A DNA stretch of 49,556 nucleotides from a virus. This document shows positions 1 to 49,556 of the stretch, in pieces (the first letter of the stretch is position 1; every line of letters begins with the position of its first letter). The stretch lies in the IMG/VR virus record IMGVR_UViG_3300045612_000264, positions 1 through 49,556 of that record. One strand, given 5' to 3'. The position numbers and the translations under genes are program-made. The notes beneath the pieces were generated by a model that saw only the letters and a list, made by a program, of their open reading frames with translations, searched no databases and was not told where the DNA came from.

Positions 1-1097
1 TTAGAATCCATCCTTAATTTATTAGCAAAGTATTTAAGAACCGTAGTGTCAGAGAATGCTGTGGTATCACCCCCGCCGGGAAGTGGCTGTATATCAGAAG
101 TACCGTTAGGGGAGGAAGGCATTAAATAATTCTTAAAGAATTGAATCTTTGGTCTACCATCTATGCTTAATTCTCCACTGTCGGTGTTAAGTCTTATATC
201 TTCTTTGTATATAGACATTAACTCTCCTAGCGTTTGCTTTGCTTTTTGTGGAGATCTAGTACCAATGGGAACTGTCATCGCCATTCTGTATGACGAGTTC
301 ATCACGTTCCAAATAATTCTTGTGTGCTCCATTATTCTTAGAAGATTAAAAGAGCGTATCATTCTTTCACAGTAACTAACCCTAGAGGATGTCCCTCCAC
401 CTTTAGCGTAACTTATATAAATTATCTGAGAATCATAAAGTTTTCTTGTCAGTGATGGATTGTCAGGATACTGTATCCATATATCGATAAAAGAACCATC
501 TGGCTGTGCTTCTACTGTTGGTATTAAAGACCAGGGATCTAATTCTTTAAACCCAACTATATTTTTTCCCTTCTTATCAAAAACTATTTCGAATGCTATT
601 ATACCATCTACTAAAAATTTTCTAAATAAATGCCATGCGGAAATATCCTGATTGAATCCAAATAGGTTATAAATCTCTTTGTATCTTTTTTGAACTTTGT
701 CGTATGTTTCCTCATCAACGTCATCATGTTGCATAAATGTGAAGTAAGCCCAAAAGTTTTTCTCATCATAAACTATGGACTCGTCACATATTGTATCTAA
801 TATAAATTCAATTTCTGGATTCTGAGCAAATCCCTGTAGATAGTGTCTTTTATTTTTATAGTCCTTATCAAAATAAGCTATGTACTGCTTAGTTGTAGTA
901 TCTGCTCTTCTTAAACCAAATAGGAATGATTCATCTTTAATTCCCCCCTTTTGTAGAAACTGAGCTTCAGTTATACCTACTGCTTGTGAATTCTTTACAA
1001 CAAGATCTTCATAGGCCATTCCAAAACTACCTACTTTCTTTATACTATCTATAATAGAGCTAAAGAATGATTTTTTATCGTCGGTAAATCCAGCCAT
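1..1097 (-). CDS. 20: Portal vertex protein, N-terminal part (cut by window edge)
   Basis: The dodecameric portal through which DNA enters the procapsid and to which the neck attaches. The frame opens at the ATG at 1097 (MAGFTDDKKSFF) and runs for 365 codons off the left edge with no stop, so the C-terminus is missing; T4 gp20 is about 520 residues. Recognition comes from the overall pattern and from a segment near the end of the visible part (SIDGRPKIQFFKNYLMPS, then a glycine-rich TLPGG-like stretch) that matches the gp20 clip/stem region. Its start codon overlaps the upstream stop as TAATG, so translation is probably coupled to the preceding 198-aa gene. Confident as a T4-type portal. Confidence 0.85.
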   Translation of the reverse strand, partial: MAGFTDDKKSFFSSIIDSIKKVGSFGMAYEDLVVKNSQAVGITEAQFLQKGGIKDESFLFGLRRADTTTKQYIAYFDKDYKNKRHYLQGFAQNPEIEFILDTICDESIVYDEKNFWAYFTFMQHDDVDEETYDKVQKRYKEIYNLFGFNQDISAWHLFRKFLVDGIIAFEIVFDKKGKNIVGFKELDPWSLIPTVEAQPDGSFIDIWIQYPDNPSLTRKLYDSQIIYISYAKGGGTSSRVSYCERMIRSFNLLRIMEHTRIIWNVMNSSYRMAMTVPIGTRSPQKAKQTLGELMSIYKEDIRLNTDSGELSIDGRPKIQFFKNYLMPSSPNGTSDIQPLPGGGDTTAFSDTTVLKYFANKLRMDS

Positions 1098-1693
1098 TAG
1101 ACTTGTGAATTTTTATTATATATTTCATTTAACTGGGTCCCTTCAATTGATCGAGTATCCAGATATACTATTCTAGCCCAATCTTCAAAAGGAATTTCCA
1201 TAACATCCTTAACTTTTTTCAAATCCCATGATCTATACGCATGTTTATAGGGGATTCCTTTAAGAATTGTTTCCATTATTTGATATTCAGTTCTAAGGGG
1301 AGCTTGATCTCTATCCTCTCCCGTTTCTTCTTTTTTTAAGTTTCTTTCTATCTGATCCTGGAATACACTTTGTACTCTTTCGAAAAATGCTAATCTAAAA
1401 ATAGGAGATATTAAAACTAGATCTAATCCGTTAAATAGATTTTTCTTTTCGTAGTTATCATATCCAGTAAAAAATATCACTGGTCTTTTATTTATGAATT
1501 TTTTACCAGGTTCTAGCTTATCGTTATAAGCAAAGGAGTAAACTTTCCCTTGCAAAAAATTTAAAGGATTAAACTGGGAATCCTTATTGATATAATTTTT
1601 TACCCAGTGCATAAAAGATTCTTCGGGAAGGGAAGATAATCCCGACACTGAAAGTTTATAATCATTAAATTTTTGTCTAAAAGGTTGGATCAT
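1097..1693 (-). CDS. Conserved hypothetical protein of the portal/gp4 cluster
   Basis: 198 aa, not recognised with certainty. A central segment (GKVYSFAYNDKL, then RPVIFFTGYDN, then NGLDLVLISPIFRLAF) resembles a family that T4-like phages often encode beside head genes, in which a short beta-rich part is followed by a GLNL-type motif. The C-terminus is mostly helical. The gene overlaps gp4 by 4 nt upstream and shares a TAATG with the portal downstream, so it is translated in the head-gene operon. A head-completion or DNA-end role (the T4 gp2 position) is possible from location only. Confidence 0.6.
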   Translation of the reverse strand: MIQPFRQKFNDYKLSVSGLSSLPEESFMHWVKNYINKDSQFNPLNFLQGKVYSFAYNDKLEPGKKFINKRPVIFFTGYDNYEKKNLFNGLDLVLISPIFRLAFFERVQSVFQDQIERNLKKEETGEDRDQAPLRTEYQIMETILKGIPYKHAYRSWDLKKVKDVMEIPFEDWARIVYLDTRSIEGTQLNEIYNKNSQV

Positions 1694-2187
1694 CTTATTA
1701 TAAAGCTTTCGTTGATAGCACCGAATTTGTATCCTCTAGATTCAGCAAATCTAGTTGCTGCTTCAAACTTAGCTCTATTTGTTATCCACGTTTTGAGTTT
1801 TTCGTTGTAAGACCTTACTTTTTTTTCTGTTAGATTTCCAACAGGTTCTTTGGGCCTTTTATGAAGTGCATATTGATCCTCTGGTTTTATTTCAATTAAC
1901 CAGTTTTCAATTTGATCGTCTAATTTTTTTACCTGTATATAGTAATCTATATAATATTTATGCTCTTTTTTATCAACTGGATTCCAATAATCTACACATA
2001 GGGATTCTGAGCTCCATTTTAATATATTTGGATTAATATCGCAATACTGACAGAATTTTCTCTCCCATGAACTTCTATAAATAATATTGTGAATATCCCC
2101 TATATATTTTTTAGGATTATTTGGAATGTAAAATCCCTGATCATATTTGATATTCTTATTAGGTTTAAGATTCTTAATATTTTTCAT
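1690..2187 (-). CDS. 4: Head completion protein, gp4-like
   Basis: 165 aa, close to the 150 aa of T4 gp4. gp4 acts after packaging to finish the head before tail joining and has a restriction-endonuclease-like fold. Visible hallmarks: NPKKYIGDIHNIIYRSSWE (residues 24-41), matching the KYxGxxxxIxYRSSWE block of gp4, with a conserved Glu (E41); D81 in YIDYYIQV; and an ExK motif (E99-I-K101) in WLIEIKPEDQ. Together these make a plausible PD-(D/E)xK-like core. The ATG overlaps the stop of the HNH remnant upstream (ATGA). Strong family call; nuclease activity is inferred. Confidence 0.85.
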   Translation of the reverse strand: MKNIKNLKPNKNIKYDQGFYIPNNPKKYIGDIHNIIYRSSWERKFCQYCDINPNILKWSSESLCVDYWNPVDKKEHKYYIDYYIQVKKLDDQIENWLIEIKPEDQYALHKRPKEPVGNLTEKKVRSYNEKLKTWITNRAKFEAATRFAESRGYKFGAINESFIIR

Positions 2188-2378
2188 ACGAATAGGCTAG
2201 ATTTTGTATTTGTTTGTATTTTAAATTCGTCCCATTCTTTTTGAGTCATTTCTGCTTTAGCTCTATTTTCAAACCATGTTAATATTTGAATATTATTAAT
2301 ATCGAATTTATCTCCTCCTCTACTTACAGGAATAATATGATTTATTGTTGGTATACTCCATTTATTTTTATTTTTTAT
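2184..2378 (-). pseudogene. Start-less HNH endonuclease C-terminal fragment
   Basis: An open frame of 64 codons with no usable start: it opens after an in-frame TGA at 2379-2381. It encodes NHIIPVSRGGDKFDINN, the His-rich core of an HNH nuclease (the D/N-H-I-I-P-x-S-x-G-G pattern), followed by a short tail that stops in an ATGA overlap with gp4. Next to the NUMOD3/helix-turn-helix gene upstream, it looks like the other half of a broken or split homing endonuclease inserted before gp4. A non-AUG start on ATA/ATT cannot be excluded. Confidence 0.6.
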
Positions 2379-2393
2379 TCATAAATCATATAT

Positions 2394-2843
2394 TTAATTA
2401 AATTTTTGATCATTGTATATTTTTTTAATAAAAGAATATACATATTCCTCTCCTTTGGTTGAGATCTTATATCTTGATACCCATCTCATAATAAATCTGA
2501 ACTTTCCATAGTTTGTAAATTCTGACAGAGAAAAATTTTTAATTCCTAATTGTATCTCATAATTTTTAATCCTTTTTTCAGAATTCATTTTTTTACCTTT
2601 CATGGGAGAAGTTTTTCCTATTAGAGATTTAGATATTTTTTGTTTATGTTCTCTAGTTAGTATCCTATAAAATCTATTTTCGATCCCATCGAGCTTGATA
2701 TTATTTTCAGTTAATACTCTTCTTATTATTTTAGGACCAATTCCCATTTTTACTGATATATTTTTTATGTTATCTCTTTCAACGGTATAAAGATTTATTA
2801 TATTTTTTATTTCTAATTCTGTTAACACAAGTTTCTTACCCAT
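2394..2843 (-). CDS. Homing-endonuclease DNA-binding protein (NUMOD3-like, HTH)
   Basis: 149 aa. Residues ~5-50 form a helix-turn-helix of the kind found in HNH homing-endonuclease tails (LTELEIKNIINLY, then ISVKMGIGPKIIRRVL). Residues ~65-85 carry a NUMOD3-type motif (REHKQKISKSLIGK, SPMKGKKMNSEKRI). No HNH catalytic core is present in this ORF; one lies just downstream without a start codon. A late-type box (GATATATAAAT, 2860-2867) precedes it. Probably the DNA-recognition half of a decayed or split mobile endonuclease. Confidence 0.6.
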   Translation of the reverse strand: MGKKLVLTELEIKNIINLYTVERDNIKNISVKMGIGPKIIRRVLTENNIKLDGIENRFYRILTREHKQKISKSLIGKTSPMKGKKMNSEKRIKNYEIQLGIKNFSLSEFTNYGKFRFIMRWVSRYKISTKGEEYVYSFIKKIYNDQKFN

Positions 2844-2859
2844 TTAAAAATTTTTAATT

Positions 2860-2867
2860 TATATATC
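2860..2867 (-). promoter_or_regulatory. Late-type promoter box GATATATA
   Basis: GATATATAAAT on the minus strand about 17-25 nt before the ATG at 2843, followed by an A/T-rich leader with no Shine-Dalgarno. It matches the box found before many structural genes in this window and resembles the T4 late promoter TATAAATA. Confidence 0.45.
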
Positions 2868-2889
2868 TCCAATTGGCTCGAAATTCCAA

Positions 2890-3246
2890 TCACACATTAT
2901 AATTGGAATTCTCTTCTCTTACTATTTTGGAGAAAGGAATGGTCTTAGGAGATTTAGGCGGATGTATTTTCTTCCAACCTTTCTTCATTCCGTTATGTGC
3001 TATTTGAGACATAAAGGCGAAAGGATTGTCAGATTTTTCTGGGTCGTATCTGTTCCAATACTTAAGAAGATCTTCTAAACCAGAGGATATACAATCTTCT
3101 CTGTCTTCATTATCTCTATAAGAATGGGTTTTGGATATCCCTTTTACTATAAGAGTAAACATTTTAACAGTCTCATCTGTTAGACGACCTTTTTCTTTGC
3201 TTTCTAGGAGAGCTCTTTTTAACTCTTTGTTTTTTATGTATATCAT
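2890..3246 (-). CDS. 55: Late-transcription sigma factor, gp55-like
   Basis: 118 aa. The segment DREDCISSGLEDLLKYW, then YDPEKSDNPFAFMSQIAHNG, then KKGWKK is a sigma-70 region 2-type core as seen in T4 gp55, which contains a very similar FDPEKTNNPFAYFTQI stretch. gp55 redirects host RNA polymerase to TATAAATA late promoters with gp33 and the sliding clamp. The protein is shorter than T4 gp55 (185 aa), so the C-terminal clamp-binding tail may be reduced. The start (ATGA) overlaps the stop of the frameshift extension upstream, implying coupling. It is the obvious candidate to read the GATATATA/TATAAATA boxes listed here. Confidence 0.8.
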   Translation of the reverse strand: MIYIKNKELKRALLESKEKGRLTDETVKMFTLIVKGISKTHSYRDNEDREDCISSGLEDLLKYWNRYDPEKSDNPFAFMSQIAHNGMKKGWKKIHPPKSPKTIPFSKIVREENSNYNV

Positions 3247-3494
3247 TCTTGTTGTGGAATATTATTTTGGAGCTTCTCTATCTGTTGTTCTAAATTAACC
3301 CTTAATTCTTCCAAATTTTTCCTAGAATTTCTAATTGTGTCTATACCTATCTTACCGTTTTCTTCACTAGAAGTTTCTAATCCTTTTATTTTTTCTAAAC
3401 AATTTTTCAAATCGTCTAAAACAAAATTGAGTCTATTACCAATTCCCTCGTCTGGGTCTTTGGCAATAGACTCACTTATTGATTGTCTATTTAC
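3243..3494 (-). CDS. -1 frameshift extension of the 772-aa structural protein
   Basis: 83 codons in the -1 frame, starting inside the A9 tract at the very end of the 772-aa gene and ending in an ATGA overlap with the sigma gene. The frame has no ATG, GTG or TTG near its beginning and an in-frame TAA lies a few codons upstream, so it can hardly be an independent gene. It encodes an acidic/lysine-rich coiled coil (for example LNFVLDDLKNCLEKIKGLE and ELRVNLEQQIEKLQNN). The slippery heptamer A-AAA-AAG (3494-3500), directly before the 0-frame UAA, is the classic -1 site of E. coli dnaX. Predicted fusion: 772 + 83 aa. A homopolymer sequencing error is the main alternative. Confidence 0.7.
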   Translation of the reverse strand, partial: VNRQSISESIAKDPDEGIGNRLNFVLDDLKNCLEKIKGLETSSEENGKIGIDTIRNSRKNLEELRVNLEQQIEKLQNNIPQQE

Positions 3495-5809
3495 TTTTTT
3501 TTTGTATTCGGTGCGGAGGAAAGGTTTGCTACTTTATCTTTTTCTGCAAATCTTTTTCCGTTCTTTTTACTGTTTCCGTGAGCATCTGCAAAGTTAAAAT
3601 CATCCTCATCCTCGATAAATTTCTTAGACTTTTCTGATTTACCTTTAGGTGCCTTTTCGATGTGTGAATTTTTTTGACTCTCTTTAAGGGTAGCTAAATT
3701 CATATTCTTAAGGTCTTGAATAAATTTAGCAGATCCTTTTAGGGAAGCACTAGGTGCTTTAGCAAGGTCTAAATTTTCTAAATTATCTAAGAACTTTTTA
3801 CCGCTTCTCCCTTCTCGTTTGCTAGGAAGATTAGCCATGTTAGCAGATTTAGATTTAACACCTCTTCCCGTAAAAGGTGCTGATTTACCACTCTTAGGTA
3901 AACCTGCCATTGTACCTTTCTCATTGTTTATAAACTTAGCGGAAGAACCTGTTTTTTTATCTGGCGCATGTGCCAAGTGTTTTTTAGAAAGAGCTTCTAT
4001 TCTAGAATCTTTGTGAGATCCTCCTCTATTACCTGGGGCATTTGCAAAGTTCTGGTTAGATTCATTAGTGTATTCTAAATCAAGATCCGGTGCTTTAATA
4101 TCATATCTGTCAATTTCGTCTTCTAGATCTTCGACATCCGAAAAGAAATATTCTCCAGTTTTACCTTCCTTAAAAAGAATAGTATAAGTTTTAGAGCTTC
4201 CGTCTACTCCTATCACTCTGCCTTTATTTCCGTTTCTTTTTATTCTAACCTCAGTATCGATTGGATATCCAAGATCCTCGTTAACTGAAGGAACCTCTTT
4301 TGCTCTGTTTTCGAATCTAGAAATTTCAAGATTGATTTGGTTCCATCTATCTTGTAGCGATGAAATTTCATTGTAAATTCCTTCCTCTAATGTGATAAGT
4401 TCTTCAGAGCTAGCAAGCAAAGGATTTTCTCTCTTGGCTAAATCTAATTTTCTAAGCTGATTTTCTAAGATCTCTACGTTTTTAACTATCTCATTTTTGT
4501 CATTTTTCATTACACTTAAGAAAGCCTCTTCTCCTTCTAAGAATTCTGTTAGTGATTCAGAGATATCGTATTTGATAAAGTCTTTAACAATTTTAATTGC
4601 TTGAGTTGCATTTGCTTCGTAGATCTTATTTAATCTCATTGCTGGATTAACTGTTTGAACATAAATACCAGCTTCAGTTTTAAATAGATTAACTTCTACG
4701 TTCTCGTATACTTTAGATTTTATCTTTTTACCAAAATCGATATCAACGATGTCTTCAGCAGATCTAGCTACGAAAACTGCCTTATTGATTTTATGGTTAG
4801 CGCTTTCTAAAAGATTATTAGTGTTAACACTAACTGCAACAGGAAGATCTTCTTCGTTTATTCTTTTACCATCGAAGTAAACCTCTTTAGATTCGTTCGT
4901 AAAAACTATCTCTACCTTATTGTTTCCAATATTTAATAAAATCTTATTATTATCGATTTTTACGTCTCTATCGCTAACTATTTGAGCCTTATTTGCAAGT
5001 TCAGCAGGTATCTCATCCATGTTACATTCTTGAATAATTCCTGATTCGTGATCTATCTTTAAAAATTTATCAGAGGAGTAAAACAATGTCTTATTTTCAT
5101 TAACTGATATAGGTGAATATAAATTATCTATCTTACAAACGCTGTTATCAAAACCTACATGGAATTTGCCACTGCTTTCATTTTCATAAAGAGACAGAAA
5201 GCTAACCAAGTTTCTAACCATTCTATTAAATCCAAAGCTTTTAAGACAATGGATTAAGGTATCGCTTGATTTATTTTCTGCAAGCAACCACGATTTCATT
5301 TGTTTAGTAGCATCAGAAAAAAGTTCCCTTCCTGGTGCATTTTTAATAGATTCATATGTTTTAATAACCTCTATTTCTCTTCTTCTGTTTTCAAAAATTC
5401 TTTCTAAATTTTCTAAAACTGGAACTACTGAATTTTCCCAAGAAAATGATTTAAGGTCGTTTAAAAGTCCTTCTAATACGAAAGCTTCAGAAATTCCTTT
5501 TCCTAATAATAAGTGCTCATATTTTTCTAAAAGTATTTTTCCTGCAGGAAGATCACCTAGAGAAGAATTTTTTAAAGCAGAAACCGTATTAACTAGACCA
5601 AAACTAAAAACAACGTTATTTTTAGGTTGTCCTGAAATATCAAAGTTTTGCGATTCTTTAAGCATTTGAGCTGTTGAGCCCCCAAGGAAAGTAGATGCAA
5701 CAGGTTTTTTTTCTGATCCTAGTCCAGCCCAATCTCTAAGAGAATCTGCGGCATTTCTAGAAGTTTCCATATTTAATCTATTGATCCCCAGATTAATATT
5801 TTTTTCCAT
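3491..5809 (-). CDS. Large structural protein with a repeat-rich basic tail
   Basis: 772 aa, family not recognised. Residues 1-~330 are mixed alpha/beta with a helical segment (FENRRREIEVIKTYESIK). Residues ~440-520 form a coiled coil (VEILENQLRKLDLAKREN; EEGIYNEISSLQDRW), then a small beta domain (EVRIKRNGNKGRVIGVDG) resembling an SH3/KOW-type barrel. From ~residue 590 the tail holds about eight degenerate units of an LAxAP...KGSxKFI pattern (HLAHAPDKKTG, DLAKAPSASLKGSAKFI, MANLPSKREGRSGKKFL). It ends at a -1 slippery site. A late-type box (5828-5836) and an A-rich leader precede the ATG. A virion role is inferred from context. Confidence 0.7.
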   Translation of the reverse strand: MEKNINLGINRLNMETSRNAADSLRDWAGLGSEKKPVASTFLGGSTAQMLKESQNFDISGQPKNNVVFSFGLVNTVSALKNSSLGDLPAGKILLEKYEHLLLGKGISEAFVLEGLLNDLKSFSWENSVVPVLENLERIFENRRREIEVIKTYESIKNAPGRELFSDATKQMKSWLLAENKSSDTLIHCLKSFGFNRMVRNLVSFLSLYENESSGKFHVGFDNSVCKIDNLYSPISVNENKTLFYSSDKFLKIDHESGIIQECNMDEIPAELANKAQIVSDRDVKIDNNKILLNIGNNKVEIVFTNESKEVYFDGKRINEEDLPVAVSVNTNNLLESANHKINKAVFVARSAEDIVDIDFGKKIKSKVYENVEVNLFKTEAGIYVQTVNPAMRLNKIYEANATQAIKIVKDFIKYDISESLTEFLEGEEAFLSVMKNDKNEIVKNVEILENQLRKLDLAKRENPLLASSEELITLEEGIYNEISSLQDRWNQINLEISRFENRAKEVPSVNEDLGYPIDTEVRIKRNGNKGRVIGVDGSSKTYTILFKEGKTGEYFFSDVEDLEDEIDRYDIKAPDLDLEYTNESNQNFANAPGNRGGSHKDSRIEALSKKHLAHAPDKKTGSSAKFINNEKGTMAGLPKSGKSAPFTGRGVKSKSANMANLPSKREGRSGKKFLDNLENLDLAKAPSASLKGSAKFIQDLKNMNLATLKESQKNSHIEKAPKGKSEKSKKFIEDEDDFNFADAHGNSKKNGKRFAEKDKVANLSSAPNTKKK

Positions 5810-5827
5810 TTGTTATTCGCTTTTTTA

Positions 5828-5836
5828 GTATATATC
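5828..5836 (-). promoter_or_regulatory. Late-type promoter box GATATATAC
   Basis: GATATATACTAAAAAAG on the minus strand about 20 nt upstream of the ATG at 5809. Same box and spacing as before other structural genes. Confidence 0.5.
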
Positions 5837-5873
5837 TTACTCTATTAAAGTTTTTATATCTTTCTAAACTTGA

Positions 5874-6362
5874 TTAAACATTACTACCCAAAATGACTTC
5901 AATGTTTACTCTAACTGAGTGCGGATTGTAAAGAAGCATTCCGCCTTCACTAAAAAAGGGAGATTCTATATCGCTTCCATTTGGGTCTAAGTCCCAACCT
6001 CTATTATTAAAATATGGAGATATGTACGATGGATTACCTGTGAGAATAGTAAGATTAGACATTGGCATATAAGACCCATTATATATTATGTTTATAAATC
6101 TGCTGGCAACCGGAAGTACCGACGGATAAGTTGCTTTAATCATAATAAAGCAAAGCTCTTCTAATCCTTCAGCATTTAATATAAGACTAGAATTTCCATA
6201 GACACAGCCGCTAAAACTTGAATAATTGTTTAGTATTATGTTTGTATCACATAGACTTATTTCTCGCAGTAGTGTAGTTCCTCTGACCACTTGTAGATTA
6301 CACCTTTGAAAAATTGCTCCTTCAAATTGTATAGTATCACATACTGTTGGTGGTGTAGCCAT
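5874..6362 (-). CDS. Small structural-type protein, paralogue of the upstream gene
   Basis: 162 aa, unknown family. It is collinear with the 194-aa protein encoded immediately upstream: both have FQ(R/S)CNLxVxxG followed by ISLCD near residues 18-40, an aromatic N-x-x-YxGxxxPxxxLxILTG block in the middle, a GWDL motif (here NNRGWDLDPNG), and an SPxFS...GGxLxxNP end. The pattern is beta-rich with several Cys. Start and upstream stop overlap as TAATG. A recent tandem duplication; probably a virion surface or head-associated component, by position only. Confidence 0.65.
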   Translation of the reverse strand: MATPPTVCDTIQFEGAIFQRCNLQVVRGTTLLREISLCDTNIILNNYSSFSGCVYGNSSLILNAEGLEELCFIMIKATYPSVLPVASRFINIIYNGSYMPMSNLTILTGNPSYISPYFNNRGWDLDPNGSDIESPFFSEGGMLLYNPHSVRVNIEVILGSNV

Positions 6363-6946
6363 TAGTTAAAAACAAATATTTCTAATTCAGCACTATATGT
6401 ATCACTAGGATTACTAAATAGTATACCACCAAAGGAAAGGTTTGGTGATGCAATCATTGGATAAGGTTGTGGACTGAAATCGGGGCTAGGTGGGTTATTC
6501 GAATAATAGCTTAAGTCCCATCCTTGCCAAGGTATTTCAGGTTCAGTTCTACCAGTTAATATCATTAGTGTATGGAGTGGGTAAACATTTCCTCTGTATT
6601 CCCAATTAAGATATCTTTCTTCCTCTGGGTGATTGTTCTGGTATTTAACCTTAACTACTATCATTTGCACTTCTCCTTGTGCCTGCCCAACCTCTGGAGC
6701 AGTAAGTGTATACGTGCCAAGAGAATATAAAGTAGCACTTCTTTTGAGAGATCCCCCACATCCTCCTAGTTCGTAGCTTCCAAGTGACTCTAGTTTAAAA
6801 TCACACAAGGAAATACTAGATAGAATATTAGCACCCTCTTTTATATCAAGATTACAGCTCTGAAAATAAACCCTTCTATAAACTTCAGGATTGCAATCTA
6901 AATACTTTACGTATTTTTGATCTGTAGTGTAAACTTGTTTAATCAT
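6362..6946 (-). CDS. Small structural-type protein, tandem paralogue
   Basis: 194 aa. Shares with its downstream neighbour YFQSCNLDIKEGANILSSIS, the LHTLMILTG block, WQGWDLSYY and the FGGILFSNPS C-terminus. It has a longer N-terminus and a glycine-rich insert (ELGGCGGSLKRS). No signal peptide or membrane segment is visible. It overlaps the membrane-protein gene upstream by 4 nt, so these genes form one translation unit. Function unknown. Confidence 0.65.
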   Translation of the reverse strand: MIKQVYTTDQKYVKYLDCNPEVYRRVYFQSCNLDIKEGANILSSISLCDFKLESLGSYELGGCGGSLKRSATLYSLGTYTLTAPEVGQAQGEVQMIVVKVKYQNNHPEEERYLNWEYRGNVYPLHTLMILTGRTEPEIPWQGWDLSYYSNNPPSPDFSPQPYPMIASPNLSFGGILFSNPSDTYSAELEIFVFN

Positions 6947-8166
6947 CTTAAATTAAGTGGATTTGTGTCCACCTTATTATTTCTAATTCCTTCTCTAGAG
7001 CTTTTAACATCAGGATTACCTCTAAATCTTTCCCTGCTACTTTTTATCCCGCTGTTAGTGTGTCCAGTATTATATTTATCCTGTTCTTCTATTTTATTCT
7101 CCTCGTTTTTAGCTTCTTCTACTACTTCTTTTTTTGTTTCTTCCTCTATTTCTTTTAGACTGCTAAATAGATCTATGGCTTCGTCAGGCACAGATTTAGT
7201 TATTTCTTTTGACGAGTCTTCTTGTATCTTATTATCTGGTTGAACCGCAGCGCTCTGTTCTAAATCGGATCTAGTATTTTTTATTTTATTAACTATGCTA
7301 GACCATAATTTTTTTACTATTCCATCTTTTTTGATTTTTTTTTTTATTTCTTTTTCCTTTTTATTTTCATTTTGTGTCATTTTAAATGCAAAGTTTGCAG
7401 CAACAACTAAAGCTATAGCTAAAGGATCGAAAACTAGCATTAAAACAATTATATACCAGTTAACTACGCTATCCATATCACTGCCTGTTAATTTTGCAAT
7501 GAACTTTAAAGGACCAACCTCTTTGGCAAGATCTGCATTAAAGGACACACCTAACTTTTGCTTTTCTATAGATGCTACTCTTGTATTTTTAGATGATATT
7601 GAATCATTTAATACAGATATCTCCAAATCCATTCTTTTTATCTCCGAATCAACCTCCTTTATTTGTTGTCTAACAGAATTGGTAGATTTAGACTTCTCGA
7701 TAAGGACATCTTGAGTTGACTGAAGATTAGTTCTTATTGTTGTCAACTGACCCAATCTGCCGCCTTTTTGTTTTATTTGAGATTCAAAGTTTTTTATTTC
7801 CGTCTGTATTATAGAAATATTTTTATCTAATATCTCTATATTTTTATCCTGGTTTTGAACTTTAAAAGATGTCTCTTGGTAAGCAGAAGATAAAAATCCA
7901 TAAATACCTGCAGAAGTTATAATTATTAATATAACAGTTGCCAAGGAAAGATAAACCTTTAAACCTAAATTAAGTTTTCTCCAGTATTGGTATAGTAAGG
8001 ATGCTGTAACTAGTTTTGCAAATTCTAAACTTCCCCCTAAAACCATAACTTGTAACGATGCCCCAGCAAACATTTTACCTAATCCCGATACTGAATAGAA
8101 AGCAGCAGATCCGGAAACTAATAAAGCGGATAGAGATATTATCCAAGGTAATAATTTATTTTTCAT
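6943..8166 (-). CDS. Membrane protein with long coiled coil
   Basis: About 407 aa from the ATG at 8166. A GTG at 8184 is in frame but lies in the late-type box, so the ATG is preferred. The N-terminal ~110 residues contain three to four hydrophobic helices (WIISLSALLVSGSAAFYSV; LGGSLEFAKLVTASLLYQY; LSLATVILIIITSAGIYGF). A long coiled coil follows (~115-210: QNQDKNIEILDKNISIIQTE), then another membrane helix (WYIIVLMLVFDPLAIALVVA) and a charged Lys/Glu tail. Proteins of this layout are common in myovirus genomes but have no assigned role. A membrane or virion-internal position is possible. Confidence 0.65.
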   Translation of the reverse strand: MKNKLLPWIISLSALLVSGSAAFYSVSGLGKMFAGASLQVMVLGGSLEFAKLVTASLLYQYWRKLNLGLKVYLSLATVILIIITSAGIYGFLSSAYQETSFKVQNQDKNIEILDKNISIIQTEIKNFESQIKQKGGRLGQLTTIRTNLQSTQDVLIEKSKSTNSVRQQIKEVDSEIKRMDLEISVLNDSISSKNTRVASIEKQKLGVSFNADLAKEVGPLKFIAKLTGSDMDSVVNWYIIVLMLVFDPLAIALVVAANFAFKMTQNENKKEKEIKKKIKKDGIVKKLWSSIVNKIKNTRSDLEQSAAVQPDNKIQEDSSKEITKSVPDEAIDLFSSLKEIEEETKKEVVEEAKNEENKIEEQDKYNTGHTNSGIKSSRERFRGNPDVKSSREGIRNNKVDTNPLNLR

Positions 8167-8172
8167 ACTTAA

Positions 8173-8181
8173 GTATATATC
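8173..8181 (-). promoter_or_regulatory. Late-type promoter box GATATATAC
   Basis: GGATATATACTTAAGT directly before the ATG at 8166. The short spacing resembles the 33240 gene on the other strand. Confidence 0.45.
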
Positions 8182-8184
8182 CAC

Positions 8185-8216
8185 AAAAAAGACTGGTCTT
8201 AATACCAGCCTTTTCT
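8185..8216 (-). terminator. Intrinsic terminator (usable on both strands)
   Basis: On the minus strand GGCTGGT-attaag-ACCAGTC is followed by T6. The 7-bp stem carries one G-U pair. It sits 20 nt after the stop of the 165-aa gene. The plus strand also ends in a T-rich tract. Confidence 0.7.
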
Positions 8217-8235
8217 TTTATGGTTACGGGAACAA

Positions 8236-8733
8236 TTATTCTAATTCTATTCCTTGCTCAGCAGCTGCAAGTTGTTTTTCGAGATCTTTGACTACTAAAT
8301 TATCTTGCTGGATCAGAGCTAAAGTTTCTTCAAAAGTTTTCCAAAGAGAAACAAAGTGTTCGATTTCTTTTTCTCCCTTTCCTTCCATTTTTAAGATAAA
8401 GTAATGTGAAGCCTCAACCTCTAAGTTAGTGAAATAAATAACACCATTCTTAATACCTTCAGATTTTACCTCATCAATTCTTTTTAAAATTTCTTTAACC
8501 CCAAGAGATTCTTTAGATCTCCACTGAACTTCCTCTCTCATATAGGTTTCAAATCTATGTAAAAGCGAGTCATTCATTGATACCGCATACTCCTTATTTT
8601 TAAGACTTGCTTTGTAATTTTCAAGATCTTCTTTAATGGATTTCACTTTTTCAGTATCAACTTTACTGATAAACTTCTCAAGTGCTGCTTCATTTGTAGC
8701 TTCCATCACTTCTGCTGATTGTTTTTTTACCAT
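8236..8733 (-). CDS. Coiled-coil hypothetical protein
   Basis: 165 aa, acidic and almost entirely helical (for example KVKSIKEDLENYKASLKNKE and VKDLEKQLAAAEQGIELE). No family recognised. The central FETYMREEVQWRSKESLGVKE may be a short conserved core. It has its own A/T-rich leader and is followed by a strong terminator, so it can be expressed separately from the downstream structural genes. Confidence 0.6.
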   Translation of the reverse strand: MVKKQSAEVMEATNEAALEKFISKVDTEKVKSIKEDLENYKASLKNKEYAVSMNDSLLHRFETYMREEVQWRSKESLGVKEILKRIDEVKSEGIKNGVIYFTNLEVEASHYFILKMEGKGEKEIEHFVSLWKTFEETLALIQQDNLVVKDLEKQLAAAEQGIELE

Positions 8734-8777
8734 TTGATTTTTTTTATTTTTATAGTGATTAATGATTAATAAGTTTC

Positions 8778-9533
8778 TTATATACCGTGCATTTCTCTAA
8801 ATTTTTGAGCTAATTCTATAAACTGCCCAAGATAGTCTTTCATTTCATAGTCATGTACGACAAAAGTTTGTATATCTGAAGTTTGCTCGTTTGCTATTCT
8901 TATCCTTCCTTGTTTAGGAACTTCGTTATATTTTTCTGCACACATAAACATGTATGCAGATATCTGTAGCTTATAACTTAAAATATCATCCCCGTCTTTT
9001 AAAGAAGTAGAAGATTTAAAGTCATCTACGATTAGATTATATTCTTTGTCCCTATAAACGAAATCACAAGCTCCTGCCCATCCTCCCTTAAAAGTTGTAT
9101 ACAAGAAAGCTTCATTATCAACCACCTCTTCTATATCCTCCCAAAAATTTGTGTGATGGAAGTTCCAGAAAAGATCTCTCCCTTTTTTTACATATTTAGA
9201 ATATTTCCCCTCGTCTCTCTTAGATTCTTCGATAGCAAATATCTGTGCTTTCTTTAGGGATCTATCAACATCTTTTTCTTTTGTCCACTCGAGCAGAAAA
9301 AGTTCAAGCATTCTGTGCATAACAGTTCCCCTCTCAGCTGCATCATATAGTATTTTGTTCCATCTATCCTCACCAAAATGCTCTTTTAATTTTTCATACT
9401 TTTCGTTCTTTACTAATTTTAGGATCGTAGTAACGGAAGGCAAAATTAAAGGAGCTTCACCAGCTCCTTCTACTACATAAGCTCTTCCCCAAGGAAATGC
9501 TTGACGGTTTATTTGTATATCAGAAGATAACAT
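8778..9533 (-). CDS. RecB-like PD-(D/E)xK nuclease
   Basis: 251 aa. The RecB/Cas4-type nuclease motifs are in order: RGTVMHRMLELF (motif I His, ~residue 68), GWAGACDFVYRD (motif II Asp), LIVDDFKSSTS (D-x-K, motif III) and YKLQISAYMFM (the QxxxY motif). The family hydrolyses DNA with two metal ions; phage members act in recombination, repair or host-DNA turnover. The iron-sulfur cysteines of Cas4/AddB are absent. It overlaps the following small membrane gene by 14 nt. Confidence 0.8.
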   Translation of the reverse strand: MLSSDIQINRQAFPWGRAYVVEGAGEAPLILPSVTTILKLVKNEKYEKLKEHFGEDRWNKILYDAAERGTVMHRMLELFLLEWTKEKDVDRSLKKAQIFAIEESKRDEGKYSKYVKKGRDLFWNFHHTNFWEDIEEVVDNEAFLYTTFKGGWAGACDFVYRDKEYNLIVDDFKSSTSLKDGDDILSYKLQISAYMFMCAEKYNEVPKQGRIRIANEQTSDIQTFVVHDYEMKDYLGQFIELAQKFREMHGI

Positions 9534-9981
9534 TCCATAAATATTTAATTCCTCCCCAGAGCCAACTTATAAATCCAAATTTATATTGTAGCCAGATTAG
9601 AATAAGGATTAATATTGTCCTATAAATTACCCATCTAATTGAAAGTCTTTGGAAGTATGGACTATAAACTATCAGATAAGAAAAAGAGTTTGGTATCGGA
9701 GATATAGCAGGCATTATTATTTCCTGTAGATTCAGTGAAGTGAGATACTTGTTAAGAGGTCTAGACTCCTCTAAAATGTATGCGGCTCTAATCTCTTCGG
9801 GGGGATCAGGTGAATAAATAACTTCTGGGGGGAGATTAACTACGGTGTATATTCTTCCTATCCAATCTACTCTTAGTTTGAATCTTTCCCACTCTATAGA
9901 TTTCTCATTTTTCTTTATTGTTCTTCTTATAAATAAATAGTTCTTAATGTCTGTTATAACTCTTTTAAAAGGATATCTCAT
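9520..9981 (-). CDS. Hypothetical protein with C-terminal membrane segment
   Basis: 153 aa, unrecognised. The N-terminus is basic (MRYPFKRVITDIKNYLFIRR), the middle is proline-rich (NLPPEVIYSPDPPEEIRAAY), and the last 45 residues are very hydrophobic with Trp (WVIYRTILILILIWLQYKF; FISWLWGGIKYLW). Probably membrane-anchored. Overlaps the nuclease gene start. Confidence 0.55.
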   Translation of the reverse strand: MRYPFKRVITDIKNYLFIRRTIKKNEKSIEWERFKLRVDWIGRIYTVVNLPPEVIYSPDPPEEIRAAYILEESRPLNKYLTSLNLQEIIMPAISPIPNSFSYLIVYSPYFQRLSIRWVIYRTILILILIWLQYKFGFISWLWGGIKYLWNVIF

Positions 9982-10015
9982 ATCAATTATATCTATCTAT
10001 AAGGAAAAGTTACGA

Positions 10016-10639
10016 TCAATTATTAAAAGTTAAATTAACACCAGGAAACATCTCTCTAACTTTTAATCTTGCTCTTCTAATTCTGGTTGCAATAGCTCTT
10101 TTCTTCATACCATACTTGTCTGCAATCTCTTTATATTTCATTCTTAGTATTTCACGATCAAAAAGAATATCTTTGTAGATTTCCGGTAGATCTTTCATTT
10201 TCTCTATGACGTTATCATATAAATTTTCCATCTCGTCATTTTCCGTGCTGATGTAATCAAATTCTGCTTCTAGTGTTACTGGAGATGAACTTATTGTTGG
10301 ATACGAAGAGTCCTCGGATTCCTCATTACTTCGTACCACTTCGTGTGTCATTGGTAAATATCTGTCCTCATTCTTTTTAATCCCTAGAGATTCATTTCTT
10401 GCAATGTTATATATCCACGTAGAAAAATTTCCTCTCGATGGATCGTACTGAGATATTTTAGTCCATATTTTAGCCATGGTGTTAGAAAGTGCATCCTCTG
10501 CAGCTTCTTGTTCTATTAATATAGATTTACAATGATTTAGTAGTCCCGGTTTAATTCTTTTATATAATTCAACAAAATCTTTCTCCGAATACGTTCTCAT
10601 AAAAATTTCTGCCAATTCTTGAATGTTCTTTACTGCCAT
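10016..10639 (-). CDS. ECF-type sigma-70 family factor
   Basis: 207 aa. Region 2: AEDALSNTMAKIWTKI, then YDPSRGNFSTWIYNIARN (residues ~50-90). Region 4: a helix-turn-helix in LRMKYKEIADKYGMKKRA, then IATRIRRARLKVREMF (~155-200). An acidic linker separates them. This is the layout of extracytoplasmic-function sigma factors and is distinct from the gp55-like factor at 2890. It should redirect host RNA polymerase, perhaps to middle promoters. It lies directly downstream of dCMP deaminase. Confidence 0.85.
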   Translation of the reverse strand: MAVKNIQELAEIFMRTYSEKDFVELYKRIKPGLLNHCKSILIEQEAAEDALSNTMAKIWTKISQYDPSRGNFSTWIYNIARNESLGIKKNEDRYLPMTHEVVRSNEESEDSSYPTISSSPVTLEAEFDYISTENDEMENLYDNVIEKMKDLPEIYKDILFDREILRMKYKEIADKYGMKKRAIATRIRRARLKVREMFPGVNLTFNN

Positions 10640-10652
10640 ATTACGTTATTTT

Positions 10653-11090
10653 TTAAATGCTTATTTTCTTTATTTCTATACCCGCTTCCTCAAAAAGTTT
10701 AAAAGAATCTGTATTTCTGTATGTTTCAGAATAAACAATTCTTTTTATTCCCGCTTGTATGATTAACTTAGCGCAATCAAAACAAGGAGACAAAGTCACG
10801 TAGAGAGTAGCTCCCTCCGCACTGTTAGTGCTCTTAGCTATTTTAGTTATGGCATTGGCTTCTGCGTGTAACACAGTAGGAAGCGTGTTGTTATTGCAGT
10901 CTTCGCATTTATTAGAAAATCCAGAGGGTGTTCCGTTGTATCCGTCAGATATTATTTGCCTATCCTTTACAATTAAGCATCCTACTTTGTTCCTTTTACA
11001 ATGAGAATTTTCCGACCAAACATCGGCCATTCTTAAATAGAGAGAGTCAATTTTATTCTGCTTGTGCTTCTGTAGGCTCTGATTGATCAT
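10653..11090 (-). CDS. cd: dCMP deaminase
   Basis: 145 aa. Zinc-dependent deamination of dCMP to dUMP, feeding dTMP synthesis. The catalytic motifs are visible: HAEANAITKIA (His and the proton-shuttle Glu) and TLSPCFDCAKLII (PCxxC zinc ligands). An upstream Cys pair (CEDCNNNTLPTVLHAE) matches the second zinc site of T4-type enzymes. The start at 11090 keeps the first helix (KIDSLYLRMADVWSENSHC) and overlaps the upstream gene by 38 nt; a later ATG at 11030 would cut that helix. Functionally linked to the predicted dCMP hydroxymethylase at 36158. Confidence 0.9.
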   Translation of the reverse strand: MINQSLQKHKQNKIDSLYLRMADVWSENSHCKRNKVGCLIVKDRQIISDGYNGTPSGFSNKCEDCNNNTLPTVLHAEANAITKIAKSTNSAEGATLYVTLSPCFDCAKLIIQAGIKRIVYSETYRNTDSFKLFEEAGIEIKKISI

Positions 11091-11328
11091 CAGATTCTTG
11101 GAATTTAAGAGGTGTAACTTCTATTTTAAATCTCTCTACAATATGGAAAGTTTCCATAAGTCTAAATACCCCAAGAAGATTAAGTACTTGATTTACTTCG
11201 TCTTCGGTAAAATTTGTTTTTTCCTCATTTTCCAAAATTTCCAAACATTCTTTGTAGCCTCCGTAGGCATTCAGGAACTCAACCAGTGTTGATCTGAGCT
11301 CCTTTGTAACTTCATAGTTTTTACTCAT
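11053..11328 (-). CDS. Small hypothetical protein
   Basis: 91 aa, acidic, helical, unrecognised (ELRSTLVEFLNAYGGYKECL; VNQVLNLLGVFRLMETFHIV). It opens the deaminase-sigma operon. An A/T-rich leader with AATATATTTATG lies upstream, and its 3' end overlaps the deaminase start. Confidence 0.55.
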   Translation of the reverse strand: MSKNYEVTKELRSTLVEFLNAYGGYKECLEILENEEKTNFTEDEVNQVLNLLGVFRLMETFHIVERFKIEVTPLKFQESDDQSEPTEAQAE

Positions 11329-11388
11329 AATTTATTATTTAGGTTTATTTTACATAAATATATTAAGTCCACATTAAAAGTAAATGAC

Positions 11389-13170
11389 CTAATGGAATTT
11401 TTTATCGTTAGATATAACTATTAGAGGATTTTTTAAAGTATTATTAAGCTGAGTTAGTAATGATACCATAGATTTCATGATGTCTCCAAGTTCTTTATTT
11501 ATTTTATCTTGATCCTCTTTTTTTGTTTTATCTTCAGATTCTTTTTGTTGGGTTTCTTCGGTTTTTATTTCGTTCGTTGTCTCTTGTTTTTTATCCTCTG
11601 TTTTATTTTCAGTACTTGCTGCTATCTCAGTTTTTACTTCTTCTTTCTTTTCGTTTTTTGATTCTGTACCTGGTGTAGCTACACTAGATAGATTTTGTGT
11701 TACTATTTCTTTTATAGGCGTATTAACCACAGAAGTTTCAGGTTTTTTGTCCATATTTCCTGAAATTTTTTCCTCTAACTTAGTTTCTTTATTTTCCGCT
11801 TTAGGTTTATTATCATTTTTTCCTCCCCCTTCTACTCCTTTAGGCTTAGTAATTCCTAATTCACTTAGAATTTTATCTGCCTTTGGGCTACCAGAAGCTT
11901 CCCCTTTTGCTCCTTTATCTTTTCCTTCTTCTCCTCCCTCCTTAGACACGGGTGCTTTTATCCCTAGCATTTCTAGTATTCCTTTAGCCGATTGACTAAG
12001 TTCTGGTAGTCCTCCACCTGCTGTTGTCCCTTTATTTTCTCCAGTATTAGTTTTAGCTTCTTCTATCTTTCCTGTGCTTCCTGCTCCCGTTGTTCCGGTA
12101 GTTCCAGTGGATCCCTTCTCTGTTAAATTCTCAGTACTTGTAGTAGCAGTAGGTCCAGTACCAGATACTTCTTGTTTTGGTGTCGTGGTGGAAACTCCTT
12201 CTACTGATGACACAGCACCAGTTGCACCAGTTGCACTGGGAGGGGTTTCTGCAGTAGCTGGGCCTGTTGCGCCTGTGGCAGATGCAGATTTCTTTTCCTC
12301 TAGCTTTTGTTCTGTAGTAGCTCCGGTAGCACCAGTAGCTCCAGTGGCACCAGGTAGTAGTGTTCTTATATCCTCAACAGTTCCTCCTTTAGATTTTTCT
12401 ATTAATTTTTTTAAATTATCGTCATATTTTTCGGACATGTTTATAACGCTCTCGCTAGTAAAACCTTCCGCTTCTAGAACTTTAGCTAAAGCAGAAATTA
12501 TAGCCATATTTTCTGGCGTATATAAAATAGGAGCATATTGACTAGCAATAACTGATTCTTTAACATTAAAATAATCCAGTAAATTTTGGAATTTATCTAA
12601 AAGAGGATCGAATTTAATTTTTTCATCCTTTATTTTACTATTGAAATCGTCCTTAACCTCTTCGAATGAGTCAAACTTCTCTACATCACCAAGGCCTAGA
12701 TTATCTATTATTTCAGTAACCTTACCCTCTTTAAGTACTAGTGCATTTCTAATCTTTTTCTCTGCAGATTGCTTAGACATTTCGAAAATCTCTTTTCCGT
12801 CTATTGTTTCTCCCTTATCTAATTTTCTTTTTATAGATCGTTTATCTGCTTCAGCCCCGGAATAAGCTTCTCTGTAATATATAGCATTGGTATCTATTGC
12901 AGGATCTAGCTCTTTAATATTCTTACTATATGAATCATTATAGAACTTAATAGCTTCTCCCGTTACTTTGTCTACAGCTTTTTTCTTTTCTACTAAGTCC
13001 TCGTCTATTTCTTTCCCCGTTGTACGTACATTTACTCCGTCTGATATTACTCTTGCTTTATCCTGTTCTTCATACTTTGCTCTATCAAAAGCACCTACTG
13101 ATGATTTAAAAACCGGAAATTCCGATCCTGTTGCTCCTGCTGTTCCAGTTGCTCCCGTTTCTCCTGCCAA
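11389..13170 (-). CDS. Structural protein with collagen-like GATG repeats
   Basis: 593 aa from a TTG start (MAGETGATGTAGATG), with a late-type GTATATAAAAT box 15-25 nt upstream. Collagen-like G-x-T/G-x-x tracts occur at the N-terminus, near residues 275-290 (PGATGATGATGATT) and as GTTGTTGAG/ATGATG blocks to ~370. Residues ~30-270 are helical and charged; the last 200 are a Lys/Glu-rich low-complexity region ending in a hydrophobic helix (LGDIMKSMVSLLTQLNNTL). The length equals T4 gp29 (590 aa) and it follows the gp26-like gene, but nothing in the sequence supports a tape-measure call. Virion protein by context. Confidence 0.55.
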   Translation of the reverse strand: MAGETGATGTAGATGSEFPVFKSSVGAFDRAKYEEQDKARVISDGVNVRTTGKEIDEDLVEKKKAVDKVTGEAIKFYNDSYSKNIKELDPAIDTNAIYYREAYSGAEADKRSIKRKLDKGETIDGKEIFEMSKQSAEKKIRNALVLKEGKVTEIIDNLGLGDVEKFDSFEEVKDDFNSKIKDEKIKFDPLLDKFQNLLDYFNVKESVIASQYAPILYTPENMAIISALAKVLEAEGFTSESVINMSEKYDDNLKKLIEKSKGGTVEDIRTLLPGATGATGATGATTEQKLEEKKSASATGATGPATAETPPSATGATGAVSSVEGVSTTTPKQEVSGTGPTATTSTENLTEKGSTGTTGTTGAGSTGKIEEAKTNTGENKGTTAGGGLPELSQSAKGILEMLGIKAPVSKEGGEEGKDKGAKGEASGSPKADKILSELGITKPKGVEGGGKNDNKPKAENKETKLEEKISGNMDKKPETSVVNTPIKEIVTQNLSSVATPGTESKNEKKEEVKTEIAASTENKTEDKKQETTNEIKTEETQQKESEDKTKKEDQDKINKELGDIMKSMVSLLTQLNNTLKNPLIVISNDKKFH

Positions 13171-13184
13171 AATTTATTTTTATT

Positions 13185-13193
13185 TTATATACC
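13185..13193 (-). promoter_or_regulatory. Late-type promoter box GGTATATAA
   Basis: GGTATATAAAATAAAAATAAA on the minus strand, just after the terminator at 13198-13223 and before the TTG start at 13170. A terminator-promoter junction that isolates the collagen-like gene. Confidence 0.5.
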
Positions 13194-13197
13194 TAAA

Positions 13198-13223
13198 AAG
13201 CCAAAAAGTTATCTTTTTGGCTT
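13198..13223 (-). terminator. Intrinsic terminator after the hub gene
   Basis: AAGCCAAAAAG-ataa-CTTTTTGGCTT (11-bp perfect stem), then TTT. The stop codon of the frameshift extension (TAA, 13209-13211) lies in the loop, so the stem covers the end of that reading frame. Confidence 0.75.
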
Positions 13224-13388
13224 CGAAAATGTAAAGGCCTCTACTAGATCGCCTTGTTCTACTTTTTTATTTTCCCTCTCTATTTTTTCGTTTAACTTAT
13301 CTATAAACAATTGATATTCATAGAAAGGAAGAGATTCTAAAGTGTCTATGGATAGTTTAAATTCTTCCCACAGCCTAAACTTAATATC
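13209..13388 (-). CDS. +1 frameshift extension of the gp26-like hub protein
   Basis: 59 codons in the +1 frame, beginning at the UGA stop of the gp26-like gene. The sequence there is CTA CTT TGA TAT, the same CUU-UGA used by bacterial prfB for +1 frameshifting; a slip of the P-site tRNA gives GAT ATT AAG. The product starts DIKFRLWEEFKLSIDTLE, then LPFYEYQLFIDKLNEKI, a helical segment like the small proteins following gp26 homologues. The frame is also open 5' of the site, with only GTG codons (for example at 13484) as possible starts inside the gp26 zinc ribbon. An independent 91-aa gene from that GTG is the alternative. Confidence 0.55.
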   Translation of the reverse strand, partial: DIKFRLWEEFKLSIDTLESLPFYEYQLFIDKLNEKIERENKKVEQGDLVEAFTFSKPKR

Positions 13389-14424
13389 AAAGTAGTTGGC
13401 TAAAGATATCTGAAATAACGAAAAGAGATCTGTACCCTCCGGGAAATGATATATCTGCTGTGACCTCCCCCTCACAGCTTTCACATTTACTATAAATTCT
13501 TGATTTGGTAGCGAAATTAATCTTCTCCGTTATCTGATCAGCTATAGAGAACTGAAGTGGTGTCCATTCTGTAGATGCCCTTTCGTATTGATCATATACA
13601 GATTCATCTAATCCTCTCCAATCTGGTATTATGAAAGAAGCCACTTTAGCAAAGCTCTCATCAAAATTTTTTCCCTTTCTCCTTTTGTCTGCTAGTATTT
13701 TTCTACATATAGTAGTAACACCGACTGTAGGAATATAAAGATCCATTTCTTGGCTTCCATCCTTAGGTACAAATTTAAACGAATAGCTTTCTCTGCTGTA
13801 TCTTTTAAGAATCTTAGAATCAACTACAAAGCTATCTAATAGGTTAGATCTTAATTCTAACATATCTGGAACATTGCAGTCGGGTTTTGTACAATTTTTA
13901 GTTACAGGGAGTAGTATTTTATTTTCTCCTCTTATAAAAGTAATATCTCTAATAGACATTATAATATAAAATCTATCCTCGTACCAAAGATCATATGATT
14001 CTAAAAAGCCCCCGTTCCATCTTATTTTCATACACTTAGAAAGAATAGCATTCAATTTATCATCTAAATCTATCCTATCATCCTCGTCAACGGTAGAAAA
14101 TTGTCTTATCTCCTTAACCCCTGCTGCTTTTATTGCAATCTCAAACCCCTCAGGGTAACCAAATCCCTTCGAGGGTAGATTAGTAACCGGTATATTTTTC
14201 CAGTCATTCTCTAGACCCATAGGGGTTCTGGTAACGTTTACTTTACCTAAGTTGTTTGTTTGATTTTGGACTGATTGTTTATTTTGAGCGGGATTAGCTT
14301 CATTGTTTATCCAATCAGGTATAGTGTATGATCCAACGTCTGGATCCTGATCATATTCGAATTTAGATTCCGCTTCTTTTCTGCCCAGCTGATTAAGCAA
14401 TTCGTCGTCCATATTATGTTCCAT
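13387..14424 (-). CDS. 26: Baseplate hub protein, gp26-like with zinc-binding motifs
   Basis: 345 aa (T4 gp26 is 208). Hallmarks: NLPSKGFGYPEGFEIAIKAA (~residues 83-102), the usual N-terminal block of this family; DLWYEDRFYIIMSIRDITF; and two Cys pairs, NCTKPDCNVPDM and CESCEGEVTADI, that can form one zinc ribbon. gp26 is part of the T4 baseplate hub assembly pathway. It starts at ATG 14424 (a second Met is at residue 5), 12 nt after the small membrane gene. It ends in CUU-UGA, a predicted +1 recoding site leading into a 59-aa extension. Confidence 0.75.
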   Translation of the reverse strand: MEHNMDDELLNQLGRKEAESKFEYDQDPDVGSYTIPDWINNEANPAQNKQSVQNQTNNLGKVNVTRTPMGLENDWKNIPVTNLPSKGFGYPEGFEIAIKAAGVKEIRQFSTVDEDDRIDLDDKLNAILSKCMKIRWNGGFLESYDLWYEDRFYIIMSIRDITFIRGENKILLPVTKNCTKPDCNVPDMLELRSNLLDSFVVDSKILKRYSRESYSFKFVPKDGSQEMDLYIPTVGVTTICRKILADKRRKGKNFDESFAKVASFIIPDWRGLDESVYDQYERASTEWTPLQFSIADQITEKINFATKSRIYSKCESCEGEVTADISFPGGYRSLFVISDIFSQLL

Positions 14425-14435
14425 ACTATTTCTTC

Positions 14436-14663
14436 TTATATCTCTTTTACCTTTTCTTTGCTGTTTAGTTTCTTATTTGAAGATAAAAAGAAATAAAGCC
14501 CAAAGAAAAGTCCCGAAAGGAAGTAGAAAATTGCTACTGTATGCCAGTAGGAATTTGTCCATCCCATTATCGCTGCAAAAAGGATGTCGAATCCGAAGGG
14601 ATTGAAGAAAGTTGCTAAAACTAAGCAAACTGAAGCCGTTCTTGTTCTTCTTTTTTGATTCAC
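14436..14663 (-). CDS. Small two-helix membrane protein
   Basis: 75 aa from a GTG start at 14663. Two hydrophobic helices: ASVCLVLATFFNPFGFDILF and WHTVAIFYFLSGLFFGLYFF, with a GWTNSYW loop. The pattern (FFNPFGFD, TxSYW, FxGLYFF) is familiar from small proteins next to tail genes in phages of Bacteroidota. An ATG at 14676 opens a different frame that loses the membrane pattern, so the GTG frame is preferred. Function unknown. Confidence 0.6.
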   Translation of the reverse strand: MNQKRRTRTASVCLVLATFFNPFGFDILFAAIMGWTNSYWHTVAIFYFLSGLFFGLYFFLSSNKKLNSKEKVKEI

Positions 14664-14710
14664 AATCGTCGTCCATATTATTTTAATTTAACATTCTAAG
14701 TTTTAACAAA

Positions 14711-14744
14711 AACAAAAAATGGAGACTTTGTTGAGTCTCCATTT
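14711..14744 (-). terminator. Intrinsic terminator after the tail tube gene
   Basis: Minus strand AAATGGAGACT-caacaa-AGTCTCCATTT, then T-rich. An 11-bp perfect stem 20 nt after the stop of the second tube gene. Confidence 0.85.
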
Positions 14745-14764
14745 ATATATTAAATTAAATAAAA

Positions 14765-15343
14765 TTAGTTAAAAACATCTTCGAAATAATCAGCTCTAAA
14801 TGATAAAGCTATTTTATAAGGGGTTGTACCGTTGCTGTAATCGAGATCTAAAGATTTAATCTGATCAACAGGGAAGCAATTTAGCAATTTAATTCTCCTA
14901 AATACGTCTCCTTGTTTGTTAAATATTGAGATAAGAATATAAGTTCCTCCAGCATATGTAGATTTTATTCCCATAGCACCAGTTAGAGGATTATAAACTA
15001 AATCTGACCACTGACGCAATGTTTTAAAAACATAGTTGCTGTTATTATCGCTAAGATTTGTTTCAAATTCGATTCTCACCTTAACACCTGTATCATCTAC
15101 CATACCTCCAGCGTATCTTCTTTTGGTAAATTTATATCTCTGTTCTGCAGGTTGTGGGTTTTTATCAACACTTAAACCAGTAACCGATAAAACATTTTCT
15201 ACTAAAAGAGTTCTACCTCCGTTTCCTTGCTCGTTTACGACCCCAGCAGGAGGCTGTATAATAACCTCAAATTGGTTAAGATATACAGGTTCGTACAATT
15301 GTACTGCCGCTTTTGCTGATGTAAAATGTGGTAATCCTGCCAT
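14765..15343 (-). CDS. 19: Tail tube protein, gp19-like (copy 2)
   Basis: 192 aa, paralogue of the next gene upstream. Shared features: MAGLPHFTSAKAAV N-terminus, YEPVYLNQFEVIIQPP, LSVTGLSVDKNP, YKFTKRRYAGG, the strongly conserved YVFKTLRQWSDLVYNPLTGAMG and NKQGDVFRRIKL. This is the T4 gp19/Hcp-like tube fold, whose hexameric rings line the sheath. T4 has one tube gene; two adjacent full-length copies imply a mixed tube or a special ring at one end. A TTATATAAAAATTAAAAAA leader precedes the ATG. Confidence 0.85.
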   Translation of the reverse strand: MAGLPHFTSAKAAVQLYEPVYLNQFEVIIQPPAGVVNEQGNGGRTLLVENVLSVTGLSVDKNPQPAEQRYKFTKRRYAGGMVDDTGVKVRIEFETNLSDNNSNYVFKTLRQWSDLVYNPLTGAMGIKSTYAGGTYILISIFNKQGDVFRRIKLLNCFPVDQIKSLDLDYSNGTTPYKIALSFRADYFEDVFN

Positions 15344-15354
15344 TTTTTTAATTT

Positions 15355-15927
15355 TTATATAAACACGTCATCGAAATAATCAACCGCCCAAGTAATATCT
15401 ATTTTATAAATAGATGTTTGGGTGTAGTTAAGCGCCATTTCTGGTATAGCTGACATCGGAAAGCAATCTCTAAGATTTATTTTTCTGAAAATATCTCCTT
15501 GCTTGTTGAAAACATTGATTAATATATTTCCAGTGTAATCTTTTTTAAGTCCCATAGCTCCTGTTAATGGATTGTAGATTAAATCTGACCACTGACGAAG
15601 TGTTTTAAAAACATACATAGAGTTATTCTCGTTAAGGTTGATTTCAAATCCCATACCAACGTCTAACCCAGTTCTTTGCGGAGCTGCGCCAGAATAATAC
15701 CTTTTAGCAAATTTATACTGTTGAGTAACCTCAGTGGGGTTCTGGTCTACCTGTAATCCTGTAACGTTTGTTACCTGCTCTAATAATATATTAGAACTTC
15801 CTGGATTTCCAGCCTGAACTGGAATAGCAGACGGAGGTGTAATAATAACTTCGAACTGGTTGAGGAAAACGGGTTCGAACTTGTTAACCGAAGCTTTAGA
15901 ACTTGTATAATGTGGTAATCCTGCCAT
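15355..15927 (-). CDS. 19: Tail tube protein, gp19-like (copy 1)
   Basis: 190 aa. Aligns end to end with copy 2 (MAGLPHYTSSKASVNKFEPV; QFEVIITPPSAIP; VTGLQVDQNP; YVFKTLRQWSDLIYNP; NKQGDIFRKINL). The two differ mainly in the loop after residue 35 and in the C-terminal strand. It lies directly after the sheath gene, the T4 order 18-19. A leader with AATATATAAAATAAAAAC suggests separate late initiation. Which copy builds the main tube cannot be told from sequence alone. Confidence 0.85.
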   Translation of the reverse strand: MAGLPHYTSSKASVNKFEPVFLNQFEVIITPPSAIPVQAGNPGSSNILLEQVTNVTGLQVDQNPTEVTQQYKFAKRYYSGAAPQRTGLDVGMGFEINLNENNSMYVFKTLRQWSDLIYNPLTGAMGLKKDYTGNILINVFNKQGDIFRKINLRDCFPMSAIPEMALNYTQTSIYKIDITWAVDYFDDVFI

Positions 15928-15971
15928 GTTTTTATTTTATATATTTACATTCAAGAATTCTCTACAATTTA

Positions 15972-18900
15972 TTAGCTAAATTGAATGAATCCTCCTGAAG
16001 CAATACCGCCTGTTCTAGTAACTGTCATTCTATTGATGAACTTATGAATACCTCTTGCAGGTTCGATTATTACGTCTATAATACCGATGTTTTGATCGAT
16101 TATTGCAGGAGTATTATTAGAAGAGTCCATGATAGTCAAATAGTTGTAGATACCTCCAACAGATCTTACCCCAGTTAAGTAGTTGTCTACTAATGTTTTA
16201 ATTTCAAGCCTAACATTATCTTCATTGAAATCAAATACGTAGTTAGAAAGGATTTCTTCGATTGCACTCTCTACAGTAATTAATAAATCTCTTACGTGTA
16301 AGTTGTTGAATGCAGAGTTTGTTCTTTGGTAGCTTGTTTGGTTACCGAAGATAACTATACCAACTCCTCTCTTACGGATAATAGGGTTAACTCCGAATGG
16401 CTCTAAGAATTCCCTATCTTGTAAGTCGAAATCATATTCCAATCCTACTAAGTTACTAGCAGAGATAATACCTCTCTTAAGACCAGCTACGATTGAATAA
16501 GGTTCACCTGTAATAAACTTACGTATAAAATTGTTAGAAACATAAGCTGAAGGTGGAACATCTAAATTCTTATTATTTTCTCTGATTGTTAAGAATGGTG
16601 CAAAGAATCCTGAGAATTTAGCTCCTAGATCTTCATCAGGTAAAGAGAAAGTAAATGACGGATTAAGACTTAAGTTACCTCCATCTGCGATGAATCTAGC
16701 TTGTAAAAGTGGGGCTGGATCAGTTGCAGTTGGTGTAGAAGTAAATCTAGGATCTACAGAATCTGCAAACTTCTTCATTGAAGGTAGATTACAAATTGCT
16801 AAACATTTTTGTCTGTTTTTAGCAAGTCTAGCAAGCTGGAATTTACAGTTTGGTTGTATACCACCGTCAAATGTATCGACAATATATCGGAATGTAATTA
16901 CATCGGTATCTGCTAATGTTCTAGCAAGGTTAGTATTAGTAAGAACATCTAGAATGTCGTTCATTCTTGTGTCCGTACCATTAGGCATAGAAGCTGCTTT
17001 GATATCTGCACCAGGAAGATAAGTGAAATTAAAAGTTTTAACAAACTCTTGAATATTTTTAAATTTCCAAACTCTTGTTGTTACACCAGGGTAAAGTTGT
17101 ATAGGCCTTTCAGTCTTAACCCGTACTGTGTAAACGCCAGGAGATGTTGCAGAAGCTACAGTTTTAACTTCTAAAACTCTTGTTAGCCTTGACTGGAGAT
17201 TTTCGGTTAACGGATTATCATAAATTTGAATGTCAGTAGATACTAATAGATTTCCTACTTTTATACCGGAAGAAGTAGCGACAGCAGTAGATAATTCAAT
17301 AACATTAGGTTGTAGCTGTGTAATAATGTCAACATAATCGCTTATGTTTCCTGCAGTTGAAACTATGTTAAAGCTTTCTCCTGTGGTTTCGTTTGTTCCA
17401 ATTGGAAGTGAGCTAATGTAAGTGGTGTTCCAAGTTGAAACAGCCTCCGGAGTTGTGAAGGTATCATCTGCATACGCTCTACAAACTAGGATATTGTATC
17501 CGTCCCTATCTACGTTAACTTCAAATTTTAAATATTGAAGTAAAGATCCTGTATCGTCTTTCCAGTCAACATCCCCGTCTCCAATGTTACCCTTAACCCA
17601 ATCTCTGTACATTTCAGAGTTTTCATAAGCTAAGTATGAATCAGTTCCTACTGGAATGTCTGGAGAGAAGTAAACATCGTCGTTATCGAAATAATCAGGA
17701 TTACCTATTTGATAAGCAGAAGTTGTACTTTTATTTGTTATGTCATAAGGTTCAACATAAGTTGTTGAAGCAGTAGATCCTACTAGAGGATGCTTTAATC
17801 TCAATCTTACCTGAGTTCTAACTCCAACAGGAAGAGTTGAATTAGTAATTGTTTTTGCCTCTACTATTCTTAATTTAACTAAATCTCCTTCATAGAATCC
17901 GAGATATCCTGGAGTTGGTAAATTCGAAGTTACTTTACCTAATACCCATCTATTTGCAGGAGCTGTATTTGAAACGGAAACAAAGTCATCCAATGTTGTT
18001 ATTTGATCATCATGGAACGTAGGAGATGTAAATAAAGTATCTATAAAAATAGCTCCCCCGTCTCTAGCAGCAGAATTATAAGTGTCCCAAAGAGTTGTTG
18101 GTATACCAGCATCTCCTGTTGCATTATACAACGTATCTAAAAGAAGTGTTCCAGTCTCTGGTAATATGTCCATTCCTGGATTAGAAGGTGAAATGCCATC
18201 CTCAATCTCAGTACCACCTGTAGATCCATCAATATTCTTAAAATATGTATAATCCGCGAATAAATTTTGACTGTATGACAAGAAATTAAGATTCCTAGGT
18301 ACTGATGTAATGTCTGCATCCGGACCTATTTCATCCACTAAGTGGTGACCAACCAAGTCAAACACTGAAGAGTTGTCGACTAGATCATCCAAAGCTTCTT
18401 CGTTAACAGCACAGAAAATACCTGTTGTTGGTGTTTGGTTATTAATAAGAGTTTGGATGTATCTTAAAGTACCGTTTTGATCGGTAAAGTTAGGGATTAT
18501 AGTACCAGTTACTGTCAATGCAATATTAACGCCATCAAGAGCTAAGAAATTTTCTATTTTAGATTTTATAAATCCTTTAGAAGTAAAGTACTCATTATAA
18601 ACTGGATCATTAGAAAGAGCTTGATAATCAGTCCAATTTCCATTTATTGCAATCACATCAATAAACCAATCTGAAAGATAATCATATTGATTCATATATG
18701 AAGGAACGCTGTCCGGTCCAAAATATTCTCTAGCTGTAATGTCGAATCCTCTTAAAGGAAATTTAGAATCCAATGATTTTCTTACTATAATACTTACTGG
18801 ATTTTGTCCAAGATTAACAATGCTAAATAGTTTTCTTGAATCTGGTTGAGCTCCCGAAGTGTCCTCTGTAGCTAACAAATAAGTTGCATCTGGAAACCAA

Positions 18901-19373
18901 AACTTCTCCTTGTTATAGTAAGAAGATAATAATTTATCCTGTTTTGTTAAAGGATATGAGTAGTCTCCAGTAGCATTAGCACCGTTTTGTTCCTCTGTAT
19001 CCATAGAGAAAGCTCTATATCTAGCTACATCAGCACCTGCAGCATAGTCAGGATCTCCATTTTCATCTACAGTATTATTTAAAAGTCTTAGATTGAGAGC
19101 AAATATAGGTCCACTTTGTAGACACACTAAGCAAGATCTATGAAAGAAAGATCCTTTCTTTTCCATAGTTCTTTCTATTCCTCCAAATATTGATTGGAAA
19201 GTCGTAATATCTGGGCAATAAACTGGTGTATTAAAAGGTCCAACGCTAGAATAACCTACAACCAATCTGATTGTGGAAGGGTTAATAATAATGTTCTCAC
19301 TAGCATCAAATTCTAAAGTGTAAACACCAGATGCTTTAAATTGGGATAAATCAAGTTTGACTTGTTTTGCCAT
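15972..19373 (-). CDS. 18: Tail sheath protein, gp18-like, unusually long
   Basis: 1133 aa, against 659 for T4 gp18. The N-terminal handshake strand and first domain are visible (ASGVYTLEFDASENIIINPS; RLVVGYSSVGPFNTPVYC). The C-terminal conserved domain (~900-1133) has PIIRKRGVGIVIFGNQTSYQ, LHVRDLLITVESAIEEILSN and FINRMTVTRTGG. The extra length lies in the middle (~250-800), beta-rich with many Thr/Asn/Asp as in surface-exposed sheath insertions. Two late-type boxes and a leader hairpin lie upstream. The sheath contracts to drive the tube through the host envelope. Confidence 0.9.
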   Translation of the reverse strand: MAKQVKLDLSQFKASGVYTLEFDASENIIINPSTIRLVVGYSSVGPFNTPVYCPDITTFQSIFGGIERTMEKKGSFFHRSCLVCLQSGPIFALNLRLLNNTVDENGDPDYAAGADVARYRAFSMDTEEQNGANATGDYSYPLTKQDKLLSSYYNKEKFWFPDATYLLATEDTSGAQPDSRKLFSIVNLGQNPVSIIVRKSLDSKFPLRGFDITAREYFGPDSVPSYMNQYDYLSDWFIDVIAINGNWTDYQALSNDPVYNEYFTSKGFIKSKIENFLALDGVNIALTVTGTIIPNFTDQNGTLRYIQTLINNQTPTTGIFCAVNEEALDDLVDNSSVFDLVGHHLVDEIGPDADITSVPRNLNFLSYSQNLFADYTYFKNIDGSTGGTEIEDGISPSNPGMDILPETGTLLLDTLYNATGDAGIPTTLWDTYNSAARDGGAIFIDTLFTSPTFHDDQITTLDDFVSVSNTAPANRWVLGKVTSNLPTPGYLGFYEGDLVKLRIVEAKTITNSTLPVGVRTQVRLRLKHPLVGSTASTTYVEPYDITNKSTTSAYQIGNPDYFDNDDVYFSPDIPVGTDSYLAYENSEMYRDWVKGNIGDGDVDWKDDTGSLLQYLKFEVNVDRDGYNILVCRAYADDTFTTPEAVSTWNTTYISSLPIGTNETTGESFNIVSTAGNISDYVDIITQLQPNVIELSTAVATSSGIKVGNLLVSTDIQIYDNPLTENLQSRLTRVLEVKTVASATSPGVYTVRVKTERPIQLYPGVTTRVWKFKNIQEFVKTFNFTYLPGADIKAASMPNGTDTRMNDILDVLTNTNLARTLADTDVITFRYIVDTFDGGIQPNCKFQLARLAKNRQKCLAICNLPSMKKFADSVDPRFTSTPTATDPAPLLQARFIADGGNLSLNPSFTFSLPDEDLGAKFSGFFAPFLTIRENNKNLDVPPSAYVSNNFIRKFITGEPYSIVAGLKRGIISASNLVGLEYDFDLQDREFLEPFGVNPIIRKRGVGIVIFGNQTSYQRTNSAFNNLHVRDLLITVESAIEEILSNYVFDFNEDNVRLEIKTLVDNYLTGVRSVGGIYNYLTIMDSSNNTPAIIDQNIGIIDVIIEPARGIHKFINRMTVTRTGGIASGGFIQFS

Positions 19374-19383
19374 TTTTAATTTT

Positions 19384-19391
19384 TATTTATA
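19384..19391 (-). promoter_or_regulatory. T4-identical late promoter TATAAATA
   Basis: TATAAATA on the minus strand, 11-18 nt before the sheath ATG. Identical to the T4 late consensus. The position would give an almost leaderless mRNA. Confidence 0.55.
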
Positions 19392-19395
19392 TTCT

Positions 19396-19434
19396 AAGAA
19401 GTTATTCTTTGACTTCTTTTTCTATGTATATATC
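19396..19434 (-). promoter_or_regulatory. Late-type box plus leader hairpin of the sheath gene
   Basis: GATATATAC at 19426-19434, followed by a 7-bp inverted repeat (AAGAAGT/ACTTCTT, 19396-19418) in the sheath leader. A transcript from this upstream box would carry the hairpin; one from TATAAATA would not. Together with the second box it may tune expression of this very abundant protein. Confidence 0.45.
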
Positions 19435-19443
19435 ATTCTTCTT

Positions 19444-21249
19444 CTAAGAATCGAGGAGTCCGTTTAAGAAAGTATAATTTGATAGATCGCTAGTTTTATT
19501 TTGAGCAGCTTGTGAGTTTTCTAAAAGCCTCTCTTCTATTAGTTTTCTAAACTTTTCTGGAATAATATCATAAAGATCCATCACAGTTTCTTGAAAATCA
19601 CCAACATCAAAAACACAATTTAAATTAACTAGAGTCATGGCTTCATCGTCTTTTCCTATTTGACTAGAGAAACTTCCGTTTGGATTTATTCCAAAATTTG
19701 CTAATTCGTGTATTCCATTCTTGTTGGAGGGGATTATTTTATATGATCTGGTATTTATTTTTAAATCGTAACAGAATTTTTCTTTATTTTTTACTGTTAA
19801 TTTAACACCCGGCTTTAATTTAGTGCTTGCTTCCGAGTGTTTAGTATAAACAAACATCTCGTCAAAGAATTCTTCAGAATCTAGTAACTTGTCCATAAGC
19901 ATTTCTCCTTTGTGGTCCAATTCCAGTACGATCCTTGTATTATCTGCTCCTAATACATCAACTATAAGAATCTCTAAAAATGCTTTAAATTCGTCTATTT
20001 CAATAATATTGGACCTAAATATACCAACTTGAAGGAGACAGAAAAAGTCACTCTCGTCTTCAAAAAATCTTTTATTCTTTATTACGCTGCTAGGCATAGG
20101 AGCAACTTTAAAAATATTAGCGACCGAATAGTCACCTCCTCCTCCGCTAGCTGTGTCTATAGAAATATAAAATTTTTGTCCCCCCTTTTCAAATATAGAA
20201 GCAGGATCAAATTTAGGATGCCACAAAAGATTAGAATAATCTATTGGGCTTTTTTCGAAGGGAGATAATTCATAAAATATAAATTGCTCTTCGGATCCCT
20301 TTAATCTCTTTAATGTGTTGGAATCCAACAACAATCTGGAAGAAGATAAAAATTGACACCCATACTCCTGGTTAAAGTCTTCCTCTGACCCAAGTGCTGC
20401 AATTTCTTTTCTTTTCCATTCTTCGTCCCTTCCAGGAACCTGCCACCATTCAACTCTTATCGGATTAAATTCGTTCTCTCCTTCGACTGCTCCTTTGTAT
20501 ATCTCCCAAAACTTATTCATGCCATTGGGTGTGGATGTTATAATAACCCTCGCAATTTGTGATGATGATATGGTAGGATAAACAGATTTAAAGAACTGAT
20601 TTATAAAGTTGGGGTTAATATGCGCAAACTCATCCATGTATAACATATGAATCGTGTAACCGATCGAGGATGTTTTAGTTGTCGTTTTAGCCATTATACG
20701 GCACCCGTTATCAAACTTCATCGTCATTACGTTATAAACGACTAGACCTGGCTTTAAAAAGAAAGGTAAGCCCCTCATAATAACTTTGATCTTATCCATT
20801 AATTCAGCTGCAGTATCACCAATGTTAGCCATAATCATGGCATTTTTTTCAAAGTTAAATAGTAGATACCACAAGAGAAATATAGAAGACGTAATAGTTT
20901 TACCAGATTGTCGGGGGGAAACGAAAACGTTTTTTCTGTGGTGTTGATATTGGTTTAGTATCTGAATTTGATAATCTCTAAGAGATATCTGTCTAATACC
21001 CTCATCGGTCATAACGTGACAATAATTGTCAGCGAAATAAACAACATCCTCTGCACACTTTTTTATCTCTTCTAATTCCCATTCGGTGTATTCAAAAAGA
21101 ATATTACCTTTTCTTAGTTCCGGATCATTCTCATGAAATGGATTATCTACGTCTTTGTAGTCTATTCCGTTTTCCTCAGCGTCGTATACTAATTTTTCTA
21201 CTTTGGCGTTGGACCAGAAATTACTAGATTTTTCTTCCTTAAGACTCAT
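19444..21249 (-). CDS. 17: Terminase large subunit (ATPase-nuclease)
   Basis: 601 aa (T4 gp17: 610). ATPase: Walker A SPRQSGKT (residues 111-118), Walker B HMLYMDEFAHI (~201-211), and coupling motif VIITSTPNGMNKFW. Nuclease (RNase H-like): KFYISIDTASGGGGDYSVAN with the first catalytic Asp, a second acidic site near RIVLELDHKGE, and a late Asp in the IGKDDEAMTLVNL segment. It packages DNA into the prohead and cuts concatemers. It overlaps nothing and follows the small subunit after 2 nt. Confidence 0.95.
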   Translation of the reverse strand: MSLKEEKSSNFWSNAKVEKLVYDAEENGIDYKDVDNPFHENDPELRKGNILFEYTEWELEEIKKCAEDVVYFADNYCHVMTDEGIRQISLRDYQIQILNQYQHHRKNVFVSPRQSGKTITSSIFLLWYLLFNFEKNAMIMANIGDTAAELMDKIKVIMRGLPFFLKPGLVVYNVMTMKFDNGCRIMAKTTTKTSSIGYTIHMLYMDEFAHINPNFINQFFKSVYPTISSSQIARVIITSTPNGMNKFWEIYKGAVEGENEFNPIRVEWWQVPGRDEEWKRKEIAALGSEEDFNQEYGCQFLSSSRLLLDSNTLKRLKGSEEQFIFYELSPFEKSPIDYSNLLWHPKFDPASIFEKGGQKFYISIDTASGGGGDYSVANIFKVAPMPSSVIKNKRFFEDESDFFCLLQVGIFRSNIIEIDEFKAFLEILIVDVLGADNTRIVLELDHKGEMLMDKLLDSEEFFDEMFVYTKHSEASTKLKPGVKLTVKNKEKFCYDLKINTRSYKIIPSNKNGIHELANFGINPNGSFSSQIGKDDEAMTLVNLNCVFDVGDFQETVMDLYDIIPEKFRKLIEERLLENSQAAQNKTSDLSNYTFLNGLLDS

Positions 21250-21251
21250 AA

Positions 21252-22022
21252 TTAATCGAATATATCGTCATCGAGCTCAAAATCTACATCATCTTCACCT
21301 CCTCCCAGTAAGTCTGAGGTGCCTCCAAATTTTGTTCTTGGGTTTATTAAACTGTCATCTGGTGTAACTATCTCAGCATCTTTTACTATGTTACCATTTT
21401 TCATAACATTCCGAAGGTTCTCCATAAGACTTCTGGTTCCTCTTGCTTTTAAAAGATCCTCGTTTTCTTTGGATTGTATTATGTTTCCGTTTTCGTCAAA
21501 CTGTATGTCCCATCCTCCTCTTTTGATCTCTTCACCTTCAGCTTTTAATTGCTTATAATTTTTCTCCATTTGTGTCATATAAGAAGAAAAATTCTTAGGC
21601 ATTTGCATTATCTGATTCTGAAGTTGAGCTAAAACCTCAAAAAGTCTTGGCTCCACTCTACCTGAATCTATCTCCTCTATAATCTTAGCTATTGCGTGCT
21701 GCGCAGTTCTTATCTGAAAAGCCATTGTTGAAATGCTCATGGCATCTATCTTCTGCTTATGTTTAATATAAGAATCTTCCGAAATGTTTTCTATGTCATT
21801 ATAGAATTTAGAAAGAGATTCCAATATTGCTCTTGCCTCCATCTCAACCTCGCTTTTAACTGTGTCTATTTTCAGTTCTCTATGAGCTTTTATTGGTGGT
21901 ATATCTGGAGTGCTTAGACCAGAAAGCATCTCGTCTGCTAGTATAATACTATCCAATTTATCTTTAAGATTAAGTTCTTGTTCTTTAGATAAATTTGGTG
22001 TTTTTGGTTTTCTTCTTGGCAT
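21252..22022 (-). CDS. 16: Terminase small subunit, gp16-like
   Basis: 256 aa; basic N-terminus (MPRRKPKTPNLSKEQE), then a helical core with SISTMAFQIRTAQHAIAKII and RLFEVLAQLQNQIMQMPKNF, the pattern of T4-type gp16 where a coiled-coil core drives ring formation. The acidic C-terminus (GGGEDDVDFELDDDIFD) could contact gp17. Longer than T4 gp16 (164 aa). Position directly upstream of gp17 is diagnostic. Confidence 0.75.
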   Translation of the reverse strand: MPRRKPKTPNLSKEQELNLKDKLDSIILADEMLSGLSTPDIPPIKAHRELKIDTVKSEVEMEARAILESLSKFYNDIENISEDSYIKHKQKIDAMSISTMAFQIRTAQHAIAKIIEEIDSGRVEPRLFEVLAQLQNQIMQMPKNFSSYMTQMEKNYKQLKAEGEEIKRGGWDIQFDENGNIIQSKENEDLLKARGTRSLMENLRNVMKNGNIVKDAEIVTPDDSLINPRTKFGGTSDLLGGGEDDVDFELDDDIFD

Positions 22023-22025
22023 AAA

Positions 22026-24215
22026 TTATTTGTTTTTGGCAACTTTAGGAAGTTTCAGTATAGGTTTAGCATTATCTATTATAATACCAAGCTGTGCGTC
22101 TCCTACTATATTTTGATTTAACATAGTGGACTGTTTTTCCTCTTCTACCATTTGTTTAAAAAATCTATAATTGGTTGCCCATAAAGGACATGATCTTGTT
22201 TTATAAGCATAGTTATTTGTTCCATAAAAAGGACTGTCGTAGTCTTCCTCTATTACTGGAGGTATATTAAAGGTATAAGCCTGTGTAGTAACACCATCTA
22301 ATGAATGAACTAGACTTAGGTCGGAAGTTTGTGTCGCGGGATTGTCTGGATTATATGTAAGTCTCCAAACTTTCATAGAATATTGTCTGAATATATTTGA
22401 GAAATTAAAAACAAAACCATACCAATCATCTGTCGTCGGAATAAATTCTCCTATTGTACTGGATATGCCAGCTCCAAAAGGTGACGAAACTTCTAGATTA
22501 TTTATCCTGAATCTAAAACTACCGGTCTGCAAATAATTATTTTCAGTTGGACTTGTAACTGGATTAGATCCGCTCCATATAAGATCTATAAGCATTCCCT
22601 GTCCATTATAATAACCATCGAAAAGAGTTCTAGCCTGTGCTTTTTGTACTTTCCAACTAGCAGTTGTTACTGGAGCTGCTGCTCCTTCATCCTTGATAGT
22701 AAATCTAAACTGATCATCTACTGACAATAATTCAAATCCTCCAGATCTGACCACATCGGCTAGAATGGATACAAATCCATTGGGGTTTTCCCCCATGCTT
22801 AGTTTGTGTGGTATAGGATAGGTACTGTATGTTATTTGCCCAGTCCCTATGTTATCAATAGTAATTGGAACTTTAGGTGCAGGCTTAGGGACTAATTTGC
22901 TACGATCTAAATAATTTCTTATCCTGAACCAGCAAAGAAATGCTCTTTCCTCGTTTTCTGTTAAAATAAGATCAGCCTTCCATCGTACTGCATCTCTTTC
23001 AATAACTAATAGGGAGGGAGATGCTGGATCAACCTGAGCCTGAGCATCAACAAATATTCTATCTAAATCATAATAATTGTTAAATACTATAGTCCAGTTA
23101 TTATTAAGATCATATTCTATTATAGGAAGATCCTTGCTTATATAGGATCTTATAGGATCCTCTAATCTTCTCTGGGATGTTATGGCGTACTGCTGGGGTT
23201 TTGTCAGTTCTATTTCTTCGTTCTTAACTTCTTCTCCAAATAGATCCTTAGTATTAACAGTATAATCTAATAAAGCAGATTCTGCTTGTGGATCGATAAA
23301 TGTAGTGTTCTTTTTAACCTCGTACTTAGTAAGCTGAATTTTAAAATAAACTGGATAATTGTTTATGTCTCTGAAAACATACATTGAATCTATTTGGTAA
23401 ATTCTGTTTGTTATAGGAAAATAAATAATATCTCTTTTTCTTGGTTGTGATCCTTTACCAAATATACCTTCAAAATATTTTCTGTCTATGTGAATTTCGA
23501 ATGGCTGATTAAAGTTTAATCCCCAGGAATCAAAAGTAAGAGCTGCATCGGGAAATTGGTTATTTAGAACCATTACCTTAACACATTTTTCCTCAACAAC
23601 ATTAAATAGGTTGTATTCTTTAAGAACAACGTCTCTTCCCTTTCCTTGTGGCTGTACTGAATAATAAACAACTTCGTGTCCAAATACATTGTTTACGATC
23701 TTACTTAGATCCTGGTACATATTTATGGATCTATTAATATCATATGGCCTAAAAGTGAAATCACAGTCAGAAAAAACTATTGGGTAGTTAGTTAGCTCTT
23801 TGCTACACAAAGGAGCAGGTGGATTGGTCATTAGATCTCGTGGATCAACATTCTTATACTGCAGATCTAGTTCAAAGTCCAATAAAACTATTGGTGGACT
23901 TAATGTTGTTCCTGGGGGATAATATGGACTTGAATCCTCATCAGAGGAAGCAGTCAACCTTACTTCAACCCAGAATGGGTTATCTGGCGATATAGAAATA
24001 TCTCCAATAGATTGCTGTGTTAAAGGAGCCCATAAAGACCAATTTGAACCATTTATACTCCATCTGTACTCTAAATACAGATATACGTAGGGAGGATTTT
24101 CTCCACTTGTATCTATTACCCATCCATTAAAAGCTTCTACATTTTTAAATGGTTCTGTCCAGGATATGATTCTATAATTACCTATTGCAGAAAATTCTAT
24201 TGGGCTGTCTGCCAT
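22026..24215 (-). CDS. Neck protein, gp14-like core in a 729-aa protein
   Basis: 729 aa. Residues ~150-330 resemble the T4-type neck protein gp14: NMYQDLSKIVNNVFGHEVVY, FEIHIDRKYFEGIFG, KRDIIYFPITNRIYQIDSMY and YPVYFKIQLTKYEV. Before it is a beta-rich domain (~1-140). After it lie a linker and a probable lectin/LamG-like beta sandwich (~440-700) with GSFRFRINNLEVSSPFGAG and WYGFVFNFSN. T4 gp14 is only 256 aa, so this is an enlarged neck/collar component. It starts the terminase operon from its own late-type box. Confidence 0.6.
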   Translation of the reverse strand: MADSPIEFSAIGNYRIISWTEPFKNVEAFNGWVIDTSGENPPYVYLYLEYRWSINGSNWSLWAPLTQQSIGDISISPDNPFWVEVRLTASSDEDSSPYYPPGTTLSPPIVLLDFELDLQYKNVDPRDLMTNPPAPLCSKELTNYPIVFSDCDFTFRPYDINRSINMYQDLSKIVNNVFGHEVVYYSVQPQGKGRDVVLKEYNLFNVVEEKCVKVMVLNNQFPDAALTFDSWGLNFNQPFEIHIDRKYFEGIFGKGSQPRKRDIIYFPITNRIYQIDSMYVFRDINNYPVYFKIQLTKYEVKKNTTFIDPQAESALLDYTVNTKDLFGEEVKNEEIELTKPQQYAITSQRRLEDPIRSYISKDLPIIEYDLNNNWTIVFNNYYDLDRIFVDAQAQVDPASPSLLVIERDAVRWKADLILTENEERAFLCWFRIRNYLDRSKLVPKPAPKVPITIDNIGTGQITYSTYPIPHKLSMGENPNGFVSILADVVRSGGFELLSVDDQFRFTIKDEGAAAPVTTASWKVQKAQARTLFDGYYNGQGMLIDLIWSGSNPVTSPTENNYLQTGSFRFRINNLEVSSPFGAGISSTIGEFIPTTDDWYGFVFNFSNIFRQYSMKVWRLTYNPDNPATQTSDLSLVHSLDGVTTQAYTFNIPPVIEEDYDSPFYGTNNYAYKTRSCPLWATNYRFFKQMVEEEKQSTMLNQNIVGDAQLGIIIDNAKPILKLPKVAKNK

Positions 24216-24233
24216 TTTAGAGAAATGTTTTTA

Positions 24234-24242
24234 ATATATATC
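24234..24242 (-). promoter_or_regulatory. Late-type promoter box GATATATAT
   Basis: GATATATATTAAAAAC on the minus strand ~20 nt before the ATG at 24215. The region also serves as leader for the divergent plus-strand gene at 24255. Confidence 0.45.
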
Positions 24243-24254
24243 AGAAAAAAGTAT

Positions 24255-24554
24255 ATGAAAAAATTTAGAGCTACTATGGAGAAGTTTAGTTTTGCACAGC
24301 TTACTTCTAATTCAGACGGGAAAACGTCAGCAAGTGGAACTGCAGGACTATACATCGTTTTTATAGGGGGGATATGCTTTTTATTGGGATGTATAGATAA
24401 AATGTTCTTAGATAAAAGTGTAGATATCCTCGCACAAACTATAATTTTCGTATCTATTGGTGCTACGCTATTAGGTTACAGAAAATCTAAAGATTCTGGT
24501 GTTAGCGAAATAGAAGTTGAAGAAACAAAAGAGGATCAGTCTTTAAATTCTTAA
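24255..24554 (+). CDS. Small two-TM membrane protein, lone plus-strand gene
   Basis: 99 aa from the ATG at 24255 (MKKFRATMEKFSFAQLTSN); an upstream in-frame ATG at 24225 lies in promoter-like sequence. Two membrane helices: GLYIVFIGGICFLLGCI and ILAQTIIFVSIGATLLGY, with an acidic C-terminal tail (VSEIEVEETKEDQS). It is divergent from gp14 and converges on the gp15-like gene, overlapping its end by 4 nt. The isolated orientation suggests a morphon-type insertion. Function unknown. Confidence 0.65.
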   Translation: MKKFRATMEKFSFAQLTSNSDGKTSASGTAGLYIVFIGGICFLLGCIDKMFLDKSVDILAQTIIFVSIGATLLGYRKSKDSGVSEIEVEETKEDQSLNS

Positions 24555-25387
24555 GGATTTGACGGTGCTTCTCCAGTTGCACCAGTTACGCCAGTAATAT
24601 CTTTTCTTATATCATATATTTCTAATCCTGATATTATTGTGCTGTTGTCTGGAGGAGCTGTTCCTAATTCGACACTAAGTTTTATACCTCCTTGCATTAG
24701 ATTACCTCTAAATCTTTCTGTTGTTCGATCTATATTAGGTAAATAGGTTTCAAGTTCCATAGAAAAACTTAATGTTATGGCTTCTCCTCTTTGTGATCCA
24801 TACGATATCTGAAAATTATTAGGTTGTTTATCTGGGGGTGAATCACCTAAACTCACCTGTACCGGTATTTTAAATCCTTTATAATCAAAATAATAAACAA
24901 ATCTTTTATATAATATTTCGAGTACGCTCTGTTGGATTTTAAAAGCGTCTAAAGTTGTGTCAGCTTTTATCTTTGCAGTGATAGATATTCCTAAAGGAAT
25001 TGGATATAAATATGATGAAAAGGTAACCATCTCGCTGCCCGTCTCTTTTTCTATTTCTTTAGCATAAGAGCCCCTTACAAATTTAGTAGTAGCAGATCCC
25101 GTGTCTATTCTAGATGTTCCTATTTCTATTATACCTCTAGGTATCACATCGTAATTTCCCTCTGCAAAAGCTGGTTTACCGTCACAGTCCTCATAGGAGA
25201 GATAGAAATCTTGGAGGAATGGCTCGTCGCCAACCGTAGAATAGAAAAAAGGAATATAGATTTTAGTAATCTCTTGGTTACTGCCTACCTGTTCGTAAGT
25301 TATAACCTCATTGAGTTTACTTAAAAGACCTATTATTACGCCCCTAAAAAATACGTTGTCTGTATTATATTTTTCTAAAAAATTCAT
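24551..25387 (-). CDS. 15: Tail sheath stabiliser, gp15-like
   Basis: 278 aa (T4 gp15: 272). The layout fits the proximal tail terminator family: TKIYIPFFYSTVGDEPFLQD near residue 45, then PRGIIEIG, then SSYLYPIPLGISITAKIKAD and LDAFKIQQSVLEILYKRF, followed by beta strands. gp15 caps the tube and sheath and joins the tail to the neck. The last residues are ITGVTGATGEAPSNP, a short collagen-like tag also seen in the 593-aa protein. Family call is by pattern, moderately sure. Confidence 0.6.
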   Translation of the reverse strand: MNFLEKYNTDNVFFRGVIIGLLSKLNEVITYEQVGSNQEITKIYIPFFYSTVGDEPFLQDFYLSYEDCDGKPAFAEGNYDVIPRGIIEIGTSRIDTGSATTKFVRGSYAKEIEKETGSEMVTFSSYLYPIPLGISITAKIKADTTLDAFKIQQSVLEILYKRFVYYFDYKGFKIPVQVSLGDSPPDKQPNNFQISYGSQRGEAITLSFSMELETYLPNIDRTTERFRGNLMQGGIKLSVELGTAPPDNSTIISGLEIYDIRKDITGVTGATGEAPSNP

Positions 25388-25391
25388 TCTT

Positions 25392-25820
25392 TTAGTTATT
25401 GTCTAGAATTACTGATGTTTTGTCCATAATTATATGTTTACTCCCGTATTGATAAGGATCCTTTTCTAGATCTATAACCCTTATTTGGGATTGTAAATAA
25501 ATAGGAATCTCTCTCATTTTAAATCTTAACTGCTGTTTTGTTGAATTCGTGTAGTCTGGATGAAAAAAATTTCCAGTTGCGTATTCAATGTCAGGAATTT
25601 CTCTACACTCGTAAACTATAGAAAGGTCAATAGACTTAAAATAATTTCTCAACTGGGAGATCCCGTCTTTCTTATTAACGGGTACTTTAAATCTATAAAC
25701 GAAATATTCTTTTTGCGGGATGTCATCTACTAAAGAATCACCTTTAACAACTAAAAAGTAATTAAAAGTAGGAGTAAGGTTTCTTATAGATTCTGTTCCT
25801 GCTGGATATATTTCTGTCAT
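25392..25820 (-). CDS. Hypothetical tail/neck-cluster protein
   Basis: 142 aa, unrecognised, beta-rich (FNYFLVVKGDSLV; EYFVYRFKVPVN; LSIVYECREIPDI), ending ITMD-like with YQYGSKHIIMDKTS. It starts the gp15-like unit from a GGATATATA box 5 nt upstream of its ATG. A tail-completion role is plausible from context only. Confidence 0.5.
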   Translation of the reverse strand: MTEIYPAGTESIRNLTPTFNYFLVVKGDSLVDDIPQKEYFVYRFKVPVNKKDGISQLRNYFKSIDLSIVYECREIPDIEYATGNFFHPDYTNSTKQQLRFKMREIPIYLQSQIRVIDLEKDPYQYGSKHIIMDKTSVILDNN

Positions 25821-25824
25821 GTTT

Positions 25825-25833
25825 TATATATCC
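25825..25833 (-). promoter_or_regulatory. Late-type promoter box GGATATATA
   Basis: GGATATATAAAAC immediately before the ATG at 25820. It lies right after the stop of gp46 and so separates the late tail genes from the replication block. Confidence 0.5.
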
Positions 25834-27500
25834 TATGACAATTTATCAAAAGAAATATCAGAGAAACTATTTTTTTTAGATATCTCTATTTTATAATCAA
25901 ATATCTCGGTAGGCATTGGAGCGTGGTTTATCACAAATATATTCATACAAAGATCGTCGGAGAGTTTCCTTAAAGTGCTAAGAATACTATGAACCCCGTC
26001 AGGATCTACAGAACTAAAAATCTCATCCAAGAAAAGAATATTTACCGATGAGAACCTTATTTTCATTAGCTTTATTACTGCTATAAGTACCGCAAAATCA
26101 ACTTTTTTCATTTCTCCAGTGGAAAGTGTTTGAGGAGATATTTCTTCACCTAAATGGAAAATTTGAGCATTGAATTCTTCATTAAAAACAACCTTATATG
26201 GTAGGTGCAAAGAAAGAAGCGTATTCAATATCTCATTATTTAGGGAAGGAAGTATCGATTTTATTGCTAGTTGTTTTACGCCTTTCTCGCTGAGTACTTC
26301 ATCTAAAGTTTTTATCCAACCTTGTTTTTCCTCAAATAAAGCTTTCTCTTGGTTAAATGCTGTAAGATCTTCGTTTGCTTGTGATAGAAGCTTTCTTATG
26401 GAATTAGCCTCATCATTGTTTTTAGCAGTTTTAAGATCTTTTATTTTACTTTGTAGAGTTTTTATACCAGTTTCTATTTTACTTCCCTTAGAGAAAAGAT
26501 CGTTTTTGGTTTCTACTATTTTATTCTGTGATTTTTTAGCGTCCTCGTAATTAGACTTTAGCTTCTTAAGATCCTCCTGATATTTTTCCTTCAGTTTACA
26601 AAGATCATTAAATATAGACTTATGGAAATCTGTTGATAAATTGGAGGAACATGTGGGACACTTATCCTTGTTGTATAGATTTATTTTGGTGTCTAGCTGT
26701 TTTATTTTTGCACCTAAATCACTATACTTTTCGTATGAATCTGTTACTGCTTTATTTACATGATTTTCTTTAGTCCTAAATGATTTTATTTTATCGGTGT
26801 GTAACTCTAATAGAGATTTATAGTTTTCTAACTGCTCTTGCGTTTTCTCTATCTCCGTCCCAGAGTTCTCAATTATTTTTTGTTGTAATTCTTCCAGTTC
26901 TTTCTGCGATGATGATATAGATCTACCAGTTGCGAAGATCTCTCCAGTTAATTGGTCTATATGAGATTTTATACTCTTACTTTCCTCTTTTAAAATATCC
27001 CGCATTTCATTCAAAATGTAAAACCCGAATATTTTATCTATTATAAGCTTCTTATCCACTGTGCTCATTTTTAAGAAGCTTTTAAAGTCATTTATTGATA
27101 GAGAGATAGTATTATTAAAAACATAATAAGGGATTTTTAGTATGTCATTACTAAGGTGATCTTGTACGTTGTTTTTTCCTGCTTGATCATAAATATTACC
27201 ATCAATCGATAGTTGGAAAAGTGGCGGATCTAATCCTCTCTCAACCTCGTAATTTTTGCCATCTTGTTCAAAAGATATTTTCATCCAAGCATTCTTATTG
27301 GATCTGTTTGGTATGTCCTTTAGCTTTTTACCCTCTAGTTTTCCATATAACCCAAACGTTATTACGTCGGATATAGTAGATTTACCCACTCCGTTTTCCC
27401 CAACAACTTGTATTAGCCCAGCACTTTCTGCCAATTCTAATTTTTGGATTTTATTACCATATGAGGCAACATTCTTCCATTCAATCTTCTTGATTTTCAT
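25833..27500 (-). CDS. 46: Recombination endonuclease subunit gp46 (SbcC/Rad50-like)
   Basis: 555 aa (T4 gp46: 560). ABC-type ATPase: Walker A VVGENGVGKST (residues 33-42); long coiled coil with a zinc hook KCPTCSSNL (C281-C284); ABC signature LSTGEMKKVDFAV; Walker B ILFLDEIFSSVD. With gp47 it forms the Mre11-Rad50-like complex that resects DNA ends for recombination-dependent replication. The start overlaps the end of gp47 by 20 nt, so the two are translationally coupled. Confidence 0.95.
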   Translation of the reverse strand: MKIKKIEWKNVASYGNKIQKLELAESAGLIQVVGENGVGKSTISDVITFGLYGKLEGKKLKDIPNRSNKNAWMKISFEQDGKNYEVERGLDPPLFQLSIDGNIYDQAGKNNVQDHLSNDILKIPYYVFNNTISLSINDFKSFLKMSTVDKKLIIDKIFGFYILNEMRDILKEESKSIKSHIDQLTGEIFATGRSISSSQKELEELQQKIIENSGTEIEKTQEQLENYKSLLELHTDKIKSFRTKENHVNKAVTDSYEKYSDLGAKIKQLDTKINLYNKDKCPTCSSNLSTDFHKSIFNDLCKLKEKYQEDLKKLKSNYEDAKKSQNKIVETKNDLFSKGSKIETGIKTLQSKIKDLKTAKNNDEANSIRKLLSQANEDLTAFNQEKALFEEKQGWIKTLDEVLSEKGVKQLAIKSILPSLNNEILNTLLSLHLPYKVVFNEEFNAQIFHLGEEISPQTLSTGEMKKVDFAVLIAVIKLMKIRFSSVNILFLDEIFSSVDPDGVHSILSTLRKLSDDLCMNIFVINHAPMPTEIFDYKIEISKKNSFSDISFDKLS

Positions 27501-28593
27501 CTTCCTTAACTTGTACAGATATTTTATGTAGCAGTTTTTCTATAGCGCTGTATATTTTTGTTTTTTTATGATCCTCGTAATTACATTTTTCAAGATATAA
27601 TTTAGTGAGATCTAGAATGGAGAAATTTTTACCCTCTAGATCATGAAATCCTTCATCTACTACCTCATGGTCAGGATTTGTTATGGGAGTAAATGAGATC
27701 TTCAAAGGAGGATTGACATATTCGGTTAATAGACCCAAGGGTGCTTTAACTGCTAGTTCTGGATCAACTAATATATCTATAAAATTATTCTTGAATATAG
27801 GATTTAGCTCAGATGGATTAGAATTTATTACTTTCTCAAAAGTCACCCTTATAAACTTTGGTGAGTAGTCATTATCGTAGTAATCCTCAAATCCTGTTTC
27901 CAAGTCAAGAACGGTTATGCCCTTATGATTATCCGTATCGGATCTTGTGAGTTGATAAGGGGATCCCAACATTCTCATTTTACCGAAGGTTTGTGAGTAG
28001 TGAATATGTCCAGAATAAACCCTATCAAATTTGTCTATCTCTGTGTATTCTAATCCTTCATCTATTCTAACAAATTTATTGAACATTAATCCCTTTAAGT
28101 CTGTATGACAAAACATATAGTCATGAGTCTCTTTTACCGATCTTAATGTTTCTCTTTCTGTGTCATGATCCTTTCTCCATGGCATAAGAAAAACCTTGCG
28201 TCCTCCCATTATTATAGATTCTGGCTCTTCGTATATTTTTATTCTAGGAATCCATTTTAAAGATTTTAGAGAATTAACCTCATTGGTATTTTTTCCATAT
28301 ATGTCATGATTACCACATATAATAAAAATTCCATCCTTGAAAATATTAGAAAGTTCTTCAAATATTTCTATACCTAGATTAAGAACCCTAAGATTTAGAG
28401 ATTGTCTACTGTCGTACACGTCACCCAGGTGTACGAGGCAATCCCCTGGTTTGTATATTTTTTTACATAAAGGAATAAACCAATTTTTAAAATAGTTCTC
28501 GTGTATCTCGATCCAATCATTAGAGTTGTTTCTAACTCCTAAGTGTGTATCAGTAATAAATATTATTCTTTTAATTCCCGAGAATTTCTCCAT
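27481..28593 (-). CDS. 47: Recombination endonuclease subunit gp47 (SbcD/Mre11-like)
   Basis: 370 aa (T4 gp47: 339). Calcineurin-like phosphoesterase motifs in order: FITDTHLGVR (D-x-H), HLGDVYDSR (GDxxD), IICGNHDIYG (GNHD), YMFCHTDLKG and YSGHIHYSQ (GHxH). These bind two Mn2+ ions for exo/endonuclease activity. It pairs with gp46 immediately downstream. Its ATG shares bases with the stop of the 158-aa gene. Confidence 0.95.
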   Translation of the reverse strand: MEKFSGIKRIIFITDTHLGVRNNSNDWIEIHENYFKNWFIPLCKKIYKPGDCLVHLGDVYDSRQSLNLRVLNLGIEIFEELSNIFKDGIFIICGNHDIYGKNTNEVNSLKSLKWIPRIKIYEEPESIIMGGRKVFLMPWRKDHDTERETLRSVKETHDYMFCHTDLKGLMFNKFVRIDEGLEYTEIDKFDRVYSGHIHYSQTFGKMRMLGSPYQLTRSDTDNHKGITVLDLETGFEDYYDNDYSPKFIRVTFEKVINSNPSELNPIFKNNFIDILVDPELAVKAPLGLLTEYVNPPLKISFTPITNPDHEVVDEGFHDLEGKNFSILDLTKLYLEKCNYEDHKKTKIYSAIEKLLHKISVQVKEDENQED

Positions 28594-29069
28594 TAGAATA
28601 TTTTTTTAATTCCCTTTTTACCTAAAATACCGTATTTTTGATCCATTTCTTGAACTATAAGCTCTTTATATTTCATATGAATAGATTCATAAGCCTTTCG
28701 ATAATTTATTGCAGTGTAGTCACAAATAGCAACAAATTTTTCAACTATACTGAATTCAGTATCCTCCATCTCTTTTAGAATATCTTGGAAAATTAGAGGA
28801 ATTAGATCCTTGGGAATTTTTTTGCTTGGGTTTATTACTGTCCATCTAGAAGCCTGAAAGATCTCATCTATTTTGTTATTTAAATTACAAGAATATATGT
28901 AATCCTCGTCCTCATAAGTAACTACGGAATGTAAACTTCTATAATCTAAAGCAGGATTTACTTCAAACACCTCATCTCCAGGCTCCTCTTTTTGACCAGC
29001 CTCCTCCAATTCGCCGTCTATATTAAGATCATCCTTTTCATCTTCTATTAGTTTTATTTTCCTTTTCAT
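28593..29069 (-). CDS. Hypothetical protein between gp41 and gp47
   Basis: 158 aa. Acidic N-terminus (EDEKDDLNIDGELEEAGQKE), then a helical C-terminal part (FSIVEKFVAICDYTAINY, then RKAYESIHMKYKELIVQEM). The helical end vaguely recalls gp33-type late transcription coactivators of T4-like phages, which would pair with the gp55-like sigma, but this is a weak resemblance. It shares single-base stop/start overlaps with both neighbours, so it is part of the replication operon. Confidence 0.55.
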   Translation of the reverse strand: MKRKIKLIEDEKDDLNIDGELEEAGQKEEPGDEVFEVNPALDYRSLHSVVTYEDEDYIYSCNLNNKIDEIFQASRWTVINPSKKIPKDLIPLIFQDILKEMEDTEFSIVEKFVAICDYTAINYRKAYESIHMKYKELIVQEMDQKYGILGKKGIKKIF

Positions 29070-30370
29070 TAATCATTCATTATTTGGGAATTGGGATCTT
29101 CAGAAATTCTCATAAAATTATAATCAACTAAAAATTTCTTATAGGAATTTTTATATCCCTCATCCCTATTTGCTAATAACTTTAGCTTATATTCGTTTTT
29201 CGTATACATTATCGGATCCTGAATAATACCAAACATACCATCTACAGTAGCAACCAGTCCTGAAGATTCCGATGCAGAGTTCATACTTAAATCCGTAGCG
29301 TCAAATTCGCTTTGTTTTGTTTGTGTTGCAGTAACAATAGCCCATTGGTTTCTTTGAGCAGCTGCTCTCAAATCCTCAGCTATTTGTTTAATCTTCATAT
29401 ATGTATTTTCCGAATTTGGATTTCTCCAGTTCTTCATAATATTAATATAGTCAATAATAACAATCTTAAACTTCATCCCCATTATCTGCTCCACTTTAGT
29501 TAGCCAATTTTCTACATCTATTGCAGATGCTTGTGAAGTTGGAAACTCCTTAACCACTAATTCTCCAGGGGTTCTCAAATTTTCGAAAGCAAGATTTGTA
29601 ATTTTCTTTTTAATCAAAGCATCATTCTCTGCACTTTCTTTATATTCAAACATTCTTATTCCTAAGAGATTAGATCCTAATCTTTTAATATATTTTCTAT
29701 CATTAAGCTCCAAAGTTATAATGGCAACATTATTAGAAGCTCTAATCGCCTGTGTTGCTATATTACCTAGCCATAATGTTTTGCCTACTTTAGGCTGTCC
29801 CAAGAAAACATACAATCCCTTTGCTGAAAATCCGCCGCCTAAACAGAAATCAATATAATCATACCCGCTTGAAAATGTCAAATTGCTAGGTTGTTTGTGG
29901 GAATCCGGATCTCTAAAGTTCAAACCTATATCAAAAGAAAAGTCGACTTTATTTCTGTCGACCACAATAGATTTATACGTGTTTATTACATCTTTGATAT
30001 TATCGGGAGTTACGTCCGTGCTCCTTATGTAGTTTATCGAATCTACCGCACTCTTCTCGAGAGTTTTCCATTCGATCCAAGACTCTACATTTTGTTGGAG
30101 CCACTCAACATCGTAATCCTCCAAATTTATCATCCACATTGAGTCCAATAAAGAATCAGTCAACCTATCATCTATTTTTAAAAGCTTTGCAGATTCCCTT
30201 ACCTGAATTTTACTTGGTATCTGCTGGTATTTTTTCCAGAATGATTTTATAACTTTAAAAGCTTCTTGATAGTCCGAATTCTTAAAAAAGCTAACGTCAG
30301 TAGCATCTATATAAGCCGGATTATCTATAACCGATCTAAACCAAATATTTTCTAAGTGTTGATTTTGCAT
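29069..30370 (-). CDS. 41: Replicative DNA helicase, gp41 (DnaB-like)
   Basis: 433 aa (T4 gp41: 475). RecA-like core: Walker A LGQPKVGKTLW, Walker B FKIVIIDYINIMKNW, and the NQWAIVTATQTKQSEF segment with the sensor Gln. The N-terminal ~150 residues are helical (FFKNSDYQEAFKVIKSFWKK), as in the DnaB N-terminal domain. It unwinds DNA 5'-3' at the fork in concert with primase, which is not in this window. Confidence 0.92.
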   Translation of the reverse strand: MQNQHLENIWFRSVIDNPAYIDATDVSFFKNSDYQEAFKVIKSFWKKYQQIPSKIQVRESAKLLKIDDRLTDSLLDSMWMINLEDYDVEWLQQNVESWIEWKTLEKSAVDSINYIRSTDVTPDNIKDVINTYKSIVVDRNKVDFSFDIGLNFRDPDSHKQPSNLTFSSGYDYIDFCLGGGFSAKGLYVFLGQPKVGKTLWLGNIATQAIRASNNVAIITLELNDRKYIKRLGSNLLGIRMFEYKESAENDALIKKKITNLAFENLRTPGELVVKEFPTSQASAIDVENWLTKVEQIMGMKFKIVIIDYINIMKNWRNPNSENTYMKIKQIAEDLRAAAQRNQWAIVTATQTKQSEFDATDLSMNSASESSGLVATVDGMFGIIQDPIMYTKNEYKLKLLANRDEGYKNSYKKFLVDYNFMRISEDPNSQIMND

Positions 30371-30373
30371 TTT

Positions 30374-30667
30374 TTAATAGTGCGGATTGTCCTTTATTTT
30401 ATACCAATTTTTATTTCCTATACTTTTTTCAGTTTTTTCAAATATTCCAGTCTCTATTAATTCTTTTACCAATTTGCCATGATTAGTTTTCTTCCAGTCT
30501 GGCTCTAAGAATGAATTAAATGTCTGATATGAAAATTCCCCGTCGGGTCTCCCGTCCTTAACTAAATAAAGATTCAATTCGTAAATTATGTCCTCCTTAG
30601 TTGGATATTCAGGCAGATCCTTCCATACCCCGAGAAGATATTTTAATTTAAGCTTTCTCTTCTCCAT
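30374..30667 (-). CDS. Small basic protein, possible winged helix
   Basis: 97 aa, unrecognised. Helix-rich with a likely wing at the end (GKLVKELIETGIFEKTEKSI, then GNKNWYKIKDN). It overlaps the end of uvsX by 20 nt and sits 3 nt before gp41, the position of small recombination or helicase accessory genes in T4-like operons. A mediator or loader role is a guess from position. Confidence 0.5.
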   Translation of the reverse strand: MEKRKLKLKYLLGVWKDLPEYPTKEDIIYELNLYLVKDGRPDGEFSYQTFNSFLEPDWKKTNHGKLVKELIETGIFEKTEKSIGNKNWYKIKDNPHY

Positions 30668-31826
30668 TAGACTCAGTTGCTTCTTGCTCCTCTGAACTAC
30701 TATTTACTAAATCTTCTAGTTCTGAATCGTCAAAAAGATCTGGTAATTTAAAGTAAGGTTGTATAACATTCTTGTCTAATTGCCTAAGTACGTCTTCAGT
30801 AAACACCTCAGAAGTAAATATTTGCGTTGACGTAACGGTTTTTCCTAAGTGTCTAACTGCCCATCTTGGGGATGATTCATTAGGAATAAATTCCATTTCG
30901 CCAGTCTTTTTATCAACCTCTAATTTTCCTTTCTGTATTCCGCAATTTTCCCAGGAAACAAAATCTTGTAATCCAACATACGGATTCATACCATTTATGA
31001 ATGAAATATGAAACTTAACAGCATAAGGTCTAGTGAATCTAGCTTTTTTAGGTGTCGACGTAACAACAATACCAGTTTTAGTATCTCCTTCTTTAAGCTG
31101 AGCTTTAGATAGCATAATCACGTTGCTCATAGAAAAGATAGGTCCATCGCCACCAGAAGCTTCTTTTGTTGGCATAAATCCTCCGATGTTACCTGTGGTT
31201 GTGTGATTTGTACATATGAGAGGGATTTTAACTGCAGTAAGATCTAAGGTAATAACTCGGAATAGAGATCTTAATTCTTTAGATCTAACACCCATGTCCA
31301 TTGCACTCCTACCCTTTAGTGCGTCTCCTGTTTCCTTATCCGTTGATAACATACCCAATGAATCTAAAACTAGGGCAATCTTAGGATCTGCACCATCTTT
31401 TCTGTATGCTTTAACCTTGTCAACTAGATTAGCAACAAAAACTTTAAAGTCAGAGATAGTCTTAATCGGTTGGTATCTAACTTTTGTTGTGTCTATACCG
31501 AATTTTTTAGCACCCGATTTATCAATTGCTCCTTCAGTATCGCAGTAAATTACGTTATAATCTTTTCTCTGTGCCTCTCTCACGATGTTCATACATAGGA
31601 AAGATTTACCTGTTTGTGGATCTCCTGCAATACCCATTGATCTATTATTTGCTATGCCGCCAAACAGTGTTCCTGATAGTTGGGCATTTAGTAAATAATT
31701 TCCAGTTGGTATCCAATCGGTAATCTCAGAGAATTTATTATTCTCTAATATAGATCCCATTTCAAATCCGTCGATTTTAGACAGTTGTTTATCAAGTTCT
31801 GCAAATGAAAATTCCTTCTTAGCCAT
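30648..31826 (-). CDS. uvsX: UvsX, RecA-like recombinase
   Basis: 392 aa (T4 UvsX: 391). Walker A MGIAGDPQTGKSFLCM, Walker B KIALVLDSLGML, and the L2-region segment IGGFMPTKEASGGDGPIFSM. It forms filaments on ssDNA, pairs homologous DNA and drives recombination-primed replication. The C-terminus is acidic (DLVNSSSEEQEATESNGEE), as in T4. It heads the uvsX-41-47-46 operon; no late-type box is seen upstream, consistent with early or middle expression. Confidence 0.95.
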   Translation of the reverse strand: MAKKEFSFAELDKQLSKIDGFEMGSILENNKFSEITDWIPTGNYLLNAQLSGTLFGGIANNRSMGIAGDPQTGKSFLCMNIVREAQRKDYNVIYCDTEGAIDKSGAKKFGIDTTKVRYQPIKTISDFKVFVANLVDKVKAYRKDGADPKIALVLDSLGMLSTDKETGDALKGRSAMDMGVRSKELRSLFRVITLDLTAVKIPLICTNHTTTGNIGGFMPTKEASGGDGPIFSMSNVIMLSKAQLKEGDTKTGIVVTSTPKKARFTRPYAVKFHISFINGMNPYVGLQDFVSWENCGIQKGKLEVDKKTGEMEFIPNESSPRWAVRHLGKTVTSTQIFTSEVFTEDVLRQLDKNVIQPYFKLPDLFDDSELEDLVNSSSEEQEATESNGEEKA

Positions 31827-31855
31827 ATTAATTAAATTATTTATTTATTTTACAT

Positions 31856-32143
31856 CTAGGATCTCCTAATGATTTCGGGATCCTCTAAATTTTCATTTCC
31901 GAATCTCCCGTCTATTTCACTAAGGACATACAAATCTTTTCGCGTTTCTCTAGCAATATTTTGAAGGGATGCCATATCTTTCATTACATCGACATCTCCA
32001 CACCAAACTTTTCCCTCACCTAAAACAAAAATATTAGCATTAAAGTACGCATCATTATCCGGATATTTTTCTCTATAACTAGATTTAGAAAAAGAAACCA
32101 TCCTACCTAAATTAAATCCCTCTTTAATAAAGAAATCACTCAT
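31856..32143 (-). CDS. Small hypothetical protein
   Basis: 95 aa, mixed alpha/beta: YFNANIFVLGEGKVWCGDVD, then MKDMASLQNIARETRKDLYV. No family recognised. It lies 29 nt upstream of uvsX and probably shares its transcript. Confidence 0.5.
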   Translation of the reverse strand: MSDFFIKEGFNLGRMVSFSKSSYREKYPDNDAYFNANIFVLGEGKVWCGDVDVMKDMASLQNIARETRKDLYVLSEIDGRFGNENLEDPEIIRRS

Positions 32144-32218
32144 ATCATCAATTTTTAATTACATACATTTATTATACACGGATTTTTTATTTTGGTCCTA
32201 GAATCTTTTAAAAATTGA

Positions 32219-32476
32219 TTATTTTATAGCATTTTTTAATACAAGTAGTCTTGAGCACGTTTCGAAATTTTGGTTTATTTCGTTCCATTTTATTAGATAA
32301 TCTAATAATTTGGTAGTGACACCTAGATCTTGTTTTAGAGATTCCTCTAAGAGATATGGCGAGGAAAGCCACAATTTGCTTTTTTTATCAGGATCTATAG
32401 AGTACTCAGGTTCATCTATATGTAAAAAAAATCTACCATCGGCAGATTTTTTAATATATCTTTTAACCTTTCCCAT
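32219..32476 (-). CDS. Small hypothetical protein
   Basis: 85 aa, basic N-terminus with a short beta hairpin (VKRYIKKSADGRFFLHID), then a helical end (TKLLDYLIKWNEINQNFETC). Unknown. About 75 nt of A/T-rich sequence without a clear terminator separates it from the next gene. Confidence 0.5.
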   Translation of the reverse strand: MGKVKRYIKKSADGRFFLHIDEPEYSIDPDKKSKLWLSSPYLLEESLKQDLGVTTKLLDYLIKWNEINQNFETCSRLLVLKNAIK

Positions 32477-32512
32477 ATTATATTATACGGGAAATTTAAA
32501 TAAAGTTTCTTC

Positions 32513-32770
32513 CTAGAAGATTTTTTCTTTTACTATCTGAGATACTTTTAAAATGTAAGCACACTTTTCATATTCTTCAGTAGACTCAAAGTGAGAAATC
32601 AATCTTTCAAAAAGGTCTGTTTTTAAGAATTTATACAAAGGACCTTCTTTTTGAAAGGCTTTTTCTCCTTCGACTTCTATATACGAATAAAGTTTTCGTG
32701 ACTGTTCGTCATACATTTTATCAATCTCTTCTTCAAAATTCATATGTTTTTTAATTTCTTCTGGTTCCAT
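32513..32770 (-). CDS. Small helical hypothetical protein
   Basis: 85 aa from the ATG at 32770 (MEPEEIKKHMNFEEEIDKMY). A longer frame to 32866 would run into the SET gene and past a GGTATATAA box (32784-32792), so the inner ATG is preferred. Helical and acidic (YKFLKTDLFERLISHFESTE). Function unknown. Confidence 0.55.
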   Translation of the reverse strand: MEPEEIKKHMNFEEEIDKMYDEQSRKLYSYIEVEGEKAFQKEGPLYKFLKTDLFERLISHFESTEEYEKCAYILKVSQIVKEKIF

Positions 32771-32783
32771 TTTGTTTTTTATT

Positions 32784-32792
32784 TTATATACC
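32784..32792 (-). promoter_or_regulatory. Late-type promoter box GGTATATAA
   Basis: GGTATATAAAATAAAAAAC, 14-22 nt before the ATG at 32770. Same arrangement as at 13185. Confidence 0.45.
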
Positions 32793-32831
32793 AAACGTAG
32801 AGTATAAGGTCCTTTTAAAAAAACGATTCCG

Positions 32832-33179
32832 CTAATATTTTTGGTAGTTTGTAAATATCTCCTCACCCATTTCTATATTTCTAGTTGCAAAAAATATTAT
32901 TTTATTTTTTTTTGTATCAGTTTCCCAATCTGCGCTATATGAATTGTCAGAATGATTAAAAATACTACCGAATCCTAAACATATGACTAATCCACTTTCT
33001 CCTTTAGGCCAACTAAAAAAATGATCCCTTAATATTTGTGGATATGATAAATCCTCCGGAACTTTTATATAGTAACACTCCTCCAGGATTTCTCCTGCCT
33101 TTATTTTTTCTGCTGCAAAAACCCCCCTTCCGTGAACAGGGGAATCGTCTACATATATTTTATTAGATCTATAAAGCAT
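32832..33179 (-). CDS. SET-domain protein (putative lysine methyltransferase)
   Basis: 115 aa, a minimal SET domain. Motifs in order: SPVHGRGVFAAEKIKAGEIL (residues 13-32, with the GxGxFA SAM-contact strand), FGSIFNHSDNSYSADW (70-85, with NHS at 75-77 forming part of the pseudoknot fold) and FFATRNIEMGEEIFTNYQKY (96-115, with the GEE-x4-Y signature and catalytic Tyr). SET proteins transfer methyl groups from SAM to lysine. No pre- or post-SET domain and no targeting domain are present, so the substrate is unknown; a host or phage protein is possible. Clear family call. Confidence 0.85.
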   Translation of the reverse strand: MLYRSNKIYVDDSPVHGRGVFAAEKIKAGEILEECYYIKVPEDLSYPQILRDHFFSWPKGESGLVICLGFGSIFNHSDNSYSADWETDTKKNKIIFFATRNIEMGEEIFTNYQKY

Positions 33180-33217
33180 ATCACTTATACTATTCAGGAA
33201 TTAAAAATTTCATAGAA

Positions 33218-33228
33218 GGGATATATAC
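33218..33228 (+). promoter_or_regulatory. Late-type promoter box GGGATATATAC
   Basis: GGGATATATACAATAAAAAAGT followed by ATG at 33240. The box occurs here on the plus strand before a plus-strand gene, which shows that it tracks gene orientation. Confidence 0.55.
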
Positions 33229-33239
33229 AATAAAAAAGT

Positions 33240-34052
33240 ATGAATAACATTCTTTCCTTAGAGGACTATTTATTCGAAAATGAATCCCCTGTATTTTTTA
33301 CTAATGAGCAAATTAATGAATCTCTAGAATGTCTTAATTCTGATGATCCAGCATTAATGGAGGCTTGGTATAATACCGTTCTAGATTTTGCAGCGCTTAT
33401 TCCTGGAGTAGGATCAATAGCAGAAGGGATAAATTTAGTTTCTTATGCTAAACAAGGAGAATATCTATTAGCTGGACTATGTGCAATAGGTCTTATTCCA
33501 CTTTTTGGTCAATATATTGGAGCTGGTGGGACTCTTTTAGTTAAAGCTTTAGGAAAAGGTAAAGCGATAGGAGCTTCTATATTAAAGCCCCTTATAAATT
33601 TGGTTGCCAAATTCTTCCCTAAAATAGTGGCTTTCTTAAAAAGCGTTAAGTTTATGACTAAATTTACTGGAATAGGTCCATTTATAGGAAAAATGATAGG
33701 CTCCCTTAAGAACTTTGTAATGAGGGGAGGATCAAAATTAACTACCCTTGCATCTAATCCCGCTAGAGTTAAAGAACTAACTAAATCAGTAAGAGATATT
33801 ACACGGGAGTCTAAATTTGTAAAAAAAACTTATGACTGGATGTTCGGTCCAAAGGATCAGCCTAAAATATCAACCACTCCTACAACTGCAGGATATGGAG
33901 GAAATATTAACATCTCTCCAGAATATCAAATACCAGTTCCTAAAGATGCTTATATGGCTTATCGAGGAACTCCTCTTAGAAACATACGACCTTATACAGA
34001 TTCAGAAATATCTCAAGCAGAGATGGCTCAGGATTGGGAAAGATATTTATAG
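33240..34052 (+). CDS. Putative injected internal protein with hydrophobic pretoxin-like region
   Basis: 270 aa. The N-terminus (MNNILSLEDYLFENE) fits the capsid-targeting pattern shared by several genes here. Residues ~45-150 are strongly hydrophobic and Gly-rich (LDFAALIPGVGSIAEGINLV; LLAGLCAIGLIPLFGQYIG; LLVKALGKGKAIGASILKPL), like the membrane-active 'pretoxin' linker region of polymorphic toxins (the pattern FIPGVGDxxxGIN...IGxIPxxG). A basic stretch (VMRGGSKLTTLASN; VRDITRESKFVKKTYDW) and a Pro/Thr-rich tail follow; no nuclease motif is visible. It is a single plus-strand gene with its own promoter and terminator. Membrane insertion after injection is a hypothesis. Confidence 0.6.
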   Translation: MNNILSLEDYLFENESPVFFTNEQINESLECLNSDDPALMEAWYNTVLDFAALIPGVGSIAEGINLVSYAKQGEYLLAGLCAIGLIPLFGQYIGAGGTLLVKALGKGKAIGASILKPLINLVAKFFPKIVAFLKSVKFMTKFTGIGPFIGKMIGSLKNFVMRGGSKLTTLASNPARVKELTKSVRDITRESKFVKKTYDWMFGPKDQPKISTTPTTAGYGGNINISPEYQIPVPKDAYMAYRGTPLRNIRPYTDSEISQAEMAQDWERYL

Positions 34053-34061
34053 AAAACTACA

Positions 34062-34087
34062 AACCCAGGATCTCTCCTGGGTTTTTT
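34062..34087 (+). terminator. Intrinsic terminator
   Basis: AACCCAGGA-tctc-TCCTGGGTT then TTTT: a 9-bp perfect stem 10 nt after the stop of the 270-aa gene. Confidence 0.9.
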
Positions 34088-34099
34088 GTGTAGTAAGGT

Positions 34100-34918
34100 T
34101 TAGATCTTAGATCCGCAATTAGGACAGAATTTCCAAGTTTGCTTTTTCATTCTAGTTCCACAATCCGTGCAGTAGTTTCTAATTGAAGAAGACTCTAATG
34201 GTTTTTGCGATTCCGGTAATATTCTATATTTAATAGTTGTTTCTGCTATATCCATAAAATTTGCAGAAACACTTCTAAATTCTTGATTACTAAATTCACC
34301 CATTTCAACTCTCCCAGTTTCCAAACTATTACTAGCATTACACCCTTTTACAGAATCATTTGTCATACTTGTAGTAGTAAATAAATTGTTTATGGTGGAT
34401 CCACCTAAAGAGAAGTTTGAATCTGAACAGTAAGATCCAAAGACATCGGAGCTATAATAAATTCCAGTAGATCCCCCGATGTTAGTGCCAATAGTAATAG
34501 AAGGATTATAAGGGGGTACTCCTTTAAAGTAATCTCCATAATTTACACGAGGATTGATATAATTAGATTCTTTATAAAAAGAAACCTCTAACATACCATT
34601 ATCAATTATAGCGTTAAGAGCCTCGTTGGATTTATCGACTTCATAAGTTTCGAAAAGAAACTTATTATTTGTGTCTATAAATCTTTCTAGATAAACTCTT
34701 TCTCCTGGCCTTAATATAATACCAGATTCGGAAATACTCTTACCGTTTAGATTGATCTTCGCAAGGACCCTTGCTGTTGTGGGATTGAATAATTCAATCT
34801 CGAAATTTTCCCCGTCTTTAAGATAGATGGAATCTCCGTAGATCTTAGATCTATTTCTGTTTCTTGTGATGTGTGCGGTACAACACCCCACATTCACGCT
34901 TGGCGTTGAATAATACAT
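34100..34918 (-). CDS. Beta-sandwich protein with C-terminal zinc ribbon
   Basis: 272 aa. Residues ~25-130 are beta-rich (FEIELFNPTTARVLAKINLN; SGIILRPGERVYLERFI; FLFETYEV), then comes a Gly/Ser/Asn-rich linker. The end is a zinc ribbon with two CxxC pairs: NYCTDCGTRM and KFCPNCGSKI (last 25 residues). The N-terminal domain resembles proteins of large phages and viruses that carry the LRPGxRxxLER motif; its role is not known. Virion decoration is possible. Confidence 0.55.
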   Translation of the reverse strand: MYYSTPSVNVGCCTAHITRNRNRSKIYGDSIYLKDGENFEIELFNPTTARVLAKINLNGKSISESGIILRPGERVYLERFIDTNNKFLFETYEVDKSNEALNAIIDNGMLEVSFYKESNYINPRVNYGDYFKGVPPYNPSITIGTNIGGSTGIYYSSDVFGSYCSDSNFSLGGSTINNLFTTTSMTNDSVKGCNASNSLETGRVEMGEFSNQEFRSVSANFMDIAETTIKYRILPESQKPLESSSIRNYCTDCGTRMKKQTWKFCPNCGSKI

Positions 34919-35026
34919 AAAGATTATTTTATTTGGCCCCTTCCTTCGCGTCCATTTCTGAAAGCTCTACGGTTTGTTGACCGGGAAGTGACTAGAAACC
35001 TCTAGTCCTATTATTATATAACCACG

Positions 35027-35308
35027 TTAATAAAAGTTTCCGAATTTGGCTACTGGAATATACTCTTTAACAAGATCCGAGTGTATTAGCTGTGGAATTC
35101 TTTTGTATTCTTTGTACCATTTGTTACATACATAGATTTCCTTACCATTTGGATCGTCTATTATTTCGACCACATCATACTCCGCTTCTTCAAAAGGACC
35201 TATAGCTTTAGTAATAACTTTACCTATTACTGGCATTCTTGTTACGTCATCTCCACTATATTCTAAATTTTCTTTTATAGCGAAATCTTTTAGTTTTTTT
35301 ATTTCCAT
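35027..35308 (-). CDS. Small protein with weak capsid-targeting-like N-terminus
   Basis: 93 aa. The start MEIKKLKDFAIKENLEY partly fits the targeting pattern (L-x-x-F-x-x-x-E). The rest looks like a small beta barrel (VITKAIGPFEEAEYDVVEII; KEIYVCNKWYKEYKRI). It overlaps the end of the transglycosylase gene by 10 nt, so they are translated together. About 108 nt upstream of the zinc-ribbon gene (34919-35026) contain only a short inverted repeat (GACTAG/CTAGTC) and no supported gene. Confidence 0.5.
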   Translation of the reverse strand: MEIKKLKDFAIKENLEYSGDDVTRMPVIGKVITKAIGPFEEAEYDVVEIIDDPNGKEIYVCNKWYKEYKRIPQLIHSDLVKEYIPVAKFGNFY

Positions 35309-36147
35309 TTTACAGCATTTATTCCCAGCGGAACGGTGTTAACGTTAGACTGTTTATTTTTTTCGGTGTTTTCTAAATCCTGTTGTTGTATATCTTGATT
35401 TAGATATGGATCTTCTATTGAATCTAACAAGCCTCTATAATATTCTAAAGGTTTTTTAGATCTATACGATTGCGTGTCGGCGAAAGCTCCAGAGAAATTA
35501 CCAAGAATGTAATTATTATTATCATCCTGTTCCTCCTCGCTATTAAAAATCTGATCTATATACTCGTAGTAATCTTTTTTAGATTTACCTCCATCGGAAG
35601 GAAAGCTTTTAAAAGTTTCTACGTTCTTGCCAATTACATAGGAAGGGAATTCCCATTTCCAATCTTTCCTAATTGTTTCGGGATAAAAAGTTATAGATGC
35701 AAAATCGCCCGCTGATAACTCTCCTTTAAGATTCATTTCATTTATCCATGTTTTATAAAAAGCTCTAATTAAATCTAATTGATCAACGTTGCTCATTTCT
35801 AAAACGTCGTTTGGTGAATAATTTTTTCCTGTATCTGGATTAATAAAATTCTTTAGCACAGAGGGAATAAAAGATAGAAGGCCGACTTGGCCTGACATCT
35901 CATCTTTATATTTAGAATCGAATCTGCTCTCGTGAAATATAGTGTGTAAAATCCATTGGGGCTTTACACCAAGCTCCTCTGATATCTTTATTAATTTCTT
36001 TAAAAACTTATTACGATTTTCTTTGATGTAACTCATATAGGGAAGCTCAGTAACAGTTTCCATTTTATACGAGGCGGGGTCTATTTTTTCCACCTTTACA
36101 TTTTCAAATAAAGAAAAGTTTTTAAAGTCTTTTAGATGTCTCAACAT
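35299..36147 (-). CDS. Internal virion lytic transglycosylase (targeting signal + SLT domain)
   Basis: 282 aa. Residues 1-16 (MLRHLKDFKNFSLFEN) match the capsid-targeting pattern, ending in an L-x-E site like that cut by T4 prohead protease. Residues ~45-180 form a soluble lytic transglycosylase domain: WILHTIFHESRFDSKYKDEM contains the catalytic Glu (E73) in the ES motif, followed by GQVGLLSFIPSVL (the usual GxxGLxQxxP) and ASITFYP. These enzymes cut the MurNAc-GlcNAc bond to form anhydromuropeptides. The C-terminus is low-complexity and acidic. An ejected peptidoglycan-opening protein is the best reading. Confidence 0.75.
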   Translation of the reverse strand: MLRHLKDFKNFSLFENVKVEKIDPASYKMETVTELPYMSYIKENRNKFLKKLIKISEELGVKPQWILHTIFHESRFDSKYKDEMSGQVGLLSFIPSVLKNFINPDTGKNYSPNDVLEMSNVDQLDLIRAFYKTWINEMNLKGELSAGDFASITFYPETIRKDWKWEFPSYVIGKNVETFKSFPSDGGKSKKDYYEYIDQIFNSEEEQDDNNNYILGNFSGAFADTQSYRSKKPLEYYRGLLDSIEDPYLNQDIQQQDLENTEKNKQSNVNTVPLGINAVKWK

Positions 36148-36157
36148 CCATTATATA

Positions 36158-36961
36158 TCATCGAATCAAATTCTTAAGCATAGGTTTTTCTGAAGCCCAT
36201 GCGTGTAAAGATGTTATGTGCATTGTTAACATTCCTGGTTTAACATCTTTCCAGTTTTCTTGATCTTTTTTCTTACACTCCTCAATAAGCCAAAACACCT
36301 TCTTAGCACATAAATAGATATCATCTCTAAAGTGTCTAAAGAAATCACAGGATCTAATATAATAAACTACATGAACCCAATCATCTCTTCTTATAAAGTG
36401 ATACCCTATTGTACAAGGAACTCTTTCTCCGTGGACGGAGCCTGTGTCTTCCGGATACCATATCGGAAGAAATGCTTGCCTAGTAAAAGGTTCTCTAACC
36501 ATAAGATTAATAACATCTGCAAAATCCCCATAATGGTATCTTATTCCTTTTAATGTTACCCCAGATTTTCTAGTTGGTGAATCCTCTTCACCATATTTTC
36601 CCCATATTCTTTCTGGATATGTATGTGAGAATTTTTCATACCCCCCGAATTCAGTATTATTTTTCTGTGCATAAGGCCAGCGAACGTGTGAGGGCGGAGG
36701 ATTAAGAGGGGATCTACTAACTCTTTCCTCGAAATGTTCATCTGCCCAAGCAAAATTTGGTTTTATCTGCTCTCCAATAACTTTGATATCTGGAGACATC
36801 TGACACGAAAAGGATAAGTTCAACGTCTCGATCATAGCATATTTAGGATCGTGTTTAATCTCTTTTCCTTGCCATTTTTCAGTATGGACAGTATAAGAAT
36901 AATCATACATTTGTTCAGCGGTCCATCTAATGACATCATTGAATCTCCCAAATTTTTTCAT
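36158..36961 (-). CDS. dCMP hydroxymethylase-like (thymidylate synthase fold)
   Basis: 267 aa. Thymidylate-synthase family motifs: FSHTYPERIWGKYGE, REPFTRQAFLPIWYPED (Arg cluster), the catalytic Cys in VPCTIGYHF (C183), YYIRSCDFFRHFRDDIYL (RS-x-D phosphate/base site) and ITSLHAWASEKPM. At the position of the Asn that selects uracil in ThyA (RSxDxxxGxPFN) the sequence has Asp (D214, FRDD), as T4 gp42 does (FRND). That substitution gives dCMP preference, so formation of 5-hydroxymethyl-dCMP is predicted. A dUMP enzyme is less likely. Its partner dCMP deaminase is at 10653. Confidence 0.75.
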   Translation of the reverse strand: MKKFGRFNDVIRWTAEQMYDYSYTVHTEKWQGKEIKHDPKYAMIETLNLSFSCQMSPDIKVIGEQIKPNFAWADEHFEERVSRSPLNPPPSHVRWPYAQKNNTEFGGYEKFSHTYPERIWGKYGEEDSPTRKSGVTLKGIRYHYGDFADVINLMVREPFTRQAFLPIWYPEDTGSVHGERVPCTIGYHFIRRDDWVHVVYYIRSCDFFRHFRDDIYLCAKKVFWLIEECKKKDQENWKDVKPGMLTMHITSLHAWASEKPMLKNLIR

Positions 36962-37004
36962 TTATGCTATTTTATTTATTATATGGTGCTTTTTTAAAGG
37001 TTTC

Positions 37005-38069
37005 CTATTTATGAAATCTATCAAACGAATTTTTTGATATTTTATTGAACCGCACTTTGCCAATAAATTCTCCTATAGTAAGACAATCCGTATAACTCAT
37101 TGCAGATTTTAGATAATCTTGAAAATTTTCACACCAACTACTCAATGTGTATTCAACTTGCTGCATTTTATAAATCCCTTCAGATGTTTTTAATTCGGTT
37201 TTACCTAGACTTTTTTGCACATCCTTAGTTGACATTCCTCTAAACTTTTTAAAAAATTTCTTTCCCGCTTCGAACTGTAAAAGAACATAGATTGAATATT
37301 GATCTACCTTATCCCCCGGTTCTTTCCAAGATCCATGATCCTTATTCTCCTCGTATGTTTCTCCACAGCTTTCTAAAGCCTTATTAAATATACTTCCAAG
37401 CATTACATAGTCAGCTCCTAGCGCTAAAGCTTTTATAACATCAGCATATTTCTTGAATCCTCCGTCTGCTACTATTTTAGTTGAAAGGTTTCTTTCTTGT
37501 TGTATCTTAGCAGTTTCATGGATAAGTGATGCCATTGGATATCCTACCCCAGTCTGTACTGTCGTTAAACACCCAGCTCCGTTACCAATCCCCATTCTAA
37601 CATAATCAGCTCCAGCATTAGCTAATGATAAAAACGTATAAGGATTTGCACAATTACCTACCATTATAACTAGGCTTCTCCCATAAATCCCTTTAGACTG
37701 TTCTAACAATTCTTTTACTATATTCATGTGACCGTTAGCTATATCAATTAGGGCATAAGCTTTTTCACCTAATCCTATATTAGCTCTGTTGTTTATGAAT
37801 ATTTTTTTAAAGTCGTCCAATCCATAAGAAAACCAAACTTTTGGATCTATTGAAACGTCTATGAGAGTGTATTCAGTTTTTCTTGGTATAATACTATAAA
37901 TTTTGTTGGAATTAAAAACTAAATAGTTTTCCATGCTAATAACAGTGTCCATCGGAGCAGTAAAAAGGGGAAGCATTTGCTTTTCGTCAAAAACATCCAC
38001 TTTTTTTCTGGATAGTATTCCTGTGTGCATTTCTGGTTCTATGAGTATATCGTCAAAATCAAATAACAT
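37005..38069 (-). CDS. GMP reductase/IMP dehydrogenase family enzyme
   Basis: 354 aa, the length of GMP reductase (about 346) and too short for an IMPDH with CBS domains. Motifs: FDFDDILIEP start, LFTAPMDTVIS, DYVRMGIGNGAGCLTTV with the catalytic Cys loop, TGVGYPMAS (the KTGVGYP form typical of GuaC), TKIVADGGFKKYADVIKALA and DYVMLGSIF, then KFFKKFRGMSTKDVQ (flap-like R/YGMSS). GuaC converts GMP to IMP with NADPH; IMPDH runs the opposite step with NAD+. The lineage is clear and the direction is not certain. It may rebalance purine nucleotides or support base modification. Confidence 0.75.
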   Translation of the reverse strand: MLFDFDDILIEPEMHTGILSRKKVDVFDEKQMLPLFTAPMDTVISMENYLVFNSNKIYSIIPRKTEYTLIDVSIDPKVWFSYGLDDFKKIFINNRANIGLGEKAYALIDIANGHMNIVKELLEQSKGIYGRSLVIMVGNCANPYTFLSLANAGADYVRMGIGNGAGCLTTVQTGVGYPMASLIHETAKIQQERNLSTKIVADGGFKKYADVIKALALGADYVMLGSIFNKALESCGETYEENKDHGSWKEPGDKVDQYSIYVLLQFEAGKKFFKKFRGMSTKDVQKSLGKTELKTSEGIYKMQQVEYTLSSWCENFQDYLKSAMSYTDCLTIGEFIGKVRFNKISKNSFDRFHK

Positions 38070-38108
38070 AATTTTATTTTTTACTTACATTATAGAGGGA
38101 TCACACAT

Positions 38109-38137
38109 AAAAAATCCAATAAATTCTAGGATTTTTT
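38109..38137 (-). terminator. Intrinsic terminator after HNH gene
   Basis: Minus strand AAAAAATCC-tagaatttatt-GGATTTTTT: 9 bp, A/T-rich. It lies just after the stop of the gene ending at 38140. Confidence 0.55.
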
Positions 38138-38139
38138 AA

Positions 38140-38628
38140 CTATTCTGGTAAATATGCTGTCCAGACATCTATCCCCTTTGAAAAATTCTTGATAAAATAC
38201 CCATATCCCGGCTTAAATGGTTTGTGTCTCATTTTCATTCCAGCTTCCTCTGGGGTTCTGTCTCCCTTTTTACTGTTGCATTTTGAACAACAAGTAGCAA
38301 GATTTTCCCAAGTGTTTATACCTCCTCTAGATTTAGGTCTGACGTGATCTATGGTGAGTTGCTTCGTAGAATCGCAGTATAAGCACTTTAATTCGTCTCT
38401 CTTAAATATGTTCTCCCTCGTGGGTTTTAGCTTCTTAAAAGGCAAAACAACGTACTGTAGAAGCCTTATAACTGAAGGTCTTTTGTAAATTTTTTGGTCA
38501 GTAACTATAGGATTTTCTTCATCATGCTCTAGTATTTCAGCTTTACCTTTGTATACAAGTTTAAATCCCCGAGCAAAGTCGGTAACGCTTACTGGCGTAA
38601 AGTCATTATTTAATACTAGCACTTTCAT
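38140..38628 (-). CDS. HNH endonuclease (free-standing)
   Basis: 162 aa. Zinc-type HNH: KCLYCDSTKQLTIDHVRPKS, then RGGINTWENLATCCSKCNSK, with two CxxC pairs and the D-H...N...C/H core. The N-terminal half (MKVLVLNNDFTPVSVTDFAR; KRPSVIRLLQYVVLP) matches the widespread bacterial HNH protein family, many of unknown role. Full length and intact, unlike the other endonuclease pieces in the tRNA region. Confidence 0.85.
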   Translation of the reverse strand: MKVLVLNNDFTPVSVTDFARGFKLVYKGKAEILEHDEENPIVTDQKIYKRPSVIRLLQYVVLPFKKLKPTRENIFKRDELKCLYCDSTKQLTIDHVRPKSRGGINTWENLATCCSKCNSKKGDRTPEEAGMKMRHKPFKPGYGYFIKNFSKGIDVWTAYLPE

Positions 38629-38667
38629 AACTACATTTTTACATACTGGTCTTCTTATTTATCTTTG

Positions 38668-38740
38668 TTTTTCCCCAAAGATTCGAACCTCGATTCTGTG
38701 GACCAAAACCACATGTCCTGCCAATTAGATGAGTGGAAAA
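38668..38740 (-). tRNA. tRNA-Gln (UUG), weak D arm
   Basis: Minus strand. Acceptor TTTTCC/GGAAAA, anticodon stem TGTGG/CCACA with loop TTTTGGT (anticodon TTG), T arm CGAGG-TTCGAAT-CTTTG with two wobbles. The D stem does not pair canonically, so the gene may be degenerate. Last of the downstream tRNA group. Confidence 0.6.
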
Positions 38741-38789
38741 TATGAGCCTTCGACGTATCGAATCAATGCTTATCTATATGTCAATGTTG

Positions 38790-38875
38790 CGGAAAGAACT
38801 GGGATCGAACCAGATACCAATTAAGGTACGATTCGCTTAGCAGGCGAGCCCCGTCACCGTCTGGGGTTACTTTCC
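38790..38875 (-). tRNA. tRNA-Ser (GCU)
   Basis: 86 nt. Acceptor GGAAAG/CTTTCC, anticodon loop CTGCTAA (GCT), long variable arm with GTACC/GGTAT, T arm CTGG-TTCGATC-CCAG, discriminator G. Typical serine tRNA. Confidence 0.88.
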
Positions 38876-39012
38876 TTTTTTGAGTATTTTTTTAATTTTT
38901 TTAAATATTGCTTTACTAATTGTAAAACTATACCCCTCTCTTCTAAAATTTTCTTTACTTGATGCTAAAGTTCCTTTTACTATTACTCTTTTATCAATGG
39001 GCTTTATTTTTT
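38867..39012 (-). pseudogene. Endonuclease-tail fragment between tRNAs
   Basis: Open frame of 48 codons without a start codon, after an in-frame TAA at 39013-39015. Product contains VIVKGTLASSKENFRREGYS, then FTISKAIFKKIKKILKKG, a basic helical tail like those of HNH homing proteins. The stop is the TAA formed at the 5' end of tRNA-Ser(GCU) (GGAAAGTAA). A second fragment at 41915 ends the same way in tRNA-Ile. Probably a relic of homing-element insertion next to tRNAs. Confidence 0.45.
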
Positions 39013-39023
39013 AATTTTTTGGG

Positions 39024-39092
39024 GTCACGACTAAATTCGAACCAGTGTAATCGGTTTTGCAGACCGCCGCCTAACCACTCGGCCACGCGACC
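39024..39092 (-). tRNA. tRNA-Cys (GCA)
   Basis: Acceptor GGTCGCG/CGTGACC, D arm with GAGTGGTTAGGC, anticodon loop CTGCAAA (GCA), T arm ACTGG-TTCGAAT-TTAGT. The 3' end reads ACCCCA, so CCA may be partly encoded. Confidence 0.88.
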
Positions 39093-39101
39093 TTATTTTA
39101 G

Positions 39102-39174
39102 AAGCCGCGACTCGATTTGAACGAGTATCTGATGATCCGTAGTCACCAATTCTAATCCATTGAACTACAGGGCC
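39102..39174 (-). tRNA. tRNA-Arg (ACG)
   Basis: 73 nt. D arm GTTC-AATGGATTA-GAAT, anticodon stem GGTGA/TCATC with loop CTACGGA (ACG), T arm ACTCG-TTCAAAT-CGAGT. The acceptor has one mismatch and wobbles. A34 would need conversion to inosine by host TadA. Confidence 0.8.
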
Positions 39175-39179
39175 AGCTG

Positions 39180-39253
39180 CACAAAGGGTGGGACTAGAAC
39201 CCACAACCCCTGGTTTTGGAGACCAGTGCTCTATTCAATTAAGCTACCGATGT
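39180..39253 (-). tRNA. tRNA-Trp (CCA)
   Basis: 74 nt. Anticodon stem CTGGT/ACCAG with loop CTCCAAA (CCA), T arm GTGGG-TTCTAGT-CCCAC, U8-A9 present. The acceptor stem has two mismatches. First tRNA after the pseudoknot RNA. Confidence 0.82.
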
Positions 39254-39255
39254 GT

Positions 39256-39376
39256 GTAAAGGAAAGAGGAACATGGTTGCGTGGACATCCCCTTTTACGA
39301 TTGGCTTTACTTAGGTGTATATCTTCCAACTCCGATGATTCCAGCCGATATACACTCTCGTGCTATTGGAATCATC
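39256..39376 (-). ncRNA. Structured RNA with H-type pseudoknot upstream of tRNA-Trp
   Basis: Two perfect helices interlock: GTGTATATC/GATATACAC (39315-39323 with 39347-39355, 9 bp) and GATGATTCCA/TGGAATCATC (39334-39343 with 39367-39376, 10 bp). Linkers are 10, 3 and 11 nt, which is classic H-type geometry. A further hairpin follows: GTAAAAGGGGA with TCCTCTT-tcc-TTTAC (39288-39298/39256-39270). The element lies between a boxA-like sequence (39400-39413) and tRNA-Trp on the minus strand, so it is probably co-transcribed with the tRNAs. No ORF is present. The fold works on either strand; the minus strand is chosen from context. Known families were not recognised. Confidence 0.65.
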
Positions 39377-39399
39377 CTTCCCCAATCAACCTTTGTCAA

Positions 39400-39413
39400 G
39401 TATGTTAAAGAAC
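39400..39413 (-). promoter_or_regulatory. boxA-like antitermination element
   Basis: GTTCTTTAACATAC on the minus strand, compared with E. coli rrn boxA TGCTCTTTAACA. The same 14 nt recur exactly at 48727-48740, before the Y-RNA-like array, and a variant (ATGTTCTTTGAAAT) precedes the second tRNA group. It directly follows the U-tract of a terminator. Confidence 0.5.
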
Positions 39414-39414
39414 A

Positions 39415-39448
39415 AATAAAAAAGGCTTCAAAATAATCGAAGCCTTTT
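39415..39448 (-). terminator. Intrinsic terminator
   Basis: Minus strand AAGGCTTC-gattatttt-GAAGCCTT then T6. It ends the short transcript from the promoter at 39621 and abuts the boxA-like element. Confidence 0.8.
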
Positions 39449-39477
39449 CCAAAATATCTATTTATGATCTCCTGTAT

Positions 39478-39585
39478 CTAGCTTCGATCGGGTTTTTTCC
39501 CCTTAGCCCAAAACGCCACCGTTTGATAACAGCCATTAATCTGACTTTTCATGCGGGTGATGTTATGTTTACTACAGTTTTTCAT
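39478..39585 (-). CDS. 35-aa microprotein between host-type promoter and terminator
   Basis: ATG at 39585, TAG at 39478-39480. Product MKNCSKHNITRMKSQINGCY, then QTVAFWAKGKKPDRS: basic, two Cys, no similarity recognised. Support comes from context: a host-type promoter whose -7 box lies 36 nt upstream of the ATG, and a strong terminator 30 nt after the stop. The transcript holds nothing else. It could instead be a small RNA with a chance ORF. Confidence 0.45.
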   Translation of the reverse strand: MKNCSKHNITRMKSQINGCYQTVAFWAKGKKPDRS

Positions 39586-39620
39586 TCTTTCTTAAATATC
39601 TTTATTCTGATATTGTTTCA

Positions 39621-39657
39621 CAAATTTAAAACAATTATTTTGAATAAAAAATGATTC
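39621..39657 (-). promoter_or_regulatory. Host-type early promoter P1
   Basis: GAATCATTTTTT-17 nt-TAAATTTG-TGAAACAA on the minus strand. TAAATTTG fits the Bacteroidota -7 consensus TAnnTTTG. The upstream T-rich box is shared with P2 and P3. Confidence 0.65.
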
Positions 39658-39669
39658 TTGATATTTTTA

Positions 39670-40065
39670 TTAATATTCTGGCTCGATTATTTCCATTCTG
39701 CCAATATATCCACACTCAGACACTTCAGATATTTCACTGAATTTATAATCTACATTTGTTGATTCGTAGGAGTTATAAAAGATTTCGGAATTTTTTTCAA
39801 TTTTCCCTTCCCTTAATAATCTTACTATTTCATCAATTCCTTCCTCTTCCAATTTCTCGCTAACTATCTCCAAAGCATCTTCATAATTTTGTGTACTCGG
39901 ACTTCCCTCTTCATCTCCATCCATAACTTTATAAAACATTGATAAAGCAAAAACTACTGCTTCTTTTTCTGTTTTACCAGTTCCGACAGATGTAAATATT
40001 GTCTTAGCATCTGGGTTAGTGTGATCTACATCCATCGTAAATCTTTTTAAAACTTGTTTCCCCAT
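39670..40065 (-). CDS. Hypothetical early protein
   Basis: 131 aa from the ATG at 40065 (MGKQVLKRFTMDVDH). An in-frame ATG at 40095 would lie almost on the transcription start of the promoter at 40107, so the inner ATG is preferred. The fold looks like a small alpha/beta domain: VGTGKTEKEAVVFALSMFYK (a dsRBD-like or acyl-carrier-like helix), then acidic helices (YEDALEIVSEKLEEEGIDEI) and a beta-rich end. The GTGKT here is not a Walker A in context. Function unknown. Confidence 0.55.
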   Translation of the reverse strand: MGKQVLKRFTMDVDHTNPDAKTIFTSVGTGKTEKEAVVFALSMFYKVMDGDEEGSPSTQNYEDALEIVSEKLEEEGIDEIVRLLREGKIEKNSEIFYNSYESTNVDYKFSEISEVSECGYIGRMEIIEPEY

Positions 40066-40106
40066 AATAAAATTTTTAATGTTAAACTTATACATACACT
40101 ATATCA

Positions 40107-40143
40107 CAAAAGTAGGGAAATATAACGGCCCTAAAAAAAGATC
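40107..40143 (-). promoter_or_regulatory. Host-type early promoter P4
   Basis: AGATCTTTTTTT-18 nt-TACTTTTG-TGATATAG on the minus strand. Same spacing as P2 and P3, and TACTTTTG fits TAnnTTTG. The upstream box is a variant (AGATC for GAATCA). Confidence 0.5.
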
Positions 40144-40174
40144 TTTAAGGTTTAGTTGAAAATTTAACGATTTT

Positions 40175-40188
40175 CCCCCCCCCCCCCC
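40175..40188 (+). repeat. Poly-C tract (C14)
   Basis: Fourteen consecutive C (G14 on the minus strand) in very AT-rich DNA, between two divergent genes and about 30 nt upstream of the plus-strand late-type box at 40219. A slippage-prone tract in such a place could alter promoter spacing; its true length may also be uncertain from sequencing. Confidence 0.9.
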
Positions 40189-40218
40189 TTATTTTATTAA
40201 AAAAACACAATCCTAGTT

Positions 40219-40228
40219 GGGATATATA
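40219..40228 (+). promoter_or_regulatory. Late-type promoter box GGATATATA
   Basis: TTGGGATATATAGATAAAAGAC on the plus strand, about 16 nt before the ATG at 40244. Confidence 0.5.
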
Positions 40229-40243
40229 GATAAAAGACAAGAA

Positions 40244-41155
40244 ATGCAAAGAATTAAGCTATTTGAAAGTTTTTCTACCGAGGAACAGGAAATACAAAAG
40301 GTTTACGAGAATTGGTGTAATAAAAATCAATCTCTTATTTCTAGATTATACTCTATAAATGAGGCGGATGAGTACGGAAACGAGGAGGAAGAAACCTTAG
40401 ATTGGCTAGATGATGAGACATTAAGTCCAGGAGAAATGACCGCTTTAGAAAGAGATCTACAAGTAATATCTAAGTCTCAACTTGCCGCTTTATATTTAAA
40501 AGCACTAGGACAACACGAATTTGGTGATCCAGAGAGATTAAGGGGTAGGAGAAGGAGAGAAGAATTGATTAGGGAGGACGTTTATGTTACAAGAATACGA
40601 GGAATAGAAAATTTCTGCAGTGAAGACTACAGTACAGGTAGGCTTTTTATAAGACCTAGCGCTCTTTCTGATGCTATTGGACTAGAATCTTTAGGCACCA
40701 CAACTAGAACAGTTAACAAATTTAGATTGTTAATGGATGGGGAATTCGGTGGAAGATACGATGAAGTTGTTTATAAAAAAATAATAGATGCCTTTAATTA
40801 TTTAAGCAATCAATCAGTAGAGGTAGTACAGAATATAGCTGCAGAGGCAATACAAAATGCTGATGAGTTTACTATGCAAAGATCAAGACTAAAAGAAACT
40901 GGTATTTCAAAAGCTGATTCCCTAGTAATAGGAAAATCTATGTATTCAATTTTTAAAGATTTTTTCAACGAGCCTTTCTTTAAGAAGGATGTATGTAAAA
41001 TCCAAAATATAGTGGTAAAAAAAATGGGGGAAACTAAAAGATTACCAGCGGATCAACTACTTAACTGCTATAAAAATTATCTGATTGATCAAAAAATGCT
41101 AAATAAATTTCACTGGTGTGATCTTTATAAAAAATCAGACTACGGAGTATACTAA
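40244..41155 (+). CDS. Putative internal (capsid-targeted) protein
   Basis: 303 aa from the ATG at 40244; an upstream TTG at 40217 lies inside the promoter box and is rejected. The N-terminus MQRIKLFESFSTEEQEIQK fits the capsid-targeting pattern (compare T4 MKTYQEFIAE). The rest is helical and charged (LSPGEMTALERDLQVISKSQ; RLRGRRRREELIRED), with a C-terminal Cys-containing part (KDVCKIQNIVVKKMGE). No enzymatic motif recognised. It ends 21 nt into the convergent gene at 41135. Lone plus-strand gene with a late-type box. Confidence 0.55.
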   Translation: MQRIKLFESFSTEEQEIQKVYENWCNKNQSLISRLYSINEADEYGNEEEETLDWLDDETLSPGEMTALERDLQVISKSQLAALYLKALGQHEFGDPERLRGRRRREELIREDVYVTRIRGIENFCSEDYSTGRLFIRPSALSDAIGLESLGTTTRTVNKFRLLMDGEFGGRYDEVVYKKIIDAFNYLSNQSVEVVQNIAAEAIQNADEFTMQRSRLKETGISKADSLVIGKSMYSIFKDFFNEPFFKKDVCKIQNIVVKKMGETKRLPADQLLNCYKNYLIDQKMLNKFHWCDLYKKSDYGVY

Positions 41156-41626
41156 TCCAATATAGAAGATTACATGGAGCGCTGCTATGAATAATAAAAA
41201 TTTATAGTGGCGCTTTAAGTATACAAAAGGATTATTACAATCAACATATTTTACTCTCTCATAAAAATATCTACATCGATCAGAATCGGAGAATTCAAAG
41301 TTCATTCCAGTCCTATCTAAAAGATCCGAATTTTCTTTAGCCTCCCAATTGTAATGTATCTCATCTATCATACACATTTCTAGTACTGTTTCCCTAGTTA
41401 ATATTATTCTCCGATGTTCGGCAATAAGAATAAATGAAAAAATAGGGGCTAAAAAATAAGTTCCCAAGAAGTATTCTAATGTAGAAGAAAAAAGTATTAG
41501 AAACGAATAAAATACTATGCTTGATTTTTTAGTGGTAAAGAACACAGGGATTGAACCAAACATCATAGAGGTTTCCTCACATTCGTTGTACAGCGACACG
41601 TAAAAATCTTCTGATTTATCTAACAT
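41135..41626 (-). CDS. Membrane protein under host-type promoter
   Basis: 163 aa from the ATG at 41626 (MLDKSEDFYVSLYNECEE). The frame is open to an ATG at 41686, but that lies upstream of the promoter at 41647-41684. Membrane helices: VFYSFLILFSSTLEYFLG, YFLAPIFSFILIAEHRR and, at the end, YKFLLFIAALHVIFYIGLVY. A cytosolic segment with MCMIDEIHYNWEAKENSD separates them. Function unknown; expression is probably early. Confidence 0.6.
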   Translation of the reverse strand: MLDKSEDFYVSLYNECEETSMMFGSIPVFFTTKKSSIVFYSFLILFSSTLEYFLGTYFLAPIFSFILIAEHRRIILTRETVLEMCMIDEIHYNWEAKENSDLLDRTGMNFEFSDSDRCRYFYERVKYVDCNNPFVYLKRHYKFLLFIAALHVIFYIGLVYSVV

Positions 41627-41646
41627 TTTAATTAATTTTTGTTTTA

Positions 41647-41684
41647 CAAAGATAGAAATTGCCAAAGAATATAAAAAATGATTC
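41647..41684 (-). promoter_or_regulatory. Host-type early promoter P3
   Basis: GAATCATTTTTT-18 nt-TATCTTTG-TAAAACAA on the minus strand, 21 nt before the ATG at 41626. Confidence 0.65.
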
Positions 41685-41773
41685 ACTCCCTTATTTCAAA
41701 AAATTAATGATTTTATCTTTTATACCACACTGCTTATCTTTAAATACGAGTTTCTCAAGGGTACCAGTTGTAG

Positions 41774-41846
41774 TAGTCTCTGGGGGAATCGAACCCCTCT
41801 TTCTAGGATGAAAACCTAACGTCCTAACCGACTAAGCTAAGGGACC
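41774..41846 (-). tRNA. tRNA-Glu (UUC)
   Basis: 73 nt. Acceptor GGTCCCT/AGAGACT with one mismatch, D arm GCTTAGTCGGTTAGGAC, anticodon stem TTAGG/CCTAG with loop TTTTCAT (TTC), T arm GGGG-TTCGATT-CCCC. Confidence 0.88.
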
Positions 41847-41850
41847 TAAG

Positions 41851-41924
41851 TAGAGACGATGGGAGTCGAACCCATGACCGCATGCGTATAAGGCATGTGC
41901 TCTAACCAATTGAGCTACGTCTCT
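41851..41924 (-). tRNA. tRNA-Ile (UAU)
   Basis: 74 nt. Acceptor AGAGACG/CGTCTCT, D arm GCTCAATTGGTTAGAGC, anticodon stem CATGC/GCATG with loop CTTATAC (TAT), T arm ATGGG-TTCGACT-CCCAT, all well paired. It reads AUA directly, unlike the usual bacterial CAU-anticodon isoleucine tRNA that needs lysidine. Confidence 0.9.
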
Positions 41925-42187
41925 AAATATTTTTTTATGAATCTTTTAACTTGGGTGTGACTGACCTTGCATTTTTTTGATAGTCTAATTATATAGCCCC
42001 ATTTATTATTCTCATTTTTAATATCATTTATCCTATTGATTATTTCAGAATGACTTAATTTATTAGTGTTATTTAAAGCCATTTTTTCTTTAGATTCTTT
42101 AGAATGTCTTTTACCCTTCATACCATTAGGGACGTGATCCATATGGTTTATCTTCGATCCATACCCAGCGCTAGGTAGAGGGCGGTA
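41915..42187 (-). pseudogene. NUMOD3/HTH homing-endonuclease fragment between tRNAs
   Basis: An ATG at 42142 gives 75 aa (MDHVPNGMKGKRHSKESKEK, a NUMOD3 motif, then YIIRLSKKCKVSHTQVKRFI, an HTH tail). The same frame is open further upstream (TYRPLPSAGYGSKINH) up to the 3' end of tRNA-Arg, so the ORF is the rear part of a longer protein that lost its nuclease core. Its TAG stop is the G-T-A-G at the 5' end of tRNA-Ile. No promoter or RBS is seen. Confidence 0.55.
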
Positions 42188-42189
42188 TG

Positions 42190-42261
42190 TAGGTCCACCT
42201 GGACTCGAACCAGGAATACAAGCTTAGAAGGCTAGGGTTATATCCCTTTAACTATGGACCC
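42190..42261 (-). tRNA. tRNA-Arg (UCU)
   Basis: 72 nt. Acceptor GGGTCCA/TGGACCT, anticodon loop CTTCTAA (TCT), T arm CCTGG-TTCGAGT-CCAGG. Reads AGA, a codon favoured by AT-rich genes. Confidence 0.88.
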
Positions 42262-42266
42262 ATGAG

Positions 42267-42354
42267 CGGAGGATGTAGGACTCGAATCTACACATCGTTT
42301 GCACGATGAATAGTTTTCAAGACTGCGCCAGTACCAATTATGGTTTAATCCTCC
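42267..42354 (-). tRNA. tRNA-Ser (UGA)
   Basis: 88 nt. Acceptor GGAGGAT/ATCCTCC (7 bp), anticodon loop CTTGAAA (TGA), long variable arm CATCG-tgcaaa-CGATG, T arm around TTCGAGT, discriminator G. First tRNA of the upstream group. Confidence 0.88.
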
Positions 42355-42375
42355 TTATAATTTTATTTAACCAAT

Positions 42376-42389
42376 ATTTCAAAGAACAT
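42376..42389 (-). promoter_or_regulatory. boxA-like element
   Basis: ATGTTCTTTGAAAT on the minus strand, directly after a terminator U-tract and 22 nt before tRNA-Ser(UGA). Same arrangement as at 39400. Confidence 0.5.
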
Positions 42390-42425
42390 AAAAAAACCGG
42401 GACTTTTTAAAGGCCCCGGTTTTTA
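42390..42425 (-). terminator. Intrinsic terminator
   Basis: Minus strand AAAAACCGGGGCC-tttaaaaag-TCCCGG then T7. It ends the short transcript that starts at the promoter near 42557. Confidence 0.85.
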
Positions 42426-42550
42426 GTTTATAGTTATAGTTAAAACTAACATAGGACCTTTGGGGATCGTCTTATCGACGGTCTTAATATAGAGGGTATT
42501 ATGTTAATTAATTTGTTTATTTAAGTGTTATATATTGTTCCTTTTGTTTT
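42426..42550 (-). ncRNA. Candidate small RNA between promoter P2 and terminator
   Basis: About 125 nt plus terminator, transcribed from P2. No ORF longer than nine codons. One short hairpin is visible (CGTC-gataa-GACG). A stretch with CCCCAAAGGTCC is available as a single-stranded seed. It may be an independent sRNA or the leader of the tRNA group if the terminator is read through. Confidence 0.4.
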
Positions 42551-42556
42551 GTTTCA

Positions 42557-42594
42557 CAAATATAGGCTATTTTTATTGATACAAAAAATGATTC
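42557..42594 (-). promoter_or_regulatory. Host-type early promoter P2
   Basis: GAATCATTTTTT-18 nt-TATATTTG-TGAAACAA on the minus strand. Nearly identical flanks to P1. It is divergent from the rhomboid gene. Confidence 0.65.
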
Positions 42595-42651
42595 GTAATC
42601 TTTTTTTGTATTTTTCACTTTTTTCTATAATTGCATAACAAAACAAATATT

Positions 42652-43227
42652 ATGAAAGATAATTTAAGAAGATCCGCGATAGAGACATTAAAAATTATAG
42701 GCGTATGCGTACTCGCTTATCCGGTGGGATTAATTACTATGCTAATCCTAGGAGGAAATGCAGATCTTGCTATATCTATGCCTTTTATTAGTGGATTTAT
42801 ACACCAATCTCTATTACATTTTGTTTTTAATATTATTGCTATATTTCTTTTTCTTCTATATAAAGGAAATAAATATGATTTAAAACAAATAGTTTTGATA
42901 ACTATAATAATCCAGTGTATTACTTTTTTACTTACGTGTGCATTAGGAATATCAGTATCTATTGGTATATCAGGACTGGTTTATCTTATGCTTACTAGAT
43001 TTCTATTAGATTATAGAAAGATATTTATACCAATTTTAGCTATAATAGGTTTAGGAGAGCTTGTTACACTAAATGACCCCGATGGAGTATCACACTGGGG
43101 TCATTTAATAGGTATATTCTTGGGGATTTTTTCCCTAGGACATCTTAATATTGCGATCCAAAAACTTCTAAATCGTAATCATCGTATGATTCAACTGGTA
43201 CATAATATTTTTGTCCCTCAACAATAA
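42652..43227 (+). CDS. Rhomboid-family intramembrane serine protease
   Basis: 191 aa from the ATG at 42652 (MKDNLRRSAIETLK). About six hydrophobic helices. The rhomboid signature is complete: H51-QSLL-H56-FVF-N60 in TM2, G105-I-S107-G-L-V-Y in TM4 with the catalytic Ser in GxSG, and H151-LI-G154-IFL-G158 in the last helix as the catalytic His with the HxxGxxxG packing motif. Rhomboids cleave membrane proteins inside the bilayer. It converges on, and overlaps by 83 nt, the Ala-rich gene at 43145. A host membrane protein (superinfection exclusion or signalling) is a likely target; this is inference. Confidence 0.8.
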   Translation: MKDNLRRSAIETLKIIGVCVLAYPVGLITMLILGGNADLAISMPFISGFIHQSLLHFVFNIIAIFLFLLYKGNKYDLKQIVLITIIIQCITFLLTCALGISVSIGISGLVYLMLTRFLLDYRKIFIPILAIIGLGELVTLNDPDGVSHWGHLIGIFLGIFSLGHLNIAIQKLLNRNHRMIQLVHNIFVPQQ

Positions 43228-44299
43228 TATACGATTCGAATATATCTTCGGATGTTCCTTGGTAAATCTCATGATCCCAAATACCCCCCCATATAGCGGA
43301 TCCAATTGAAAGTATTTCTTTTCCTGTGTTAACAATTTTGTTCTGAGCTGTCTTAAGAGCATTACCAGCCGCAGTTTTTATCTTGTTAGCAACTTTTTCA
43401 GTTTTTTGAACTCCAGCTTTAATTGTGTTTGCTACTGCGTCAAATCCATCTTTTGTTGTTTTTACAATAGCATCCTTATTTTTTTTAAATGAAGATACCG
43501 AAGCATTATAAAAATCTGAAATGTCGTTTCCTATTTTAATTGCTATCATTTTAGCTGCTTTAGCTGCTCCGTATATACATTCTGCTGCAAAATTAGCAAT
43601 TCCTTTAAAAGCTGTTTTAGCTATTTTGTAAGCTGCAACTGTTAAAGCTGCAACTGCTTGAAATGCTTTAGTTGCTAAATTAGCAACTTTGTATAAGCCT
43701 GTCATAAAAGCTTTAGCTACTGCTAAGGCATCATTTTTAATTGTATTAAATACTGCTTTACCTAATTTTTTAAAGTAATCATTAACATTTTTCATTGCAG
43801 TAACAATAGTAGATCCTACTGCCATAGCTCCTTTCTTAGCATATCCAAATATTGATGATGCTAATGAAAATAATCCATTAGCAATTGCTTCTGTTACAAC
43901 ATAAATACCTGCAGCAGTAAATATAACGACCTTTCCTGTAAATTTTGCTAGGTTTAGTAATGCCTCTCCGGTAGAAACTGAAACTTTTTTCCGAGCCTCA
44001 GCATAAGCTTTCATACCAGCTCCGATAGTAAGAAATGTGTACCGAGCTCCTTGTATAACTGCAGTTTTTACGGCTTTAACTGTATTGTACACGTTCTTAT
44101 CGTTAACATCAAATAATCCGCCTTTTACAGTGTTTCCTGCTGGACCTTGTTCGTAAATGGCATCGTTAATAAATGATAACATTTCAGATTCTGTTAATTC
44201 AACGTAACTTGAATGGTTCTCGAAATTATATTCGCTGCTGTTAAAGCTATAACCCTCGTTTAGTTCGTTGAAATCGCTAAATGATAGTATTCTTGACAT
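43145..44299 (-). CDS. Putative internal protein, Ala-rich amphipathic helices
   Basis: 384 aa. The N-terminus MSRILSFSDFNELNEGYS fits the capsid-targeting pattern with an L-x-E-G cleavage-like site. The body is a series of Ala/Gly-rich helices (KVVIFTAAGIYVVTEAIANG; LFSLASSIFGYAKKGAMAVG; VANLATKAFQAVAALTVAAY; KMIAIKIGNDISDFYN), suited to membranes or bundles. The C-terminus is short and beta/acidic (GQKYYVPVESYDDYDLEV). Collinear with the 310-aa gene upstream, so a tandem duplication. A late-type box lies at 44320. Confidence 0.6.
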   Translation of the reverse strand: MSRILSFSDFNELNEGYSFNSSEYNFENHSSYVELTESEMLSFINDAIYEQGPAGNTVKGGLFDVNDKNVYNTVKAVKTAVIQGARYTFLTIGAGMKAYAEARKKVSVSTGEALLNLAKFTGKVVIFTAAGIYVVTEAIANGLFSLASSIFGYAKKGAMAVGSTIVTAMKNVNDYFKKLGKAVFNTIKNDALAVAKAFMTGLYKVANLATKAFQAVAALTVAAYKIAKTAFKGIANFAAECIYGAAKAAKMIAIKIGNDISDFYNASVSSFKKNKDAIVKTTKDGFDAVANTIKAGVQKTEKVANKIKTAAGNALKTAQNKIVNTGKEILSIGSAIWGGIWDHEIYQGTSEDIFESYIIVEGQKYYVPVESYDDYDLEVFGSQY

Positions 44300-44319
44300 T
44301 TTGTTTTTTTATTTATAAT

Positions 44320-44329
44320 GTATATATCC
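44320..44329 (-). promoter_or_regulatory. Late-type promoter box GGATATATAC
   Basis: GGATATATACATTATAAATAAA on the minus strand, 21-30 nt before the ATG at 44299. It contains both a GATATATA and a TATAAATA element. Confidence 0.55.
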
Positions 44330-45261
44330 TAATTGGTTTTTTTTTTCTTTCCGCTTATAGAATCCCAAATAGGTTTGCTTTTAGATAATATGATTTTTGC
44401 AGTGGGTGCTATTCTATTTTGTAATTTCCTTAATGACTCTCCAGCTTCTTTTCTAAGTCTTGCTGAAAATATCTCGGTCTTTCTTACTCCCTTTTCTATT
44501 ACAGAAGAAAGCTTTTCTATTCCCTCCTCTATTGTTTTATTTATAGGAACGTTTAGATTGTCTAGGGTATTTTGTGACACCTTATAAAAATCATCTATTC
44601 CCTGTCCTATATTTACAGATCTTATTTCTGAGTCTTTCGCTGTTTTATAAATACAATCATTTAAAAAATCTGGTATTGTTTTAAATGATGATGTCGATGA
44701 TTTATATGCTCCAACTACTAGAACAGATACAGCTTCTGAAGCTTTAGGAGATTCTTCCGATAGCTTATAAAGGTCCTTCATAATGATTTTAAAAATCTCA
44801 GATGAATTTTCTTTAATATTATTAAAAGTCTCTTCTCCCTTATTTTTGTAATAGATGTTTATTTTTTTAAAGGTATAAATAACGCTAATTCCAGCGGTTA
44901 TAGATCCTTCCTTTACATAAGAAAATATAGATGAAGCCATAGTTATAATACCATTACCTGCAGCTTCAGACATAACATATATTCCAGAATCAGAGAAAAC
45001 AAGAGTTTGGTCTTTTTTAGAAGCCATCTTTGAAATTATGTCCCCTATTTTTTTATCTGTCTTAGCTACAGATTCTGCGTAAGTGCTCATACCGCTACCT
45101 ACACATATAAATGTATATTCCTTCCCGTTGATAGTTGCAGTTCTTAAATCTTTTATTGTTTGATATGCTAGATTATTTTCTAGATCGAAAATGGCAGATT
45201 TACTTTCTGTAACCTCTGCTTCAAAAAGAGAAAATTCTTTAAAATCTAGTATTTTTTCCAT
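44329..45261 (-). CDS. Putative internal protein, paralogue of the Ala-rich gene
   Basis: 310 aa. The targeting-like start MEKILDFKEFSLFEAEVTES has an L-F-E-A site of the (L/I)-x-E-(A/G) type cut by T4 prohead protease. It aligns throughout with the 384-aa protein (EYTFICVGSGMSTYAE with RYTFLTIGAGMKAYAE; SGIYVMSEAAGNGIITMASS with AGIYVVTEAIANGLFSLASS; IGQGIDDFYKVS with IGNDISDFYNAS). Many Ala are replaced by Ser/Thr/charged residues, so it is less hydrophobic. It lacks the C-terminal beta tail and ends in a KKKK tail. Confidence 0.6.
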   Translation of the reverse strand: MEKILDFKEFSLFEAEVTESKSAIFDLENNLAYQTIKDLRTATINGKEYTFICVGSGMSTYAESVAKTDKKIGDIISKMASKKDQTLVFSDSGIYVMSEAAGNGIITMASSIFSYVKEGSITAGISVIYTFKKINIYYKNKGEETFNNIKENSSEIFKIIMKDLYKLSEESPKASEAVSVLVVGAYKSSTSSFKTIPDFLNDCIYKTAKDSEIRSVNIGQGIDDFYKVSQNTLDNLNVPINKTIEEGIEKLSSVIEKGVRKTEIFSARLRKEAGESLRKLQNRIAPTAKIILSKSKPIWDSISGKKKKTN

Positions 45262-45267
45262 TTTATA

Positions 45268-45552
45268 TTAGCTTACACAGAACAATACTTTATGAAAATC
45301 TGGGAGATACTTTCTTTTGAATTTTCCTAGGTATCCTGATATATTTTCTGCATTTTCTTCGTCCTGCATATCTGATACAACATAAAAAGTTGAAGAATCT
45401 ATAAAATCTAATGTTTTTGTGTAATAGAAAAAAAGGTCACTCGATTCTTCTTGCTCTTCCTCATAGGAATCATCTTCTATATCTATGCAATCACACAATT
45501 CAGGCTCTTCATATTTAAATTCATCATAGCCTGAATATATTTTTATAGACAT
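45268..45552 (-). CDS. Small acidic hypothetical protein
   Basis: 94 aa, very acidic in the first half (LCDCIDIEDDSYEEEQEE), then a small mixed domain (SSTFYVVSDMQDEENAENIS; KYLPDFHKVLFCV). Its start MSIKIYSGYDEFKYEE is a poor match to the targeting pattern. Lies within 6 nt of the upstream gene and 3 codons from the next; same operon as the internal-protein genes. Confidence 0.5.
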   Translation of the reverse strand: MSIKIYSGYDEFKYEEPELCDCIDIEDDSYEEEQEESSDLFFYYTKTLDFIDSSTFYVVSDMQDEENAENISGYLGKFKRKYLPDFHKVLFCVS

Positions 45553-45554
45553 TA

Positions 45555-45938
45555 TTATCCCTCAATTAAAACCTTTTTAAGTTCATAAGCTCCTGCGGAT
45601 CCCGGAATTTCGTCATAGTATCCTATAAATGAATATTGTCTACCATCAGAGCTTGAATCTGGAATCATTTCTATAGCACTAATCATCTTTTTCCCCATGT
45701 ACTCTGGATCTATTGCATATCCTACTGTAACGGTTACTTCCTCTCCCTCCGGATTAATAAATTTTACTATATAATCACCTTCTTGTCCTTCTGGAGTTGA
45801 AACGAAATCTGTAGATTCTGCTTCGAAGCTACCATTCTCCATATCGCTTGACATTGTCTCCATATTAGGTTCTGCCATGACTACCGGATCCATTTCTACT
45901 TCTCTAACGAAGCTTTCGTATATTCTAAGGTGTCTCAT
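45555..45938 (-). CDS. Putative internal protein with clear targeting-like N-terminus
   Basis: 127 aa. MRHLRIYESFVREVEMDP is the closest match here to the T4 capsid-targeting sequence MKTYQEFIAE. A Met/Glu-rich linker follows (PNMETMSSDMENGSFEAE), then a compact beta domain (YIVKFINPEGEEVTVTVGYA; SFIGYYDEIPGSAGAYEL). Processed size after cleavage would be about 110 aa. A late-type box GGATATATA is at 45951. Confidence 0.6.
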   Translation of the reverse strand: MRHLRIYESFVREVEMDPVVMAEPNMETMSSDMENGSFEAESTDFVSTPEGQEGDYIVKFINPEGEEVTVTVGYAIDPEYMGKKMISAIEMIPDSSSDGRQYSFIGYYDEIPGSAGAYELKKVLIEG

Positions 45939-45950
45939 TTTTTTTTATTT

Positions 45951-45959
45951 TATATATCC
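45951..45959 (-). promoter_or_regulatory. Late-type promoter box GGATATATA
   Basis: AAAGGATATATAAAATAAAAAA on the minus strand, 12-20 nt before the ATG at 45938. Confidence 0.55.
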
Positions 45960-45961
45960 TT

Positions 45962-46107
45962 TTATCTACCTTAAGATCTATAAGGTTTTTTATAGTGTTT
46001 AGCATTCTTACTAACACTTGTTTTACATTTAGAATGTATGCCCGGTCTTTTTTTCTAGGTTTTCTTATGTGATTTTTTTAAGAGTCTAGAGATTTAATTT
46101 TTGCCAT
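45962..46107 (-). pseudogene. Decayed small basic protein
   Basis: An ATG at 46107 (TAATG overlap with the upstream stop) starts MAKIKSLDS and stops after nine codons. In another frame the DNA still encodes KKRPGIHSKCKTSVSKNAKH, then YKKPYRS, interrupted by TAG before it and TAA after it. This resembles the short Lys-rich proteins ending in KxYRGQGR found in many phages of Bacteroidota, here with a frameshift and two stops. Recognition is by memory of the pattern, so tentative. Confidence 0.4.
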
Positions 46108-46289
46108 TATTTAAGGTTTATTTTATCTTTTGTCCTCAATGAGGATTCAACTATTACCCTTTGGATAATATCGTAAAATTTCTTTTTTCTTTCAGGATCT
46201 TCTGATATAGAGCTATTAGTAACAAACATCCTTATATCGTTTTTTGTTTTTTCTGATAGGATATTTAATATCTTAATTTCTTCTTCCAT
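46107..46289 (-). CDS. 60-aa hypothetical protein
   Basis: MEEEIKILNILSEKTKNDIR start; helical, charged, no motif (ERKKKFYDIIQRVIVESSLR). Sits 11 nt after the preceding gene in an apparent operon. Confidence 0.4.
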   Translation of the reverse strand: MEEEIKILNILSEKTKNDIRMFVTNSSISEDPERKKKFYDIIQRVIVESSLRTKDKINLK

Positions 46290-46300
46290 AATTTGAAATA

Positions 46301-46552
46301 TTAACGAGGCCCAATAAATCCTCTCTGATTAAACATGTTCTGATTTACCCTTAAAGCAGATCCATCTTCTACAGATTTTAATAATAATGTGTACTCGTCT
46401 ACTTTATCTACTATAAAAGACGTACCCAAGTATGTTACTTTATCGCCTCTCTTAAGATTAGTTAATGGATAGGGTTCACCGTATTTTTTTACAGGCTCGT
46501 TCATTCCCATGTCTATAACATTATAGTTCTCGTATGTTTTTATTATTTTCAT
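46301..46552 (-). CDS. Small protein with targeting-like start and KOW-like barrel
   Basis: 83 aa from the ATG at 46552 (MKIIKTYENYNVIDMGMN), preferred over 46588 because of this motif. The N-terminus is a fair match to MKTYQEF. The body is a small barrel (LKRGDKVTYLGTSFIVDKVD; EYTLLLKSVEDGSALRV) like a KOW/SH3-type module. Function unknown. Confidence 0.5.
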   Translation of the reverse strand: MKIIKTYENYNVIDMGMNEPVKKYGEPYPLTNLKRGDKVTYLGTSFIVDKVDEYTLLLKSVEDGSALRVNQNMFNQRGFIGPR

Positions 46553-46585
46553 ATAAGTATTTATCTTATTTGTAGAAAAAAACCA

Positions 46586-46606
46586 CAAAAAATCCCTATC
46601 GCTAGG
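46586..46606 (-). terminator. Short terminator after the Ro60 gene
   Basis: Minus strand CCTA-GCGA-TAGG-GA then T6: a 4-bp stem closed by a GNRA tetraloop and followed by a U-tract, 25 nt after the Ro60 stop. Weak but well placed. Confidence 0.45.
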
Positions 46607-46630
46607 TATTTTAAAAAAAATAGTAAAAAA

Positions 46631-48256
46631 TTAAGATTCTATAGAATCCCAAGCTTCTATTATGGCGTTAGCAAATAATGGCTCTTTTCCCGTCCAGCCA
46701 GCTAATATAGCACCTCTATAAAGATTTTCTGGTAGAACTGTGTTGTTGTATCCCGCAACTTGAACAGTGAAAACATTAACCTTAGGATTAACTGTTCTTC
46801 TATATTCCTGCACCATTGCCAGTACGTCTACATGAACGTCACCTTTACCACTATGCCCATAAGGTGAACTTCCTACTGTATTGCTGTGTCCATATAGCCC
46901 ACCGTGTCCAGCCTGCATATCCGAGTAGATAAAAACGTTATCATAATGGACTTTATTTTTTATAGCTTCGTCCCAGAAAATCCAAATTCCATTTTCTGTT
47001 CCGCCCCCTTGTTGTCTTCCCCTCTCAGACGTTTCCTCTAATTGTGTGAGTATACCATTTCTTTTAGAAACTTCTTTTAATGAAAGATTGTCACCAAATA
47101 CTCCTACAATACCTTCATCGGATTGTAAAGCAGTTGTTAATGATGAAAGGTTAGCTATTTCCGCCACAGTAACCGCTCCATATTCGCTATTGAAAGATCC
47201 CCAAGCAGATCCGGAGTTGTCGGAAAGACAAGCAGTTTTCCCTTTTAATTTAGGCATATTAGTTACTGAAATATCTAAACACTCCTCCAGAGTATCAAGA
47301 ACAAGCTGCTTGTGGTGTATATCCGAATTTTGTACTGCCTTAAAGGCTGACCAATATCTAAATGGAAATTGTTTTCCACTTTCAACACCGGATTTTAATT
47401 GGGATAAGATTCTCGCTGTAATTGTACGATCTTCTACCTCAGTAAATATACCTCTGAGGTTTCTTAACAAGGCCATATGAGGGATAAGAATTGTATCCGT
47501 TATTTCCTTCCATGTTTTTCCTTCGGATCTTAGGGTTTCCCAGGTTTTTTCAGTCTCTTTTAATTTTAATGTACCAGTGGACATTAACTCATTAATGTCC
47601 TCTCCTTTTGCGTGAGATATACGTACAAGGTCTATTAGTCTTTTCCCTTTGTACTTATTTAATTGATATCTGCTAAATTCACCAAGTTTTTCTGCCCATG
47701 TTCTTTTAACTAAAGAAGAAAGGCCCTTTTTACCCGCATTCTTGTACATATAGTACTCAAATTGATTTGTTAAATCATCAGGTCTAAGCGAAATACTCTT
47801 ACCCACATTTTTCATGTATCCTGGGTTACTCTCGTTAAACCCTGTTCTGTTGCTGTGCTGTGATGCTCTTATGAATATAAACGCAGGATTAAGTCTCATA
47901 AAGAATTTATTTCTTAATTCTAAAGCAAGATCTAGGGTTTCTTTAAAGTCATAGTCAAGGGCAGAGTCTATCGCATTTTCAAAAATTTCAACAGAGGTTA
48001 AATCCGATTTATACATCGGGGAAAATATTGAGTATTTAGAAAGGGTGCTAAGATTACTAGGCGCTTTTAGTCCGTCACGGTAATATTGCGGTTCTCCAAA
48101 TATAGAGGAAGCCGCTACAATTCTTAATCTGTCTAGTGGATTGATCTCATAGGATGTTCCCCCCATAAAGTTCTCCACTGCAAAAGATCCATAAACTGAA
48201 TTCTGCGCAATTTGCGTTGCTGTTTTTTTATCTGCGTAATTACTCAACTTTGACAT
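46631..48256 (-). CDS. Ro60/TROVE-domain RNA-binding protein (Rsr-like)
   Basis: 541 aa, the length of human Ro60 (538) and bacterial Rsr. Residues ~15-340 form the helical TROVE ring; typical pieces are LDRLRIVAASSIFGEPQYYR, ALELRNKFFMRLNPAFIF and HMALLRNLRGIF (the LLRNL signature). Residues ~341-541 are the von Willebrand A domain with an intact MIDAS: CLSDNSGSAWGS (D346-x-S348-x-S350), a Thr/Asp site near VGVFGDN, and FIYSDMQAG. Ro binds misfolded RNA ends in its ring and Y RNA on its outer edge; bacterial Rsr works with PNPase. Three Y-RNA-like repeats lie directly upstream on the same strand. No residues look lost. Confidence 0.92.
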   Translation of the reverse strand: MSKLSNYADKKTATQIAQNSVYGSFAVENFMGGTSYEINPLDRLRIVAASSIFGEPQYYRDGLKAPSNLSTLSKYSIFSPMYKSDLTSVEIFENAIDSALDYDFKETLDLALELRNKFFMRLNPAFIFIRASQHSNRTGFNESNPGYMKNVGKSISLRPDDLTNQFEYYMYKNAGKKGLSSLVKRTWAEKLGEFSRYQLNKYKGKRLIDLVRISHAKGEDINELMSTGTLKLKETEKTWETLRSEGKTWKEITDTILIPHMALLRNLRGIFTEVEDRTITARILSQLKSGVESGKQFPFRYWSAFKAVQNSDIHHKQLVLDTLEECLDISVTNMPKLKGKTACLSDNSGSAWGSFNSEYGAVTVAEIANLSSLTTALQSDEGIVGVFGDNLSLKEVSKRNGILTQLEETSERGRQQGGGTENGIWIFWDEAIKNKVHYDNVFIYSDMQAGHGGLYGHSNTVGSSPYGHSGKGDVHVDVLAMVQEYRRTVNPKVNVFTVQVAGYNNTVLPENLYRGAILAGWTGKEPLFANAIIEAWDSIES

Positions 48257-48285
48257 ATAGTTGTTTTAAAAAGTTACTAAAATAA

Positions 48286-48324
48286 AAAAAAGGGGTTCGG
48301 TCGCTTAAGCGTCCAAACCCCTTA
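48286..48324 (-). terminator. Strong terminator of the Y-RNA-like array
   Basis: Minus strand AGGGGTT...AACCCCT outer stem (7 bp) enclosing the 10-nt palindrome CGCTTAAGCG, followed by T8. It separates the RNA array from the Ro60 gene 30 nt downstream. Confidence 0.88.
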
Positions 48325-48329
48325 GTGGT

Positions 48330-49556: not shown

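Follow-up and report, generated by a model that had tools for sequence, protein, structure and literature searches.

Phage-encoded rhomboids have been reported before. Published work on phages DLP3 and DLP5 describes DLP3 gp93 as a rhomboid membrane protein, and the authors place the rhomboid membrane protein of DLP5, a temperate siphovirus, among the moron genes (PMC7326821, PMC5834331). The literature searched yielded no experiment on a phage-encoded rhomboid, and phage rhomboids have so far been recorded as moron genes with no assigned role. A tblastn search with the DLP3 rhomboid returned five records, namely DLP3, DLP5 (two records), Summit and a weak match in the huge phage LR756504. The Pfam family PF01694 was found in four of 12 phage records (DLP3, LR756504, LR745206 and LR756502), a set in which DLP3 was included as already known and LR756504 because of its tblastn match. 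The huge-phage rhomboids are unannotated (LR745206 497883-498305, LR756502 512627-513043 and LR756504 466097-466522; 74-124 bits). Further rhomboids occur in IMG/VR contigs, which we term viral contigs rather than confirmed phages because a terminase (phrog_2) was found in only two of 17 such records. At positions 2941-3633 of locus L138, a rhomboid frame contains one internal stop and is either a decayed gene or one with a recoded stop codon.

The gene studied here lies in a 49,556-base IMG/VR record (the window, that is, the whole stretch of DNA analysed). An earlier note on this DNA, made from the sequence, called intramembrane proteases rare in phages. This is a fair statement, but the find is not new in kind, given the annotated rhomboids of DLP3, DLP5 and Summit and the PF01694 matches in three huge phages. 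Phage rhomboids are of a known kind, and the window copy is a divergent member of it with shortened loops. It shares with Escherichia coli GlpG a core of six transmembrane (TM) segments and the HxxxxHxxxN, GxSG and HxxGxxxG motifs, aligned residue by residue, but is only 18% identical to it (alignment A8) and lacks the cytosolic N-terminal domain. The rhomboids of DLP3 (gp93), DLP5 and Summit resemble it as short phage rhomboids with a Ser-His dyad in an accessory region; however, they are 21% identical to it (A8), have sugar-modifying genes rather than tagged cargo genes as neighbours, and lack a convergent partner. Those of LR745206, LR756502 and LR756504 occur, like that of the window, in phages with a related tail sheath and terminase, but are canonical (74-124 bits against 34.5 for the window protein in the same search) and 16-24% identical to it. 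Rhombosortase (TIGR03902) offers the likeness of a rhomboid dedicated to partner substrates, although the 384-aa partner described below has, by eye, no GlyGly-CTERM-like C-terminus. The internal proteins of phage T4 resemble the neighbours of the rhomboid rather than the rhomboid itself, forming a variable set with one common N-terminal tag; this likeness is judged by eye, and the rhomboid carries no tag.

What is new in this analysis is that the rhomboid is part of a swappable two-gene cassette with natural empty sites. A minimal two-gene unit, together with empty sites in near relatives, provides a comparison with and without the genes and one specific partner, which makes the role of phage intramembrane proteases directly testable.

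Table 1. Features at the rhomboid locus, with positions in the window.
Feature	Position	Strand	Remarks
tRNA-Ser(UGA)-like sequence, left border	42271..42356	-	ARAGORN calls in relatives, sequence reading
Cassette of rhomboid and 384-aa gene	42594..44328	.	About 1.73 kb; site alignment
Rhomboid leader inside cassette	42594..42651	+	Sequence reading
Rhomboid intramembrane serine protease gene	42652..43227	+	191 aa and stop; translation, PF01694, GlpG alignment, hydropathy
Tail-to-tail coding overlap of rhomboid and 384-aa genes	43145..43227	.	83 nt
384-aa cassette partner	43145..44299	-	Ala-rich, Lys-rich; N-terminal tag MSRILSFSDF; paralogue of 310-aa protein
310-aa paralogue, right border of cassette site	44329..45261	-	N-terminal tag MEKILDFKEF

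The rhomboid gene and its product

The earlier note had described a membrane protein with a full set of rhomboid motifs, and all of them were found in the translation: HQSLLHFVFN (H51, H56 and N60), GISG (S107) and HLIGIFLG (H151, G154 and G158). A profile search, proposed there as a check that would refute the identification if it returned no rhomboid, matched PF01694 over residues 47-160 (E 1.3e-8; 35.6 bits, the curated cut-off being 22.6), so that the motif set is beyond chance. The copy in the related record G003 also scores above this cut-off (29.0 bits). When the protein is aligned with E. coli GlpG (MG1655 record) and other rhomboids, S107, H151, H56, N60, H51, G105 and Y111 correspond to S201, H254, H150, N154, H145, G199 and Y205 of GlpG. 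Eleven columns, among them those of H51, H56, N60, G105, S107 and H151, are invariant across the 16 rows of alignment A7, which omits L138 (stop in frame), L126-L128 and duplicates from the same or nearly identical records. The window gene almost certainly encodes a rhomboid-family protein, and to judge from its residues this protein is very probably an active protease.

Hydropathy indicates six TM segments, and helices are also present in the predicted structure. Lysine and arginine residues, counted by eye along the tails and loops, alternate as 4/0/3/0/3/0/3, which would put the N- and C-terminus inside the cell and the dyad on the periplasmic side, the arrangement of GlpG. The TM1-TM2 and TM4-TM5 loops are shorter than in the aligned rhomboids, which may affect gating or activity. 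The GlpG equivalog models TIGR04239 and NF008155 gave no match at E 0.1, and rhombosortase TIGR03902 scored 14.0 bits, below its cut-off of 84. No PHROG family was found for the rhomboid at E 0.001 and chance-level rows only at E 10, while PADLOC returned nothing for it.

The predicted fold backs the rhomboid identity more weakly, and is supportive rather than decisive. AlphaFold2 (AF2) gave a poor model with two sequences (pLDDT 45.9) and a better one with the 16 rows of A7 (pLDDT 74.5, pTM 0.66), which is tied to the sequence argument because these rows were picked as rhomboids. The best 31 of 39 Foldseek rows were all GlpG, but the statistics were weak (best E 0.046, probability 0.99, TM about 0.44, rmsd 7.9 A). 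In VIA-align, rows 1-32 were GlpG, with an rmsd of 4.9 A over 148 residues and a Z of up to 8.7, a value under the tool's own safe level for helical bundles; rows 33-35 were Derlin-1 and iRhom1, followed by the unrelated LTC4 synthase at Z 5.0. The best matches in a viral structure library were an unnamed protein, a Megaviridae rhomboid and a Siphoviridae rhomboid.

Two copies of the window-type subfamily were found, in the window and in G003; they are 73% identical, and the G003 copy keeps every catalytic residue. Over the 159 codons outside the overlap with the 384-aa gene, dN/dS between them is 0.196 (NG86) or 0.089 (YN00), and differences amount to 42% at codon position 3 and 6% at position 2. 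This substitution pattern marks the rhomboid as a genuine gene maintained by purifying selection. Across the 26 rhomboid codons of the overlap, position 2 differs most (31%), against 8% at position 1 and 4% at position 3, which is what constraint on the opposing 384-aa frame would produce. The rhomboid's C-terminal tail is thus probably not critical.

The cassette and its site

The cassette site lies between a tRNA array and the paralogous 310-aa gene (Table 1). The 384-aa gene is convergent with the rhomboid gene, which terminates within the 3' end of the former, and because of this physical overlap neither gene can be moved alone without damage. Five records are informative by having a 310-type gene at the site border (window, G003, G064, G010 and G002). 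Both cassette genes are present in two of them (window and G003), neither in three, and one alone in none. In G064 and G002 the site is cleanly empty; in a close relative, only a few bases separate the stop codon of the 310-type gene from the flank homologous to positions up to 42593. G010 has another gene at the site, encoding 163 aa and starting with the N-terminal tag of the neighbours.

The distribution is patchy even among close relatives. The TROVE-domain protein of G064, which is without the cassette, is 96.1% identical to that of the window, and the protein of G003, which has the cassette, is 81.1% identical to it; by the same protein, G003 is in turn 92.6% identical to G002, which is without the cassette. 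Presence and absence thus flip inside two close pairs. Between the window and G003, the rhomboids (73%) and the 384-aa proteins (80%) are about as similar as the backbone, which would fit either an old presence with losses or recombination between relatives. We regard it as highly probable that the rhomboid and the 384-aa gene are an accessory two-gene unit.

PF01694 was found in one of 46 related virus records (G003), a count that says little on frequency, as most of these records are fragments that do not span the site. The 46 records comprise 45 of a set of 78 loci and one more, the other 33 loci (mostly short contigs) being outside the PF01694 search. With the rhomboid protein as the query, tblastn returned nothing from phages at E 0.1 or E 10 and nothing from plasmids at E 0.1; we do not read this as absence, since the low-complexity filter of BLAST acting on a hydrophobic query is a likely cause. 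Genome contigs scanned by back-translation, with either the single protein or a two-row alignment, yielded no relative, and the single-protein scan missed even the G003 copy in the viral contigs.

At the left border, the tRNA-Ser(UGA)-like sequence received no ARAGORN call in the window, although relatives have one at this position, and it adjoins a tRNA-Arg at 42189-42261. The arrays of G010 (L165) and G002 (L166) hold 26 and 27 tRNA genes and are broken up by small genes, several of which carry a tag of the MKHIxxFExF type, marking a variable accessory region. Within the leader of the rhomboid, TTTG (42605-42608) is followed after 17 bases by TATAATTG (42626-42633). These elements resemble the Bacteroidota promoter, TTTG-N-TAnnTTTG, and serve as a lead only. 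A generic sigma-70 scan gave 11 sites against 10.4 in shuffles and supports no promoter.

The 384-aa partner and the tagged neighbours

Among the 85 ORFs of the window (ATG ORFs of at least 50 codons), six start with the tag M-x-x-I-x-x-F/Y-E-x-F, all at 40.2-46.6 kb, and the pattern occurs at one of 208 internal methionines; it was devised after the tagged genes had been seen, and these counts are descriptive. The internal proteins of T-even phages are reported to be diverse defence proteins with only a capsid targeting sequence in common, and those of T4 to counter host restriction (PMC3012670). By analogy, the tagged neighbourhood may be a cargo island and the 384-aa partner a putative capsid-cargo protein. 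The earlier note had placed the rhomboid itself among putative injected proteins, a description that may suit the neighbours, given their common tag, but is not supported for the rhomboid. Since the latter has no tag and is encoded on the other strand, its synthesis probably takes place in the infected cell.

The 384-aa partner also gave matches to PHROG tape-measure families (best 1.8e-7) and, in PADLOC, to ZorA (0.0017). Both cover its helical, Ala/Lys-rich middle and were treated as compositional.

Role of the rhomboid

We consider the best explanation overall, with a probability of roughly 0.6, to be an active GlpG-like rhomboid that is encoded by an accessory cassette gene, is made in the infected cell and acts there on one or a few TM proteins. 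From the sequence, S107 would be the nucleophile and H151 its partner, H56 and N60 would form the oxyanion site, and the active site would open towards the periplasm. The gene would be gained or lost as part of a compact cassette with the putative capsid-cargo protein. Its product would most likely be synthesised in the infected cell and put into the inner membrane, where it may cut one or a few proteins within a TM segment. As substrate we favour a host membrane protein, such as a surface, receptor-assembly or defence component, since the gene can be dispensed with, is patchy in distribution and lies in a variable accessory region. This choice is tentative, with odds slightly short of even, and the variable location favours an accessory or conflict function in general terms only.

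The main rival explanation, which we regard as unlikely, is that the substrate is the 384-aa partner, which would be trimmed or disarmed. It could be cut after membrane insertion, conferring tolerance on the producing or newly infected cell, or it could be matured before packaging. The two genes are inherited as a pair, all five records with the site holding both or neither, and the most hydrophobic stretch of the partner, VVIFTAAGIYVVTEAIANG, is rich in small residues and more hydrophobic than that of the paralogue (maximum of the mean KD over 19 residues 1.57 for the window copy and 1.66 for the G003 copy, against 1.01). However, given the 83-nt antisense overlap the co-inheritance could be purely physical, the comparison comprises five records, and the hydrophobicity of this stretch is marginal for a TM segment. 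The recognition pattern reported for rhomboid substrates, a small P1 with large hydrophobic P4 and P2' residues (PMC2941825), has 21 matches in the partner against a shuffled mean of 13, which is not diagnostic.

A more speculative coupling of the two genes, to which we give a slim chance, is a protease-cargo pair. The 384-aa protein, ejected along with the DNA, would be membrane-active and pass into the next host, and a rhomboid made in the cell would cut it in the membrane; the cut would arm the protein, or disable it and so spare the producing cell. The literature searched described no phage system with a virion-borne effector under the control of an intramembrane protease.

General membrane-protein quality control, with the phage rhomboid removing orphan or damaged membrane proteins during infection, is similarly improbable. 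Such a role has been reported for bacterial rhomboids, including YqgP of Bacillus subtilis together with FtsH (PMC7232013, PMC7231995), and rhomboids are present in unrelated phages. Yet bacteria have rhomboids of their own (PF01694 in 14/14 control genomes), so that the benefit is not obvious, and a gene present in some close relatives and absent from others points to a conditional role more than to housekeeping. A rhomboid-like protein without catalysis, binding or sequestering TM proteins in the manner of iRhom or Derlin, would accord with Derlin-1 and iRhom1 among the structural matches (Z 6.5 and 6.2) and with the shortened loops round the active site, but is very unlikely, as all catalytic and oxyanion residues are intact, conserved in both copies and under purifying selection.

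The phage and other genes of the window

The window contains tail sheath, terminase, UvsX, DnaB-like and SbcCD-like genes. Its sheath and terminase are closest to those of Flavobacterium phage MaF61, Lak phages, Tenacibaculum phages and huge metagenomic phages, and the host is presumably a member of the Bacteroidota. An IMP dehydrogenase/GMP reductase-like gene at 37005-38069 on the minus strand (PF00478, E 1.1e-37) adjoins a thymidylate synthase-like gene. In the tRNA region, a minus-strand gene at 41135-41686 encodes a small membrane protein without a family, which has no match in the G003 region. The TROVE-domain (Ro-like) RNA-binding protein is encoded at 46631-48256 on the minus strand (PF05731, 33.4 bits) and is found in 14 of the 46 related records.
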